A stretch of DNA of 64,000 nt from the NCBI GenBank assembly GCA_001899235.1, contig MKVR01000050.1, positions 180,765 to 244,764 of the forward strand. Direction: 5' to 3'. The stretch comes from Nitrosospira sp. 56-18 (GTDB lineage Bacteria; Pseudomonadota; Gammaproteobacteria; Burkholderiales; Nitrosomonadaceae). A program made the translations under genes and the position numbers. Of this stretch, positions 1-64,000 are shown one piece after another (the stretch's first letter is position 1; each line of letters begins with the position of its first letter). The notes beneath the pieces were generated by a model that saw only the letters and a list, made by a program, of their open reading frames with translations, was not told the origin of the DNA and searched no databases.

Positions 1-1097
1 ACGAGGGGCTGTTCCCCGCCGCCCATCCACTGCATTCTTCCCGCCACGGGCGAGACATGCTGCAATGCGCAAGCCGCATCCTCCAGTTCGAAACCGCCTG
101 CAAGCATTACAGCCAGGACCCCAAGCAAATTCGAAGCGTTGAAGTCTCCTACCAGATCAGTCTTGAAAGCAAAATGCGCTCCTTCAAACTCGATGCCGAA
201 TTCCAGCCCCCGAGGAGTGGACTTGAGATTCCGTCCGAGAAGAACCGGGAATTCATCGGTATCACGAAGCTGAACCAGCGATTCACCGAATCCATAGCCA
301 AGTATCCGCGCAGCCGACCCCTTGAGCTGCCGTGCAAGGCCGATGCCAAATGGATCATCGAGATTGAGGATGGCCCACTTCAGCCCGGGCCAGCGGAACA
401 GGCGTGCTTTAGCGGCAGCATAGCGCTCCATGTCGCCGTGATAATCCAGATGGTCCCGCGACAGATTGGTAAGCAGCGCGACCGCGAAGGCGGCGCCGCC
501 GACACGCTGCTGGACGAGCCCATGGGATGAAACCTCCATGGCAACGCATTGTGCGCCATGGTCCAAAAGCTCCGCCATCTTGCGTTGCAGGAGCACCGCA
601 TCCGGAGTGGTATTGGGGATCTGTTCAAGCTTATCCAGGAATCCGGTTCCCAGCGTGCCTATGATGCCAGTCTTTTTTCCCAGTTCAGTCAGAGCCTGGG
701 CAATCCAGTGGCTGCACGAAGTCTTGCCATTCGTTCCTGTGATACCGATCAGCCACAATTTCGCGGAGGGATGACCATATACATGGTCTGCGATGATGCC
801 GGCATTGGATCGCAAGCCGGCGACGGGCAAATTTGGGACATTCCATGACGGATTCCATGTAAAGCCCTCGTGCTCCCACAGCACCGCGTTCGCTCCTCCA
901 GCGATAGCCTGGGGTATGAAATCCCGTCCATCGGATCTGCATCCGGGGTAGGCTACAAACGTGTCTCCGGTCCCTACCATGCGGCTGTCCGTAACAAGGC
1001 TTGCAATTTCAACTTCCAGCCTGTCCAGAACACGCGGATCGAACCTTTCCGGCACCGCCGCATCTCTCTTTTCGTCCACTGCCGATCTGTAACTCAC
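1..1097 (-). CDS. murE: UDP-N-acetylmuramoyl-L-alanyl-D-glutamate ligase MurE, C-terminus cut off by window edge
   Basis: Reverse strand reads GTG-SYRSAVDEKRDAAVPERFD...LVTDSRMVGTGDTFVAYPGC...LIGITGTNGKTSCSHWIAQAL...LTNLSRDHLDYHGDMERYAAAKARLF; Mur ligase GTNGKT P-loop; GTGA overlap with the ftsI stop; dcw synteny. Confidence 0.9.
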   Translation of the reverse strand, partial: MSYRSAVDEKRDAAVPERFDPRVLDRLEVEIASLVTDSRMVGTGDTFVAYPGCRSDGRDFIPQAIAGGANAVLWEHEGFTWNPSWNVPNLPVAGLRSNAGIIADHVYGHPSAKLWLIGITGTNGKTSCSHWIAQALTELGKKTGIIGTLGTGFLDKLEQIPNTTPDAVLLQRKMAELLDHGAQCVAMEVSSHGLVQQRVGGAAFAVALLTNLSRDHLDYHGDMERYAAAKARLFRWPGLKWAILNLDDPFGIGLARQLKGSAARILGYGFGESLVQLRDTDEFPVLLGRNLKSTPRGLEFGIEFEGAHFAFKTDLVGDFNASNLLGVLAVMLAGGFELEDAACALQHVSPVAGRMQWMGGGEQPL

Positions 1098-2842
1098 ACA
1101 TCACCCTTCGGCTGGAGCTTCGGCTGGAGCAATGGCGTGGATGACATAACGTTATTCGGTGGAGCGTCGTGCGGTATGTTCGCCATGCGCAAAGCTTCCG
1201 CCATGACCCGGCTGAACACTGGCGCGGCTACCGCGCCGCCGTAATATTGGCCGCCAGATGGCTCGTCCAGCATCACCGCAACGACATATTGTGGATTGGA
1301 AACCGGAGCGTAGCCGACAAAGGTGGAAAGATAGCGTTTTTTTGCATAACCCCTGCCGTCGGGTTTATGAGCAGTGCCAGTCTTGCCAGCCACGCGATAG
1401 CCGCTGACCTGGGCTCGCGGCGCGGTACCTCCCGGTTTAGCCACTGTTTCGAGCATCCTACTCACGGCAAGTGCGGTATCCCTGGATAAAACCTGCTTGC
1501 CCGCGACAGGCTCATCGCGGCGCAGGAGTGAAACCGGCTTTAGCTCGCCCGCGGCGGAAAACAACGTATAGGCTCTCGCGAGTTGCAGCAGGCTCACCGC
1601 AATGCCATGACCATATGACATCGTCGCCTGCTCAATCGGCTTCCAGCTGCGATACGGACGGAGTTTTCCGCTCACCTCGCCGGGAAAACCAGAACCGGTA
1701 GGCGCACCGAATCCCGCATCGCTCAGCATTCCCCATAATGTCTGGGGCGACAATGACAGCGCGATTTTTGCGGAACCGACATTGCTGGATTTCTGTATGA
1801 CTTGCGCCACGGTCAGCGCGTCTTCCTTATGCGCGTCGCGGATTACCCATCTGCCGACTGAAAATGGCTCCGGACCTGTCCGAAACACCGTCTCGGGCTT
1901 CACTTCGCCCGCTTCCAGCGCCGCGGCGACGGTAAACGGCTTCAATGTCGAACCGGGCTCGAACATATCCGTTACCGCTTTGTTGCGCGCGCTCCCTCCG
2001 CCCGCCCTGGTCCGGTTATTCGGGTTGTAGGTCGGAAGATTGACGAGCGCCACGACCTCGCTCGTTTTCGCGTTCAGGACGACGATTCCGCCTGCCTTGG
2101 CCTTGTGCGTCTCGATGGCCCGCTTCAATTCGCGATAAGCCAGGTACTGCACTTTGCTGTCGATGGACAACGCAATATTCTTGCCGGATCTGGGTGCGCG
2201 AACGCCTCCCATATCCTCGATGATGCGGCCTTTGCGATCCTTGATGACGCGGCGGCTGCCGGGACTGCCAGCAAGCTCATCCTGGAACGCCAGTTCGATA
2301 CCTTCCTGCCCCTTATCGTCGATATCGGTAAAACCCACTATATGTGCCGTCAATTCCCCCGCCGGGTAAAATCTGCGGTATTCCCGCTTCAGAAACACAC
2401 CCGTAATATTGAGCTCGACTACCTTTGCCGCGACCTCCGGCGACAAGTGACGCTTCAAATAGACGAAATCGCGCCGCGATCCATCCGGCCGCGAATCCAA
2501 GCGCTTTCGCAGATCCTCGATGTCCAGGCCGATGAGGCTCGCCAGTTCCTTTAATTGCTCTGGAGTCGCATTCAGGTCCTGGGGGCTCGAACATACGGAT
2601 TCCACAGGTGTGCTGATCGCGAGCGGCTCGCCATGCCGGTCAGTGATCATCCCTCTGTACGCGCTCATTTCGAGTACGCGACTGTACCGCGACTCTCCTT
2701 TTTCCTGCAAAAAATCCTTGTTCATCCCCTGCAGATAAGCCGCGCGCGCGATAAGCCCGGCCATTCCCAGCATCAACAGCGCAGCCAGCAGGCGCGAGCG
2801 CACGGTTGGCAGCATGAGCCGCGGTTGATGGCCTCGTTTCAT
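1094..2842 (-). CDS. ftsI: Peptidoglycan D,D-transpeptidase FtsI (PBP3)
   Basis: 582-aa ORF; transpeptidase motifs (FEPGSTLKPFT, SSNVGSAKIA, AGKTGTAHK); between murE and ftsL. Confidence 0.95.
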   Translation of the reverse strand: MKRGHQPRLMLPTVRSRLLAALLMLGMAGLIARAAYLQGMNKDFLQEKGESRYSRVLEMSAYRGMITDRHGEPLAISTPVESVCSSPQDLNATPEQLKELASLIGLDIEDLRKRLDSRPDGSRRDFVYLKRHLSPEVAAKVVELNITGVFLKREYRRFYPAGELTAHIVGFTDIDDKGQEGIELAFQDELAGSPGSRRVIKDRKGRIIEDMGGVRAPRSGKNIALSIDSKVQYLAYRELKRAIETHKAKAGGIVVLNAKTSEVVALVNLPTYNPNNRTRAGGGSARNKAVTDMFEPGSTLKPFTVAAALEAGEVKPETVFRTGPEPFSVGRWVIRDAHKEDALTVAQVIQKSSNVGSAKIALSLSPQTLWGMLSDAGFGAPTGSGFPGEVSGKLRPYRSWKPIEQATMSYGHGIAVSLLQLARAYTLFSAAGELKPVSLLRRDEPVAGKQVLSRDTALAVSRMLETVAKPGGTAPRAQVSGYRVAGKTGTAHKPDGRGYAKKRYLSTFVGYAPVSNPQYVVAVMLDEPSGGQYYGGAVAAPVFSRVMAEALRMANIPHDAPPNNVMSSTPLLQPKLQPKGDV

Positions 2843-3192
2843 GGTTCTGATCGCTCCGCCGGTCTCACCACATCTGAAGCACCCGACCCGGCCGGTACGA
2901 GCACCCGCAAGTGGGAAGCGTCCGGCACCTGCATCAGAAGTTGCTCGATCGCGATTTTTTCAATTCGCGCATGTGTTGCCCACGTGCTCTGCTCCAGTCG
3001 TAATTGATCCCACTCCACCGCAAGCTGTCGCGCCAAGTCCTGCTCTTTCTCGAACTCCACAAAAAGTTTGCGCGCCTCATGCTGTGAAGTAACAACACTC
3101 AGCGCGCAGGCGACGAGAATCAATGTCAGCAGAATATTTACCCTCGTCACGTCATTCTCCGAGAAACAGCGGCGCTTCCCATGCCCCTTCAA
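2839..3192 (-). CDS. ftsL: Cell division protein FtsL
   Basis: Small ORF with N-terminal TM (VNILLTLILVACALSVVTSQHEARKLFVEFEKEQDLARQL); position between rsmH and ftsI. Confidence 0.9.
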   Translation of the reverse strand: MKGHGKRRCFSENDVTRVNILLTLILVACALSVVTSQHEARKLFVEFEKEQDLARQLAVEWDQLRLEQSTWATHARIEKIAIEQLLMQVPDASHLRVLVPAGSGASDVVRPAERSEP

Positions 3193-4139
3193 AACAGGTC
3201 AATTCGTTCCGCTACGCGCATCACCGCGCTTCGAGCCCTGGGATTGGCCGCTATTTCGGCCTCGTCCGGGCGGATTGCTCTGCCTATCAAATGCAATGTG
3301 GGGCGACTCAAAAGCCGCACTTCCTGCAAACGTAATGGCAACTTCCTCGGAAGGACATCGCACTTGGCCGATGCGCGCATGAAGCGCTTCACTATCCGGT
3401 CTTCCAGGGAATGAAAGCTGATAGTCACTAACCTCCCCCCCGCATTCAATATTTCCACGCATTGCGGCAGTGCCAGTGAGAGCTTCTCGAGTTCCTGGTT
3501 GAGATAAAGCCGTATAGCCTGAAAAGTTCGCGTTGCTGGATTCTGCTTTTTCTCCCGCTTATGCGCCGGTATGACGGCAGCCACAATCGATGCGAGCTGA
3601 TGTGTTGTGATGAGTGGCTGCCTCGCCCTAGCCTCAGCAATCGCTCTTGCAATCTGTTTAGCAAACCGTTCTTCGCCATAATTTTTTATCACCTCCTCCA
3701 ACTGTGTCTCCGGAACCGCTTTCAGCCACTCTGACGCCGGAACCCCTTCATCGGGATTCATTCGCATGTCGAGCGGCCCGTCAACCTGGAAACTGAAACC
3801 CCGGCACGCTTCTTCAAGCTGCGGCGAGGACACTCCCAGATCCAGCAAGACCCCGTCCACTCGATCCACACCTAACTGGCACAACATCTCCTTTATTCGG
3901 GAAAAGCTGGCATGGACGATATGAAACCGCCTGTCTTCGATCGCTTTCCCCGCTGCTACCGCAGCCGGATCCCTGTCAAACGCCACCAGTCTTCCGTTAT
4001 TTCCCAGTTGGCTCAATATCAAGCGGCTGTGGCCGCCACGGCCAAAAGTACCATCCACATAGACTCCACCCGGCTTTATCGCCAGGGCTTCCACTGCCTG
4101 GTCCAGTAAAACCGTCGTGTGCGTAGACACGTGAGGCAC
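3189..4139 (-). CDS. rsmH: 16S rRNA (cytosine(1402)-N(4))-methyltransferase RsmH (MraW)
   Basis: HTTVLLDQAVEALAIKPGGVYVDGTFGRGGHSR...; dcw synteny. Confidence 0.95.
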   Translation of the reverse strand: MPHVSTHTTVLLDQAVEALAIKPGGVYVDGTFGRGGHSRLILSQLGNNGRLVAFDRDPAAVAAGKAIEDRRFHIVHASFSRIKEMLCQLGVDRVDGVLLDLGVSSPQLEEACRGFSFQVDGPLDMRMNPDEGVPASEWLKAVPETQLEEVIKNYGEERFAKQIARAIAEARARQPLITTHQLASIVAAVIPAHKREKKQNPATRTFQAIRLYLNQELEKLSLALPQCVEILNAGGRLVTISFHSLEDRIVKRFMRASAKCDVLPRKLPLRLQEVRLLSRPTLHLIGRAIRPDEAEIAANPRARSAVMRVAERIDLF

Positions 4140-4143
4140 CGGA

Positions 4144-4587
4144 TCACAAGGAAAACCCGTGGAGTTCCGGCGGCATCCCGTCCTTGAAAACCAAAGCGCT
4201 TTCTATTTGCAAGCCCCACTTGCCGCTGTCCCACAATTCAAATTTCGTACCCTGCCCCACCAGCATCACGTCTTTAACCAGACCGGCAAACTGGCGTAGC
4301 GTTGGCGGCACCAGAATGCGGCCGGCCCCATCCATTTCGACATCATTGGCATTCCCGACGAGAAGACGCTGCAAACTGCGGGTTTGAGGATTAAAACTCG
4401 AAAGACTGTTGAGCCTTTGCTCGATTGGCTCCCAGGCAGTCTGGGGGTAGATCAGCAAACATCCGGAAGGGTCTGCGGTAATGACCAGTTGGCCCGCGCA
4501 GGAAGATAACAGTTCATCGCGGTATTTCGCTGGCACGGCGAGTCTACCTTTATTGTCGAGACTGATTGATGTGCCACCACGAAACAT
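4144..4587 (-). CDS. mraZ: Transcriptional regulator MraZ
   Basis: FRGGTSISLDNKGRLAVPAKYRDEL...; first gene of dcw cluster. Confidence 0.95.
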   Translation of the reverse strand: MFRGGTSISLDNKGRLAVPAKYRDELLSSCAGQLVITADPSGCLLIYPQTAWEPIEQRLNSLSSFNPQTRSLQRLLVGNANDVEMDGAGRILVPPTLRQFAGLVKDVMLVGQGTKFELWDSGKWGLQIESALVFKDGMPPELHGFSL

Positions 4588-4620
4588 TGCATCCCCTTCT
4601 TAGTAAGCCACGCAAACTTC

Positions 4621-4645
4621 CTCCATTTTTTCCCACTTTTATCCA
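4621..4645 (-). promoter_or_regulatory. Putative MraZ operator: three TGGRN repeats at 10-bp period
   Basis: Minus strand TGGAT-AAAAG-TGGGA-AAAAA-TGGAG upstream of mraZ. Confidence 0.65.
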
Positions 4646-4935
4646 CTGTAATTAAAAAAACCCCCAAAGTCAAGAAAGAATAAGGTTTTTGGATTACGCT
4701 ACAAAGACTTAAACGGGACCAAAATCGGGGAACGATCAGCAAAAAAAGGGTGGTAAAAAAAGAAGAAGCGAGAGGCACAGATCTCCATTTGCTGCCGTCG
4801 GACATCTGCATCGCTGCTTGGAGAGTCAGGGGACAAACAGGAGTGGGCGGGAACGTATGGAACGTATTGTGATTAGGGATACGGGGCGTTATTACGAAGC
4901 GCAGGAAGAGGATATCGTTCTGCCGCGTGGAGCGG

Positions 4936-7131
4936 CTACCGCCGCTCAGCTGATACGACATCGGGCACGCCCTTGATCAATCCCAGAATGCGGCGCAATT
5001 GCGGGATATCGGAAATGGCGATGGTAAACTGCAGTATCGCCGTAGCATCCCGGCTCTGGGTTCGCGTGGCGATTACGTTAACTTTTTCGCGAGACAAAAC
5101 CTGAGCGATGTCACCAAGCAGCCCGTGGCGATCCAGCGCCTTGATGCTGATATCGACCGGATAGGATATGCCCTTTTCGGCATTCCATTGCGCCGTTACG
5201 AGCCGATCCCCACTTTTCTCGACCAACCGTGCCAGACTGGCGCACTCTCGCCGATGTATGGTGATGCCGCGCCCTCGGGTGACGAAACCAGCGATTGGAT
5301 CAGGCGGCACCGGCTTGCAGCACTTTGCCAGCAAGGTGAGCAGCTTGTCCACCCCGACAATGAGCACGCCACCAGATGGCTGACGAACGCTTCCCGCAGT
5401 TACGGGTTTCGGAACTTCGACAGTTGGCGCAACCGTTTCCGGTGCTGTCCTTAGTGCCTCTTCCAGTTGCCTGCTATTGACCTCCCCTCGGGCCAACGCG
5501 GCGAAAAAAGTCTCGATCTTGGTGAACTTGAACCGTGCCGCCAATTTATCCAGTGCCAGCGACATCATTCCATGCCGCTGCAATTCCTTCTCGGCTATTG
5601 CTCGCCCTTGTGCCACGAAATCGCGTTCGCGGGAACTGAACCACTGCCTGACCTTCTGGCGGGCTCGCTGAGTTCTCAGATATCCCAGCAAGGGATTGAG
5701 CCAGTCCCGGCTCGGGCCACCTTGTTTCGCCGCGATTATTTCCACCCGTTTCGCGTTCTGGAGGGAGTAATCAAGCGGCACCATGACACCATCAACCTTT
5801 GCGCCTCGGCAGCGATGACCGAGATCCGTATGCAGTTGATAGGCAAAATCCACCGGTGTGGCGCCCTTGGGCAACGCGATGATCTTTCCTTTGGGGGTCA
5901 GCACATAAATCGTGTCCTGGAATAATGCTGTCCTGAAGTGCTCGGCGAGTTCACCGGCATCATCGACGTCATTTTTCCATTCCAGTATCTGCCTCAGCCA
6001 GGCGATCTTTTCTTCATAAGGCGCATCGCGCTTGGCCCCTTCCTTGTATCGCCAGTGCGCCGCCACACCCATCTCTGAATGCCGGTGCATTTCATGGGTA
6101 CGAATCTGCACCTCAACCACCTTGTCTTCCGGACCGGTTACCGCCGTGTGCAACGAGCGGTAGTCGTTTCCTTTCGGCTTGGCGATATAGTCGTCAAACT
6201 CCCTGGGAACAGGAATCCACAGGTTATGAACCACTCCCAGGGCGGCATAACAGTCCTTTACATCGTTCACAAGAATCCGGACCGCACGCGCGTCATGAAT
6301 CTCGCCGAAATCCACTCCCTTGCGCTTCATTTTTTTGTGAATACTGTATATATGTTTGGGACGTCCTGTTACTTCGGCCGAAATACCAGCCTGCCGCAAC
6401 TCGTGCCGCAGCTTTTCCACCAGCAGAGCAATATAGCGTTCGCGATTGACCCGGGTATCCTCAAGCAGACCGGCTATTTGCCTGTACTTTTCGGGCTCGA
6501 GCACGCGAAACGACAGATCTTCCAGTTCCCACTTTATTTGCCACAACCCCAGGCGACTCGCCAGCGGAGCAAAAATATCCAGCGTTTCGTGCGCGACCAT
6601 CGAACGCCCGGAGATATCATGCGTTGCGACATACCGGATTGTCTGCAACCGATCCGCCAATGCGAGGATGACCACGCGGATATCTTCCGCCATTGCCAGC
6701 AGCATCTTGCGTAGAGCCTCGACTTGCCCGCTCTGATCCGCTGCATTGACGGCATTTCCTTTTCCAAGGGATCGAATGCGGCTCATGCGGAACACCCCTT
6801 CCACCAGGTGAGCCACGACCGCTCCAAATGCGGCAAGCAACTCGTCCTCGTACCGGTCGAGGGTGCGTGGAACATCATGAAGCACGCCGGCTACCAGAGT
6901 ATCGGAATCCACCCGCAACCGTGCAAGAATGCCTACTGTTCCTGTTATATGCTCGCCGAGTGGTTCGCCGGTGGGGAGAAATTTGCCTGCGTAAAGCGGC
7001 TGTGAAAACGCCAGTGCAGGCCGCACGGCTTCAAATTCGCCCGGGGAAAGGATTGATGCCATGTTATCCGGCCAGGAAGAATCATTTGGCTCGCCAGCGT
7101 CAATGGGCAATATTCTGGAAGATGAAATCAT
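4936..7131 (-). CDS. relA: RelA-type (p)ppGpp synthetase; start set at ATG 7131 (MISSSRI) or ATG 7062 (MASILSP) because the ORF-track start at 7200 lies inside a repeat element
   Basis: Synthetase region with REFDDYIAKPKGNDYRSLHTAV (RelA-type EFDD), TGS and ACT domains; degenerate HD motif HDVPRT. Confidence 0.9.
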   Translation of the reverse strand: MISSSRILPIDAGEPNDSSWPDNMASILSPGEFEAVRPALAFSQPLYAGKFLPTGEPLGEHITGTVGILARLRVDSDTLVAGVLHDVPRTLDRYEDELLAAFGAVVAHLVEGVFRMSRIRSLGKGNAVNAADQSGQVEALRKMLLAMAEDIRVVILALADRLQTIRYVATHDISGRSMVAHETLDIFAPLASRLGLWQIKWELEDLSFRVLEPEKYRQIAGLLEDTRVNRERYIALLVEKLRHELRQAGISAEVTGRPKHIYSIHKKMKRKGVDFGEIHDARAVRILVNDVKDCYAALGVVHNLWIPVPREFDDYIAKPKGNDYRSLHTAVTGPEDKVVEVQIRTHEMHRHSEMGVAAHWRYKEGAKRDAPYEEKIAWLRQILEWKNDVDDAGELAEHFRTALFQDTIYVLTPKGKIIALPKGATPVDFAYQLHTDLGHRCRGAKVDGVMVPLDYSLQNAKRVEIIAAKQGGPSRDWLNPLLGYLRTQRARQKVRQWFSSRERDFVAQGRAIAEKELQRHGMMSLALDKLAARFKFTKIETFFAALARGEVNSRQLEEALRTAPETVAPTVEVPKPVTAGSVRQPSGGVLIVGVDKLLTLLAKCCKPVPPDPIAGFVTRGRGITIHRRECASLARLVEKSGDRLVTAQWNAEKGISYPVDISIKALDRHGLLGDIAQVLSREKVNVIATRTQSRDATAILQFTIAISDIPQLRRILGLIKGVPDVVSAERR

Positions 7132-7356
7132 CCTAAATCCGGTAGTTGGACAGGGTGGAGTGTGCGGTTTTTGGAGTCCAGGGCAAGGCGCAACGGCCAT
7201 TCCATTCCAAGGAACTGCAACGCAGCCATGTGCCGCAAATATCGCACAACCCGCCCTGTAGCGAACTCTCCACGCAGGTGAACGTCGAATACCACGGCAA
7301 GTCTTTGTGGATCATGGCTCCAAACTGGAAATGAGCGGTTAACTGCCGGATTCAGG
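7132..7356 (+). mobile_element. MITE-like element, family A copy 1 (225 bp core), TIR CCTAAATCCGGTAGTT / AACTGCCGGATTCAGG, flanked by ATCAT/ATCAA
   Basis: High similarity to 42797..43027; near-perfect terminal inverted repeats; 4/5-bp flanking direct repeat. Confidence 0.85.
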
Positions 7357-7409
7357 ATCAAGAAAATATAGCGCGCAAATTTGTTAACCTGCCGTCCATT
7401 GCCACAAGT

Positions 7410-9806
7410 TTACACCGTACTCGCCTCGTGCCAGTAGCGGCGTTGAAGGATGCGCGAGGTTTCGACCATCATGCCGTTGTCCCCGAAACGCAGCATCACG
7501 GCGCCATCCATATCGCTGCGCAACAGCGTGCTGCCCAGCGTGCGATAACGTTCCAATACCCCGGCCTCAGGATGGCCGAAACGGTTCCGGTAACCTACGC
7601 TGAAAATCACGAGCCGGGGGTCGACCTGGCGCACAAACTCTTCAGTCGAGGAGGTCCTGCTGCCATGGTGAGGCGCCAGCAGTACAGTGGAGCCGAGAAG
7701 AGCAGAATGATGCTTGAGCAATTCATATTCCGTTTTTCTTTCGATGTCGGCCGGCAGTAGAACACTGCCGTAAGCCGTCGTGATTTTCAGCACGCAGCTC
7801 AACCCGTTCGGTTTGATTCCAGGCCTGCCATAGCTCGGACCGGACGGATGCAGGACGTCGAAGCGGACGCCGTCCCAGGACCATGATTGCCCCTCCATAC
7901 ACCTTTCCTTCTCTTCCGCTGCAAGCTGTATCGGATGCCCGGTATCGAGGGAGGAGATCAATCGCTTTACCGGCACCGCTTCCAGCACCGACAGAGCCCC
8001 GCCGCTGTGATCGCTATCCGAATGCGAGACGATCATGGTGTCGAGTTGCTGAATACCTTCGGCACGCAGAAAAGGGACAATTATGCGGCTCCCGCTATCC
8101 GCCTCGGAATTGAAACCGGGACCGGTATCATAAAGCAGCGTATGATTTTTGGTGCGCGCGACAACTGCCAATCCCTGGCCGACATCCAGCACGGTAAGCC
8201 ATAGTTCTCCGGATTTCGGCCTCGCGGGAAGCACGAAAAAGATCGGCAGCAACGCGACTATGCCCAACCAGCGTGACGGAAAACCCGCGACCAGTCCCAA
8301 GCTCCATCCGAACCGGCCGGGCAGCAGCATCCAGGCGACGCCCGCCAGACCGGCCACCACCGCCCACGCTGGTGGCGCGTGCTGGGTCCAGACTGCCTGC
8401 GGCAGATCTCCCAGCCATGCGAGTATCTGCATGCAGCCGTTCAGCACAGCGTGAGCGGGCAGTAAAAGAAACTCGAATGGAGGCAGCGCTCCCAGCAGGG
8501 CCAGCGGCACTACCACCAGGCTTACGAGAGGAATAGCGATTGCATTGGCAAGAGGGGAAACCAGGGACACCTGCTGAAACATTGCCAATAATAGAGGTAT
8601 CAGGCCGAGGGTTATCGCCCATTGCACCCGGATCCATTCTGTCAGCCAGTTGGTTTTACCGATTCGCCCGGTCGATATCAGCAGAATGAGCCCGATGGCG
8701 CCGAATGACAACCAGAAGCCGGGCGCCAGCACAGCCCATGGATCAAGCATCACGACCGCCAGCAGGGCCCAGGCCAATACGGAAGTCGCGGAGGCAAGCC
8801 ACCCCCGCCACAAAGCGAAGGCAACCACTGCCAGCATATAGACAGTGCGCTGGGCCGGAATCGCGAAACCTGCCAATAGCGCATAGCCTAACGCTGCAGC
8901 CAGTCCCGCCAGCACCGCGGCTTTGCGTGCGGGCAACCACATGACGAGCCTTTGGCTCCTGCGCCATGACGCATACATCAGCGTGAAAAACAGTCCCGAG
9001 ACCATGGTGACATGCAATCCGGAAATGCTCATGAGGTGATTCACGCCGGTACGAGTGAATATTTTCCACTGTTCGCGGGGAATTGCGCGCTGATCCCCTA
9101 CCGCGAGCGCGACAAGTATTCCTCGATATTCGTTCTGGGATAATGCCTGTAGAAAATTCTCGCGAATCGTCTGGCGCAAGCGTTCGATACGGTACGGAAC
9201 CTGCCCGGCCATGTCGTCCAGGAGCAGGTTATCTTCGCTCTCCCGCACGTAGCCGGCGGCGCGGATATTACGCTCCAGCGCCCATTGCTCGAAGTCGAAG
9301 CCATGCGGGTTGATGCTGCCGTGAGGTCGCTTGAGGCGTACCGCCAGTCGCCAGCGCTCGCCCGCCCGCAGGTTGCGGTCGAGGAGCCGGGAATCAGCCC
9401 TTTTCTTATTGTCGTACCAGTTGAGGGAAATGTGTGCCGGGACGATGGCGCCAGGGGTCAGCACTTGCTCCACGTCAAAAGTGAATCGCAAACCACGCTC
9501 GCCAGCCTGGGGAAGTTCCGCGATCACGCCTATCAACTGGATATCGCGACCCTCCCATTCATGGGGGAGCGCGTCGGCCAGACGCCAATGGGCAAGCGCG
9601 GCCGCCCAGAAAAATCCCGCGACTGCAAATGAGACAATGAGCAGTATTTTCGAGGCAGCGGCAAGGATGGAAGTATGGGACCGGCATAATAAAAATGCCG
9701 GGGCCGCGCACAGCAGAAGCACCCACACCCAGCCGAGGTAAGGGAGGATCGGCTGTTGCTGCAACAGCCATACCCCGAAGGTGAACGCAACGATGCTTTT
9801 TTGCAT
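7410..9806 (-). CDS. comEC: DNA internalization-related competence protein ComEC/Rec2
   Basis: 798 aa; competence domain (MSISGLHVTMVSGLFF) plus C-terminal metallo-beta-lactamase-like domain (DVGQGLAVVARTKNHTLLYDTGP...SHSDSDHSGG). Confidence 0.93.
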   Translation of the reverse strand: MQKSIVAFTFGVWLLQQQPILPYLGWVWVLLLCAAPAFLLCRSHTSILAAASKILLIVSFAVAGFFWAAALAHWRLADALPHEWEGRDIQLIGVIAELPQAGERGLRFTFDVEQVLTPGAIVPAHISLNWYDNKKRADSRLLDRNLRAGERWRLAVRLKRPHGSINPHGFDFEQWALERNIRAAGYVRESEDNLLLDDMAGQVPYRIERLRQTIRENFLQALSQNEYRGILVALAVGDQRAIPREQWKIFTRTGVNHLMSISGLHVTMVSGLFFTLMYASWRRSQRLVMWLPARKAAVLAGLAAALGYALLAGFAIPAQRTVYMLAVVAFALWRGWLASATSVLAWALLAVVMLDPWAVLAPGFWLSFGAIGLILLISTGRIGKTNWLTEWIRVQWAITLGLIPLLLAMFQQVSLVSPLANAIAIPLVSLVVVPLALLGALPPFEFLLLPAHAVLNGCMQILAWLGDLPQAVWTQHAPPAWAVVAGLAGVAWMLLPGRFGWSLGLVAGFPSRWLGIVALLPIFFVLPARPKSGELWLTVLDVGQGLAVVARTKNHTLLYDTGPGFNSEADSGSRIIVPFLRAEGIQQLDTMIVSHSDSDHSGGALSVLEAVPVKRLISSLDTGHPIQLAAEEKERCMEGQSWSWDGVRFDVLHPSGPSYGRPGIKPNGLSCVLKITTAYGSVLLPADIERKTEYELLKHHSALLGSTVLLAPHHGSRTSSTEEFVRQVDPRLVIFSVGYRNRFGHPEAGVLERYRTLGSTLLRSDMDGAVMLRFGDNGMMVETSRILQRRYWHEASTV

Positions 9807-9984
9807 TACCGCCTTCCTCCTGAAAGTATCGCCCGGCGGTTTTGCTTATGGTCGTTCGCCAGGAATGGCTTCTTCCTGTGCGGCCGAGAGTTTCGCAAAC
9901 TTGGCATACTCCCCGATTTCATGTGCCTGCGAATCGGCCGATTTATGTTTACACGCATTGGCGGTATTTCCGTAAACTCACTCC

Positions 9985-10545
9985 ATGCTTCGAAAATTCT
10001 TCAAAAAATATCTCCCCTCGCATGAGAGTATTCGGCAAAACCGGTTTATCGGCTTATTCGGCACGCGCCTGCATCATCACAATCTGTGGCATCTGCATCG
10101 CCGATCGGTGGCGGGTGGGGTGGCGGCCGGCTTGTTTGCCGGATTGATTCCGGGCAGCAACCCGGTGCAGTTTTTTTTCGCTGCCTTATTTGCTGTCGCT
10201 TTCAAGGTGAATCTGCCAGTGGCAGTGGTGACGACGCTTTATTCCAACCCCTTGACTATCGTGCCCATTTATATCGCAGCCTATACTATCGGCGCCCTGA
10301 TCACCGGCAATGGCGGCAGCAGCATGCCCCAAGCCGAACTGCATCTGATGGATAAACCTATTCTGGAATGGATTCCTGCAGTGATCGACTGGGTGGTTTC
10401 CCTGGGAAAGCCATTGCTGGCGGGACTATTCCTGTTGGGAATAGTGCTCTCAACGGGAGGCTATTTTCTGGTGCGAGGCGCGTGGCGGCTATATGCCATT
10501 CATGAATGGCGCAAGCGATCAAGGCGGCGCAGAGTAAATCCCTGA
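9985..10545 (+). CDS. DUF2062 domain-containing membrane protein
   Basis: RRSVAGGVAAGLFAGLIPGSNPVQFFFAALFAVAFKVNLPVAVVTTLYSNPLT is typical of the family. Confidence 0.85.
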   Translation: MLRKFFKKYLPSHESIRQNRFIGLFGTRLHHHNLWHLHRRSVAGGVAAGLFAGLIPGSNPVQFFFAALFAVAFKVNLPVAVVTTLYSNPLTIVPIYIAAYTIGALITGNGGSSMPQAELHLMDKPILEWIPAVIDWVVSLGKPLLAGLFLLGIVLSTGGYFLVRGAWRLYAIHEWRKRSRRRRVNP

Positions 10546-10589
10546 AAAGTCACAATGCCGGAGAAACCTGTCTGATACGGAAATCGAGC

Positions 10590-10705
10590 ACCCCGCCGCA
10601 AGCAGCGGGGTATTAACTGCGCTCTCATAATCCGCTGGCTTCAGCCAGCCTTCGCCCCAAGGGGCGGGGAATTAAACCCGCAGGGATTGAAAGCGAATGC
10701 TTTCA
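10590..10705. repeat. Cluster of four hairpins, REP/BIME-like or bidirectional terminator, between convergent genes
   Basis: accccgc-cgcaagca-gcggggt (10590-10611), gctggc-ttca-gccagc (10634-10649), cgcccc-aa-ggggcg (10653-10666), tgaaagc-gaat-gctttca (10688-10705). Confidence 0.65.
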
Positions 10706-10714
10706 GGCATGGCT

Positions 10715-11392
10715 TCACTCAACCAGGACGCCATCTTCCAGCCTCAATGTCCGGCCAGCCCTTTTGGCCAGGTCCGGATCGTGGGTGACGATGATAAGGC
10801 TTGCACCCGCACCGCGGTTAAGCTCGAGCATCAAATCAAACACCGCACCGGCAGTTCGGCGATCCAGGTTGCCGGTGGGTTCGTCCGCGAGAACGCACTC
10901 CGGCTGAGTGACCAGGCCCCGCGCTACCGCGGCACGCTGACGCTCTCCCCCCGAGAGTTCGCCCGGTGTATGTGAAAGGCGATGGCCAAGGCCCACCTGC
11001 CTCAATATTTCCGCGGAAGCCTCATATGCCTTCTGGCTGTCCATGCGGCGGATCAGAAGTGGCATGGCGACATTTTCCAGGGCGCTGAATTCCGGAAGCA
11101 GATGATGAAACTGATAAATGAAACCCAGCGACCGGTTGCGCAACCGGCATCTCTCCTCTTCCTCCATGACCGCGATTTCTTGCCCCATGACTTTGATCTC
11201 TCCGCTGGAAAGTGCGTCGAGCCCCCCCAGCAGGTGCAGCAATGTGCTTTTTCCAGAACCCGATGCGCCCACGATGGCTATTGTCTCGCCGGCCATGACA
11301 TCCAGATCTATACCCGTCAAGACCGGCACCTCGAGCTTGCCCTGGAAATAGCTCTTGCAGAGAGCGCGGCACGAGATGATGGCGCTATTCAT
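10715..11392 (-). CDS. lolD: Lipoprotein-releasing ABC transporter ATP-binding protein LolD
   Basis: Walker [10 protein letters not shown], signature [13 protein letters not shown]; adjacent lolC/E permease. Confidence 0.93.
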
Positions 11393-12632
11393 AGCGCAAC
11401 GCCTCCGCGGGGTTGACTCGAGAGGCCCGGTAGCTGGGATAAAGCGTTGCCAGCAGCGTCAATACGAAAGACACTGTTGCGACAGCCACGATGTCGGGCA
11501 ATTGCGGATCGGAAGGAATTTCGCTGATGTAATAGACCTCCGGCGAGAGGAAACGGACGCTGAATATTCGCTCGATGAACGCTATCACCGAGTCCACGTT
11601 GTAGGCAAGCAAGACGCCTCCTATGACGCCCAAAGTCGTGCCGATGATGCCGATAAGCGTTCCCTGGACGATAAAAATCTTCATGATGCTTCGCGGGCTC
11701 GCTCCCAGGGTGCGCAGGATAGCGATATCGGGCTGCTTGTCCGTGACGGCCATTACCAGGGTGGATACGATATTGAATGCGGCGACCGCAATGATGAGCG
11801 CAAGAATGAGCGACAGCATGCGCTTTTCGATCTGTATCGCACGAAAATAATTGGCATGCTGGCGCGTCCAGTCGGTAATATAGACACCTTCCGAAATCAG
11901 CGGAACGAGCTCTCTCGCCACCTGGGGGGCCTCGAATAAATCGTGTAGCTTCAGCCGCACGCCCGAAACCTCGTCGCCTTCCATGCGGTAGAGTTTCTGC
12001 GCGTCGGCAAGATGGATAAGCACCAGCCCGGAATCATATTCTGAATGCCCCGCTTCGAAGATGCCGGTGACAGTAAATTGCTTGAGGCGCGGCAATATCC
12101 CAGCGGGAGTAACCTGTCCCTGGGGTGAGATCAGTACGATTTTGTCTCCGGTAAATGCGCTCAATGCCCGGGCCAATCCCGTGCCGATTACAATGCCAAA
12201 TTCTCCGGGCTTCAGATTATCGAGGCTTCCGTCCACCATCATGTTCGCCAAATCCGCCACGTTATCTTCCATCCGTGGCAGTATGCCCCTTACCACCACC
12301 CCACTGACAATCTGGTCGAACGATACCATGCCCTGTGCGCTGACATAGGGTGCGGCAGCTTCCACCTGAGAATGCTTCAGCGCCTCTTCCGCCACGTGCC
12401 GCCAGTCTTTCAGGCTTCCATCCAGCCCGCTCACCTGGATGTGCGAGGCCACGCCAAGAATGCGTGTGCGCACTTCTTTCTGAAAGCCATTCATGACCGA
12501 CATGACGGTAATGAGAGCCGTCATGCCCAGGGTAATGCCCAGCAGGGAAATCAGCGAAATGAAAGAAATAAAGTGATTCCGGCGCTTGGCGCGCGTGTAG
12601 CGAAGACCGATGAATAGCTCGTAGGAAGACAC
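11385..12632 (-). CDS. lolC: Lipoprotein-releasing ABC transporter permease LolC/LolE
   Basis: [53 protein letters not shown]; FtsX-like C-terminus. Confidence 0.93.
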
Positions 12633-12715
12633 AGATGAATGGGCCCAGATAAACGGAAGGTAAGTGGAATGCCGAAGTTTGCCATATTCCGGCTGGGCTG
12701 GGGGCGATTACTCCG

Positions 12716-14755
12716 TCAGAAGTTGCCTCTCAGGCCCGCTACCAGCGCTCTTCCCGCCAATGGAGAAAAATCCTTCAGGAAGGAGGTATGTACTCGCATC
12801 TCTTCGTTGAGTAAATTTTTACCTTGCAGAAACAAATTCAGCGCTCCTGATTTCGTCTTCCAGATGCGATAGCTCGCATCGATATTGACCAGTGTATAGC
12901 CTGGCGTCGCTGTTTCGAATTCCGCTACACGGCTTTGACGCATCACATGGATAACGCTGATATTCGTGGTCCACGGGCCCATGCGATGATCAAGCTCCAG
13001 CCCAACCCGGGGGGGGGTGATGCGAGGCACGTTTCCGCCTTTGTCGAGCCTGCCGCGCACGTAGTCGGCGAAAAGACGCAAATCTATCATGCCCGGCTTC
13101 AAGGTAAATATCGCTTCCGCTTCAGCGCCAAAAAACCTCGCGCCGGTTTGTACGAAATTCTGCACCTGGAAATCGCCGTTCGGATCCAGAATACCGTGGT
13201 CATCCGATCGATCGGCAATTCCGTCGCCATTGGCATCCTGTCCCTGCATGAATATATAGTTGTCTATCCAGCTATGGAATACATTGATTTTCCATCTTAC
13301 CGCGCCCGCATGCTTGTTCAGTGAAATATCGATGTTATTGGTCGTCTCACCGGATAGGTTGCTGTTACCCTTCTGAAATGTTCCCGTACCGCGATGAGCG
13401 CCATGGGTATAAAGTTCTTCCGTTGCCGGCGCGCGCTGTCCTCGGGTGGCCGACAAGCCCAGCCCGTAGCCCTCCGTGAATTTCCACACCGTGCCTGCGG
13501 AGACATTATAGAGATTGAATGCGCGCGAAGGGTTCATGCCGCCCTGAGGATCCTGACTGGCACGCTCAATGCGCCCCCCCAGTTCCACCCGCCATCGATT
13601 CCAGTTGCGTTCCTCGACGATAAACAATCCTGCGGAATTGGATTTTGTCACGGGCACCACCGCTTCTTCTCCTAATGCGGAAAAATCCCGGTTCTGGAAT
13701 TGAAAACCGAACACCCCCTGCCACTTCTTTACCGGCGCATGCAAAAGTTCGATACGACTTTCCAGGCTCCTGTTTTTGAAGCGTGTGGCGATCTCTCCGG
13801 TACTCTCCATCTCATTATGCTTATAGTCGTTATACCCCAGGCGCACCTTGAGCCTTTCGAAACCCCGGAGCGGATCATTCAATTCGCCCGCCATATCGTA
13901 GCGTGTCTGCTTGAGATCTATTTTGGAGCCCTCGGGACTCGGCACGCCATATTTATTCTCCAGATGCGAAACCGATATGCCGGCAAAGCCTCTTTCTCCT
14001 ACGAAAGATCCGCCCACGGAAGCGCCATCCGAATCGATTGCACTGTTCCTGACTACGCCTTTCGGGCTGCTGGGATCGTTTTCGTTGGCTCGCCCTGGAA
14101 TATGATAATCATCGGTTTTACGCTTGAAAGCATCTACAGTCCAGGATGTGCGGCCTACGCTGCCGGAGGCATTGAACGCACCACTGCGTTCCGCCGTCGC
14201 GGTGTTGCCCCGCACTTCGAAATTGCCCTTCGGCGAGACGAACAATTGATCGGGTATGCGTCCGTTTACGACATTGACCACGCCACCCGACGCTCCGCTG
14301 CCATAAAGGAGTGTGGCGGGACCTCGCAGGATTTCGATCTGGGAAGCGTTGAGAGACTCCGCCGTTACTGCATGGTCGGGGCTGACGCTCGAAAGATCAA
14401 GCGTGCCGATGCCATTTTGCAGGACCCGGATACGGGGACCATCAAGGCCCCGGATGATCGGGCGCCCGGCGGCCGGGCCAAAGGAACTGGATGCCACGCC
14501 CAGTTCGCGCGACAGGGTGTCGCCCAGGCTTGCCTCCCGCTTGCGCCGAAGATCCTCGCCTCGCAACACGGAAACAGGCTGAGCCATGTCAAGCTCGGAC
14601 CGGTTCTCGAATGGCGTAGCCGTGACAATGACCGCAGGCAATACGCTGTTTTCTGCGGAATCCTGCGCTTGTGCGGGTAGGGTTGCGAGAGCGCAAAGCA
14701 TGAGTGCGCTCGTGTGCCGGGATGACCGACCCGTGCATCGGATTGTTGGTCGCAT
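12716..14755 (-). CDS. TonB-dependent outer-membrane receptor (likely start MRPTIRC at 14755; ORF track starts at 14803)
   Basis: Signal peptide ...LMLCALATLPAQAQ, plug domain (VSVLRGEDLRRKREASLGDTLSRELGV...GPAAGRPIIRGLDGPRIRVLQNGI), C-terminal beta-barrel with terminal F. Confidence 0.92.
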   Translation of the reverse strand: MRPTIRCTGRSSRHTSALMLCALATLPAQAQDSAENSVLPAVIVTATPFENRSELDMAQPVSVLRGEDLRRKREASLGDTLSRELGVASSSFGPAAGRPIIRGLDGPRIRVLQNGIGTLDLSSVSPDHAVTAESLNASQIEILRGPATLLYGSGASGGVVNVVNGRIPDQLFVSPKGNFEVRGNTATAERSGAFNASGSVGRTSWTVDAFKRKTDDYHIPGRANENDPSSPKGVVRNSAIDSDGASVGGSFVGERGFAGISVSHLENKYGVPSPEGSKIDLKQTRYDMAGELNDPLRGFERLKVRLGYNDYKHNEMESTGEIATRFKNRSLESRIELLHAPVKKWQGVFGFQFQNRDFSALGEEAVVPVTKSNSAGLFIVEERNWNRWRVELGGRIERASQDPQGGMNPSRAFNLYNVSAGTVWKFTEGYGLGLSATRGQRAPATEELYTHGAHRGTGTFQKGNSNLSGETTNNIDISLNKHAGAVRWKINVFHSWIDNYIFMQGQDANGDGIADRSDDHGILDPNGDFQVQNFVQTGARFFGAEAEAIFTLKPGMIDLRLFADYVRGRLDKGGNVPRITPPRVGLELDHRMGPWTTNISVIHVMRQSRVAEFETATPGYTLVNIDASYRIWKTKSGALNLFLQGKNLLNEEMRVHTSFLKDFSPLAGRALVAGLRGNF

Positions 14756-14810
14756 GAGATGATGAATTCGGTTGTTCTCACCGACTCTTCCGGGCCAGCG
14801 CAACTCTTAT

Positions 14811-14825
14811 TGCAACTCAGTTGCG
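14811..14825. promoter_or_regulatory. Putative Fur-family (Zur-like) operator TGCAACtcaGTTGCG upstream of TonB receptor
   Basis: Matches the 15-bp palindrome upstream of the nearby Fur-family gene. Confidence 0.6.
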
Positions 14826-14942
14826 TTACGAAGGCCAAATAGCGGAAATTTCAGTGGATGAATAGATCCCGAAGGACCGATACCCCAAAACGGCAAATTC
14901 CTCGAAAGGGAGGCGCTTGGTAGTTTTATATAGACGGAAGTA

Positions 14943-15374
14943 TCATCCGCGGGGAGGAGCCCGGGTGGGATAAAGGGATGCGGAGCCCGAGAGGCGCTGC
15001 TCAGGCTCGTCCTGGCGCGGACTGCGCTGGCCGGTTTGATTACGGAAGAAAATGGCCAGCGTGGAGAAAATGATGCTGAGCCCCGTCAAAGCGAGACAGT
15101 CGAGGCAAGCGCGATCAATGTCGATATCGACTTCGCCGCTGTTGACTTCACCGCCGTCGAATTCGCCGCTGTTGACTCCCCTTAAGACAGACCCGTCGCC
15201 GAGGTGAGTTTCGTGAACTGAATCCACGTGCGTGAGCACGTGGGCTTCCTGGAACACGGGGACGTACGACAAAGCCAGAATAAGAATAAGAAGCAGACTC
15301 TTAAGGTACAGGCCCGGACGTTTCTCCCTGGGGATCCATCCCATTGCCCGCATTGAAAAACCGGGAATTCTCAT
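14943..15374 (-). CDS. Small His/Asp/Glu-rich membrane protein of unknown function
   Basis: ATGA overlap with the Fur-family gene stop; two hydrophobic segments; EAHVLTHVDSVHETHLGDGS and NSGEFDGGEVNSGEVDIDID between them. Confidence 0.65.
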   Translation of the reverse strand: MRIPGFSMRAMGWIPREKRPGLYLKSLLLILILALSYVPVFQEAHVLTHVDSVHETHLGDGSVLRGVNSGEFDGGEVNSGEVDIDIDRACLDCLALTGLSIIFSTLAIFFRNQTGQRSPRQDEPEQRLSGSASLYPTRAPPRG

Positions 15375-15805
15375 ACGCACTCCGCGCACAGCCCCTTGAC
15401 CGTCAATTCGACTTCCAGCGGCCTGTAGCCCGCGGGCAATGGGCGATCATACTCGGCTTTCATATCATCCAGGCACATTACCCGAGTACAGCGAGTGCAT
15501 TTGAAATGTGCGTGTCGATGCGTGCGTAAATCATTGTTCGCCCTGAAACGCCATACCCGATCATCACTCACTATCCTGTGCACCAGGCATTTGTCATTCA
15601 ACCAATCAAGTATGCGATACAGCGTTACCCGATTCAGCCTGCTTTTACCACGCAGGCGCTCCTCGATCTCCTGATGAGAAACAGGCCGCTGCTCCGCAAG
15701 CAGCATTGCCAGAACCCGGATTCTGCCTGACGTGGCTCGCTCACCCGTTTGCCGGATGAGATTGTCTGCTCGTTCCTGAAAATCAATAGACATATCTGCT
15801 ATCAT
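15371..15805 (-). CDS. Fur-family transcriptional regulator (Zur-like); start ATG 15805 or 15793
   Basis: Winged-helix region (LNRVTLYRILDWLNDKCLVHRI) and CTRC...CAEC cysteine pairs (HAHFKCTRCTRVMCLDD; GLCAECV). Confidence 0.88.
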   Translation of the reverse strand: MIADMSIDFQERADNLIRQTGERATSGRIRVLAMLLAEQRPVSHQEIEERLRGKSRLNRVTLYRILDWLNDKCLVHRIVSDDRVWRFRANNDLRTHRHAHFKCTRCTRVMCLDDMKAEYDRPLPAGYRPLEVELTVKGLCAECV

Positions 15806-15820
15806 TGCAACCAAGTTGCA
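15806..15820. promoter_or_regulatory. Putative autoregulatory Fur-family operator TGCAACcaaGTTGCA
   Basis: Perfect 6+3+6 palindrome at the start of the Fur-family gene, in the divergent region with the beta-helix gene. Confidence 0.65.
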
Positions 15821-15897
15821 TTTACTATAACCGCAATATCCGATACAAGCAACCTCAATTTCAGCGATATGAACGGCCACTGCATTTTGTCGAATAC

Positions 15898-17310
15898 ATG
15901 AAACGGGAAATCAGCGCTCTTTTTTTTCTGGCGATATCGCTATCGGCTGGAATGGCTGCCATTCCGGGCGTTGCTTGCGGCGCAGCCTACCACGTAGGTC
16001 CCGACACCTACCGGGACATATTGAAAGATCTGGTGCCAGGCGATCACGTGCATCTGATGCCGGGAGTATACAAGGATGGCCTCCCGCTCCATCATCTCAG
16101 TGGCACGCCACGGGCGCCGATCATGCTTTCTGGGCCCAGGGAAGAGCCGCGCGCGATATTTGTGGCGCGCCCCAGGCACAATACGATCAGCATCGTCAAT
16201 TCCAGCTATATTACTGTCAGCAATCTGGATATCGATGGCAGGAACCTGCCTGTGAGCGGAGTGAAGTGCGAAGGCCACGCAAACTGGGCGCATCACATCA
16301 CGCTGGACGGCTTGCGCATACGGGGACACGGGAGGCATCAACAAACAGTTGCCATTTCAACCAAGTGTCCGGCTTGGGGCTGGGTAATCCGCAACAATAA
16401 AATTCTGGGATCCGGAACCGGTCTGTACCTTGGAGATTCGGATGGCAGTGCGCCCTTCATCGCGGGTTTGATCGAACGCAATTTGATCGTCGATACGCTC
16501 GGCTACAACCTGCAGATCAAGCATCAGCAACCCCGAAAGATGCTGCCGGGGATGCCGGTAGCATCGAGCACGACGATCATCCGCCATAATGTTTTCAGCA
16601 AGAGGCAACACGGGTCCAGGGAAATGGCGCGGCCCAACGTGCTCGTGGGACACTGGCCGGTCAGCGGCTCCGGAGCCGATGACCGGTATGTTGTTTACGG
16701 CAACTTTTTCTATGAAAACCCGGATGAATCCCTATTCCAGGGAGAAGGCAATATTGCTCTTTACAACAACCTGTTCGTGAACCACTTCGGCGATGCGATC
16801 CGGATTCAGCCGCATAATGACATACCGCGTGAGGTGAGCATATTCTGCAACACCATCATCGCCAGCAACACAGGCATCGTGCTTGCTCGCGGCCTGGGCT
16901 CCCTGGCATATCACCAATGGGTCATTGCGAATATCGTATTTGCCCGGTCGCCGATTCGTGGAGTCCCTCAGGAAAAAAATCTCACCGGCATGCCCGACGA
17001 GGCGGGTAACTACCTTGTCAATCCGTACGTTTCTCCGGGTCAGATGAATCTGGTTCCGCGCGACCTCAAGGTACGTGAGGAGGCACAGGAGCAAAAGTTT
17101 TTTGACGATTATCCCGACGCCGGACTGGATTTTGACGGTGATCCGCACGAGCGGGTTAGAATGGGCGCCTATAGCGTCGGCAAGGGCAGGCCGCAATGGC
17201 TGCCCAAACTCGAAATAAAACCTTTCTTTCCTGCACTGGAGGAGGACGTTCGTGCAATACATCAGGAAACAGTCACTTCCAAAACGAATCCCAAGGGAGT
17301 AATCAAATAG
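15898..17310 (+). CDS. Secreted right-handed parallel beta-helix repeat protein
   Basis: ATG 15898 gives a signal peptide (MKREISALFFLAISLSAGMAAIPGVACGA) and beta-helix-type repeats (SIVNSSYITVSNLDIDGRN..., VIRNNKILGSGTGLYLGDS, IIRHNVFS). Confidence 0.8.
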   Translation: MKREISALFFLAISLSAGMAAIPGVACGAAYHVGPDTYRDILKDLVPGDHVHLMPGVYKDGLPLHHLSGTPRAPIMLSGPREEPRAIFVARPRHNTISIVNSSYITVSNLDIDGRNLPVSGVKCEGHANWAHHITLDGLRIRGHGRHQQTVAISTKCPAWGWVIRNNKILGSGTGLYLGDSDGSAPFIAGLIERNLIVDTLGYNLQIKHQQPRKMLPGMPVASSTTIIRHNVFSKRQHGSREMARPNVLVGHWPVSGSGADDRYVVYGNFFYENPDESLFQGEGNIALYNNLFVNHFGDAIRIQPHNDIPREVSIFCNTIIASNTGIVLARGLGSLAYHQWVIANIVFARSPIRGVPQEKNLTGMPDEAGNYLVNPYVSPGQMNLVPRDLKVREEAQEQKFFDDYPDAGLDFDGDPHERVRMGAYSVGKGRPQWLPKLEIKPFFPALEEDVRAIHQETVTSKTNPKGVIK

Positions 17311-20300
17311 TTTTTTTATCCCCTCAAAACCACGTCTCGAGCGAGGCCACCGATTTTTCACCGGGCAGGACAACGGTCAACAGGACGCTGCTTTTCCGGT
17401 TGGCGCTAGGCTATCTGCTGTTTATCGTTTATGGGAGCCTGCTCCCGTTCCAATTCCATAGCCTTCCATTTTCTGTTGCGTGGGCGAATTTCCAGCATAT
17501 CCCTTTGCTGGAACTGGGGGTGGAAAATAGAGCCGATCTGGTCGCGAACTTGTTATTGTATATCCCTTTCGGTTTATTACTTTGCGCGGCGATTGCGGGA
17601 ACACGCCGCGATCCCCTGCTGGTGTTCACGGGTGCGCTTGTGTCGCTGTTGTCGTCGGCAGCAGTCGCTCTGAGCATCGAATTTACCCAACAGTTTTTTG
17701 CACCGCGGACAGTCTCGCTGAACGATATCTTTGCGGAACTCGCGGGCTCCTTGTTAGGTATCACGCTTTGGTTCGCCAGTGGCACCCGCCTTGCGCATCT
17801 GATCCGAAGCATAACCGGCAGCGGCCCAAATGCTCGCTCCGCGATCCTGGTCTCCTATGGCCTGGCGTACATCGTGCTAGGCATGTTTCCCTACGATTTT
17901 CTGCTATCGATCGACGAGTGGCGTCAGAAACTGTCTTCCGCAAACGTGGGTTGGCTGATTGCACCCGTCTGCGAGGGCGGTTGTCTGTTAAGGCTCGTTC
18001 CGGAGGCACTCTTGGTGGCGCCGCTGGCTGCGCTGTTTTTTCCAGTGCGCCAACAGCATATCCTCGTGCTCGCAGCGATGACCGGAGCTCTGCTGGGCGT
18101 ACTGATAGAAGGTCTACAGCTCATGATTGCGTCCGGTATCAGCCAGGGCGTATCGATCCTTTCCCGTTCACTCGGCATGATGCTGGGCGCCGGAATGGTG
18201 CAGTCAGCCCCGGACATGGATTGGCGCATGGTGCGTCATTACGCGCGGCCTGTGCTCGCGAGCTGTCTGATTCCCTACCTTGGCGCCCTGGCCTGGGCCA
18301 ATGGCTTGTTTTCCAGCCCTTGGTCGAATTTATCCGAGGCAGGGCTGAAGCTGGGAGATACTCATTTCCTGCCGTTTTATTATCATTACTTCACCACGGA
18401 AACAATAGCGCTGCTAAGCTTGCTGTCCCAAGCCGCACTCTATTTTCCTGTTGGGGCGGGAATATGGCTTTGGCACTGGGGGAGCAAAGAAAACTCGCCA
18501 GCCGCTCGGGAAGATTCTGGTAGAGTTGATAATCCGATCCATCACAACGCATGGCCAGCGCTCGTTGCCGGAATGCTGGCGAGCATTATGGAGACGGGCA
18601 AGCTTTTCGTTCCCGCCCAGCATCCTGATCCGACCAATATCCTGATTGCAGCGGCGGCTGCAGCCTCGGCATGCTGGCTACTGAACTTGCTGCTCGGCGT
18701 CAGGCAAGCTGCGCCCATACCATCTCATCGGCCTGCCCCTCCCCCTCCTTCCCTATCTGCTTCATCTGCCCCATCTGCATCCTACGCGGCGGATAATGAG
18801 AGTGCGCATTCCACCGCCGCGACAGTTATTGGAGCTACTGCGATATGTCTCTCCATCGGCGCGGCGGCCACCAGTCCGCTGGGTCCAGCCTGGGTTTCGA
18901 CCGCTCTTATTGCCTACATATTATTGCTCTGGTGGCAACCAGGACTATGGCTGATTTGCGCGCTCGCAATGCTGCCCCTGCTGGATTTATCGGCGTGGAG
19001 CGGGCGCCTGTTCTGGACAGAATATGACACCGTGCTTCTGGCGACAATAGGCGCGAGTTATCTGCGCCTGCGTCCCGGTTTATTCATCCAGCCGGCGCTG
19101 ACGCGTCCCGCCCTATTATTGCTATTGCTGTTTGGGCTATCGATGGCAGCGAGTTTGGCCATAGGCTTGTTTCCCCTGGCCCCCTTCGATCATAACGCAT
19201 TCGCGAACTATAACAGCCCCTATAATGCGCTGCGTGGAGCGAAGGGACCGTTGTTCGCGATAGCCTTGATTCCCCTGCTGAGTCTGGAGCAGGCGGCGCC
19301 AGCACGGACAGCGCGCAAACTGGCTATCGGGGTAACGTTAGGTCTGGCGGGAACCGTAGCATATATTCTCTGGGAACGCGCCACCTTCCCCGGGCTCTTC
19401 AATTTCGAGACCGACTATCGCATCACTGGGCCTTTCCCGGGAATGCATATCGGTGGCGCTTATATTGAGGCTTTTCTGACGGCAGCTCTGCCGTTCGTTG
19501 CATTATTTGCGTGGCATCGGCAGCGATTATGGCCGGTGATCTTTGCAATCGGCCTCTATGGCCTGGGCGCGTATAGCATCATGGTGACATTTTCGCGGGG
19601 TGGACAAGCGGCCTTTGCATTATCCACCTTTATCTTGCTGGCTGGATTTGCAAGACTTTCGCTTCGCGGACAGGCAGGCAATGTTTTAAAGGCCAGCACG
19701 GCGATGGCTCTCGCGGGGGTGGCCATTGCGATTACCTGGCCGGTGATCAGCGGGAAATACAGCCAGTCCCGATGGGCAGCCATGGAGCAGGACTTCGGCT
19801 CTCGAACCGCGCACTGGGAAGATGCGGTGAACATCGTTCGATCGCACAATGCATCGTTCTTTGGCCTGGGATTGGGAACGTTTCCATCGGCATACTACTG
19901 GAATTCAAACGCACCGTCGCGCACCGCCACCTATGGTTTTGTCACTGAACAGGGAAACAGCATATTGAGACTGGGTAGCGGCGATCCGTTATATCTGGAG
20001 CAAACGGTAAAGGTCGTGCCCGGGCAGCAATATACTCTCTCGATGGATCTACGCCCGAACTCCCGAAACGTCGATCTGGCGGTAACTCTCTGCGAGAAGG
20101 CGATACTGTACTCTTATACTTGTACTGTAGCCCCATTGCAAAGCAACGAGGCCGAAAACAAGTGGATGCATCATGAAATGCAAATGGACACCAGAGGCTT
20201 CGGACCACTGGGCAGCCGATTTCAGCGGCCCGTGAAGCTATCTCTCTACAATAGTCTTTCCGGTACCGTGGTGGATGTGGACAATGTAACGCTGAAAGAC

Positions 20301-20711
20301 ATGCAGGGCAACAATCTCGTTCACAACAGCGATTTTTCCAGCGGAATGCATCATTGGTTTTTTTCAACCGACAATTATCTTCCATGGCATGTGGAAAACC
20401 TGTTTTTGAGCGTGTACTTTGAACAAGGCTGGCTTGGGCTGCTCTTATTCCTCGCGCTCATCGGCTATGCGATCGCGACATGGCTTCCCCGGGCCTGGAA
20501 AAGCGATTCCCTGAGCTTGACGCTGGTCGCGTCGTTCACGGCTTTTATCGCTGTAGGGACGCTGAACAGCTGGGCTGATGAACCGCGCCTCAGTTTCCTT
20601 TTCTACCTGTTGCTTATAGCGGGCCTGATGGCGAACGGATCCTCTGCAAAGACGCACCGTAATGAACTTGCACAGCCCCTACCTGGCCCAAGCAACGGTC
20701 TTCGAATATGA
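17196..20711 (+). CDS. VanZ-like / O-antigen-ligase-like fusion membrane protein with an embedded extracytoplasmic beta-sandwich-like segment
   Basis: 1171 aa; VanZ-like LGYLLFIVYGSLLPFQF...RADLVANLLLYIPFGLLL; later polytopic ligase-like region (FSRGGQAAFALSTFILLAGFARL...FFGLGLGTFPSAYYW); NLVHNSDFSSGMHHWFFSTD segment. Confidence 0.8.
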   Translation: MAAQTRNKTFLSCTGGGRSCNTSGNSHFQNESQGSNQIVFLSPQNHVSSEATDFSPGRTTVNRTLLFRLALGYLLFIVYGSLLPFQFHSLPFSVAWANFQHIPLLELGVENRADLVANLLLYIPFGLLLCAAIAGTRRDPLLVFTGALVSLLSSAAVALSIEFTQQFFAPRTVSLNDIFAELAGSLLGITLWFASGTRLAHLIRSITGSGPNARSAILVSYGLAYIVLGMFPYDFLLSIDEWRQKLSSANVGWLIAPVCEGGCLLRLVPEALLVAPLAALFFPVRQQHILVLAAMTGALLGVLIEGLQLMIASGISQGVSILSRSLGMMLGAGMVQSAPDMDWRMVRHYARPVLASCLIPYLGALAWANGLFSSPWSNLSEAGLKLGDTHFLPFYYHYFTTETIALLSLLSQAALYFPVGAGIWLWHWGSKENSPAAREDSGRVDNPIHHNAWPALVAGMLASIMETGKLFVPAQHPDPTNILIAAAAAASACWLLNLLLGVRQAAPIPSHRPAPPPPSLSASSAPSASYAADNESAHSTAATVIGATAICLSIGAAATSPLGPAWVSTALIAYILLLWWQPGLWLICALAMLPLLDLSAWSGRLFWTEYDTVLLATIGASYLRLRPGLFIQPALTRPALLLLLLFGLSMAASLAIGLFPLAPFDHNAFANYNSPYNALRGAKGPLFAIALIPLLSLEQAAPARTARKLAIGVTLGLAGTVAYILWERATFPGLFNFETDYRITGPFPGMHIGGAYIEAFLTAALPFVALFAWHRQRLWPVIFAIGLYGLGAYSIMVTFSRGGQAAFALSTFILLAGFARLSLRGQAGNVLKASTAMALAGVAIAITWPVISGKYSQSRWAAMEQDFGSRTAHWEDAVNIVRSHNASFFGLGLGTFPSAYYWNSNAPSRTATYGFVTEQGNSILRLGSGDPLYLEQTVKVVPGQQYTLSMDLRPNSRNVDLAVTLCEKAILYSYTCTVAPLQSNEAENKWMHHEMQMDTRGFGPLGSRFQRPVKLSLYNSLSGTVVDVDNVTLKDMQGNNLVHNSDFSSGMHHWFFSTDNYLPWHVENLFLSVYFEQGWLGLLLFLALIGYAIATWLPRAWKSDSLSLTLVASFTAFIAVGTLNSWADEPRLSFLFYLLLIAGLMANGSSAKTHRNELAQPLPGPSNGLRI

Positions 20712-20767
20712 CATAGCTGACAGCTTCATGGCGTCAGTTCAGCATTGCCAAAAGAATATCAAACCCT

Positions 20768-21355
20768 TCATCGCGATTTACATCGCACAATATCAGAGCT
20801 TTTTTTCGTCAGCTTCAACCTCAGAGGTTTCTTCCGATACGGCAGGAACAGATCGATAACGGTGGTTATGTACCGCCAGCCTGCACGCTCGAAAGCCTGC
20901 AACGACGGCCAATTTGACCACCAGATGCGTGCATAGACATACCTGAACCCCAATTGAGCCATATCGTACGTTGCAAATTCCACAAGGCGGGTGGCGATGC
21001 CTTTGCCTCGCATGGATGGAAGCACGATTAACTGCACAAGCTTGGCCTCATCCTCTTTAAGAGGCCAAAAATTTCTCGTACTGTAACGCTTACCATACCA
21101 GAAAAAACACAGCCCCACGATTCGTGAATCGCTCATGCATGCGTACGCCTTGGCATAATTCCCGCAATACCATGCCTGCTCGACAATCATTTCATCTTCC
21201 GATTCCATAATTACCTTCTCTTCTACTGCTTCAAACCGAAGTCCAATATCTGTCGCACCCCTCTCGCCCACGCATTCGCGCCCATAAATATGGTATATGG
21301 AATAGTCGCGTAAAAAAAGTTGGGCTAGCTTCCTGACCCCGTTAGAGATAGGCAT
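20768..21355 (-). CDS. GNAT family N-acetyltransferase
   Basis: LVQLIVLPSMRGKGIATRLVEFATYDMAQLGFRYVYARIWWSNWPSLQAFERAGWRYI. Confidence 0.85.
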   Translation of the reverse strand: MPISNGVRKLAQLFLRDYSIYHIYGRECVGERGATDIGLRFEAVEEKVIMESEDEMIVEQAWYCGNYAKAYACMSDSRIVGLCFFWYGKRYSTRNFWPLKEDEAKLVQLIVLPSMRGKGIATRLVEFATYDMAQLGFRYVYARIWWSNWPSLQAFERAGWRYITTVIDLFLPYRKKPLRLKLTKKSSDIVRCKSR

Positions 21356-21369
21356 GATAAAACGGAATA

Positions 21370-22311
21370 TCAGATACCGAACCTTATCATTTTTTTTATC
21401 TTCGACTTGAGCCCAAGCTGATCGAGTGTATCGCCGGCAAGCTTGCTGAAATTATCGACAACCCTCTGGCTGCCCAGCAACAACAGGTTACGCATATTGC
21501 TGCGCAGAAAGAATACATTGGCGCACTGCACGTGATGGGTCGCAAACAGTTTCTTGTGTTCTGATTGTCCTTCGGTAAAGTCGAAGAAGTGAAATGCGCG
21601 CTCCTCGAACAGGTATTCGAGAGCAAGCCACTGAAGAACCGTTCCCACGGAATAATCCATATAGGCCGGATCGTATCCGAGGTGGGCATAAATCACGACC
21701 TTGTTGTGGATGGGGCAATAAAGATAGGAGACGGGCTGATCGTTGTGAAAAAGGATAAAGCCCCTGACACATCCCTGTTCGGCAAGCTGCTGCATCTCCC
21801 TAAAAAACTCATCCGAGTCCGGCAGCCCGGCATCGAGCAATTTTTCCTGATAGGTAGTCTTCGAAACCACACGTGCAAGCCTGAAGAAATCAGGCATTTC
21901 GGATGGATAGCGATACACTTTCCACGAGATCTCTCCGCCCGAATGCTCCGCAAATTTCCGTATCTTACGGTTGAGGGTGGAACGCGTCTTGGATGAAAAC
22001 TTGTTCCTGTACTCCTCGAAGGTCAGCCGCATGTCGATATAGTACCGGCGATGCTGGGAGGGGACATAGCAGAGATATCCCATGCGCCGGGCAAGTACCG
22101 GCTGCTCACCGGCAACGCGCAGCGAACGTATCAGAAACCCCTGGTTTCCGGGTGAGAGGGGGTCTTCCGGCGGCATGAGTTCCGCCACCGGCAAAGTCTC
22201 GTCGTCCAACCCTATCTCGCGAACCTGCAGCCGTAATTCAGGAGCGAACAGCGTCTTCTCCCCGAGCTGGAGCTTGATCGGCACCTCGCTGACGCGCCAC
22301 GGTTGATTCAC
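21370..22311 (-). CDS. FemAB/BioF2-like GNAT acyltransferase (start GTG 22311 with GTGA overlap; ORF track starts at 22467)
   Basis: YIDMRLTFEEYRNKFSSKTRSTLNRKIRKFAE...GFILFHNDQPVSYLYCPIHNKVVIYAHLGYDPAYMDYSVGTVLQWLALEYL. Confidence 0.8.
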   Translation of the reverse strand: MNQPWRVSEVPIKLQLGEKTLFAPELRLQVREIGLDDETLPVAELMPPEDPLSPGNQGFLIRSLRVAGEQPVLARRMGYLCYVPSQHRRYYIDMRLTFEEYRNKFSSKTRSTLNRKIRKFAEHSGGEISWKVYRYPSEMPDFFRLARVVSKTTYQEKLLDAGLPDSDEFFREMQQLAEQGCVRGFILFHNDQPVSYLYCPIHNKVVIYAHLGYDPAYMDYSVGTVLQWLALEYLFEERAFHFFDFTEGQSEHKKLFATHHVQCANVFFLRSNMRNLLLLGSQRVVDNFSKLAGDTLDQLGLKSKIKKMIRFGI

Positions 22312-23285
22312 CTCAATCCCCGTCGCATGCCTTGCTCCAGCACTCTCAGGCCGGTTTTCCACGCGGCGGATTTGAGCGGCGACGGCTGCGCTTCCGCCAG
22401 GGCGGGAGTCAACCCGCAAAATCCCTTTACCTGGAAACAATCCCGATGGCGATCCAGGAAAGCGCACAGCTTGCGAAAGCGATTCACTACGATTTCATCC
22501 GGCCGGTTCATGCTTTCATTGAGCAACTCGAAATTGTGGAACAAAATGACAAATGCCTTGCGGCCGGATTCCAGCGCCTGCCAGAGCAAGCCTTCCATCT
22601 CGCGAAATGAACAGGCTGTCAACTGAACATGGCGCAGGGTGCGGGTGCCGCCGGAAAATACCGCCATCGGATATTCGTAAACGCCTTCACATTCGACAGG
22701 CTCGACCAACAGCCTGTCCGGGCTTATCCCGCTCTCGGGACCAAAAATGCTGGCGTTATAGCTGGCATCAAAAGGAATATGGTTGGCGGCAAGCGCGCGC
22801 AGGGTGTTTCTGTTGCAGCCGAAGCCGCCTGCCCGAAAAGCGGTGACATGCTGCCCTCCCGCCGAACCGATCAATTGCGCCCCGGCCCCGATCAGCGTGA
22901 TTTGCTCCTGCAACGAGAAGTAATGCAGGAACTGGCGTTTGCCGGTAATGTTGTCCAGAAGCGGCTCACGCGACTCATCCACCCATTCCGTATGCAAGTG
23001 AAGCTGTGTCTCCTGCCCGCCATCCCGCACCAAGCCAACGATCTCCGCCAGCGGATCCAGTCCGAAGCGGGTGGAAAACAGGGGCTCGATGAAGAACACG
23101 CCCGTCAGGCCATATTCCTGCAACTGGCGCAGTTGGTACGGCAGGCCGTAGTCACCTCGCGGTGTCGGACCGTAAATATATCGCTGGAAAGCGCTGCCAA
23201 ACTTGGCATCGATATCATCCCAGCCGTCGCACCATACCTCCACGTCCACGGTAAGGAATACATCTATCATCGGGATGAAAGCCAA
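22308..23285 (-). CDS. Polysaccharide deacetylase-like protein
   Basis: MIDVFLTVDVEVWCDGWDDIDAKFG...LTGVFFIEPLFS...QLHLHTEW; within EPS locus. Confidence 0.8.
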   Translation of the reverse strand: MAFIPMIDVFLTVDVEVWCDGWDDIDAKFGSAFQRYIYGPTPRGDYGLPYQLRQLQEYGLTGVFFIEPLFSTRFGLDPLAEIVGLVRDGGQETQLHLHTEWVDESREPLLDNITGKRQFLHYFSLQEQITLIGAGAQLIGSAGGQHVTAFRAGGFGCNRNTLRALAANHIPFDASYNASIFGPESGISPDRLLVEPVECEGVYEYPMAVFSGGTRTLRHVQLTACSFREMEGLLWQALESGRKAFVILFHNFELLNESMNRPDEIVVNRFRKLCAFLDRHRDCFQVKGFCGLTPALAEAQPSPLKSAAWKTGLRVLEQGMRRGLR

Positions 23286-23397
23286 TAAAAATTCGGGTTA
23301 CCGGACCTAGGGTGAGCTTTGCCTGGCCGCGAGGACCCACTGATAGTTCGATCGATCCAAAAATTGCAACAGGAGCCCTTGTATGCCCGCACGCCGT

Positions 23398-25341
23398 TCA
23401 TGCAACCCTGAAGTTTTTCAAGTCATTTGAAACCGCAACCGGCTGCTGTGCGTGCAGTACGTTGCGCAGAAAGGCTTCGAACATCAGCAAGGTCCATAAC
23501 GGCGCACTATGGTCCCGCCGTCCCGACTGGTGCTGATCGAACAATTCCTGCAGGGATGATCTATTGAAAATCCCGGTATCCGCTAAAACTGGACCCATCA
23601 GGGCATCATGCAGCCTCTGGCGCAACGGACCGCGAAACCAGCTCGACAATGGCACCGAAAACCCCATCTTGCTCCGGTAAAGAATTTCGTCGGGAAGATA
23701 GGGTTCCAATGCCTTCTTGAAGACATACTTGCCTTCATGCCCATGCAGCTTGTAGGACACGGGTAATCCCGATATCCATTCCACGAGCTTATGATCCAGC
23801 AGCGGGACGCGAACCTCCAGCGAATGCGCCATGCTGGCACGGTCAACCTTGGTCAGGATATCCCCGACCAGGTAGGTCTTCATATCCAGATACTGGACAC
23901 GGGATAGCGGATCGTCGGTGGGACATTTGCCGGCATGCATGCGCAACACTTCGGCAGCATTATATCCCTGGAGATCGCGGTTGAACGATGCACTGAACAG
24001 GCGCCGCCGCATTTCATCCCGCACAATGGAAACACTATGAAAATAGCCTTCCACGGAGTCGCGCGCCAGAGCCTCGAAAGTGGATTTCGCCCGGAAAACC
24101 TTGGGGGCCCAATCCGCCTTGGGATAAAGGGTTCCGAGCAGGCCGAACAAAGGTTTGCGAATGCCGAGGGGCAGCATCGCCCTCATGCGCTCCTCATACA
24201 TATGCCAGCGGTACCGGCGGTACCCGGCCAGATTTTCATCGCCGCCATCCCCGGACAGGGCAACCGTTACGCGCTGCCTGGCCAGTTGGCAGACACGGTA
24301 AGTAGGCATTGCCGAACTGTCGGCAAACGGCTCATCGTATAAAGTTGAAAGCTTGTCTATCAGATCGAAGTCGTCCGCATCGACCTGGTTGACGTTATGG
24401 CGGGTGTGATAGCGATTGGCTACCGCCTGCGCATACTGTGATTCATTGAAAGCCGGATCGCCGAATGAAATGGAGCAGGTGTTGACAGGCTCATCCATGA
24501 GATTCGCCATCATCGCCACCACTGCGCTGGAATCCACGCCACCGGAGAGAAAGGCACCCAGTGGCACTTCCGTCATGAGATGAATCTTTACCGATTCCCG
24601 CAACCGCCCAATCAGTTCTTCCTGCGCCTCCTGCATGCTGATGGAACCATGAGGCGCAAAGGGTACGTCCCAGTAACACCGCACCCTGGGAATGTTCTGC
24701 CCGGTTTGAAGTTTCAATGAATGGGCCGGAGAAAGCTTGAACGCGCGCCTAAATATGGTCTTTGGCTCGGGAATGTACCCATAAGCGAAATATTCCTCGA
24801 TGGCATGGGAATCCATCTGCCGGTCAAAATCGGGATGAGCGACAAGCGCCTTCAGCTCTGAGGCAAAAATGAATGTGCCATCATCGAGAAGGGTATAGTA
24901 AAGCGGCTTGATGCCGAGCCTGTCGCGCGCAAGAAACAGGATATCGCGGTTGCGATCCCATATGGCAAACGCGAACATGCCACGAAAGCGCTCGACGCAT
25001 TGTTCGCCCCATTCTTCCCACCCATGCACGATGACCTCCGTATCGCAATGGGTCCGAAAGGTATGGCCGGCCGCGACAAGCTCCTCGGCCAGTTCGTGAA
25101 AGTTGTAGATTTCCCCATTGAAAATCACCACGACGCTACCATCTTCATTGAAAAGCGGCTGCTGCCCGCTGGAAACATCCATGATGGAAAGCCGCCGATG
25201 CCCAAAGCCTATGCCCGGCTCCGTATACAATTCCCCCTCGTCAGGGCCGCGATGGGTCTGTACCTGGTTCAGGCGGCCAAGCAATTCCCGGTCGATTTCC
25301 CCTTTGCCGCGGGTATCAAACAAACCTACAATTCCACACAT
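23398..25341 (-). CDS. Asparagine synthase (glutamine-hydrolysing)-like amidotransferase, exosortase A-associated type
   Basis: MCGIVGLFDTRGKGEIDRELLGRLNQVQTHRGPDEGELY..., LSGGVDSSAVVAMM PP-loop; adjacent to XrtA genes. Confidence 0.92.
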   Translation of the reverse strand: MCGIVGLFDTRGKGEIDRELLGRLNQVQTHRGPDEGELYTEPGIGFGHRRLSIMDVSSGQQPLFNEDGSVVVIFNGEIYNFHELAEELVAAGHTFRTHCDTEVIVHGWEEWGEQCVERFRGMFAFAIWDRNRDILFLARDRLGIKPLYYTLLDDGTFIFASELKALVAHPDFDRQMDSHAIEEYFAYGYIPEPKTIFRRAFKLSPAHSLKLQTGQNIPRVRCYWDVPFAPHGSISMQEAQEELIGRLRESVKIHLMTEVPLGAFLSGGVDSSAVVAMMANLMDEPVNTCSISFGDPAFNESQYAQAVANRYHTRHNVNQVDADDFDLIDKLSTLYDEPFADSSAMPTYRVCQLARQRVTVALSGDGGDENLAGYRRYRWHMYEERMRAMLPLGIRKPLFGLLGTLYPKADWAPKVFRAKSTFEALARDSVEGYFHSVSIVRDEMRRRLFSASFNRDLQGYNAAEVLRMHAGKCPTDDPLSRVQYLDMKTYLVGDILTKVDRASMAHSLEVRVPLLDHKLVEWISGLPVSYKLHGHEGKYVFKKALEPYLPDEILYRSKMGFSVPLSSWFRGPLRQRLHDALMGPVLADTGIFNRSSLQELFDQHQSGRRDHSAPLWTLLMFEAFLRNVLHAQQPVAVSNDLKNFRVA

Positions 25342-25373
25342 GCTTCCATTCCTCTGGTTTCCTGTTCCTGCAG

Positions 25374-26564
25374 TCAGTGACGCAAGGCTTTGTCGTATAC
25401 CCGCAGGTAGCTCGCGGTCATCGCTTCCATACTGAAATTTGATTCGATATGGCGGCGTGCGGCTTGACCGTGACGAACCAGCAACTCGGGATTTTCGTAA
25501 TATTTAAGGATGGCGTCACTGATCGCTGCCGGCTCGGCTGGCGGAATGAGCAAGCCCGTGAGCCCTTCCTGGATCAGCTCCACATTTCCGCCAACTTGCG
25601 TGGCTATCACCGGCAAGCCTGTCGACATGGCCTCCAGGATGGTATTGGATATGCCCTCGCCCAGCGAAGGCAACACGAACAGATCCATTGCCTGCATCAT
25701 TTCCGGTATATCGGAGCGCTCACCGGGAAGCCAGGCGAGGGCTTGCGCGCCAGCCTCGCGCAGCATCTCCATGCATCGATGCCGCGTGCTTCCCTCGCCA
25801 ACGATAAGCAGACGCAATCTTTCCCGGGCGGAGGGTTCTTTTTTCAGCAGCATCAGAAAAGCCTGGACCAGGCTTGGATAGTTCTTTACTTCCGCCATCC
25901 TCCCGACACTGCCGATGACGAACGAATGCTCCGTGAAAAATCCTTCCGGGCCGCCACCGAGTCTCTTGGCGCCCTGGGGCCGGAAGCGCTGGGTATCGAC
26001 CCCATTATAAATCTGATCAATGCGGCCAGGCTGGGCGCCAACCGTGCTCGCGAGCCATGATTCCAGATCCCGGCTCACGGCAATGAAATGATCCACGAAG
26101 GGGCTGATTGCTTTCCGCAGCAGATTATATTTGCGATTTTTTCCATAAAGATCGAATATATCCCGGCCATGCTCCCCATGGATTCTTGTCGGAGCGCCAG
26201 CCAGCGCCGCAATGACTTGTCCCTCCATCGTTCCCAGATTCCGCGTGTGAACGATATCCGGCTTCAACCGCCGGAATGTCCGGAAAAGGTTGAGATAAAG
26301 GCCAAAATCCTGACCCTCGCGTTTGTTGAGCGCAACGATTTCCACATCTTTTCGGTTGATGCGCTGCCGGAATTCCGAGTAGCCCTTGAGACAGATGATT
26401 GCATGCCGATAACGTTCAGGTGGAATATGGTTGATCAGATTCACCAGCCCGTTCTCCAAGCCGCCAACCCCCAAATGATGAATCACATGGACAATCAGGG
26501 GAGGTTGCCCGGCAATCTTCCCGACCTCCACATGACCCTGCAGACTATTAGCGATCCTCTGCAT
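25374..26564 (-). CDS. Glycosyltransferase, XrtA/PEP-CTERM-associated group 1 (TIGR03088-like)
   Basis: PLIVHVIHHLGVGGLENGLVNLINHIPPERYRHAIICLKGYSEFRQRI...LFVLPSLGEGISNTILEAMSTGLPVIATQVGGN. Confidence 0.9.
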   Translation of the reverse strand: MQRIANSLQGHVEVGKIAGQPPLIVHVIHHLGVGGLENGLVNLINHIPPERYRHAIICLKGYSEFRQRINRKDVEIVALNKREGQDFGLYLNLFRTFRRLKPDIVHTRNLGTMEGQVIAALAGAPTRIHGEHGRDIFDLYGKNRKYNLLRKAISPFVDHFIAVSRDLESWLASTVGAQPGRIDQIYNGVDTQRFRPQGAKRLGGGPEGFFTEHSFVIGSVGRMAEVKNYPSLVQAFLMLLKKEPSARERLRLLIVGEGSTRHRCMEMLREAGAQALAWLPGERSDIPEMMQAMDLFVLPSLGEGISNTILEAMSTGLPVIATQVGGNVELIQEGLTGLLIPPAEPAAISDAILKYYENPELLVRHGQAARRHIESNFSMEAMTASYLRVYDKALRH

Positions 26565-28137
26565 TCTTGAGGCTCCGCGTGATCTCCGGCATCATGTCGC
26601 GGAGAAAGCCTTGAAGTATCGGGACTGCTTCGTCCGGCGATTCATCGTAGGAACTGGCAACGATGATTTCCGCCGCGTCATCGTTTCGTCCGAGGAGTTT
26701 TTTTCTGGCCATCAGCATCTTTGCCATATAGGGACTGGTCGTCTCCTCGTCACCCAGCCAGTACCAGCGCCAGACCAGCAGATTTTTTGACTTGGAACGC
26801 AGCTGGCTCTCGTTGACGGCAATTTCCCCGGAACCGAAATCCACCGGGCGCACGCGTTGCCCCACGTTGCGCCATATGGGATCCAGCTCGGGGACAAGGA
26901 CGTTTTCCGAACTGATCAATTCCTTCCCCTGCCGCTGATTGCGGTAATAGCTGATATAAAGATCTACGGAAAATGTGCCGCTTTGGTAGGCGCGGCCCAG
27001 TTGAGCAGGTTCCCCCACGTAGACAGGCGTCCACCCGGACTCGGGAATTTCACTCGCCTGCCATTTTTCCGATATCCCCGAAATGGTGATTTCAGGATCG
27101 GTACTGCGGGAAAACTGGGTTTCCAGATAACCGCCGTAGGCCGGCCAGAAGGAAGCGATGACAATGACCGCGGCGGAAGCCGCGAATGCTCCTTTGAGCG
27201 CTCCCGGGCTTTCCTTGACAGGAAGACCGTGATGCATGGAAGACTTGTCCCTTCCATCGGTATTTTCATCCTTTTTATCTTCGCGCCAGAGTGATCCGCA
27301 CCAGAATAGCAATAACATGACAAAACCAAAGAAAATCCAGCCGTAGATCAGGTGATCCACGCCCACCGCCAGTTGCATGTCGCTCAAATGGCCTGTCATC
27401 ACGATGAGATATGCCCGGATGCCGTTGGCAATAATGGGCACAATCACGGAGAGTACGATAAAAACAAGGCGGCGCGCCAGGCTGCGATAGGTCAGGTAGG
27501 CGTAGAGCGTACCCAGCGTGAATGAAGCGATCAGATAGCGCAAGCCGCTGCAGGCCTCGACCACCGACCAGTTTCCACTTGGTATGGCAAAATAACTGCC
27601 CTCCCGATAAACTGGGATGCCGCTCAGCTGCAGTGCCTTTACGGTAAAGTCGGCGGTAAATTCGATCAGCGGCGGAATGAGCGCTTCGCCGAAAGGCACG
27701 GCCAGCAAGAGATAGGCTAATGGAAACGCGAGCGCCAGCACCATGCGGCTGCCGAGGATTGCCCACACCACAGCCGGAATCATGGCCACGAAAATGTATT
27801 GCTCCAGCACCTGAACGCTGGCAAGCGCCGCCAGCAGCCAGCCAAAGCCCAGGACGACCAGCACCAGCAGGGCTAGGGGATTGGGTTGAGGCGGAATCGT
27901 CTTCAGCTTTTCACGCTGGGTCCAGATCAGGTATGCGCTGAACGGAAAAATCAGAAACCCGTGCGCAAAGGTATCCGAACGCTCCCAGATTGAAACCATG
28001 GACCAGGTGGTTGCATGGTAAGCAAAAAGGATGGCTGCGACGGTAATGGTCGTAAGCACTGCGGCAGTCCGCAGGCTGGATTGCTCGGCAATCCTGTCGC
28101 CATCATGCACAAACCCTCGCGGCGCGCGCACGCTCAT
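26548..28137 (-). CDS. xrtA: Exosortase A (XrtA) with C-terminal EpsI domain
   Basis: Multi-TM protein with the exosortase signature VVEACSGLRYLIASFTLGTLYAYLTYRS and IPIIANGIRAYLIVMTGHLSDM; C-terminal EpsI-like region. Confidence 0.93.
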   Translation of the reverse strand: MSVRAPRGFVHDGDRIAEQSSLRTAAVLTTITVAAILFAYHATTWSMVSIWERSDTFAHGFLIFPFSAYLIWTQREKLKTIPPQPNPLALLVLVVLGFGWLLAALASVQVLEQYIFVAMIPAVVWAILGSRMVLALAFPLAYLLLAVPFGEALIPPLIEFTADFTVKALQLSGIPVYREGSYFAIPSGNWSVVEACSGLRYLIASFTLGTLYAYLTYRSLARRLVFIVLSVIVPIIANGIRAYLIVMTGHLSDMQLAVGVDHLIYGWIFFGFVMLLLFWCGSLWREDKKDENTDGRDKSSMHHGLPVKESPGALKGAFAASAAVIVIASFWPAYGGYLETQFSRSTDPEITISGISEKWQASEIPESGWTPVYVGEPAQLGRAYQSGTFSVDLYISYYRNQRQGKELISSENVLVPELDPIWRNVGQRVRPVDFGSGEIAVNESQLRSKSKNLLVWRWYWLGDEETTSPYMAKMLMARKKLLGRNDDAAEIIVASSYDESPDEAVPILQGFLRDMMPEITRSLKNAEDR

Positions 28138-28140
28138 CCC

Positions 28141-29403
28141 TCATCTCCCATTGGGTTCGAAATAGTGCTGAAGGTCACGATGCAATGGCATATCGGCGCG
28201 AAGAACCTTGGGTTGGGAAAGAAGCGCATCTACCCGCTCCATGCCCCTTTTCCAGCTGTAATCATCGAGCACCCGCATCCTGGCAGCACGCCCGATTTCA
28301 CGCCCGGGCATTTCCCGCAAAAGCCTTATGATCTTATCGGCAAATTCATTTTCATCTTTAGCCACAAGAAGCTCTTTTCCAGGAAGCGCGTCTATTCCTT
28401 CCAGCGCCTGGGGAGAGGCAACCACGACCTGTTCCATTGCCATGGCTTCCAGTACCTTGTTCTGTATGCCCCGGGCTATGCGGAGCGGTGCCACCGCCGC
28501 AAAAGCATGAGCCAGATAGGGGCGGACGTCGGAAACGGATCCCGTTACCCTTACACCCGGAAGCGCTTCCAGGGACGTGACTGCCGCGGTGGGCCGAGCG
28601 CCGACAATATAGAACCCGACATCGGGCCGATATGCACGGATTTTGGGAAAGACCGCCCGCGCAAACCACTCGACGGCGTCGATATTTGCCCAATAGTCCA
28701 TTGCCCCGACAAAAACCAGGACGGTCGAATCCTTCGGATAGGGGCAGGCATAGCCATGCCGGGGAGAGAAGTATTCCGCGTCGACGCCATTGTTGAAGTA
28801 AGTGACCTTTTCCGCGGCTTCCGGGGAAAGCCGTTTGAACAGGTCCGCTTCCGCCTCCGAAACGAAGGTTGCGCTATCGAACTCGCAGACTACGCGCCGC
28901 TCATACTCGAGCAGCAGCCTGGATTCCCGCCGGTAGATCCAGCTCAATGGCCACCTGGTGCTGGCGGAATATTGCATCCACTTATCCGAATCGATGTCCA
29001 CGAAATCGATGACGCGTTTTGCACTTGCTGTTTCGCTGGCGTATTGCGCCATGCCTGACGAGAAAACCACTATATGCTCTATTGGCCGGTTCCGGAGAAT
29101 GCTGTTCACCCAGGTCTGCAAGTGCGGGTTGCGGTAATAAGGCAATGTGAGCGGCTGCCCGTAGAGCAAGCCGGTGAGGCTGCGCAAACGTGCAGTCCTG
29201 GGATGAAGATCGATGATGCAGGTTTCGGCGCACAAGCTTTTCACCTTGTCCAGGTACTCGTGATCCTTTTCGTCATCGATAAAAGTGCCGAGGTGGACGC
29301 GATAATATTTGACCAGATGCTTGAGCAAGTGATAGGAGCGTATCTTGTCACCCTTGTTGGGAGGATACGGAAACCGGTGTACCAGATAAAGAAGCTCTTT
29401 CAT
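28141..29403 (-). CDS. Glycosyltransferase, XrtA/PEP-CTERM-associated (TIGR03087-like); start MKELLYLVHR at 29403
   Basis: MKELLYLVHRFPYPPNKGDKIRSYHLLKHLVKYYRVHLGTFIDD...RVIDFVDIDSDKWMQYS...; ORF track extends upstream through the neighbour. Confidence 0.9.
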   Translation of the reverse strand: MKELLYLVHRFPYPPNKGDKIRSYHLLKHLVKYYRVHLGTFIDDEKDHEYLDKVKSLCAETCIIDLHPRTARLRSLTGLLYGQPLTLPYYRNPHLQTWVNSILRNRPIEHIVVFSSGMAQYASETASAKRVIDFVDIDSDKWMQYSASTRWPLSWIYRRESRLLLEYERRVVCEFDSATFVSEAEADLFKRLSPEAAEKVTYFNNGVDAEYFSPRHGYACPYPKDSTVLVFVGAMDYWANIDAVEWFARAVFPKIRAYRPDVGFYIVGARPTAAVTSLEALPGVRVTGSVSDVRPYLAHAFAAVAPLRIARGIQNKVLEAMAMEQVVVASPQALEGIDALPGKELLVAKDENEFADKIIRLLREMPGREIGRAARMRVLDDYSWKRGMERVDALLSQPKVLRADMPLHRDLQHYFEPNGR

Positions 29404-29407
29404 CGGA

Positions 29408-30493
29408 CTACCCCAGGTTCCTGACAATGTGGGGACCGATGAAGTTGGCGAGCCATAGCGGCATTTTTTGCCAGGCCTTGATGAACAGCTGGTACTTCGG
29501 ATTGAGGGGATTATGGTCCGGCATTGCCTGGGCGGCATGCAACTGATATTCATAGTGGAGCGGTTGCGCCTCGAATCCCCAGTTCTTCTTGAAATCGAAC
29601 GACCCGGTGCCTCGCTTGCTTCGCCCGAAATCAAAAATCCTGTAACCTCTTTCACCGGCGCGCCGCATCAGCTCCCAATACATGAAATCGTTTCCCGCCA
29701 GTTCGCGCGCTTCACTCGTCCCGCCGCCGTAATATGGCAAAACTTCATCGCGGAAATAAAAACTCATGACACCGGCGACGGTTCTTCCTTCCTTGGTAAT
29801 GATCAGAAGTTCGCAATCGTCCCCGAAAACGTCTTTTAGAAGCCGGAAGTATTGCCGGGAAAATACCGGCGTGCCTAATCGATGCACACTTGTCGAATAC
29901 GCGGTAAAAAAACGATCGGTATCTTCGTCCATCGTACCCTCGAGCCCGGCCTTGATGCCTTTTCGCACCATGGCCCGCTGCTTGCGGGGTATCGCCTGCA
30001 TGTTGCGTTCTTCATCCGCATCGATCTCCTTGCGGAAGGTTACATAGAGATCCTTGGAAGGCCAGTCCGCATGAAATGCTTTCAGGTTCCTGTATTCCAG
30101 GTAATCCGCGTTTAGCCGGACTGATAATGCCTGGGCGGCTTTATCCAGCGCGTCCCTGCCCGCTTCTGAAATAGCCGCGATGCCGCCATAAACACAAAAA
30201 GGAAGGGAACTCAGGGAATGTCCAAAAAAAAGGCTATTGATCTCCGCCAGGGGCAGCACGCCCTGGATGCGTCCGCCTGATTCCGAATAAAGGAACCATG
30301 TTTTGTGCCCCATGGCCTGTTCGATGACGCTTTTCCACCCGGAGCGGTGAAAGAAGGTTGCTTCCGGACAACCGGATACGAACTCATCCCACTTTTTTGT
30401 ATCCTCGGGTTGAAGGAGGTGTACGGAAGGCATTTCGAGCGAATACTCTGGATCATGAAAACCTTCCTGGAGTACAGCGATTGGAGAGCTCAT
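29408..30493 (-). CDS. FemAB family protein, XrtA/PEP-CTERM-associated (TIGR03019-like); start MSSPIAVLQ at 30493
   Basis: WDEFVSGCPEATFFHRSGWKSVIEQAMGHKTWFLYSE...YYGGGTSEARELAGNDFMYWELMRRAGERGYRIFDFGRSKRGTGSFDFKKNWGFE. Confidence 0.9.
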   Translation of the reverse strand: MSSPIAVLQEGFHDPEYSLEMPSVHLLQPEDTKKWDEFVSGCPEATFFHRSGWKSVIEQAMGHKTWFLYSESGGRIQGVLPLAEINSLFFGHSLSSLPFCVYGGIAAISEAGRDALDKAAQALSVRLNADYLEYRNLKAFHADWPSKDLYVTFRKEIDADEERNMQAIPRKQRAMVRKGIKAGLEGTMDEDTDRFFTAYSTSVHRLGTPVFSRQYFRLLKDVFGDDCELLIITKEGRTVAGVMSFYFRDEVLPYYGGGTSEARELAGNDFMYWELMRRAGERGYRIFDFGRSKRGTGSFDFKKNWGFEAQPLHYEYQLHAAQAMPDHNPLNPKYQLFIKAWQKMPLWLANFIGPHIVRNLG

Positions 30494-30495
30494 CG

Positions 30496-31350
30496 CTATT
30501 CCAGGAAAATCCGATCCATTCGATCCCATTTGAAATCCCGGGTCAGGGCCGCGATACGCGCTTCCATGCGATGAAGATTGTAGTAGTGGCGAAAGCGCGT
30601 TTTCATGCTGATGCCCGTTTGCCTGGGCTGCTCGTGATCCATTTCCCATGGGTGGAAATAAAAGATTGCGGAGCGACGCTCGAGCCGGTTCAACCTTTGC
30701 AAAAACCAGCGCGAAATGGGATAGGGCCAAAGCCGGAAATACCCTCCGCCCCCTGCGGGGAGGTTCCGCCTGAACAGGCGCATCGTGGTGATTGGCAATT
30801 CCAGCAAACCCTTGTCGCTGCATGGATGATAAGCAAAGCGGGGCGCGTCCGGCATGCCATAATGGTCGTGCTGGATAGGATAAATGCTCGAGCTGTAACG
30901 ATAGCCAGCCTCTTCAAGGACGTTTAGCGCCCATTGATTGTGCCGCCCGATGGAAAAGCTCGGTGCGCGGTAACCCAATACCGCCTGCCCGCCGATATCT
31001 TCCAGTAATGCCTTGCTTCGGGAGATATCCTCGCGGAATTCGTCCGGTTTCTGGTCGGTTACCCGGTAATGCGCCCAGCCATGGCTGGCAAGCTCGTGAC
31101 CTTCGGTGACGATGCGCCTTACCATGGCGGGGTAACGCTCTGCAATCCATCCCAGAGTGAAAAACGTTGCCTTCGTTCCTTCCTCGTTCAATAGCGCCAG
31201 GATACGGTCGATGTTGGACTCCACCCTGCAGGGGATGGTTGTCCAGGCCTCCCTGGGAATGTGGGGTGCGAATGCCGAAACCTGGAAGTAATCTTCCACG
31301 TCTATAGTCATTGCGTTGCGTATCAATGTGGATTCCATTTCAAAATTCAC
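30496..31350 (-). CDS. XrtA-associated polysaccharide deacetylase (TIGR03006-like)
   Basis: NAMTIDVEDYFQVSAFAPHIPREAWTTIPCRVESNIDRILALLNEEGTKATFFTLGWIAERYP. Confidence 0.93.
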   Translation of the reverse strand: MNFEMESTLIRNAMTIDVEDYFQVSAFAPHIPREAWTTIPCRVESNIDRILALLNEEGTKATFFTLGWIAERYPAMVRRIVTEGHELASHGWAHYRVTDQKPDEFREDISRSKALLEDIGGQAVLGYRAPSFSIGRHNQWALNVLEEAGYRYSSSIYPIQHDHYGMPDAPRFAYHPCSDKGLLELPITTMRLFRRNLPAGGGGYFRLWPYPISRWFLQRLNRLERRSAIFYFHPWEMDHEQPRQTGISMKTRFRHYYNLHRMEARIAALTRDFKWDRMDRIFLE

Positions 31351-31392
31351 GTAAGGCTCACGGACCGGTCGGTCGATGGTTTGATCAAACCG

Positions 31393-32406
31393 TCAAACCT
31401 TGTCTTTGCGGAGGTTTTTGTTGACACCCGCCAGGGAAAGGATCTGTTTCAGCAACGTCAGCAAAGACGTAAATGAAGTTTCCAGCGTGGCAAGCCGATC
31501 ATTGACATTTTTCAAGCTGCCGACGGTATTTTCCCCTTCTTCACTGTTCCTGGATTCGGCGCTCCGGGATCCATCGGCCAGTTCGCCTGGCATGTCAAAC
31601 TCCTGTTGAACATCCCGAATCACTTCATTGACTTCGGCGGAACTGAAATGATGCAAATTTTCGAGGCATCCCATCAGCAGAAGCCGATCGCACAGCCCAT
31701 TGATTTTCCTGGGTATGCCAGACGAATACCCAAAAATACTCTCGAAGGCATTTTCGCCGAACGACGGGTCGCCACGCCAGCCGGCGGTATGGAGACGGTG
31801 CTCAATATAGGCGCGTGTCTCGGCCAGATCCATGGGCCCAAGATGATAGGTCGCGGTTACCCGCTGCCGCAACTGCTGCATGCCGCTGCTCAGGAGGGTT
31901 TTTCTGAACTCGGGCTGGCCCAGCAAAAATGTCTGAAGCAAGGGCCTGTCCTCTGTCTGGAAATTGGACAACATCCTCAATTCTTCCACGGTGCTGGGTG
32001 AAAGATTCTGGGCTTCATCTACTACCAGCAGCGTACGCTTTCCCTGCAGCTCGCATTGCCGCAAAAATTGTTCGAGGCGAATCAATACCGATGCCTTGCT
32101 CGTATCCTCATGCGGCAAGCCAAAAGCGGCCGCCACCAGCCTCAGCATATCGTCCGAATCCAGGCCGCTGTTCACGATTTGCGCAGCGGCAATCTTTTCA
32201 CCGGCCAGCTCACGAAACAGATTACGCACCAGCGTGGTCTTGCCAGCGCCCACCTCACCCGTTATGACAATAAAACCCTCTCCCTGGGAAAGGCCATATT
32301 CCAGGTATGCCATGGCCCGTTTGTGACCTTTGCTGCCGAAGAAAAAATTGGGATCTGGCTTCAGTTGAAACGGCTTCACCTTGAAGCCGTAGAATGATTG
32401 GTACAT
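31393..32406 (-). CDS. XrtA-associated AAA ATPase (TIGR03015-like, ExeA-like)
   Basis: MYQSFYGFKVKPFQLKPDPNFFFGSKGHKRAMAYLEYGLSQGEGFIVITGEVGAGKTTLVR; LLVVDEAQNLS Walker B. Confidence 0.93.
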   Translation of the reverse strand: MYQSFYGFKVKPFQLKPDPNFFFGSKGHKRAMAYLEYGLSQGEGFIVITGEVGAGKTTLVRNLFRELAGEKIAAAQIVNSGLDSDDMLRLVAAAFGLPHEDTSKASVLIRLEQFLRQCELQGKRTLLVVDEAQNLSPSTVEELRMLSNFQTEDRPLLQTFLLGQPEFRKTLLSSGMQQLRQRVTATYHLGPMDLAETRAYIEHRLHTAGWRGDPSFGENAFESIFGYSSGIPRKINGLCDRLLLMGCLENLHHFSSAEVNEVIRDVQQEFDMPGELADGSRSAESRNSEEGENTVGSLKNVNDRLATLETSFTSLLTLLKQILSLAGVNKNLRKDKV

Positions 32407-32417
32407 TGATTATCTCG

Positions 32418-34076
32418 CTAGAAACTCATGCTCAGGGTGCCCACCACCGCATTCTCATGGTAGCTCAGACCCGGCTGGTTGGATTGACGCATGTTATGCC
32501 TGACCTCGAGCATACCTATCATATTGGGCAGGAGTTGCGGCAGTTGTCTAACTAGACTAACTCTGGCCAAGCCGAGATTGTCCACCCTGTCTACTGCGAG
32601 AAAAGCAAAACGCGTATAGGTAAGATCGATATTGGCGCGGGTAAGCTGAGAAAGCCTGTAGCTCCATAAGGCATTGACCCCGGTCTGTCTGGTGTTGTTG
32701 AGCAAAGCAGCGTTTCCTGCGCCGATAAGGCCGGAATCCACCCCTTCTGGCGAAAAAGCTTTGCGCCTCATGTCGAAGCCTCTCAATATAAATGTATTTC
32801 GTATGCCATTCATGGCCACGGACGCCTGCAAGCGCTTCTGCAGGAAAAGCCGGTTGCTGAAAAAATTGTTTGGATCAAAAAAGGAGCCCTGAAGGCCGAG
32901 ACCAAGAAGCGCTTGGGCACTTTGCTGAATGGCTTCCGGGCTCATGCTGGGATTTTGTGCCGCCATAAGCTGGGCGAGCGAATTTCCGATATTGAACCCC
33001 CCACTCATGCCTGCCTGCTGATTAAAGGTGGTTATATTTTCATCATAATTGAGGTCCCACACGGTCATTCGGGTACGGTGAGTTGCCACTGCCGAATATG
33101 TGTCCCCATAGAATCTCTGTCCGGCATTGAATGCGATGCTGGTCCTCTGGCTTGGTTCCCATATAAAACCAACTGTCCAGGTGGGGCTCGATGGGCTGCC
33201 GCGGATTGAGAGAAAAGTATTTCTTTCGTAGCCGCCGGTTGCAGTCAACCCGAATCGCGGGGTAACCATGTAGCGAAGATTGCCGATAGAACGCTCGAAC
33301 TCTACCGTTCGGTTGGTGCGTTCATAATGGACCGCCTGATGACTGTAGTTGAAACCCCATTGCACGGTACTGAAGGCAGTGCCGCTGTTCAGGCTGGCCT
33401 GATAGGCGTCGGCCTGGCTATTGAAAAGCGCGTTGGAACTCGAACTGACCATGTTGCGCGTATAGCGCAACTCCGTCGTGGCAATGTCCTGAAAACGGTA
33501 GCGAATATAAGGACTGATGTTATAAATGTTTACATTCTGCCGGTTACCGGTAACGTTAATATTGTTAACACCCTGGGCGCCAAACAGGGTCGCGTTCTGC
33601 TGCGTCATTACTGCCCTACCATCCACGAAAAAGAAATCCTTGATTAGCTCCGCCGTTCCCATCGCATTCAACTGATGTCGTATCCGATTGAAATTGCTGA
33701 GGTTAGCGTAAATCAGGTTGTTCATGGTGTAGTCTATATTGACCGAATAACGCGTTCCCACACCGGTTACCACCAAGCCTGGATTGATCTGTGTGACGAA
33801 ATCGCTTCTTTGCAGTGCCTCAGGCTGCAACCGCACGTTATCGGAGAATGTTTCTACCACGTTCAGCCGGGGAAGAATTCGCCATCCACCTATCGGCTCG
33901 TTGGCCGGTGTGTTAGGGGGAGCGGCACGAAACTGCGGAAGCTGGCCCTGAGCCACCCCTAGCGGGGTCTGGAACTGGCCATGTGAATGAAGAGGCAGCA
34001 ACAGCATCGGTGTGGCGGCAAGCCAAACTGCGGTAAGGGAGTAACTATGGCACCTTTTATTTCTAGGCGCTTTCAT
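32418..34076 (-). CDS. PEP-CTERM system-associated outer-membrane beta-barrel protein (TIGR03016-like); start MKAPRNK at 34076
   Basis: GWRILPRLNVVETFSDNVRLQP... beta-barrel pattern, terminal LSMSF; position in EPS locus. Confidence 0.88.
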   Translation of the reverse strand: MKAPRNKRCHSYSLTAVWLAATPMLLLPLHSHGQFQTPLGVAQGQLPQFRAAPPNTPANEPIGGWRILPRLNVVETFSDNVRLQPEALQRSDFVTQINPGLVVTGVGTRYSVNIDYTMNNLIYANLSNFNRIRHQLNAMGTAELIKDFFFVDGRAVMTQQNATLFGAQGVNNINVTGNRQNVNIYNISPYIRYRFQDIATTELRYTRNMVSSSSNALFNSQADAYQASLNSGTAFSTVQWGFNYSHQAVHYERTNRTVEFERSIGNLRYMVTPRFGLTATGGYERNTFLSIRGSPSSPTWTVGFIWEPSQRTSIAFNAGQRFYGDTYSAVATHRTRMTVWDLNYDENITTFNQQAGMSGGFNIGNSLAQLMAAQNPSMSPEAIQQSAQALLGLGLQGSFFDPNNFFSNRLFLQKRLQASVAMNGIRNTFILRGFDMRRKAFSPEGVDSGLIGAGNAALLNNTRQTGVNALWSYRLSQLTRANIDLTYTRFAFLAVDRVDNLGLARVSLVRQLPQLLPNMIGMLEVRHNMRQSNQPGLSYHENAVVGTLSMSF

Positions 34077-34995
34077 GGTAATAGTAGCCGTAATACTCGC
34101 CACCGGAGAATGATCGGGCCTTGTTATAAATCAGATTCACGACATCGCATGACTCGATTTGCCTGAGCGTTTCCTTTACAGTCTGCTGTGACGTTGTTTC
34201 GGCTTCCACTACCAGAACAATCTGCCCCATCTGGCCCGCGAGGACGCGCGCCTCGCTGGTTAACAATAAAGGCGGTGAATCAAAAATGACGACACGATCC
34301 GCATAACGTTGCGCAAGTTCGCGCAACAATGCACCCATGCTTTGGCTCGCCAGCAATTCGGTTGAATGGGAGTGCCGTCTTCCTGCGGTAAGCAAGGTCA
34401 ACTTTTCGATATCGGTCTTGATGAGCACATCCGCCAGGTCGAGATTGTCGTCCAGCAGGATATCCATTAATCCCTGCTCTGTTCCCAGTCCCAGAATTTT
34501 AGGCACCGTGGGGCGAGCAACGTCCGCGTCCACGAGCAGCACGGTCCGGTCCATCTCCATCGCTATGCTCATCGCCAGGTTGACGGTACAGAAACTTTTT
34601 CCCTCCCCCGCGAGCGCGCTGGTAACCATGATAAGGTTGCCATTCTTTATCATGCCCGGACCCTTGTTGAAAGCATTGGTGAGCAATGGACGCTTGATTA
34701 CCCGAAACTGCTCGGCAATCTGCGTTCTCCCCTGATCGGGCGTCACAATGCCGTATTCGCGCATTTTGGTGTGATTGAGGGTGATCCTCTTGGGGGTCAA
34801 AACAGATGCCGAAAGAGGACGGTCGGGAGTGCCGGAAGCTGGAGAAGGCCGAAGCTCATCGTTTTTTTCAGCCGGATCATCCTTCTCCCGGACAGCCGGC
34901 TCGCTGAGATTTGTGGAAACTTCGGGCGCCAACTGGACAGTGCCAAGCTTTCTTTCTTTGTCAAGCTTCCCTGCGGCTTTCTCGATGATACTCAC
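34063..34995 (-). CDS. XrtA-associated tyrosine autokinase / CpsD-like (TIGR03018-like)
   Basis: VTSALAGEGKSFCTVNLAMSIAMEMDRTVLLVDADVARP; C-terminal tyrosines SFSGGEYYGYYYHESA. Confidence 0.93.
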   Translation of the reverse strand: MSIIEKAAGKLDKERKLGTVQLAPEVSTNLSEPAVREKDDPAEKNDELRPSPASGTPDRPLSASVLTPKRITLNHTKMREYGIVTPDQGRTQIAEQFRVIKRPLLTNAFNKGPGMIKNGNLIMVTSALAGEGKSFCTVNLAMSIAMEMDRTVLLVDADVARPTVPKILGLGTEQGLMDILLDDNLDLADVLIKTDIEKLTLLTAGRRHSHSTELLASQSMGALLRELAQRYADRVVIFDSPPLLLTSEARVLAGQMGQIVLVVEAETTSQQTVKETLRQIESCDVVNLIYNKARSFSGGEYYGYYYHESA

Positions 34996-35331
34996 ACTCT
35001 CTCCGATGCATATATGGTTGAAATTCGCAATATCATGACTACCTGCCTGGCATCTTGTGAACAGATCCGAATATTCCCCGTAACAGGATTATAACCATAC
35101 CAGAGGTAAAAGAACGGCGATGCCGAATTTGGAACATCCGGCTGGAATTCTCATCTTACTAATGAAACTTGCAGACTTATAAGATTTATCTACGCCCGTT
35201 GCAGCTATTTTCCTTTCCATCTCTGCCGTATTTGTACGCAGACTCCTGCCGGTGCATGGCTGCGGTAAAAAAGTTGGCAGCGATGCCAATGAGAAAACGG
35301 CTATCGAAAAAATTAATGGTGGTTTTTATAG

Positions 35332-36858
35332 TTAATGAGCCATCCTGATCATCAACGCGCCATACAATCCCAGTAGCGATACCAGAGACAAACCGAATCC
35401 ATAAAGCCGCTTTCTGCGCTTTATTTTTTCCTTGTCGGTCCATATCATGGGAATTGAACCCAGTATCGGCCTGCCGGTGAACTCACGAAGACTATTCTGG
35501 CTATGGAACGTCGGTCTTATCTGGCTGACAACGAAGGCCATCCCGATGCCTACAAGCAGCGCCCCCAGGAATACCAGCGAAAACAGTTTGCTGCGGTTGG
35601 GCCCCACCGGTAGATCAGGGACGGTCGGTGGATCGATGATCTTGAAAGACATCAATTCAGTTGCCGATCCCAGCTCACCCGATATTTTTGCAGACTCCCG
35701 CCGTTCAAGAAGCTTCTCGTAATTGGACTTATTCACCTGGTAATCTCGATTGAGTTGCGCAAGCTCCGCCTCCACTTGGGGAACAGCATTGCTCAGCGAT
35801 TTCAGCCTATCGTAACGCGACGTATATTCCTCTACGCGAGCCCTCATGGAAGCGACGTCGGCTTCGGCTTCCGCTAGCGCCACGTTCAACTGCTGCAACA
35901 TTGGGCTATAGTTCTTCCCAGGATCGGAACTGGGCCTCACAAGCTTGGCTTCCTCTTTTTTCCGTTCCTCGAGTTGAGCGATCAATCGCTTGGCCGAAAT
36001 GATATCAGGATGCAGTTCGGTAAAGTTGAGCCTGAGCGCATCGAGATTTTTATTCAATGCCTCTATCCGCGAATCAAGCTCTACGTTGACTATCGAGGAC
36101 GGGTCAGTCTGTTCCACCATGAGAATAGGCTCGTCCCCCGTAATCTGCCTCTTGATGGCATCGCGCGCCTGTTCCGCCTCGCGCAAATCCAATCTGGTTT
36201 TATTGAGATCTTCCGAAGCAGCCGACAGTTGCGCGTAATAATCGCTCCCTTGCTGAGGCATCAAACCGATGTTCTTTTGCTTGAATGCCTTGAGATTATT
36301 TTCACCAGCTATCAGTTTCTCCTCGTAACTCTGGATTTGCTCATCAATAAAGCGGATTGCAGAAGAAGAATCCTGTTTCTTGTCGCCGAGACCCCCTTCC
36401 ACGAAAATCGTTAACAGGGATTGCACTATATCCTTGGCCAGTCTGGGATTCTGATTATTGTAATGAATGGTAAAAAGGTTGTCGCGTCCCGTCGTTCCCA
36501 GCTTTATTTTATCCATTAGTTCCTTGACCAGCCTCTCCTGGTCCTTGACGTCCTTCACCTTGATGTCCAGATCCACCATCCGTACCACACGTTCCACATT
36601 CGGCCGGCTAATCAAGGTGCGACTCATGATGGAAACCTGCTGCTGCAAATCGGGAGAGATGGTCATGCCCGCCATCAATGGCTTCAGGACATTTTGCGTA
36701 TCGACGTAAATTCTGGCCGATGCCTGATAATCATCCGGAAGCTTGTAGACTATGATCCAGCCTGCTATGGCTATGAACCAGGCAGTAGCGACGGCAGCCC
36801 AGCGGTACTTCCAGACCCCCTTGAGATAAACAAGCAGTTGAGAAGTCAACTCCTCCAT
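35332..36858 (-). CDS. XrtA system polysaccharide chain-length determinant (Wzz-like, TIGR03007-like)
   Basis: WKYRWAAVATAWFIAIAGWIIVYKLPDDYQASARIYVDTQNVLKPL..., coiled coil, C-terminal TM. Confidence 0.93.
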   Translation of the reverse strand: MEELTSQLLVYLKGVWKYRWAAVATAWFIAIAGWIIVYKLPDDYQASARIYVDTQNVLKPLMAGMTISPDLQQQVSIMSRTLISRPNVERVVRMVDLDIKVKDVKDQERLVKELMDKIKLGTTGRDNLFTIHYNNQNPRLAKDIVQSLLTIFVEGGLGDKKQDSSSAIRFIDEQIQSYEEKLIAGENNLKAFKQKNIGLMPQQGSDYYAQLSAASEDLNKTRLDLREAEQARDAIKRQITGDEPILMVEQTDPSSIVNVELDSRIEALNKNLDALRLNFTELHPDIISAKRLIAQLEERKKEEAKLVRPSSDPGKNYSPMLQQLNVALAEAEADVASMRARVEEYTSRYDRLKSLSNAVPQVEAELAQLNRDYQVNKSNYEKLLERRESAKISGELGSATELMSFKIIDPPTVPDLPVGPNRSKLFSLVFLGALLVGIGMAFVVSQIRPTFHSQNSLREFTGRPILGSIPMIWTDKEKIKRRKRLYGFGLSLVSLLGLYGALMIRMAH

Positions 36859-37225
36859 GAGTCAGATAGTCCTTAAAAATTCTGCTGCTGTCCCCGTCCT
36901 GCAGACGAAAAAGCGCCTGGAAACCGGTCTTTGCCAAATATCGGCGCCATCAATTCCGGGAAACCAAACACGTCCATTTTTATCATAGATCCTGACTGTT
37001 GAAATGGAACAAGCAAAGCCAGCATGAATTCCATACTCCGGCCAGCCCTGCATATCCCGGGTAAACAAAGAAACGATATTAAAAATCACCTCATCTACTT
37101 TCCAATTCTGGACCAGACGCAACTTCTCTAAAAGAGTCCATATGGCCTATACCCAATTCTATTGCGGAAGCGGGATCCCGTCCCGAACAACCCATGATCC
37201 AAAAAATCAGGCAGGGGTCGTCACA

Positions 37226-37861
37226 TCAAAAATAGCTTTCCGGTATTACCAGCACATCACCCTGGCGCATGGGTACATTTGCAGTAATGTCTCCGTCCCT
37301 GATCAGATCATCCAGCCGAACACTGAACTGCTGCTGCTTTCCATCGACGTTGCGAATAACTCTGGAGCGGTTACCCGCCGCAAATTCCGTCACTCCACCC
37401 ACTGCAATTAAAACATCCATAAGTGTCATTTGTTCGCGATACGGCAATGCCTGGGGTTTAGCCGCCTCTCCTATTACCCTGATTTGCTCGCTGTATGGGC
37501 CGATAAACTCTGTCACGACAACCGTAACGACGGGTTGTTGAATGTACTTGGACAAGGCCTCCTCGATATCCCGCGCCAATTGGGTCGAGGTTTTTCCGCT
37601 GGCGGGCAGATCCTCCACCAGCGGGGTGGTAATTTTTCCATCGGGCCGAACGGGCACACTCATGGAAACCTCCGGATTGCGCCAGACGATGATATCCACC
37701 ATGTCGCCGGGGCCGACCAGATAGTCATGTCCCACATAAGCCTCTTCTGCGACGAGAGAGGGATACGTTTTACAGGCGCCGAGCGAAAGGACAGAGAACA
37801 GGATGGCGAAACTGGCCAGCCATTTCCTTATTGTCATTGTATTGATGTACGTAGCATTCAC
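37226..37861 (-). CDS. XrtA/PEP-CTERM exopolysaccharide export protein (Wza-like, TIGR03027-like)
   Basis: Lipobox FSVLSLGACKT; DYLVGPGDMVDIIVWRNPEVSMSVPVRPDGKITTPLVEDLPASGKTSTQLARDIEEAL. Confidence 0.93.
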   Translation of the reverse strand: MNATYINTMTIRKWLASFAILFSVLSLGACKTYPSLVAEEAYVGHDYLVGPGDMVDIIVWRNPEVSMSVPVRPDGKITTPLVEDLPASGKTSTQLARDIEEALSKYIQQPVVTVVVTEFIGPYSEQIRVIGEAAKPQALPYREQMTLMDVLIAVGGVTEFAAGNRSRVIRNVDGKQQQFSVRLDDLIRDGDITANVPMRQGDVLVIPESYF

Positions 37862-38405
37862 GGAATTTCCTCTTTAAGCTAGTGGAACGTCGCCAGTGGC
37901 AGGCTAGGATGAATTAGAGTCAACAAATAAAAGATGGTATAAACTAATACTTCTGTCAAGATAAAAGCCGATTGCGGGTTTTCAGAAATAATGCAATCAT
38001 TTTCTAATCCCGCGTCACCGACATGTGTAATAATAGCACTTTACCTGCACTTTACCTCTTCTCAGCAGCTATCCTGAATTAACTCCTGCCGCATCTCGAA
38101 ACCCATCCTGGCTTTCTTGCCTGTTCACTAAACTGCTTGCCTGCCCCCCCGCGGAAACCATGGCGCTTACGCAAATGCCTCAACTTTAAAGCAGCCGGCC
38201 TGTTTTTCATGCAAGCCATAATAGAATCGTAGCAATTTCGGTTGACTGGGCAAATTGGACCTTGGTACACCTGCAGACCCGTCTCCAGACAACCGGGGCG
38301 TCATGCACCTTCCAAAGCGCGTTCTTCCCGCACTTTATTGCGTTGGGACCGGATTAAACCCATTCTCTTCCGCGTCATTTTGCGGTAGATTTCCGCATAC
38401 ACGTC

Positions 38406-38912
38406 TTGAATAATTCCAACGATACCGGCTCTGCCGCATTGCCAGAGATCGCCTGCTACCTGGCGGATGAAAGCGCGACGCTGACGCTGGGATCAGACGT
38501 CGCCGCGCTATTGCAACCGGGGCTCACTATTCTCCTTGAAGGTAATCTGGGTGCCGGAAAAACTACACTGGCAAGGGGAATGTTAAGGGGGCTGGGTTAC
38601 TCGGCGAAGGTGAAAAGTCCGACCTATAATTTGGTTGAACTTTATAAATTTTCTAGGTTATACTTCTATCACTTTGATTTTTATCGCTTCAATAACCAGA
38701 TAGAATGGGAAGAAGCCGGTTTCCGTGAATATTTCAATTCGGAATCGGTATGCTTGGTGGAGTGGCCTCAAAAGGCAGCCGGACTGCTCCCCATCGCAGA
38801 TTTGATTTTTTTTCTGAATATCTCCGGTGGAGGCCGCGAGGTCAGGATTCGCGCAGCAACTGAAAAGGGGAAACAGTGTTTGAAAGAATTGCGAAATTCA
38901 AGGAATTTCTGA
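38406..38912 (+). CDS. tsaE: tRNA threonylcarbamoyladenosine biosynthesis ATPase TsaE (TTG start)
   Basis: LEGNLGAGKTTLARGMLRGLGYSAKVKSPTYNLVELY...HFDFYR...VEWPQKA. Confidence 0.92.
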   Translation: MNNSNDTGSAALPEIACYLADESATLTLGSDVAALLQPGLTILLEGNLGAGKTTLARGMLRGLGYSAKVKSPTYNLVELYKFSRLYFYHFDFYRFNNQIEWEEAGFREYFNSESVCLVEWPQKAAGLLPIADLIFFLNISGGGREVRIRAATEKGKQCLKELRNSRNF

Positions 38913-40261
38913 GCAAGTTTCGGAGGGTTCCTGATTGCCCTGCCGGCAGAGTGACTTGCGTCGATAGCGCTCCTGCCCTCCTCAAGCCGCTGCCTCACCT
39001 GTTGATGGCCGCTCCCTTATTGCTATTCATCGATTCCTCATTGGCTGACACAAGAATTGCTTCAGTCCGTGTCTGGCCGGCAACGGAATACACCCGATTC
39101 ACGCTGGAATCAGCCTCGCCTATCGAATATTCGGTCAGTACGGTAAAAAATCCGGACCGCGTAGTAATTGATCTCAAAGATGTCATACTGACTTCAGAGC
39201 TGAAGCAGGTATCGAGCAAGATCAATCCCTCTGATCCCTATATTCGAGCAGTGCGTACCGGCCGCTTCAAACCCGGTGTTGTACGCGTAGTGTTGGACCT
39301 CAAGACGGAGGCCCGGCCACAAGCCTTCGTACTCAAGCCCGTGGGAGCCTACGGATATCGTTTAGTGCTCGACATTTATCCCGCTGTACCGCCGGACCCT
39401 CTCATGGCGTTGCTGGAGGACCGGGCAGGGATACTGCAAGCTGATGCCGAGACTGGCAACGCTGCTAGCAAGATGGACAGTAAAAACGAAGAGGCTGCTA
39501 AAAATAACGAAACTTCGAGAAAAGGCAAGCCGGGAGAAATGTTAAGGCTTATCACTGTCGCCATCGACCCGGGGCATGGCGGTGAAGATCCCGGCGCAAT
39601 CAGCCGCCGCGGCACGCATGAGAAAAGTATTACACTCGCCATCGCCAGAAAACTCAAAGCGAAAATCGATAAGGAACCCAACATGCGCGCAGCGCTGACG
39701 AGAGAGGGAGACTATTTCATTTCGCTACCGAAACGCCTGGAAAAAGCACGCCAGGTAAACGCCGACCTGTTCGTTTCCGTGCATGCGGATGCCTATATCA
39801 AACCTCATGCGCGAGGCTCATCCGTATTTGCGTTATCGGAGAGCGGCGCCACCTCCGCTGCTGCCGGCTGGCTGGCAAAAAAGGAAAACCAGGCCGATCT
39901 GATCGGCGGCGTCGACCTGGACATCAAGGATCCTTTTCTGAAGCAAACCCTGCTGGATCTTTCGCAAACCGCAACCATTAACGACAGCCTCAAGCTTGGA
40001 AAAGAAGTGCTCCTGGAAATAGGCGATATCAATCATCTCCACAAGAGCAATGTCGAGCAAGCAGGATTTGCCGTGCTCAAATCTCCCGATATCCCCTCCA
40101 TCCTGATAGAAACCGCGTTTATCAGCAACCCGGATGAAGAAAAAAAACTGATAGACCCCGTCTACCAGGAAAAATTGGCTGACGCCATCCTTTCCGGCAT
40201 CAAGCGCTACTTCACCAATAATCCACCGGCGTCGCGTTCGAGAATGGTGTTTCTGGATTAG
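38876..40261 (+). CDS. amiC: N-acetylmuramoyl-L-alanine amidase with AMIN domain
   Basis: AMIN region IASVRVWPATEYTRFTLESASPIEYSV; amidase LITVAIDPGHGGEDPGAISRRGTHEKSITLAIARKLK. Confidence 0.9.
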   Translation: MFERIAKFKEFLSKFRRVPDCPAGRVTCVDSAPALLKPLPHLLMAAPLLLFIDSSLADTRIASVRVWPATEYTRFTLESASPIEYSVSTVKNPDRVVIDLKDVILTSELKQVSSKINPSDPYIRAVRTGRFKPGVVRVVLDLKTEARPQAFVLKPVGAYGYRLVLDIYPAVPPDPLMALLEDRAGILQADAETGNAASKMDSKNEEAAKNNETSRKGKPGEMLRLITVAIDPGHGGEDPGAISRRGTHEKSITLAIARKLKAKIDKEPNMRAALTREGDYFISLPKRLEKARQVNADLFVSVHADAYIKPHARGSSVFALSESGATSAAAGWLAKKENQADLIGGVDLDIKDPFLKQTLLDLSQTATINDSLKLGKEVLLEIGDINHLHKSNVEQAGFAVLKSPDIPSILIETAFISNPDEEKKLIDPVYQEKLADAILSGIKRYFTNNPPASRSRMVFLD

Positions 40262-40462
40262 GGAGCTTCTGAACAAATCTCTCCCTCCCCATATTTAGAA
40301 ATTATCCGTAAATAATATTTGTTTTTCCTGGGCTACCTGCCTTACGGAAGGCGATGATGGCGCGGTCGAGCATAAGCAGTGCGGGGTAGCTGCGGCGTGT
40401 AGCCGTATGACTCCATCGCCTGCCGCGCGGGCTCGCCTATGTAATCAGCTTCCCGATCGCTT

Positions 40463-40486
40463 GCTGCCCTCTGGTAAGAGGGCAGC
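40463..40486. other. Perfect 9-bp-stem hairpin (gctgccctc-tggtaa-gagggcagc) in the amiC/exporter intergenic region
   Basis: Direct inverted repeat; not followed by a T-tract. Confidence 0.55.
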
Positions 40487-40733
40487 CCGTGTTATATTTC
40501 TTTCCCGAAGTTGCGCGGGAAGCCCGAATACGTCTTCAGGTTTCATGCAACTCCGGGCAAACGGACTTCGAGGATTCATCCTGGACGATCGGCACGCGCT
40601 ACTGCAGCAGCCCTTGCCAGATAAGTCCGCACGCTTCCTCTCGCCAGCGCAACAACCCGGCTCTCAATGGTCTTCCCTAGCCCTTGCACGGCTTCTACGC
40701 CATAATCGCAGCGTTAAATTCCGGGAACACCTT

Positions 40734-41951
40734 GTGGGCCACGAAGATCTGTCCCAATTGAAAATTGATCGCGGTGCTGGCAGCAACATGGTCAGCCATC
40801 GGAAACGTCCTGGTTTTCTTACCGCTATCGTTATCATCGCTGCATCGGTACTGGCAGGAGTCCTTTATTTCCGGAATGGCAACACGGTGGAAGTAGAGTC
40901 GGCCACCGTCACCACCGCCTACCCATCGCAATCGTTCACCTTGCTTAATGCCACCGGGTACGTGGTGGCGCAACGCAAGGCGGCGGTGGCATCCAAAGCC
41001 ACGGGACGGGTTGAATGGCTCGGCGTGACGGAGGGCAGCCAGGTCAAGGCGGGAGAGGTTATCGCACGGCTGGAAAACGCGGACGTTAGCGCGACCATGG
41101 AACAGGCATCGGCAAATATCGGGGTGGCCGCCGCGAATTTGCAACAGGCCCAAGCTGAGCTGATAGAAGCCCAGGCAGCATACAATCGCAATAGCGAGCT
41201 GATCTCCAGGGGCTTTATTTCCCCATCCGCTTATGATATCGCGGAAGCTCGCTATCAAAAGGCCCAGGCTGTCGTTGGGAGCTTCAAAGCATCAGTCAGC
41301 GCGGCGCAAGCAAACTATCGCGCGGCGCGAATCGCTGTCGAGCACACGCTGATTCGCGCGCCTTTTGACGGCGTGGTTCTGACGAAGAGCGCAAATATCG
41401 GCGATGTCGTCACGCCTTTCTCCTCTGCGCTCGACGCCAAAGGCGCGGTAGTCACCATGGCCGACATGAATACTCTGGAAGTGGAAGCAGACGTATCCGA
41501 GTCGAATCTGGCAAAGGTTGAACTCGATCAGCCGTGCGAGATCCAGCTGGACGCGCTGCCGGATGTCCGCTTGCGAGGGAGGGTGCAGCGCATCGTCCCG
41601 ACGGTGGACAGGGCTAAGGCCACGGTCCTGGTAAAGATCCGGTTCGTCGACCATGATCCCCGGGTATTGCCGGAGATGAGCGCGAAGGTCGCTTTCCTGG
41701 AAAAAGAAATGCCCGACAACCAGCGCGCTGCCCGCACGGTGGTGCAGCCCGCAGCCATCGTTCAGCGCAACGGACAGAGCGTGGTTTTCGTCATCAGGGA
41801 AGGGAAGGCTGTCGAAACATCCATAGAAACCGGAGAAAGAATCGGCGACGTGGTTGAAGTGGTGAAAGGTCCCAAGGCTGGAGAAAAGGTGATACTCCGG
41901 CCGGGAGACGGGCTCGACAATGGCGACAACATTAAAACAACGGCAAAATGA
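40734..41951 (+). CDS. HlyD/RND-type periplasmic adaptor subunit (probable GTG start 40734; ATG 40788 alternative; ORF track starts at 40407)
   Basis: DLSQLKIDRG N-terminus, TM helix, GRVEWLGVTEGSQVKAGEVIARLENADV biotinyl-lipoyl-like domain; followed by ABC genes. Confidence 0.85.
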   Translation: MGHEDLSQLKIDRGAGSNMVSHRKRPGFLTAIVIIAASVLAGVLYFRNGNTVEVESATVTTAYPSQSFTLLNATGYVVAQRKAAVASKATGRVEWLGVTEGSQVKAGEVIARLENADVSATMEQASANIGVAAANLQQAQAELIEAQAAYNRNSELISRGFISPSAYDIAEARYQKAQAVVGSFKASVSAAQANYRAARIAVEHTLIRAPFDGVVLTKSANIGDVVTPFSSALDAKGAVVTMADMNTLEVEADVSESNLAKVELDQPCEIQLDALPDVRLRGRVQRIVPTVDRAKATVLVKIRFVDHDPRVLPEMSAKVAFLEKEMPDNQRAARTVVQPAAIVQRNGQSVVFVIREGKAVETSIETGERIGDVVEVVKGPKAGEKVILRPGDGLDNGDNIKTTAK

Positions 41952-41960
41952 CGGGGATTT

Positions 41961-42761
41961 GTGCATGCCCTTCGGCGCGGCACTCGACATATTCGCCAGG
42001 GAAAAACCCTGAAATTCATGCAGCGGTCGCCTGACTTGGATAATCATTCAGAATCTCCGGTTCATACGGAACCTCCAGGTGAACCGGTTGTTCACATCAG
42101 GCAGCTCTCCAAATGCTATCACCGCGGAGGACAGATCATACCCGTACTGACCAATATCTCTTTCGATATCATGCATGGGGAATTTATCGCGCTGATGGGT
42201 CCTTCGGGCTCGGGAAAAAGCACCCTGCTCAACCTTATTGCCGGCATCGATAAGCCCGACAGTGGATTGCTGAAAATCAACGGAACAGACATCGCAGCCC
42301 TCTCCGAATCGGAACTGGCGGATTGGCGGGCAGCGAACGTGGGGTTTATATTTCAGTTCTACAATCTGATGCCGGTGCTGACGGCCTTTGAAAATGTGGA
42401 GCTGCCACTGCTGCTCACACCGCTTGCACGCGACCAGCGCCGCAGGCGCGTGGAACTTGCATTATCGATGGTAGGACTGCGCGATCGAATGGAGCATTAT
42501 CCGTCCGAGTTATCGGGAGGCCAGCAGCAACGCGTTGCCATTGCGCGCGCGATCATAACGGATCCAGCCCTGCTGGTAGCGGACGAACCCACCGGAGATC
42601 TTGATCGATCATCAGCAAATGACATCCTGGCAATGCTCGAGCGCCTCAACAGAGAATTGGGCAAAACCATCATCATGGTGACGCACGATCCGCACGCCGC
42701 TCAATCCGCCCATTCGATCCGGCATCTGGAAAAAGGCGAACTGGAACTGAAGAAGCACTGA
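41961..42761 (+). CDS. ABC transporter ATP-binding protein (MacB/LolD type)
   Basis: [33 protein letters not shown]; operon with adaptor and permeases. Confidence 0.92.
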
Positions 42762-42796
42762 AAGATCTATCGTTCAACGGATTGGCGCTCAATCAT

Positions 42797-43027
42797 CCTC
42801 GACCCAGCAGTTGGACAGGGTGGAGTTTGCAGTTTTTGGAGTTGCGGGGCAAGGCGCAACGACGCGGAATGGCCATTCCAACGAGTTGCAACGCAGCCAT
42901 GTGCCGCAAAAGTCGCGCAATCCGTCCTGTAGCGAACTCACCATATAGGCGAACGTCGAGTACCTCCGAAAATCTTTGTGGATCATAGCTCTAAACTGGA
43001 AGTGAGCAGTCATCTGCCGGATTTAGG
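42797..43027 (+). mobile_element. MITE-like element, family A copy 2 (231 bp core) flanked by perfect 5-bp direct repeat ATCAT
   Basis: Homologous to 7132..7356; TIR; ATCAT at 42792-42796 and 43028-43032. Confidence 0.88.
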
Positions 43028-43030
43028 ATC

Positions 43031-44188
43031 ATGCATTTTCTCAAGCTCATACTAAGAAATACCTTGCGCCACAAGCTGCGCTCCGGTCTCACCGTACTTG
43101 GCCTGGTGGTAGCCATTATTGCCTTTGGTCTGCTTCGAACGGTAGTGGATGCCTGGTACGCCGGTGCAGAGGGCGCATCCTCGACCAGGCTGATCACGCG
43201 CAACGCGATTTCGCTGGTATTTCCGCTACCCATCAACTACCAGGAACGAATCCGTAAAGTCGATGGCGTCTCTGCAATCAGCCATGCCAGCTGGTTCGGA
43301 GGAGTATACGTCAGCGAGAAGAACTTTTTCCCTCAGTTCGCGGTAGACGCAAAAACGTATTTCGATCTGTACCCCGAATATGTCATAGCGCCACAGGAAA
43401 TGAAAGCGTTCCGCGCCGACCGCAAAGGTTGCGTAATCGGGCGTAAGCTTGCGAACACTCATGGCTTCAAGGTAGGCGACACTATTCCGCTACGCGGAAC
43501 CATTTACCCTGGCTCGTGGAATTTCACCATAAGAGCGATCTATGATGGCGCGGAATCTGCAACCGATACATCACAGTTTTTTTTCCACTGGAATTATCTC
43601 AACGAAACGATGAAAAAGGCCGTTGCCCGGCGAACCGACTGGATAGGCGTATATGTTATTCAGATTTCCGATCCCGACAAAGCGGCGGAAATATCAGACG
43701 AGGTAGACGCGATGTTCCGCAATTCCCTGGCCGAAACCCTTACGGAAACAGAAAAAGCATTTCAGCTGGGCTTCGTTTCCATGACAGAAGCGATAGTCAT
43801 CGCTATACGCATTGTTTCCTTTGTGGTGATATTCATCATTCTGGCGGTCATGGCCAACACCATGGCAATGACCGCGCGGGAGCGGATCCGGGAGTACGCC
43901 ACCCTTAAAGCCCTGGGGTTCGGACCCTGCTTCCTTGCCGGACTGATTTATGGCGAGTCTCTCATGATCGCGCTTGCCGGCGCTGCAATCGGAATCGTGT
44001 TGACGTTTCCAGTCGCCGCCCAGTTCAGCGAGCAGGTCGGGACGCTTTTTCCCGTTTTCGGGGTTTCCAGGGAAACGGTCTATATGCAGGCGGCCGCAGC
44101 CGCAGCAGTTGGATTGGCAGCTTCAGTGTTGCCCGCTCTGCGGGCGGCCCGCGTGCCCATCGTGGATGGCCTGAGGAGCATTGGCTAA
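43031..44188 (+). CDS. ABC transporter permease (FtsX/MacB type)
   Basis: MHFLKLILRNTLRHKLRSGLTVLGLVVAIIAFGLLRTVVDAW...RAARVPIVDGLRSIG. Confidence 0.9.
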   Translation: MHFLKLILRNTLRHKLRSGLTVLGLVVAIIAFGLLRTVVDAWYAGAEGASSTRLITRNAISLVFPLPINYQERIRKVDGVSAISHASWFGGVYVSEKNFFPQFAVDAKTYFDLYPEYVIAPQEMKAFRADRKGCVIGRKLANTHGFKVGDTIPLRGTIYPGSWNFTIRAIYDGAESATDTSQFFFHWNYLNETMKKAVARRTDWIGVYVIQISDPDKAAEISDEVDAMFRNSLAETLTETEKAFQLGFVSMTEAIVIAIRIVSFVVIFIILAVMANTMAMTARERIREYATLKALGFGPCFLAGLIYGESLMIALAGAAIGIVLTFPVAAQFSEQVGTLFPVFGVSRETVYMQAAAAAAVGLAASVLPALRAARVPIVDGLRSIG

Positions 44189-44215
44189 GGCCCGTTAACA
44201 GACCCCCAGGCTATC

Positions 44216-45382
44216 ATGCCGATCCCGCTTTCCTATACGCTGCGCAATCTCGCGGCACGCAAATTGACGACGTTGCTTACGTCGGGCGGCATGGCGCTGG
44301 TGGTGTTCGTTTTCGCCACGGTATTAATGCTGGAGGAAGGCCTTCGAAAAACCCTGGTCGAAACCGGGTCCATGGACAATGCGGTTGTCACCCGGCGTTC
44401 CGCTGGCACTGAAGTACAGAGCGTCATCGACCGCGAGCAGGCTGCCATCGTCGAAAACCAGCCGGAAGTAGCAAATGGCATCGACGGTGCACGGCTCGCT
44501 TCAAAGGAAACCATCGTGCTGATTTCGCTGGTCAAACGTGATTCCGATAAAGCATCCAACGTGTTAATCCGGGGCGTGGGGCAAAAAGGCATTGAGCTTC
44601 GGCCTCAGGTCGGTATTGTCGAAGGGCGCATGTTTTCCCCCGGATCGGCAGAAATCATTGCCGGAAAAAGCATTGCGGAACGATATCATGGCGCGAGAGT
44701 TGGCGAGATATTACGTTTCGGGCAACGTGAATGGACCGTGGTAGGCATCATGGATGCGGGGAGAACAGGTTTCGATTCGGAAATCTGGGGCGATGCAGAC
44801 CAACTGATGCAAGCCTTTCGCAGGCCGGTCTATTCTTCGGTGATAGTCAAGCTGAATGACGCGCGGGGATTCTCCGCATTCAAGAACCGCATCGAAGCCG
44901 ATCCGCGCCTTACTCTGGAAGCCAAGCAGGAAAACGTCTTTTATGCCGAACAATCGAAAGTTCTGGCAAATTTCATTCGTTACCTGGGACTGATTCTCTC
45001 CATCATTTTTTCCATAGGTGCGATTATCGGCGCAATGATCACCATGTATGCGTCGGTCGCCCATCGTACTACCGAAATCGGCACCCTTCGAGCCCTGGGA
45101 TTCCGCCGCGCCACCATTCTGCTGACTTTTTTGATAGAAGCGTTGATGCTGGGCGCAGCAGGAGGCGTGGTCGGGCTCATACTGGCTTCATTCATGCAGT
45201 TCTTCACCATCTCAACCATGAATTGGCAATCTTTCTCCGAACTCGCATTCAGCTTCACGCTGAACGCCGCCATCATCGCAAAATCTTTGGCATTCGCCCT
45301 GATAATGGGAGTTGTCGGCGGCGTTCTTCCCGCTGCCCGTGCGGCGCGGCTGGATATCGTCGACTCGCTGCGAGCGGCATAA
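44216..45382 (+). CDS. ABC transporter permease (FtsX/MacB type)
   Basis: PLSYTLRNLAARKLTTLLTSGGMALVVFVFATVLM...RTTEIGTLRALGFRRATILLTFLIEAL. Confidence 0.9.
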   Translation: MPIPLSYTLRNLAARKLTTLLTSGGMALVVFVFATVLMLEEGLRKTLVETGSMDNAVVTRRSAGTEVQSVIDREQAAIVENQPEVANGIDGARLASKETIVLISLVKRDSDKASNVLIRGVGQKGIELRPQVGIVEGRMFSPGSAEIIAGKSIAERYHGARVGEILRFGQREWTVVGIMDAGRTGFDSEIWGDADQLMQAFRRPVYSSVIVKLNDARGFSAFKNRIEADPRLTLEAKQENVFYAEQSKVLANFIRYLGLILSIIFSIGAIIGAMITMYASVAHRTTEIGTLRALGFRRATILLTFLIEALMLGAAGGVVGLILASFMQFFTISTMNWQSFSELAFSFTLNAAIIAKSLAFALIMGVVGGVLPAARAARLDIVDSLRAA

Positions 45383-45417
45383 AACGGCAATTCAATCTGC
45401 TCGCGTTCAGCGCTACC

Positions 45418-45957
45418 CTATGTACCCAGCGCGCCTATCGTACCCATATGGAAACGTAGAACTCCTTCCCTCCGCTCCACGAAATAGCGCTTCAAAGGTT
45501 CACGAATCACCCGAAAAGCGAGAGTTTCCCATGGAATTTCCGGCTCGGTGAAAAGTCTTACCTCCAGGCTTTCAATTCCCGGGCTGAAGCCGAGATCCAG
45601 CAACTGTGCGCGAAACAGTACGTGCACCTGGTTGATGTGGGGCAAATTATAAATAGCGAAAAGCGGTCCTATCCGGACAGAAGCGTTGGCCTCTTCCATA
45701 GTTTCCCGCTCGGCGCCCTGAACCAGGGTTTCGGCATTTTCCATGAAACCGGAGGGAACAGTCCATAAGCCCAGGCGTGGCTCGATAGCCCGGCGGCACA
45801 ACAATATCTTGTCTTCCCATTCAGGGATACAGCCGACCACGATCTTCGGATTCTGATAATGGATAACGCCGCACGCCCGGCATATGTAGCGTTGCAACGT
45901 GTCCCCCTCCGGTATGCCTAATTCGACCTGTGCGCCGCAGCTACTGCAATATTTCAT
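45418..45957 (-). CDS. NUDIX hydrolase with N-terminal zinc ribbon
   Basis: MKYCSSCGAQ...CRACG; GFMENAETLVQGAERETMEEAN Nudix box. Confidence 0.9.
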   Translation of the reverse strand: MKYCSSCGAQVELGIPEGDTLQRYICRACGVIHYQNPKIVVGCIPEWEDKILLCRRAIEPRLGLWTVPSGFMENAETLVQGAERETMEEANASVRIGPLFAIYNLPHINQVHVLFRAQLLDLGFSPGIESLEVRLFTEPEIPWETLAFRVIREPLKRYFVERREGVLRFHMGTIGALGT

Positions 45958-46072
45958 TGCGGCGCAACTTGAAAGATGGTGGCTCGAATCCGGCGGAAGG
46001 CAGACTGCTTGTTGCACTTTGCCAACCGATGCAGCGTTACCCTCTCGCGTGGTCGCTTATATTCAAAGGCTT

Positions 46073-47242
46073 TCATTGTCCCTCATGTCCCCTTCTAAAA
46101 GGCGAATTTTCGTTCAATTCATCGAAGTAATGGTCGATCTCATCCGCCTCACGCTTCAGGTAGTGGCCGACCGCCGCAGAGAACTCGGGATGAGCAAGCC
46201 AATGGGCCGACCAGGTATGGACAGGAAGGAAACCCCGGGCAAGTTTGTGCTCTCCCTGGGCGCCGCCTTCGAACAGCTCCATGCGATTCGCCATACAAAA
46301 CTCGATGCCCTGATAGTAGCAGGTCTCGAAATGCAACCCGGGCACAAACTCCGAAGCGCCCCAATAGCGGCCGTATAGCGTGTGGGAATTGCGTAAATTA
46401 AGGGCAGCGGCAACTGGCTTTTTGCCACGCATCGCCAGAATCAGCAGCAGATTTTCCGGCAAGCTCTCGCCGAGCCTCATGAAAAATTCCAGATTGAGGT
46501 ACGGAGTGGAATAGTGATCCCGGTAGGTCTTATTGTAACAGTCGACGAAAAAACGCCAGTGGTCAGATTTTACCTCATGTCCCGATAACCACTGGAACCG
46601 GATGCCTTCGGCATGAATCCTTTTTTGTTCCTGGCGGATCTTCTTGCGTTTGTCGTGACTCATATCCCGCAGGAACATTTCAAAGCTTTCATAGAGACAT
46701 CCCTCGCGATTCCGGTTCTTCCAGTGAAACTGGATGCCGTGCCGCAATTTCATTCCCGCTTTTTCCATCTCCCGTGCTTCCTGCTCCAGCGGAAACAGGC
46801 AGTGGAAAGATGACATGCCCGTCTTCGCATTTTTATCTCTTGCCATCGCCAGCACCGCCGAAATAAGCAGGGCGCGATGCCCCGAGGTTTCAGCAAGCAA
46901 TCTGCGGCCCGATACCGGACTGAAGGGTATCGCGCTCAAGAGCTTGGGGTAGTAAGGGTATCCATGACGCTGATATGCATCGGCCCAGGCCCAGTCGAAA
47001 ACATACTCTCCATGAGAGTGGTTTTTGATATAAAGAGGCAGGGCGGCCGTCAATTTACATCCCTCCCACAAGGTGATGAATTCTGGCGCCCAGCCAGTCT
47101 TTGCCGAGGCACAGCCGGTATCATGCAAGGCCGATAAAAATTCATGACGCAAAAAAGGATCGTCCCCTGCAAGGCGATTCCATGCGGTGATAGAAACCTC
47201 ATCAAGGGAATCGATAATTTTTACTTTCAAATCCGCATCCAT
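46073..47242 (-). CDS. GNAT/FemAB-like N-acyltransferase (peptidogalycan biosynthesis family)
   Basis: LKVKIIDSLDEVSITAWNRLAGDDPFLRHEFLSALHDTGCASAKTGWAPEFI... Confidence 0.85.
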   Translation of the reverse strand: MDADLKVKIIDSLDEVSITAWNRLAGDDPFLRHEFLSALHDTGCASAKTGWAPEFITLWEGCKLTAALPLYIKNHSHGEYVFDWAWADAYQRHGYPYYPKLLSAIPFSPVSGRRLLAETSGHRALLISAVLAMARDKNAKTGMSSFHCLFPLEQEAREMEKAGMKLRHGIQFHWKNRNREGCLYESFEMFLRDMSHDKRKKIRQEQKRIHAEGIRFQWLSGHEVKSDHWRFFVDCYNKTYRDHYSTPYLNLEFFMRLGESLPENLLLILAMRGKKPVAAALNLRNSHTLYGRYWGASEFVPGLHFETCYYQGIEFCMANRMELFEGGAQGEHKLARGFLPVHTWSAHWLAHPEFSAAVGHYLKREADEIDHYFDELNENSPFRRGHEGQ

Positions 47243-47459
47243 GAAAGATTTTCCCGCGTGCGCCCTTTCCGCGCAAGACCGCGCGGAAAGAAGCATTCTG
47301 GTATTATTAAAAAGATAAAATGAGGAGATTGGCCCATGGCGAAATCCCATGAGCGTTAGACGAAATCAAGCCGGCCCGGAGATTTTTCCCGGCAATGCTC
47401 GAAGTAATCAGGAGCAGCGAAATTTTGTGGCAGAAAATGCGTAGTTCGATATCCCGCGC

Positions 47460-49627
<2,168 letters not shown>

Positions 49628-49629
<2 letters not shown>

Positions 49630-49814
49630 GGAAGCGCTGAATAAATCTCCGCTGGCGCGGCGGCGGCTTTGCGGGATGGGATGCGCGAAAGGCGACGACG
49701 CGAATGGTTGACCCCTTTGCTAGGAGCCCGATAAGGTAGACCGCTCGCAAAGCCCCGCCCCATGAGGGTTGCGATAAAATCGGGTGCTCAGCGAGGAATT
49801 ATTCAGCGCTTCCC
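49628..49814 (+). mobile_element. MITE-like element, family B copy B (about 187 bp), starting at the glnB stop codon
   Basis: TIR gggaagcgctgaataaatctccgctg / rc of cagcgaggaattattcagcgcttccc. Confidence 0.8.
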
Positions 49815-49902
49815 CAGCTTATCCCATACGCTCCTTGTCGTGGACGCTTCCTATCGTGTGCGTCCGTGAGGAACTTCGTTCGTCCCCATCCATCTTATCG
49901 AC

Positions 49903-51414
49903 ATGAAATTTCGCCTTGGCATAGCTGTTTTATCCGTGTTGATCACAAGTGGCGCCCAGGCTGCCGAGCTGCCCGACCTTGGCGATGCATCCCGGACAAC
50001 TATTTCACCTCGCGAGGAACGGGAGCTGGGACTGAGAATCATGTCGGAAATCCGGGCCGACCCGAATTACCTGGATGACGCCGAAGTTGCCGGTTATCTT
50101 ACCAATTTGGGAAACAGGCTGATTCTTGGCTCCCGCGAAGCCCAGCCGGATCAAGAATTCGAGTTCTTCGCGGTGAAGGATGACACCATCAACGCATTCG
50201 CATTGCCCGGCGGCTTCATGGGGTTTAACACCGGGCTCATCATTACAGCCCAAAGCGAATCGGAATTGGCGGGAGTAATGGCGCATGAAATCGCCCATGT
50301 CACGCAGAAACACCTCGCACGCATGATTTCCGGCCAGAAGTACAGCATGTTGACTTCTCTCGCCGGCGCCGCCTTGGCGATACTCGCTTCACGTACCAAT
50401 CCACAAGCGGGACAGGCTGTACTGGTTGCCTCTCAGGCTCGGCAGATCCAGTCCCAGCTTGATTTCACCCGCGAGCACGAAAAGGAAGCCGATCGCATCG
50501 GCTTCAATATACTGGTCAGCGCCGGCCTCGATCCGAACGGGATGTCGGCCTTCTTCGAGCGCCTGCAGCGAGCAGGAAGGTTTCATGAGAATGGTGCGCC
50601 CTCGTACCTGCGTACTCATCCTATCACTTATGAGCGCATCGCAGACATCGAGAGCAGAACCCAGGGCATGTCCTATAAGCAAGTGCCTGATAGTCTCGAT
50701 TTTCAGCTGGTACGGGCGAAGTTGCGTGCTTCGCTGGACAACCCGGGAGACGCCGTGGAACGCTTCGACTCTGTTTTGCGGGACAAGCGCTATACCAACG
50801 AGGCCGTCGAGCGCTACGGGTTGATCAACGCATTGCTGCGGGACAGGAATTACTCGCGTGCCGAAAAGGAACTCGCGCAACTTTATGAAAATTTACAGTC
50901 CGGCTCGTCGAACGACAAAGTGAAAAATCACGATCTTGGCAAAACCATCAGGATCGCGCGCAAGAACGGCCCATCCAGCCCGATGATCGACACGCTGGCT
51001 GCACGCGTCGAACTGGCAACAGGAAAAGTCGGAGAAGCGTTCGAGACATACCGGGCTGCGCTACAGATATATCCGCAACATCGGGCGCTGATCTATGACT
51101 ACGCAGACGCGCTGATCCGTAATGGCGAGCCTGGAACGGCAGTCAAGTTCATCGATCGCCAGCTGCAATATACGCCCAATGATACATGGCTTTTCGGACT
51201 GCAGGCACGAGGATACGAAGCGCTGGGAGATGCGATGTCGCAACATCGCTCCCAAGCTGAGGTTTATACACGGCAGGGCAATTATTCCGCGGCGATAGAG
51301 CAATTGCAGATAGCACTGAAAGCGGGCGATGGAGACTTTTACACGATGTCCAGCATTGAAGCACGGCTCAAGGAATTGCGTGTAATGGATGCCGATAACA
51401 AGAAAGACAAATAA
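49903..51414 (+). CDS. M48 family periplasmic metalloprotease with TPR (BepA-like)
   Basis: Signal peptide; HEIAHVTQKH zinc motif; C-terminal TPR-like region. Confidence 0.9.
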   Translation: MKFRLGIAVLSVLITSGAQAAELPDLGDASRTTISPREERELGLRIMSEIRADPNYLDDAEVAGYLTNLGNRLILGSREAQPDQEFEFFAVKDDTINAFALPGGFMGFNTGLIITAQSESELAGVMAHEIAHVTQKHLARMISGQKYSMLTSLAGAALAILASRTNPQAGQAVLVASQARQIQSQLDFTREHEKEADRIGFNILVSAGLDPNGMSAFFERLQRAGRFHENGAPSYLRTHPITYERIADIESRTQGMSYKQVPDSLDFQLVRAKLRASLDNPGDAVERFDSVLRDKRYTNEAVERYGLINALLRDRNYSRAEKELAQLYENLQSGSSNDKVKNHDLGKTIRIARKNGPSSPMIDTLAARVELATGKVGEAFETYRAALQIYPQHRALIYDYADALIRNGEPGTAVKFIDRQLQYTPNDTWLFGLQARGYEALGDAMSQHRSQAEVYTRQGNYSAAIEQLQIALKAGDGDFYTMSSIEARLKELRVMDADNKKDK

Positions 51415-51627
51415 CAGACAAGAGGAAAGGAATTGAAAGATAGCACCTCTTCTACTACAGATATGCTTTCCAGCGCCCTTGTTTATGAATGAACCTCGCG
51501 AGCGGGTGTTTATCCAGGACAAGCGGCTTCTTTTTACCCGTCGACAGTCCCCATAATCGGAGTCCCGTGCTCAGGTAATATTCTGCGGTCTTTTTTTGCC
51601 TGTTACTTATACTTCTCTTCATTTTTA

Positions 51628-52776
51628 ATGATTCGACCCTTTCGCCGCATCCGGCTATTCATCATTTTGACAACGTTGCTGCTGAGCGGGTGGATTTGGT
51701 ACTGGCAATCCGGATCAGACTCGCAGCAGGGTCGATATAAAACTCAGACGATTGACCGTGGCGACATTCTTCAGAGCATTTCCGCCAATGGCACGCTCAA
51801 TCCTGTAGTCCTGGTGAATGTAGGTACACAGGTGTCCGGCACCGTATACCGCCTTCATGCAGACTTCAACGATAGAGTGAAGGCGGGCGATATGCTGGCG
51901 GAACTTGATCCGGCACTTTTTCAGGCTCAACTGCGGCAATCGGAAGCAAATGTCGCCAATGACCATGTTGCGTTAAAGCTGGCCCAGAGAAGAATGGCGC
52001 GCAACCGCGCGCTGGTGGAGAAAGGCTTCATTTCCGGGGACGCGCTGGATGCGGTCGAACAACAACTGGAGGTTGCGCGCGCCCAGTTGGCCGTGGATAA
52101 CGCGCAACTTGCCCGGGATCGTACCAACCTCAATTACAGCGTTATACGCTCCCCGATTTCGGGCATAGTGATAGCGCGCAACGTGGATGTGGGCCAGACC
52201 GTGGCGGCAAGTTTCCAGACACCCACGCTATTTCAGATCGCCAATGATCTGCGTCAGATGCAGATCGATACCAGTGTCGCGGAAGCCGATATCGGCCAAC
52301 TGCATCTCCACCAGGTGGTGCATTTCACTGTGGATGCGTTCCAGGAACGGGAATTTGCAGGGGTGGTAAAGCAGCTACGGCTTAATCCCACCATTCAGCA
52401 GAATGTCGTTTCGTATAACGTCGTGGTTGCAGTAGCCAACGATGATGAAACCTTGCTGCCCGGCATGACCGCCAATGTACGATTCACGGTGGAGCAAAAA
52501 CAAAACGTATTGCGCGTGCCCAACGCAGCGCTGCGCTACAAACCGGCCGAAACAGACGTCGATCCAACTTCGGCAAGCAAGCCAATCGAAGGCAAGCGCC
52601 TGCTTTATCGACTCGAGGGAAGCCATCGTGTTCCCGTGTATGTCAAGACAGGGATTGCCGATAATAACTTCACCGAAATTGTCGAAGGAGATATCAAGGA
52701 AGGCGATGAATTGATAATTCGTGAAATGGGCGATAAGGACAAGTCCGGCAGCAAATTCAGATTCAGAATGTTTTAA
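51628..52776 (+). CDS. macA: MacA-type periplasmic adaptor subunit
   Basis: TIDRGDILQSISANGTLNPVVLVNVGTQVSGTVYRLHADFNDRVKAGDMLAELDPALFQAQL; followed by MacB-type genes. Confidence 0.88.
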   Translation: MIRPFRRIRLFIILTTLLLSGWIWYWQSGSDSQQGRYKTQTIDRGDILQSISANGTLNPVVLVNVGTQVSGTVYRLHADFNDRVKAGDMLAELDPALFQAQLRQSEANVANDHVALKLAQRRMARNRALVEKGFISGDALDAVEQQLEVARAQLAVDNAQLARDRTNLNYSVIRSPISGIVIARNVDVGQTVAASFQTPTLFQIANDLRQMQIDTSVAEADIGQLHLHQVVHFTVDAFQEREFAGVVKQLRLNPTIQQNVVSYNVVVAVANDDETLLPGMTANVRFTVEQKQNVLRVPNAALRYKPAETDVDPTSASKPIEGKRLLYRLEGSHRVPVYVKTGIADNNFTEIVEGDIKEGDELIIREMGDKDKSGSKFRFRMF

Positions 52777-52794
52777 CGACTCACGGATTTCTCG

Positions 52795-53535
52795 GTGATG
52801 CTGCTTCAACAGGATAACCCCGGTGCATCCTTGATCAAGGTGGAGAATCTTTCCAAGACTTATAGCCTGGAAACGGGAGTCAAAGGAAATGGATCAGTCA
52901 ACAGCCAGGTTCTGTTCGAAGTCAACCTCACTATTTCACGAGGGGAATTCGTTGCCATCATGGGACATTCCGGGTCGGGGAAATCGACACTGATGAATAT
53001 ACTCGGCTGCCTGGATACGCCGACCCATGGCCAATATTGGCTTGACGGGAGGAATGTCGCGTTCTTGTCCGATGATGAGCTCGCGCTTGTGCGCAACCGC
53101 AAGATCGGCTTCGTATTCCAGGGATTTAATTTGCTCAAGCGAATGACGGCCCTGGATAATGTTGCAGCTCCGCTGCTTTATGCCGGCGTTGGCCGATCGG
53201 AAAGCCGCAAACGCGCATTGCAGTTGCTGAGTCAGACTGGCTTGGGCAACTTCGCGGCATACCAGCCTACCCAGCTGTCCGGAGGACAGCAGCAGCGCGT
53301 TGCCATCAGCCGTGCGCTCATCAATGATCCGCCCCTGATACTCGCCGACGAGCCAACCGGTAATCTCGACACCCAGACCAGCCGTGAAATCATGGCAATC
53401 TTCGAGCAACTCAATCGGGAACGGGGCATCACGGTCGTGATCGTTACCCATGAAGATGATATCGCCGCCTTTACCCGGCGGCTGGTGCGTTTGAAGGATG
53501 GAAGAGTAGTGCACGATGGAAAGGTGTCGGCATGA
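52795..53535 (+). CDS. MacB-type ABC transporter ATP-binding protein
   Basis: [44 protein letters not shown]. Confidence 0.9.
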   Translation: MMLLQQDNPGASLIKVENLSKTYSLETGVKGNGSVNSQVLFEVNLTISRGEFVAIMGHSGSGKSTLMNILGCLDTPTHGQYWLDGRNVAFLSDDELALVRNRKIGFVFQGFNLLKRMTALDNVAAPLLYAGVGRSESRKRALQLLSQTGLGNFAAYQPTQLSGGQQQRVAISRALINDPPLILADEPTGNLDTQTSREIMAIFEQLNRERGITVVIVTHEDDIAAFTRRLVRLKDGRVVHDGKVSA

Positions 53536-54755
53536 ATCTCTTTGCTATCATAGGAGAGGCGCTACGCGCCTTGCGGCTTAATCGGCTGCGCACCAGCTTG
53601 ACCATGCTGGGCATGATCATAGGCGTGGCTGCCGTGGTACTGATGCTCGCGGTCGGACAGGGAGCGCAGACCATGGTCAACCAGGCTATCGCTTCCATAG
53701 GAAGCAACCTGTTTATCGTCGTGCCCGGTGCCACATCTTCCGGAGCATTGCGTTCAGCTGCCGGCAGCGTGCAGACACTGACCATGGCCGATGCGCAGGC
53801 TATTGCTCACCTGCCCTCGGTCAAGGCTACCGCCCCGCTCGTCACCGGAACCGCACAACTCAACTACGGAGCCAATAACTGGAGCACGTCTGTTACGGGG
53901 GTCACGCCCGACTACTTCAGCGTGCGCGAATGGCCTGCCGAGAGCGGCGCATTGTTCACCGATACGGATTTGCGTTCCGCCTCGCGCATCGTGATGCTGG
54001 GCCAGCTTACCGCGAAGAACCTGTTTGGGGACGAAGATCCCACGGGAAAAACGGTTCGCATCAAGAATAGTCCTTTTGTGGTCGCAGGCGTCCTGGCTCC
54101 CAAGGGGCAGAGCCTGGATGGCCGCGATCAGGACGATTCGGTGTTTATTCCCATCACTACGGGACAGCGTCAGATCTTCGGGAACCAGTTCCCCGGAACA
54201 ATACGATTTCTCATGGTCCAGGGCATCTCAGCGGAGGCCATGGATGAGGCGGAAGTCGAGATCAACCAGCTGCTGCGCCAGCGTCACCGTATAGCCGAGG
54301 GAATGGAAAACGACTTCACGGTGCGCAACATGGCCGCCATTGCCGCAGTGGCTACCGGAGCGGCCAAGGTCATGTCTCTCATGCTTGGCGCCATTGCCTC
54401 GGTATCGCTGCTGGTCGGAGGCATTGGCATCATGAATATCATGCTGGTATCCGTCACCGAACGAACCCGGGAAATCGGCATACGCATGGCTATTGGAGCA
54501 AACCGGCGCGCAATCCTTGCGCAATTCCTGCTGGAAGCCCTGGTAATCTGCATCCTGGGCGGAGTTATCGGAGTCGCGCTCGGAATCGGCGGAGCCTGGG
54601 CGGTCAGTCACGCTACCGACATGATAATTGTGATCACCTTTGGAACGATATTGCTGGCGTTCGCTTTCGCTTCCGCCGTGGGGATTTTCTTCGGGTATTA
54701 CCCGGCCAGGAAAGCTGCTGCGCTTAAACCGGTGGAAGCCTTGAGGTATGAATGA
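53532..54755 (+). CDS. MacB-type ABC transporter permease
   Basis: EALRALRLNRLRTSLTMLGMIIGVAAVVLMLAVGQGAQ...ERTREIGIRMAIGANRRAILAQFLLEALV...ARKAAALKPVEALRYE. Confidence 0.92.
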   Translation: MNLFAIIGEALRALRLNRLRTSLTMLGMIIGVAAVVLMLAVGQGAQTMVNQAIASIGSNLFIVVPGATSSGALRSAAGSVQTLTMADAQAIAHLPSVKATAPLVTGTAQLNYGANNWSTSVTGVTPDYFSVREWPAESGALFTDTDLRSASRIVMLGQLTAKNLFGDEDPTGKTVRIKNSPFVVAGVLAPKGQSLDGRDQDDSVFIPITTGQRQIFGNQFPGTIRFLMVQGISAEAMDEAEVEINQLLRQRHRIAEGMENDFTVRNMAAIAAVATGAAKVMSLMLGAIASVSLLVGGIGIMNIMLVSVTERTREIGIRMAIGANRRAILAQFLLEALVICILGGVIGVALGIGGAWAVSHATDMIIVITFGTILLAFAFASAVGIFFGYYPARKAAALKPVEALRYE

Positions 54756-54893
54756 GGCGAGGATCTTAAATAAAAGGGGCCGACGTCACACTGGGGAAAG
54801 TGAGAACATCGGCCTGTCTGGGATGATCAATTCAATTCCTTATTAAAGTCATAGGTTGATCCTTATCAGTAGATCTACTCGGGGTATATGGCC

Positions 54894-54974
54894 TTACTCT
54901 TTCCTGCCATCCTTGGACATGAAGAACCAAGCAACGACAGCACCTATACCTACCACCAAAATTGCCATTTCCAT
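54894..54974 (-). CDS. Candidate 26-aa single-TM small protein MEMAILVVGIGAVVAWFFMSKDGRKE
   Basis: AAGGAG Shine-Dalgarno 6 nt before ATG; hydrophobic helix followed by charged KDGRKE tail. Confidence 0.55.
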   Translation of the reverse strand: MEMAILVVGIGAVVAWFFMSKDGRKE

Positions 54975-55150
54975 GATTTTCTCCTTAAAGAAAATGAGAT
55001 GTTCAAGAATCTGACCAGCTTGATGATCATCTACCGCATAGAACGTTTTCACTTCCGGTCTGAAAACCCGGACACCTCCCATTATCAAAGAGTACAATTT
55101 GCGGAAAAATTCATTACCTCCGCAATTGATTAGAGGCGGTCCAAAATGAA

Positions 55151-55177
55151 AAGTTTCACGCTCAGGTGAAATTTTTT
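55151..55177. terminator. Hairpin aagtttcac-gctcag-gtgaaattt with T-tract, downstream of glmS
   Basis: Inverted repeat with flanking A/T tracts in the glmS 3' region. Confidence 0.6.
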
Positions 55178-55266
55178 AAAAAAAATGAAACACCGATTTA
55201 TACCGGCGAACTCGCTTTTATAGTCCGGCTAAAACAGCGTTATGCCTTTCGCGAGGCAGGCGCACG

Positions 55267-57111
55267 TTATTCGACTGTCACCGACTTTGCCAGATTCCTC
55301 GGTTTGTCGACATCGGTGCCTTTTTGCAGCGCAACGTGATAGGCAAGCAATTGCAAGGGGATAGTATGGAGAATGGGACTCAGTGCACCAGCGTGCTCCG
55401 CCAGGCGGATGATGTGAACCCCCTCGCTTTCCTGGATTCGGGAATCGGCATCGGCAAATACATACAGTTCTCCGCCCCGTGCACGCACCTCCTGCAGATT
55501 GGATTTGAGTTTTTCCAGCAAGGCATCGTTCGGTGCGATCGCAACCACGGGCATATCCTTGTCTACAAGGGCGAGCGGACCGTGCTTCAACTCGCCCGCC
55601 GCGTAAGCTTCCGCATGGATATATGAGATTTCCTTGAGCTTGAGCGCTCCCTCCATCGCAATGGGATAATGCACTCCGCGTCCCAGGAATAGTGCATGCC
55701 GTTTTTCTGCAAATTGCTCGGCCCACTCGCGAACCTGCGGCTCTACCTGCAGAGTATGCTGCAACGCCACCGGCAGATGGCGCAATGCGGCGATAATGCC
55801 GCGCTCGCCTTCGCTCGACAGCTTGCCTCGCAGTTTGGCGAGCGTCATTGCCAGCAGCATCAATGAGGCAAGCTGGGTCGTAAACGCTTTGGTTGAAGCT
55901 ACGCCGATTTCTGGCCCGGCACGGGTAAGAAATCGCAGATTGGTCTGGCGCACCATCGCGCTCTCGGCCACATTGCAAATGGCGAGACTATGCGCGTGCC
56001 CCAGCGAACGGGCGTAGCTGAGCGCGGCGAGCGTATCCGCGGTTTCTCCCGACTGGGAAATGCCTACCACCAGTGTATGGGGATGTGCCACCGGGTCACG
56101 GTAGCGGTATTCGCTTGCAATTTCGACATTGCAATTCAGCCCCGCCAGCGTCTCCAGCCAGTAGCGTGCAACCAGCCCTGCATGATAACTGGTGCCGCAA
56201 GCAAGTATCAGAATGCTGTCTGTGTTGTTGAAAATGGTTTCCGCTTCGGTTCCGAACAAGTGTGGCGAGATGGATTGTGCATTGACCACCATTTCCAGCG
56301 TGTTTGCCACTACCCCAGGCTGCTCGAATATTTCCTTCTGCATGAAATGCGCGTAAGGGCCTAATTGCACCGCTTCGTTCGTCAATTCGCTTTCATGCAC
56401 GGTACGCACCACTTCCTTGCGCACTCTGTCGCGAACACTCACGATCCGGTAGCCATCGCGGCGCAATTCCGCGACATCGCCTTCTTCCAGGTAAATCATG
56501 TGCCTGGTGACCTGCAGCAACGCGGAGGCGTCGGAAGCGGCATAATTCCCGGACTCACCTAATCCCAGTAGCAGTGGCGCGCCGTTTCGGGAAACGATTA
56601 TCCGTTCAGGATGCGCCTCTTCCATAACGGCGATGGCATACGCCCCCTGGAGTTCGTTCACCGAGCGGCACACTGCTTCAAACAGATCCGATGTTTCCCT
56701 CAGTTTGTACGTAATGAGATGGGCGATCACTTCCGTATCCGTATCCGACGTGAACTCGAATCCTTCGCCTTGCAGATGCCCACGCAGCATTTCATGGTTT
56801 TCGATGATGCCATTGTGCACTACGGCAACCTTCGAGATTTCGCCGGAAAAATGCGGGTGGGCGTTGCGTTCGGAAGGCGCGCCATGGGTAGCCCAACGGG
56901 TATGGGCTATCCCTATTTCTCCATGAAAATCCTGCTCCTCCGCCAGCCTGCTGAGTTCCGCGACCCGGCCCGTAGTGCGCAAGCGATGCAATCCGCCATT
57001 CATGAGCGCGAGGCCAGCGGAGTCATAGCCGCGATATTCCAGGCGCCGCAAACCCTCCAGCAGCGTGGGAACGATATTAGTCCGGGCGACTGCGCCCACT
57101 ATTCCACACAT
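55267..57111 (-). CDS. glmS: Glutamine--fructose-6-phosphate aminotransferase (isomerizing)
   Basis: [33 protein letters not shown]...; C-terminal NLAKSVTVE. Confidence 0.97.
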
Positions 57112-57170
57112 CGATATTTTTCCTCCGCTGCCGCAGCCCCGAAAATTACTGGAATGAATGAAGTCATCGC

Positions 57171-58583
57171 CTAGCTGTCATGCTTGTTCTTGGTTGTCCG
57201 TGTGCCCTTGGTACCCTGGACACCCTTGACCGGACGGGTCCATCCTTCAATGCTCGTTTGCCTCGCACGCGACAAAGTCAATTTCTCGGGAGGCGTATCC
57301 CTCGTTATCGTTGATCCCGCGCCGATGGTAGAGCCGCGGGATATCGTCACCGGCGCCACCAGCTGCGTATCGGAGCCGACAAAAACGTCATCCTCGATAA
57401 CTGTCTGGTACTTGTTGGCACCATCATAATTGCAAGTAATCGTTCCAGCGCCGATATTCACGTGCCGCCCGATAATGGAATCACCGATGTAACTCAAGTG
57501 ATTCGCCTTGCTGCCGGCAGCGATGGTGCTATTCTTGACTTCCACGAAATTGCCGACGTGGACATCATCGGCGAGAGCGGTGCCTGGACGGATGCGGGCG
57601 TAAGGACCAACGCGACAGTTTTTTCCTATTTCCGCTGCTTCGATCAGGCTGAACGGCGCGATAGTCGAACCCGCCGCGATTCTGACGTTTTTCAGAATGC
57701 TGTAAGCGCCCACTTTCACCCCATCCTCCAGCCGCACGCTGCCCTCGAATATGCAGCCGATGTCGATTTCTACATCGGTACCGCAATCCAGATGCCCGCG
57801 AATATCGATGCGGTCCATATCGGCCAGGGTGACGCCTTGATCCAGCAAGTTTTTTGCGTACTCATGCTGGTAGACGCGTTCAAGCGAAGTGAGCTGCGCC
57901 TTGCTATTGACTCCTACTGTTTCCCAGGCGTGGACTGGCTGCGCCGTTTTTATCCGGACGCCATCTCCGGAAGCCCTTGCGACGATATCGGTAAGATAAT
58001 ATTCCTTTTGCGCATTGTTATTTTCCAGCTTGTGCAGCCAGTCATGGAGATGCGAATTGGGAATTGCCATAATACCTGTATTGATTTCCCGGATCCTTCG
58101 CTGCTGTTCGCTCGCGTCCTTCTCTTCGACAATGGCGATGACTTCGCCTTTTTCATTGCGCAAAATTCTGCCGTAGCCCGTCGGGTCGTCCAGTTCCACC
58201 GTCAGCAGTGCAAGGTTTTCCGGTTCCGCCGCTGCAAGCAGCTTGCGAAGAGCTCCCACGCTGATCAAGGGCACGTCCCCATATAAAACCAGCGTCTTGC
58301 CCTCTGAATCGAGATGGGCCAATGCCTGCATGACGGCGTGGCCCGTACCTAGCTGCGGACTCTGAAGCACCCACGTAATCGTTTCATCGGCAATCGCCTG
58401 TGGCACCGCTTCTCCACCATGTCCATAGACGACGCAAATCCGCTTCGGCGACAGGGTTCGAGCCGTCTCCAGCACGTGCATCAGCAACGGCTTGCCCGCC
58501 AGTGGATGCAAAACTTTTGGCAATGCGGAGCGCATGCGCTTGCCCAGTCCTGCCGCAAGGATAACAATGTTCAATTCAGACAC
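57171..58583 (-). CDS. glmU: Bifunctional UDP-GlcNAc pyrophosphorylase / GlcN-1-P acetyltransferase
   Basis: [35 protein letters not shown]; left-handed beta-helix C-terminus. Confidence 0.96.
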
Positions 58584-58755
58584 GTGATTGAAAAGAGAAA
58601 TGAGGAAGAACAGAAAGGAACAGCCCGAACCAATTCTTTAATATCCGGGCAGCCGGCAGCATCTAATTTATCACATCAGCCGCATAAATCCAAACCCACC
58701 CTCTTCGGGCGGCACTGGCATCCTGCGCGAGATTGTACGAGGCGCCCGTTGCGTC

Positions 58756-58868
58756 CCTAAATCCGGCCGCTGACCGCTCATTTCCGTTTTAGAGCTGTGA
58801 TCCGCAAAGACTTTCGCGGCACTCGACGTTCACCCATATGGTGAGTTCGCTACAGGGGCGGATTTAGG
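58756..58868 (-). mobile_element. Internally deleted family A MITE copy 3 (113 bp core), inverted relative to copies 1 and 2
   Basis: CCTAAATCCGG...GGATTTAGG; rc matches the right arm of copies 1/2 up to GTTCGCTACAGG, then jumps to the opposite terminus. Confidence 0.82.
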
Positions 58869-58894
58869 ATGGTTACAGCCTTTGAGTAAAGCGG

Positions 58895-58918
58895 AAAAAA
58901 AAGGCAGCCATAGCCGCC
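58895..58918 (-). terminator. Intrinsic terminator of the atp operon
   Basis: Minus strand GGCGGC-TATG-GCTGCC followed by T8, 24 nt after the atpC stop. Confidence 0.85.
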
Positions 58919-58941
58919 TGCGGAAGTAAGAGCACAACTGC

Positions 58942-59373
58942 CTAATGGCCGCGTTTTCGCAGCTTCTGAATTGCCGCCAGTTGCGCTATCGCTTCGCTCA
59001 GCTCCGCCTGGGCCCGAGCATAATCCATTGCGGAGGCCCTGTCTTTCATGGCTTCCTCCGCCCTTTTCTTTGCATCGATTGCCTTCATTTCGTCGAGATT
59101 AGCTCCACGCACGGCCGTATCGGCCAGAATAGTAACGACATCCGGCTGGATCTCGAGCATGCCGCCGGAAACGTATACCAGCTCTTCTTCCTGGAGGGGA
59201 GCCTTGATGCGCACTGACCCAGGTTTGATACGGGTCAGCATTGGCGTATGCTGAGGATAAACACCCACCTCTCCCGCCTCTGCCGGAGCGACCAAAAACT
59301 CGGCAGGACCGGAATAAATGGATTCCTCCGCACTTACAATATCAACGTGAAACACACCCATTTTAGCTTCCAT
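58942..59373 (-). CDS. atpC: F0F1 ATP synthase epsilon subunit
   Basis: [49 protein letters not shown]. Confidence 0.96.
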
Positions 59374-59425
59374 TAATTATGCGCAAGTACCCACGCAGGT
59401 CATCGCGGGCAGATCGTTGAAATCG

Positions 59426-60832
<1,407 letters not shown>

Positions 60833-61714
60833 TTAAACCGCAGCCGCGCCCCCGACGATTTCCGACAACTCCTTGGTGATCGCAGCCTGGCGCGATTTGT
60901 TGTAAATCAATGTCAATTCATTGATCACGTTGCCGGCATTATCGGAAGCCGCTTTCATCGCGACCATGCGTGCGGACTGCTCGGATGCCATGTTTTCCGT
61001 CAGCGCCTGATAAATCAGGGCCTCGACGTACCGCACCATGATATCGTCGATGACCGGCTTCGCTTCCGGCTCGTAAATATAGTCCCATACCCCCCGCTGT
61101 CCCTTGGGGCCCTCTCCTCCCTTCAGACGCTCGTCGGAAAGGGGAAGCAACTGCTCCATCACGGGTTCCTGCTTCATGGTATTAAGGAAGCGCGTGTAGA
61201 AAAGGTAAACGCGATCGAAACGGTCCTGGGTATACCCATCCAGGATGACCTTTACCGCGCCAATCAGCTTCTCGATATCCGGCTTGTCTCCCAGGCCAAC
61301 CACGTGGGAAATCACATTGGCGCCGAGCCGATTCATGAAGCCAAAGCCCTTGTTCCCGATGCAGCAGACTTCTATCTGCTCGCCTTCCGCTTCCCATGCC
61401 TTCATCCTGCCGAGCGCCATGCGCAACACGTTGGTATTGAGGCCGCCGCATAACCCCTTGTCGGACGTAACCACCACAATGCCTACGCGTTTCACCGTAT
61501 CCCGTTCCACCAGAAACGGATGCCGGTATTCGGTATAGGCCCGGCTCATGTGCGCGGCCACATTACGGATCTTTTCGCCGTAAGGCCGTGCTTTTTTCAT
61601 ACGCTCCTGCGCCTTGCGCATCTTCGAAGCAGCCACCATTTCCATGGCGCGCGTGATCTTCTGCGTATTTTTTACGCTTTTGATCTTGTTGCGAATTTCT
61701 CTGCTGCCGGCCAT
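60833..61714 (-). CDS. atpG: F0F1 ATP synthase gamma subunit
   Basis: [36 protein letters not shown]. Confidence 0.97.
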
Positions 61715-61717
61715 CGG

Positions 61718-63259
61718 TCAATAGGTTCCGTTCTTTTTGAAATCCTGGATCGCAGCATCGAGCTCCTTCTCGGTTGCGGCATCGAGGTCCTTGGTGGATT
61801 CTATCCTCTCCATGATGGAAGCGTACTTGCTGCGTATGTAGCCTTTGAGCGCGGATTCGAACGCCAGCGCACGTTTCACGTCGACATCATCGAGATATCC
61901 CTTGTTGACGGCAAACAGCGTGAGAGCCATTTCGGAAACGCTCAAGGTCGCGTACTGGGGTTGCTTCATCAACTCCGTCACCATCTTGCCGCGCTCCAGC
62001 TGCTTGCGCGTCGCCTCATCGAGATCGGACGCAAACTGCGCAAACGCCGCAAGCTCCCGATACTGCGCCAGGGCGAGGCGAACACCACCGCCGAGCTTCT
62101 TGATGACCTTCGTCTGTGCGGCTCCCCCAACCCGGGACACCGAGACGCCGGCATTGATAGCTGGCCGGATGCCGGCGTTGAACAGATCGGTCTCCAGGAA
62201 GATCTGGCCATCGGTAATCGAAATGACGTTGGTGGGAACAAACGCGGTCACGTCCCCCGCCTGGGTCTCGATCACGGGAAGCGCAGTGAGAGACCCTGTC
62301 TTGCCCTTCACGGCGCCATTCGTCACCTTTTCCACGTATGCAGCGCTGACCCGCGCAGCCCGTTCCAGCAAGCGGGAGTGCAGGTAGAACACGTCGCCCG
62401 GATAGGCTTCGCGTCCGGGTGGACGGCGCAGGAGCAGGGAGATCTGCCGGTAGGCCCATGCCTGTTTCGTCAAATCATCGTAAATGATGAGGGCGTCCCT
62501 GCCCGTGTCGCGGAAGTACTCGCCCATGGTGCAGCCGGAATAAGGCGCGATGAACTGCATTGCCGCCGACTCGGACGCCGTGGCCGCCACCACGATGGTA
62601 TATTCCATCGCGCCATGCTCTTCCAGCTTCCGCACCACGTTGTTGATGGACGATGCTTTCTGTCCGATGGCGACGTAGATGCACGTCATGTTTTCGCCTT
62701 TCTGATTGATGATCGCATCCACTGCAACCGCGGTCTTGCCGGTCTGGCGATCACCGATGATCAGCTCGCGCTGGCCCCGCCCCACGGGAACCATGGCATC
62801 GATGGATTTGAGGCCGGTCTGCACCGGCTGATTCACCGATTGCCGCCAGATCACGCCGGGAGCAATTTTTTCGATGGGCTCGGAGCGCTGGCTGGCAATG
62901 GGGCCCTTGCCGTCTATGGGCTGGCCCAGCGCGTTGACCACTCGGCCAACCAATTCTTCGCCGACCGGAACCTCAAGAATACGGCCGGTACATTTGACGG
63001 TGTCGCCTTCCGTAATGTGCTCATAAGCGCCCATGATCACCGCGCCTACCGAGTCGCGTTCCAGGTTGAGCGCCAAGCCGAAGGTGTTGCCGGGGAATTC
63101 CAGCATCTCGCCCTGCATGACATCGGAGAGACCATGGACGCGTACGATGCCGTCGGTTACGGAAACGATGGTCCCCTGGGTGCGCACTTCCGCGGTGGCG
63201 CCTAAGCCCTCTATTCTGCTTTTAATCAGCTCACTGATTTCGGATGGATTCAAGTGCAT
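61718..63259 (-). CDS. atpA: F0F1 ATP synthase alpha subunit
   Basis: [53 protein letters not shown]. Confidence 0.97.
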
Positions 63260-63273
63260 TTTTACAATAACTC

Positions 63274-63810
63274 CTAGCTTTTAAGTGCAATAGCCATGGC
63301 TTCCAGTTTGCCGCGCACGGAGGCGTCAAGCACTTCGTCACCGATTTCCACCTTCACGCCGCCTATCAATTCAGGATCGATGCTTACCGTCGCCTCTATC
63401 TTTCGCTTGAATCTGGTCTCCAGATCCGCGACCAGTTTCTTCAACTGCTCATCGCTTACCGGAAAGGCCGAGATAATTTTTGCTTCCAGCACGCCCTCAT
63501 ACTGCGTTTTCAATTGGTCGAACAACTCGCTCACCTCGGGCAATATCTCGATACGGCCATTTTCGGCAAGCAGCAATATGAAATTACGGCCCTCTTCATC
63601 GAACTTCTCGCCACCGACTTCCAGAAGCAATTCGCCCAGCCGTTTTGCGGGAACCTTGGGATTGCCGATAATCGCTCGCATGCTTTCGTCCACGGCCATT
63701 GCAGTAGCGAGTTGCAACATTGCAGACCAGGCCGGCAGCGTGCCATTGTTCCTGGCAAGCCTGAAAACAGCTTCGGCATAGGGGCGAGCGATGGTGCGGG
63801 CTTCAGCCAT
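63274..63810 (-). CDS. atpH: F0F1 ATP synthase delta subunit
   Basis: [19 protein letters not shown]...[25 protein letters not shown]. Confidence 0.96.
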
Positions 63811-63813
63811 CGT

Positions 63814-64000
63814 TCAAAGCTCCGCTTTTATGGAAGCCAGCAGATCGGCGTGTGTTTTGGCATCCACTTCGCGGCGGAGGATTTTTGCCGCGCCCGCCAG
63901 GGCGAGATCCGCCACCTGCTGCCTCAAGGCCTCGCGCGCGCGGAATACCTCCTGCTCGACTTCGGCCTTCGCGCCCGTGAGAATGCGGCCACCTTCTTCC
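63814..64000 (-). CDS. atpF: F0F1 ATP synthase subunit b, C-terminal part (cut by window edge)
   Basis: Reverse strand reads [61 protein letters not shown]; operon position. Confidence 0.9.

Follow-up and report, generated by a model that had tools for sequence, protein, structure and literature searches.

ERIC, NEMIS (Correia) and BOX-type repeats are multi-copy, intergenic, imperfect palindromes that can fold as RNA in mRNAs. The element found upstream of relA in Nitrosospira sp. 56-18 appears to be set apart from these repeats by its different sequence, ends and target duplication, and by the lack of any Rfam covariance-model match at the gathering score. MITEAba12 of Acinetobacter is, like the present family, a bacterial MITE with terminal inverted repeats (TIRs), a target duplication and start codons at its ends; it is 113 bp long, has only weak predicted secondary structure, was studied across the Moraxellaceae, and element-to-gene 5′ fusions were reported for it (PMC6382973). 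However, MITEAba12 has another IS origin, whereas the present family has a strong conserved hairpin and occurs class-wide. The CCTAGAAA-like MITE ends in other genera resemble the piggyBac end, although this is a resemblance only; unlike the MITE family, piggyBac has a TTAA target and eukaryotic hosts. The IS1380 transposases are the outgroup of the eukaryotic piggyBac transposons (PMC10813416). In the IS1380 family (prototype IS1380, including ISEcp1; transposase NF033539 / PF13701), the ends start with CCYARAT or CCTGAATCCG, like those of the MITE, and the members from the same order have A+T-rich 5-bp NTNAW duplications, essentially the same word as the MITE target WTNAW. The MITE differs from IS1380 in that it has no transposase, is 235 bp long, and its ends diverge after 7–11 bases.

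Structure of the comEC–relA junction

We interpret the locus as a non-autonomous IS1380-type MITE that probably inserted between comEC and relA at the WTNAW target ATGAT, and assign this reading a probability of about 0.8. The following features were located in the window, which is the whole stretch of 64,000 nucleotides that was analysed; start codons were assigned mechanically (longest ORF).

4936–7131, minus strand: relA, RelA/SpoT family, 731 aa from the ATG at 7131 (TIGR00691, 637.7 bits; NF008124, 667 bits, below its cut-off of 728)
7127–7131, no strand: target-site duplication on the relA side, ATCAT (on the minus strand ATGAT, containing the relA ATG), from sequence
7132–7356, plus strand: MITE copy of 225 bp, 91.6% identical to the family consensus (235 bp)
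7132–7148, plus strand: left terminal inverted repeat CCTAAATCCGGTAGTTG, from sequence
7149–7270, plus strand: long internal hairpin, from covariation across the family (covariance-model match G000:C50:187907-188035, 97.6 bits)
7340–7356, minus strand: right terminal inverted repeat CCTGAATCCGGCAGTTA, from sequence (146 end matches in the genome)
7357–7361, no strand: target-site duplication on the comEC side, ATCAA, a single base altered, from sequence
7410–9806, minus strand: comEC, directly upstream of relA on the same strand (TIGR00361, 356 bits; adjacency conserved in relatives)
42797–43027, plus strand: second MITE copy, 231 bp, with perfect ATCAT duplications at 42792–42796 and 43028–43032

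An earlier note on this DNA had described a 225-bp TIR element with a 5-bp duplication at 7132–7356. Both the coordinates and the sequence are borne out, and the duplication matches at four of its five positions (7127–7131 against 7357–7361). The left end CCTAAATCCGGTAGTT begins at 7132, the right end AACTGCCGGATTCAGG closes at 7356, and the terminal repeats (CCTAAATCCGGTAGTT / CCTGAATCCGGCAGTT) are 16–17 bp long. Relative to the 235-bp consensus, about 10 bp are missing from the hairpin apex, which is partly damaged. The insertion lies exactly at the relA start codon, as was also claimed, because the reverse complement of 7127–7131 is ATGAT and relA starts at 7131. The translation of this gene contains an EFDD motif, which is of the RelA type, and an HD motif without ED; these motifs, together with a separate RelA/SpoT paralogue (G000:C20), led us to assign it to relA rather than spoT.

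The second copy in the window lies in sense orientation between an ABC-transporter ATPase gene (41961–42761) and the cognate permease gene, and the ATCAT duplication overlaps the permease ATG (43031). A single end-like match, CCTAAATCCGGCCGCT, with three mismatches and without a partner end, is present at 58756.

Copy number, duplications and empty sites

By searching the host genome with the element (BLAST), a check proposed in the earlier note, at least 40 copies were found at 72–100% identity. The 16-bp end motif, at two mismatches or fewer, occurs 146 times in the genome, compared with 2 occurrences of a reversed control pattern. Both counts are far above what chance would give. Most copies in this genome are flanked by a 5-bp duplication of the form WTNAW matching at four or five of five positions. 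In other Nitrosospira, the duplication is perfect in 51 of 83 copies and matches at four of five positions in 22 more; position 2 is T in 70/73 and position 4 is A in 73/73. The 235-bp consensus contains no long conserved ORF, short open stretches only, and is taken as not coding. With its TIRs, fixed 5-bp duplication, dispersed copies, empty sites and no internal transposase, the element is a MITE, and its earlier description as non-autonomous agrees with these multiple TIR-bounded copies. Short versions of 90–116 bp with the same ends are also present in this genome (L048, L055, L056, L064), one of them (L064) with a perfect TTGAA duplication. A version of 361–386 bp in four other genomes (G010, G013, G019 and G020; L217–L221, L229, L230) carries about 145 bp of inserted G+C-rich sequence in its hairpin apex and has the same kind of duplications.

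By comparing the other species of the genus (L184–L204), the comEC–relA junction was found to be empty at all retrieved relA loci except that of G011, which provides the empty site in relatives that had been suggested as a check. A single-copy sequence, a conserved relA upstream region and no empty site had been named beforehand as observations speaking against an insertion, and the opposite was found in each case. In G011 (L196), a member of the same family inserted independently and in the opposite orientation, within the first relA codons and with the duplication TTCAA. The right end of this element gives a new in-frame relA ATG (ATG AGC GAT CAA CTA CCG GAT TCA G) and encodes MSDQLPDSG, which is nearly the native N-terminus, MSNELPDSA, located upstream of it. 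In several Nitrosospira, the native start of relA is itself similar to the right end of the element (by eye, about 18 bases agree out of 26), which may be a coincidence or a remnant. Because the copy number per genome is high, two independent insertions at relA are unremarkable. The median identity of the copies to the consensus is 90%, and since the relA copy stands at 91.6%, its insertion is probably old, with relA probably intact beneath it.

Relationship to IS1380 elements

Within the same order, the ends of IS1380 elements are CCCARATTT.../CCTAGATTT..., given also as CCCARATTTYCCATTAG or CCTAGATTTTCCATTAG, and their 5-bp duplications are TTAAT, ATTAA, TTCAA, CTCAT, TTCAT, TTGAA and ATGAA; in other IS1380 subgroups, the targets are 4-bp CTAG/TTAA-like words or are less specific. 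In one IS1380 family with the ends CCTGAATCCGTGTTCCC, the first 10 bases are common with the MITE end CCTGAATCCGGCAGTT. The search for an IS with shared ends, as proposed earlier, was thus successful for the outer 7–11 bases, which IS1380 elements share, but not for the full ends: no autonomous IS1380 with identical ends was found in the host genome, the genus, the sampled genomes of the order and class, or the high-copy genomes, and the inner ends differ. In the host genome, IS1380 was detected only as decayed fragments without MITE-like ends. IS1380-like transposase fragments of this kind, with several stops and no recognisable MITE-like ends, lie at G000:C50:69319-69839 (L170, L171). The PF13701 matches of G021 belong to an unrelated IS with other ends. 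The closed genome G555 (L375–L401) contains 47 IS1380 matches with the ends CCTGAATCCGTGTTCCC and 5-bp duplications, plus two MITE hairpin matches. In its first 7–11 end bases and its target word, the element matches the IS1380 type. We hypothesize that it was mobilised in trans by an IS1380-family transposase, which would no longer be intact in this genome.

Preference for gene edges and orientation of copies

Insertions were reverted to the empty site and compared with every other WTNAW word in their flanking sequences; a few of the loci counted are orthologous between species, too few to alter the result. In the host genome, 5 of 37 insertions are at start codons, compared with 1.3% of the control WTNAW sites (p = 2e-4), and 7 of 37 at stop codons, compared with 1.5% (p = 3.5e-6). 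The corresponding values in other species are 8 of 73 against 1.2% for start codons (p = 5e-6) and 17 of 73 against 1.4% for stop codons (p = 2e-15). Gene interiors are avoided (22–23% of insertions, 76% of controls), and the edges are still enriched about six-fold among non-coding sites alone (p = 2e-12). The earlier note placed the insertion correctly at the relA start; it is not specific to relA, however, because insertion at start and stop codons is a habit of the family. The junction of the element end CCGGATTTAGG with an ATG at or next to it recurs at relA, at an ABC ATPase gene, and at folD-, lepA-, kdpC- and fliI-like genes (these four named from their translated N-termini), and this end places a GGA 7–9 nt before the ATG held in the duplication. 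Since WTNAW can contain ATGA, TAA and TGA, and the duplication restores them, insertion at these positions would be tolerated. The target word largely accounts for the presence of the MITE at relA.

Antisense orientation predominates among copies in tandem gene pairs (39:12, p = 2e-4), and likewise where copies sit at start codons (12:1, p = 0.003) or close to a 5′ end (51:17). The relA copy is antisense too, so the weaker-folding strand is in the relA mRNA. This bias is most simply read as the result of selection against mRNAs that contain the strong hairpin; an antisense RNA driven by a promoter would be an alternative. Insertions would survive because the 5-bp duplication keeps ATG and stop codons and because the weaker-folding strand is the one in the mRNA.

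Probable consequences for relA expression

In the relatives compared, relA lies directly behind comEC, with a gap ranging from an ATGA overlap up to about 120 bp when the element is set aside. Thus, relA is probably served by read-through, and the MITE probably lies inside a comEC–relA operon, where relA would still be transcribed from comEC. By consensus scan, neither a sigma-70-like promoter nor a terminator was detected in the relA MITE. With this gene order and no such promoter in the element, the earlier statement that the element "must supply or separate" the relA promoter is not upheld. Nor do these scans favour a regulatory insertion, in which the hairpin or an outward promoter would deliberately set relA expression in the stringent response. 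The independent origin of the relA insertion in two Nitrosospira species agrees with such a role, but with many copies per genome two insertions at one gene are unsurprising, the same layout is found at many unrelated genes, and the relA copy is decayed, with its 10-bp loss and lowered identity, and bears no sign of special conservation. We consider such a role very improbable.

The relA start codon is kept by the relA-side duplication and not destroyed; the target ATGAT may have been the relA start codon before the insertion or may have become it. On the minus strand, the left TIR places a GGA 7–9 nt ahead of the relA ATG. With -3.3 kcal/mol, this GGA is a weak SD-like site, similar in this to several native relA starts. 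We suggest that translation of relA begins at the ATG within the duplication and that the element-end GGA acts as a weak ribosome-binding site. Alternatively, relA could be translated from the ATG at 7200 inside the element, which would fuse 23 element-encoded residues (MAVAPCPGLQKPHTPPCPTTGFR) in frame to MISSS. Up to this ATG, the element has no stop in the relA frame, a GGA lies 6–8 nt upstream of the ATG, RelA N-termini differ in length among relatives, and the independent G011 insertion gives a relA start inside the element. However, the ATG at 7131 has an equally good GGA, and the extension is proline-rich and without counterpart in relatives, so a start at 7200 seems rather unlikely.

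A one-strand hairpin with covarying pairs

The consensus RNA folds with -126.8 kcal/mol, compared with -75.6 ± 4.6 for shuffled sequences (z -11.2). When 27 copies taken from many families are aligned (A3), the plus strand has an alignment energy of -86.8 kcal/mol and the minus strand one of -49.2, while column shuffles reach -2.8 ± 2.2; in 26 of the 27 single copies the plus strand is the more stable. In the inner hairpin without terminal repeats, 95.8% of cells are paired, compared with 33–47% in slid controls. Compensatory double changes occur in 27 of its 44 pairs (10.0 ± 1.9 after shuffling) and in 84 cells (16.2 ± 3.5), values reached in 0 of 500 shuffles; relatedness may inflate these counts, yet the slid control preserves relatedness and fails. 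G.U outnumbers A.C by 130 to 14 in the hairpin pairs and by 44 to 14 in Watson-Crick-dominated pairs, where the prediction on the plus strand itself favours G.U; the structure predicted on the minus strand gives 63 to 20, with fewer pairs and much less energy. The excess of G.U over A.C points to pairing within a single strand, either RNA or single-stranded DNA, and not to a DNA palindrome.

Occurrence and meaning of the family

Within the order, the MITE was found in 49 of 399 genomes, from 24 genera, and the covariance model of the hairpin has matches in 72 of 369 genomes of the class (E ≤ 1e-5), among which weak partial matches (about 50 bits, positions 20–115) may be hairpins with no relation to the family. 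Each of the twelve strong loci examined carries terminal repeats and is 235–239 bp long, and most of these loci have good WTNAW duplications. In many families of the class, the length stays at 234–242 bp while the end sequences differ; the ends in other families of the order and class are CCTAGAAACGGCAGTT, CCTAGAAACCTCAGTT or CCTAGATTCCTCAGTT. No match to the MITE was found in plasmid and phage collections. Nothing was found in the open literature for the sequence motifs or for MITEs in Nitrosospira, and an existing ISfinder name is possible. The family, which is of fixed length, has a covarying, strand-specific hairpin and an antisense bias, occurs class-wide and is absent from Rfam, is apparently undescribed.

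This constant length despite differing ends, together with the strand-specific fold, the double changes and the G.U excess, would also be expected of a mobile structured RNA, transcribed from the plus strand and functional (host-beneficial or selfish), with the TIR/transposon form only as its vehicle. However, the avoidance of the sense orientation by the copies suits a harmful RNA better than a useful one, and a strand-specific single-stranded DNA form in transposition would yield the same covariation. We regard a functional RNA of this kind as doubtful. Similarly tentative, and unlikely as a whole, is the wider proposal of class-wide IS1380-type MITEs of about 235 bp whose plus strand would be a functional structured RNA, whose length would be selected, and which would spread via start and stop codons restored by the duplication.

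For this host, the annotation of relA should be trusted only after an experimental check of its expression and start site. Because ATGA and stop codons fit into WTNAW and are kept by the duplication, the non-autonomous IS1380-type MITE inserted at relA would illustrate a simple route for a transposon into compact operons. The family, a large group of repeats whose covariation is strong and strand-specific, provides a testable case of a transposon with a selected RNA or single-stranded DNA structure.
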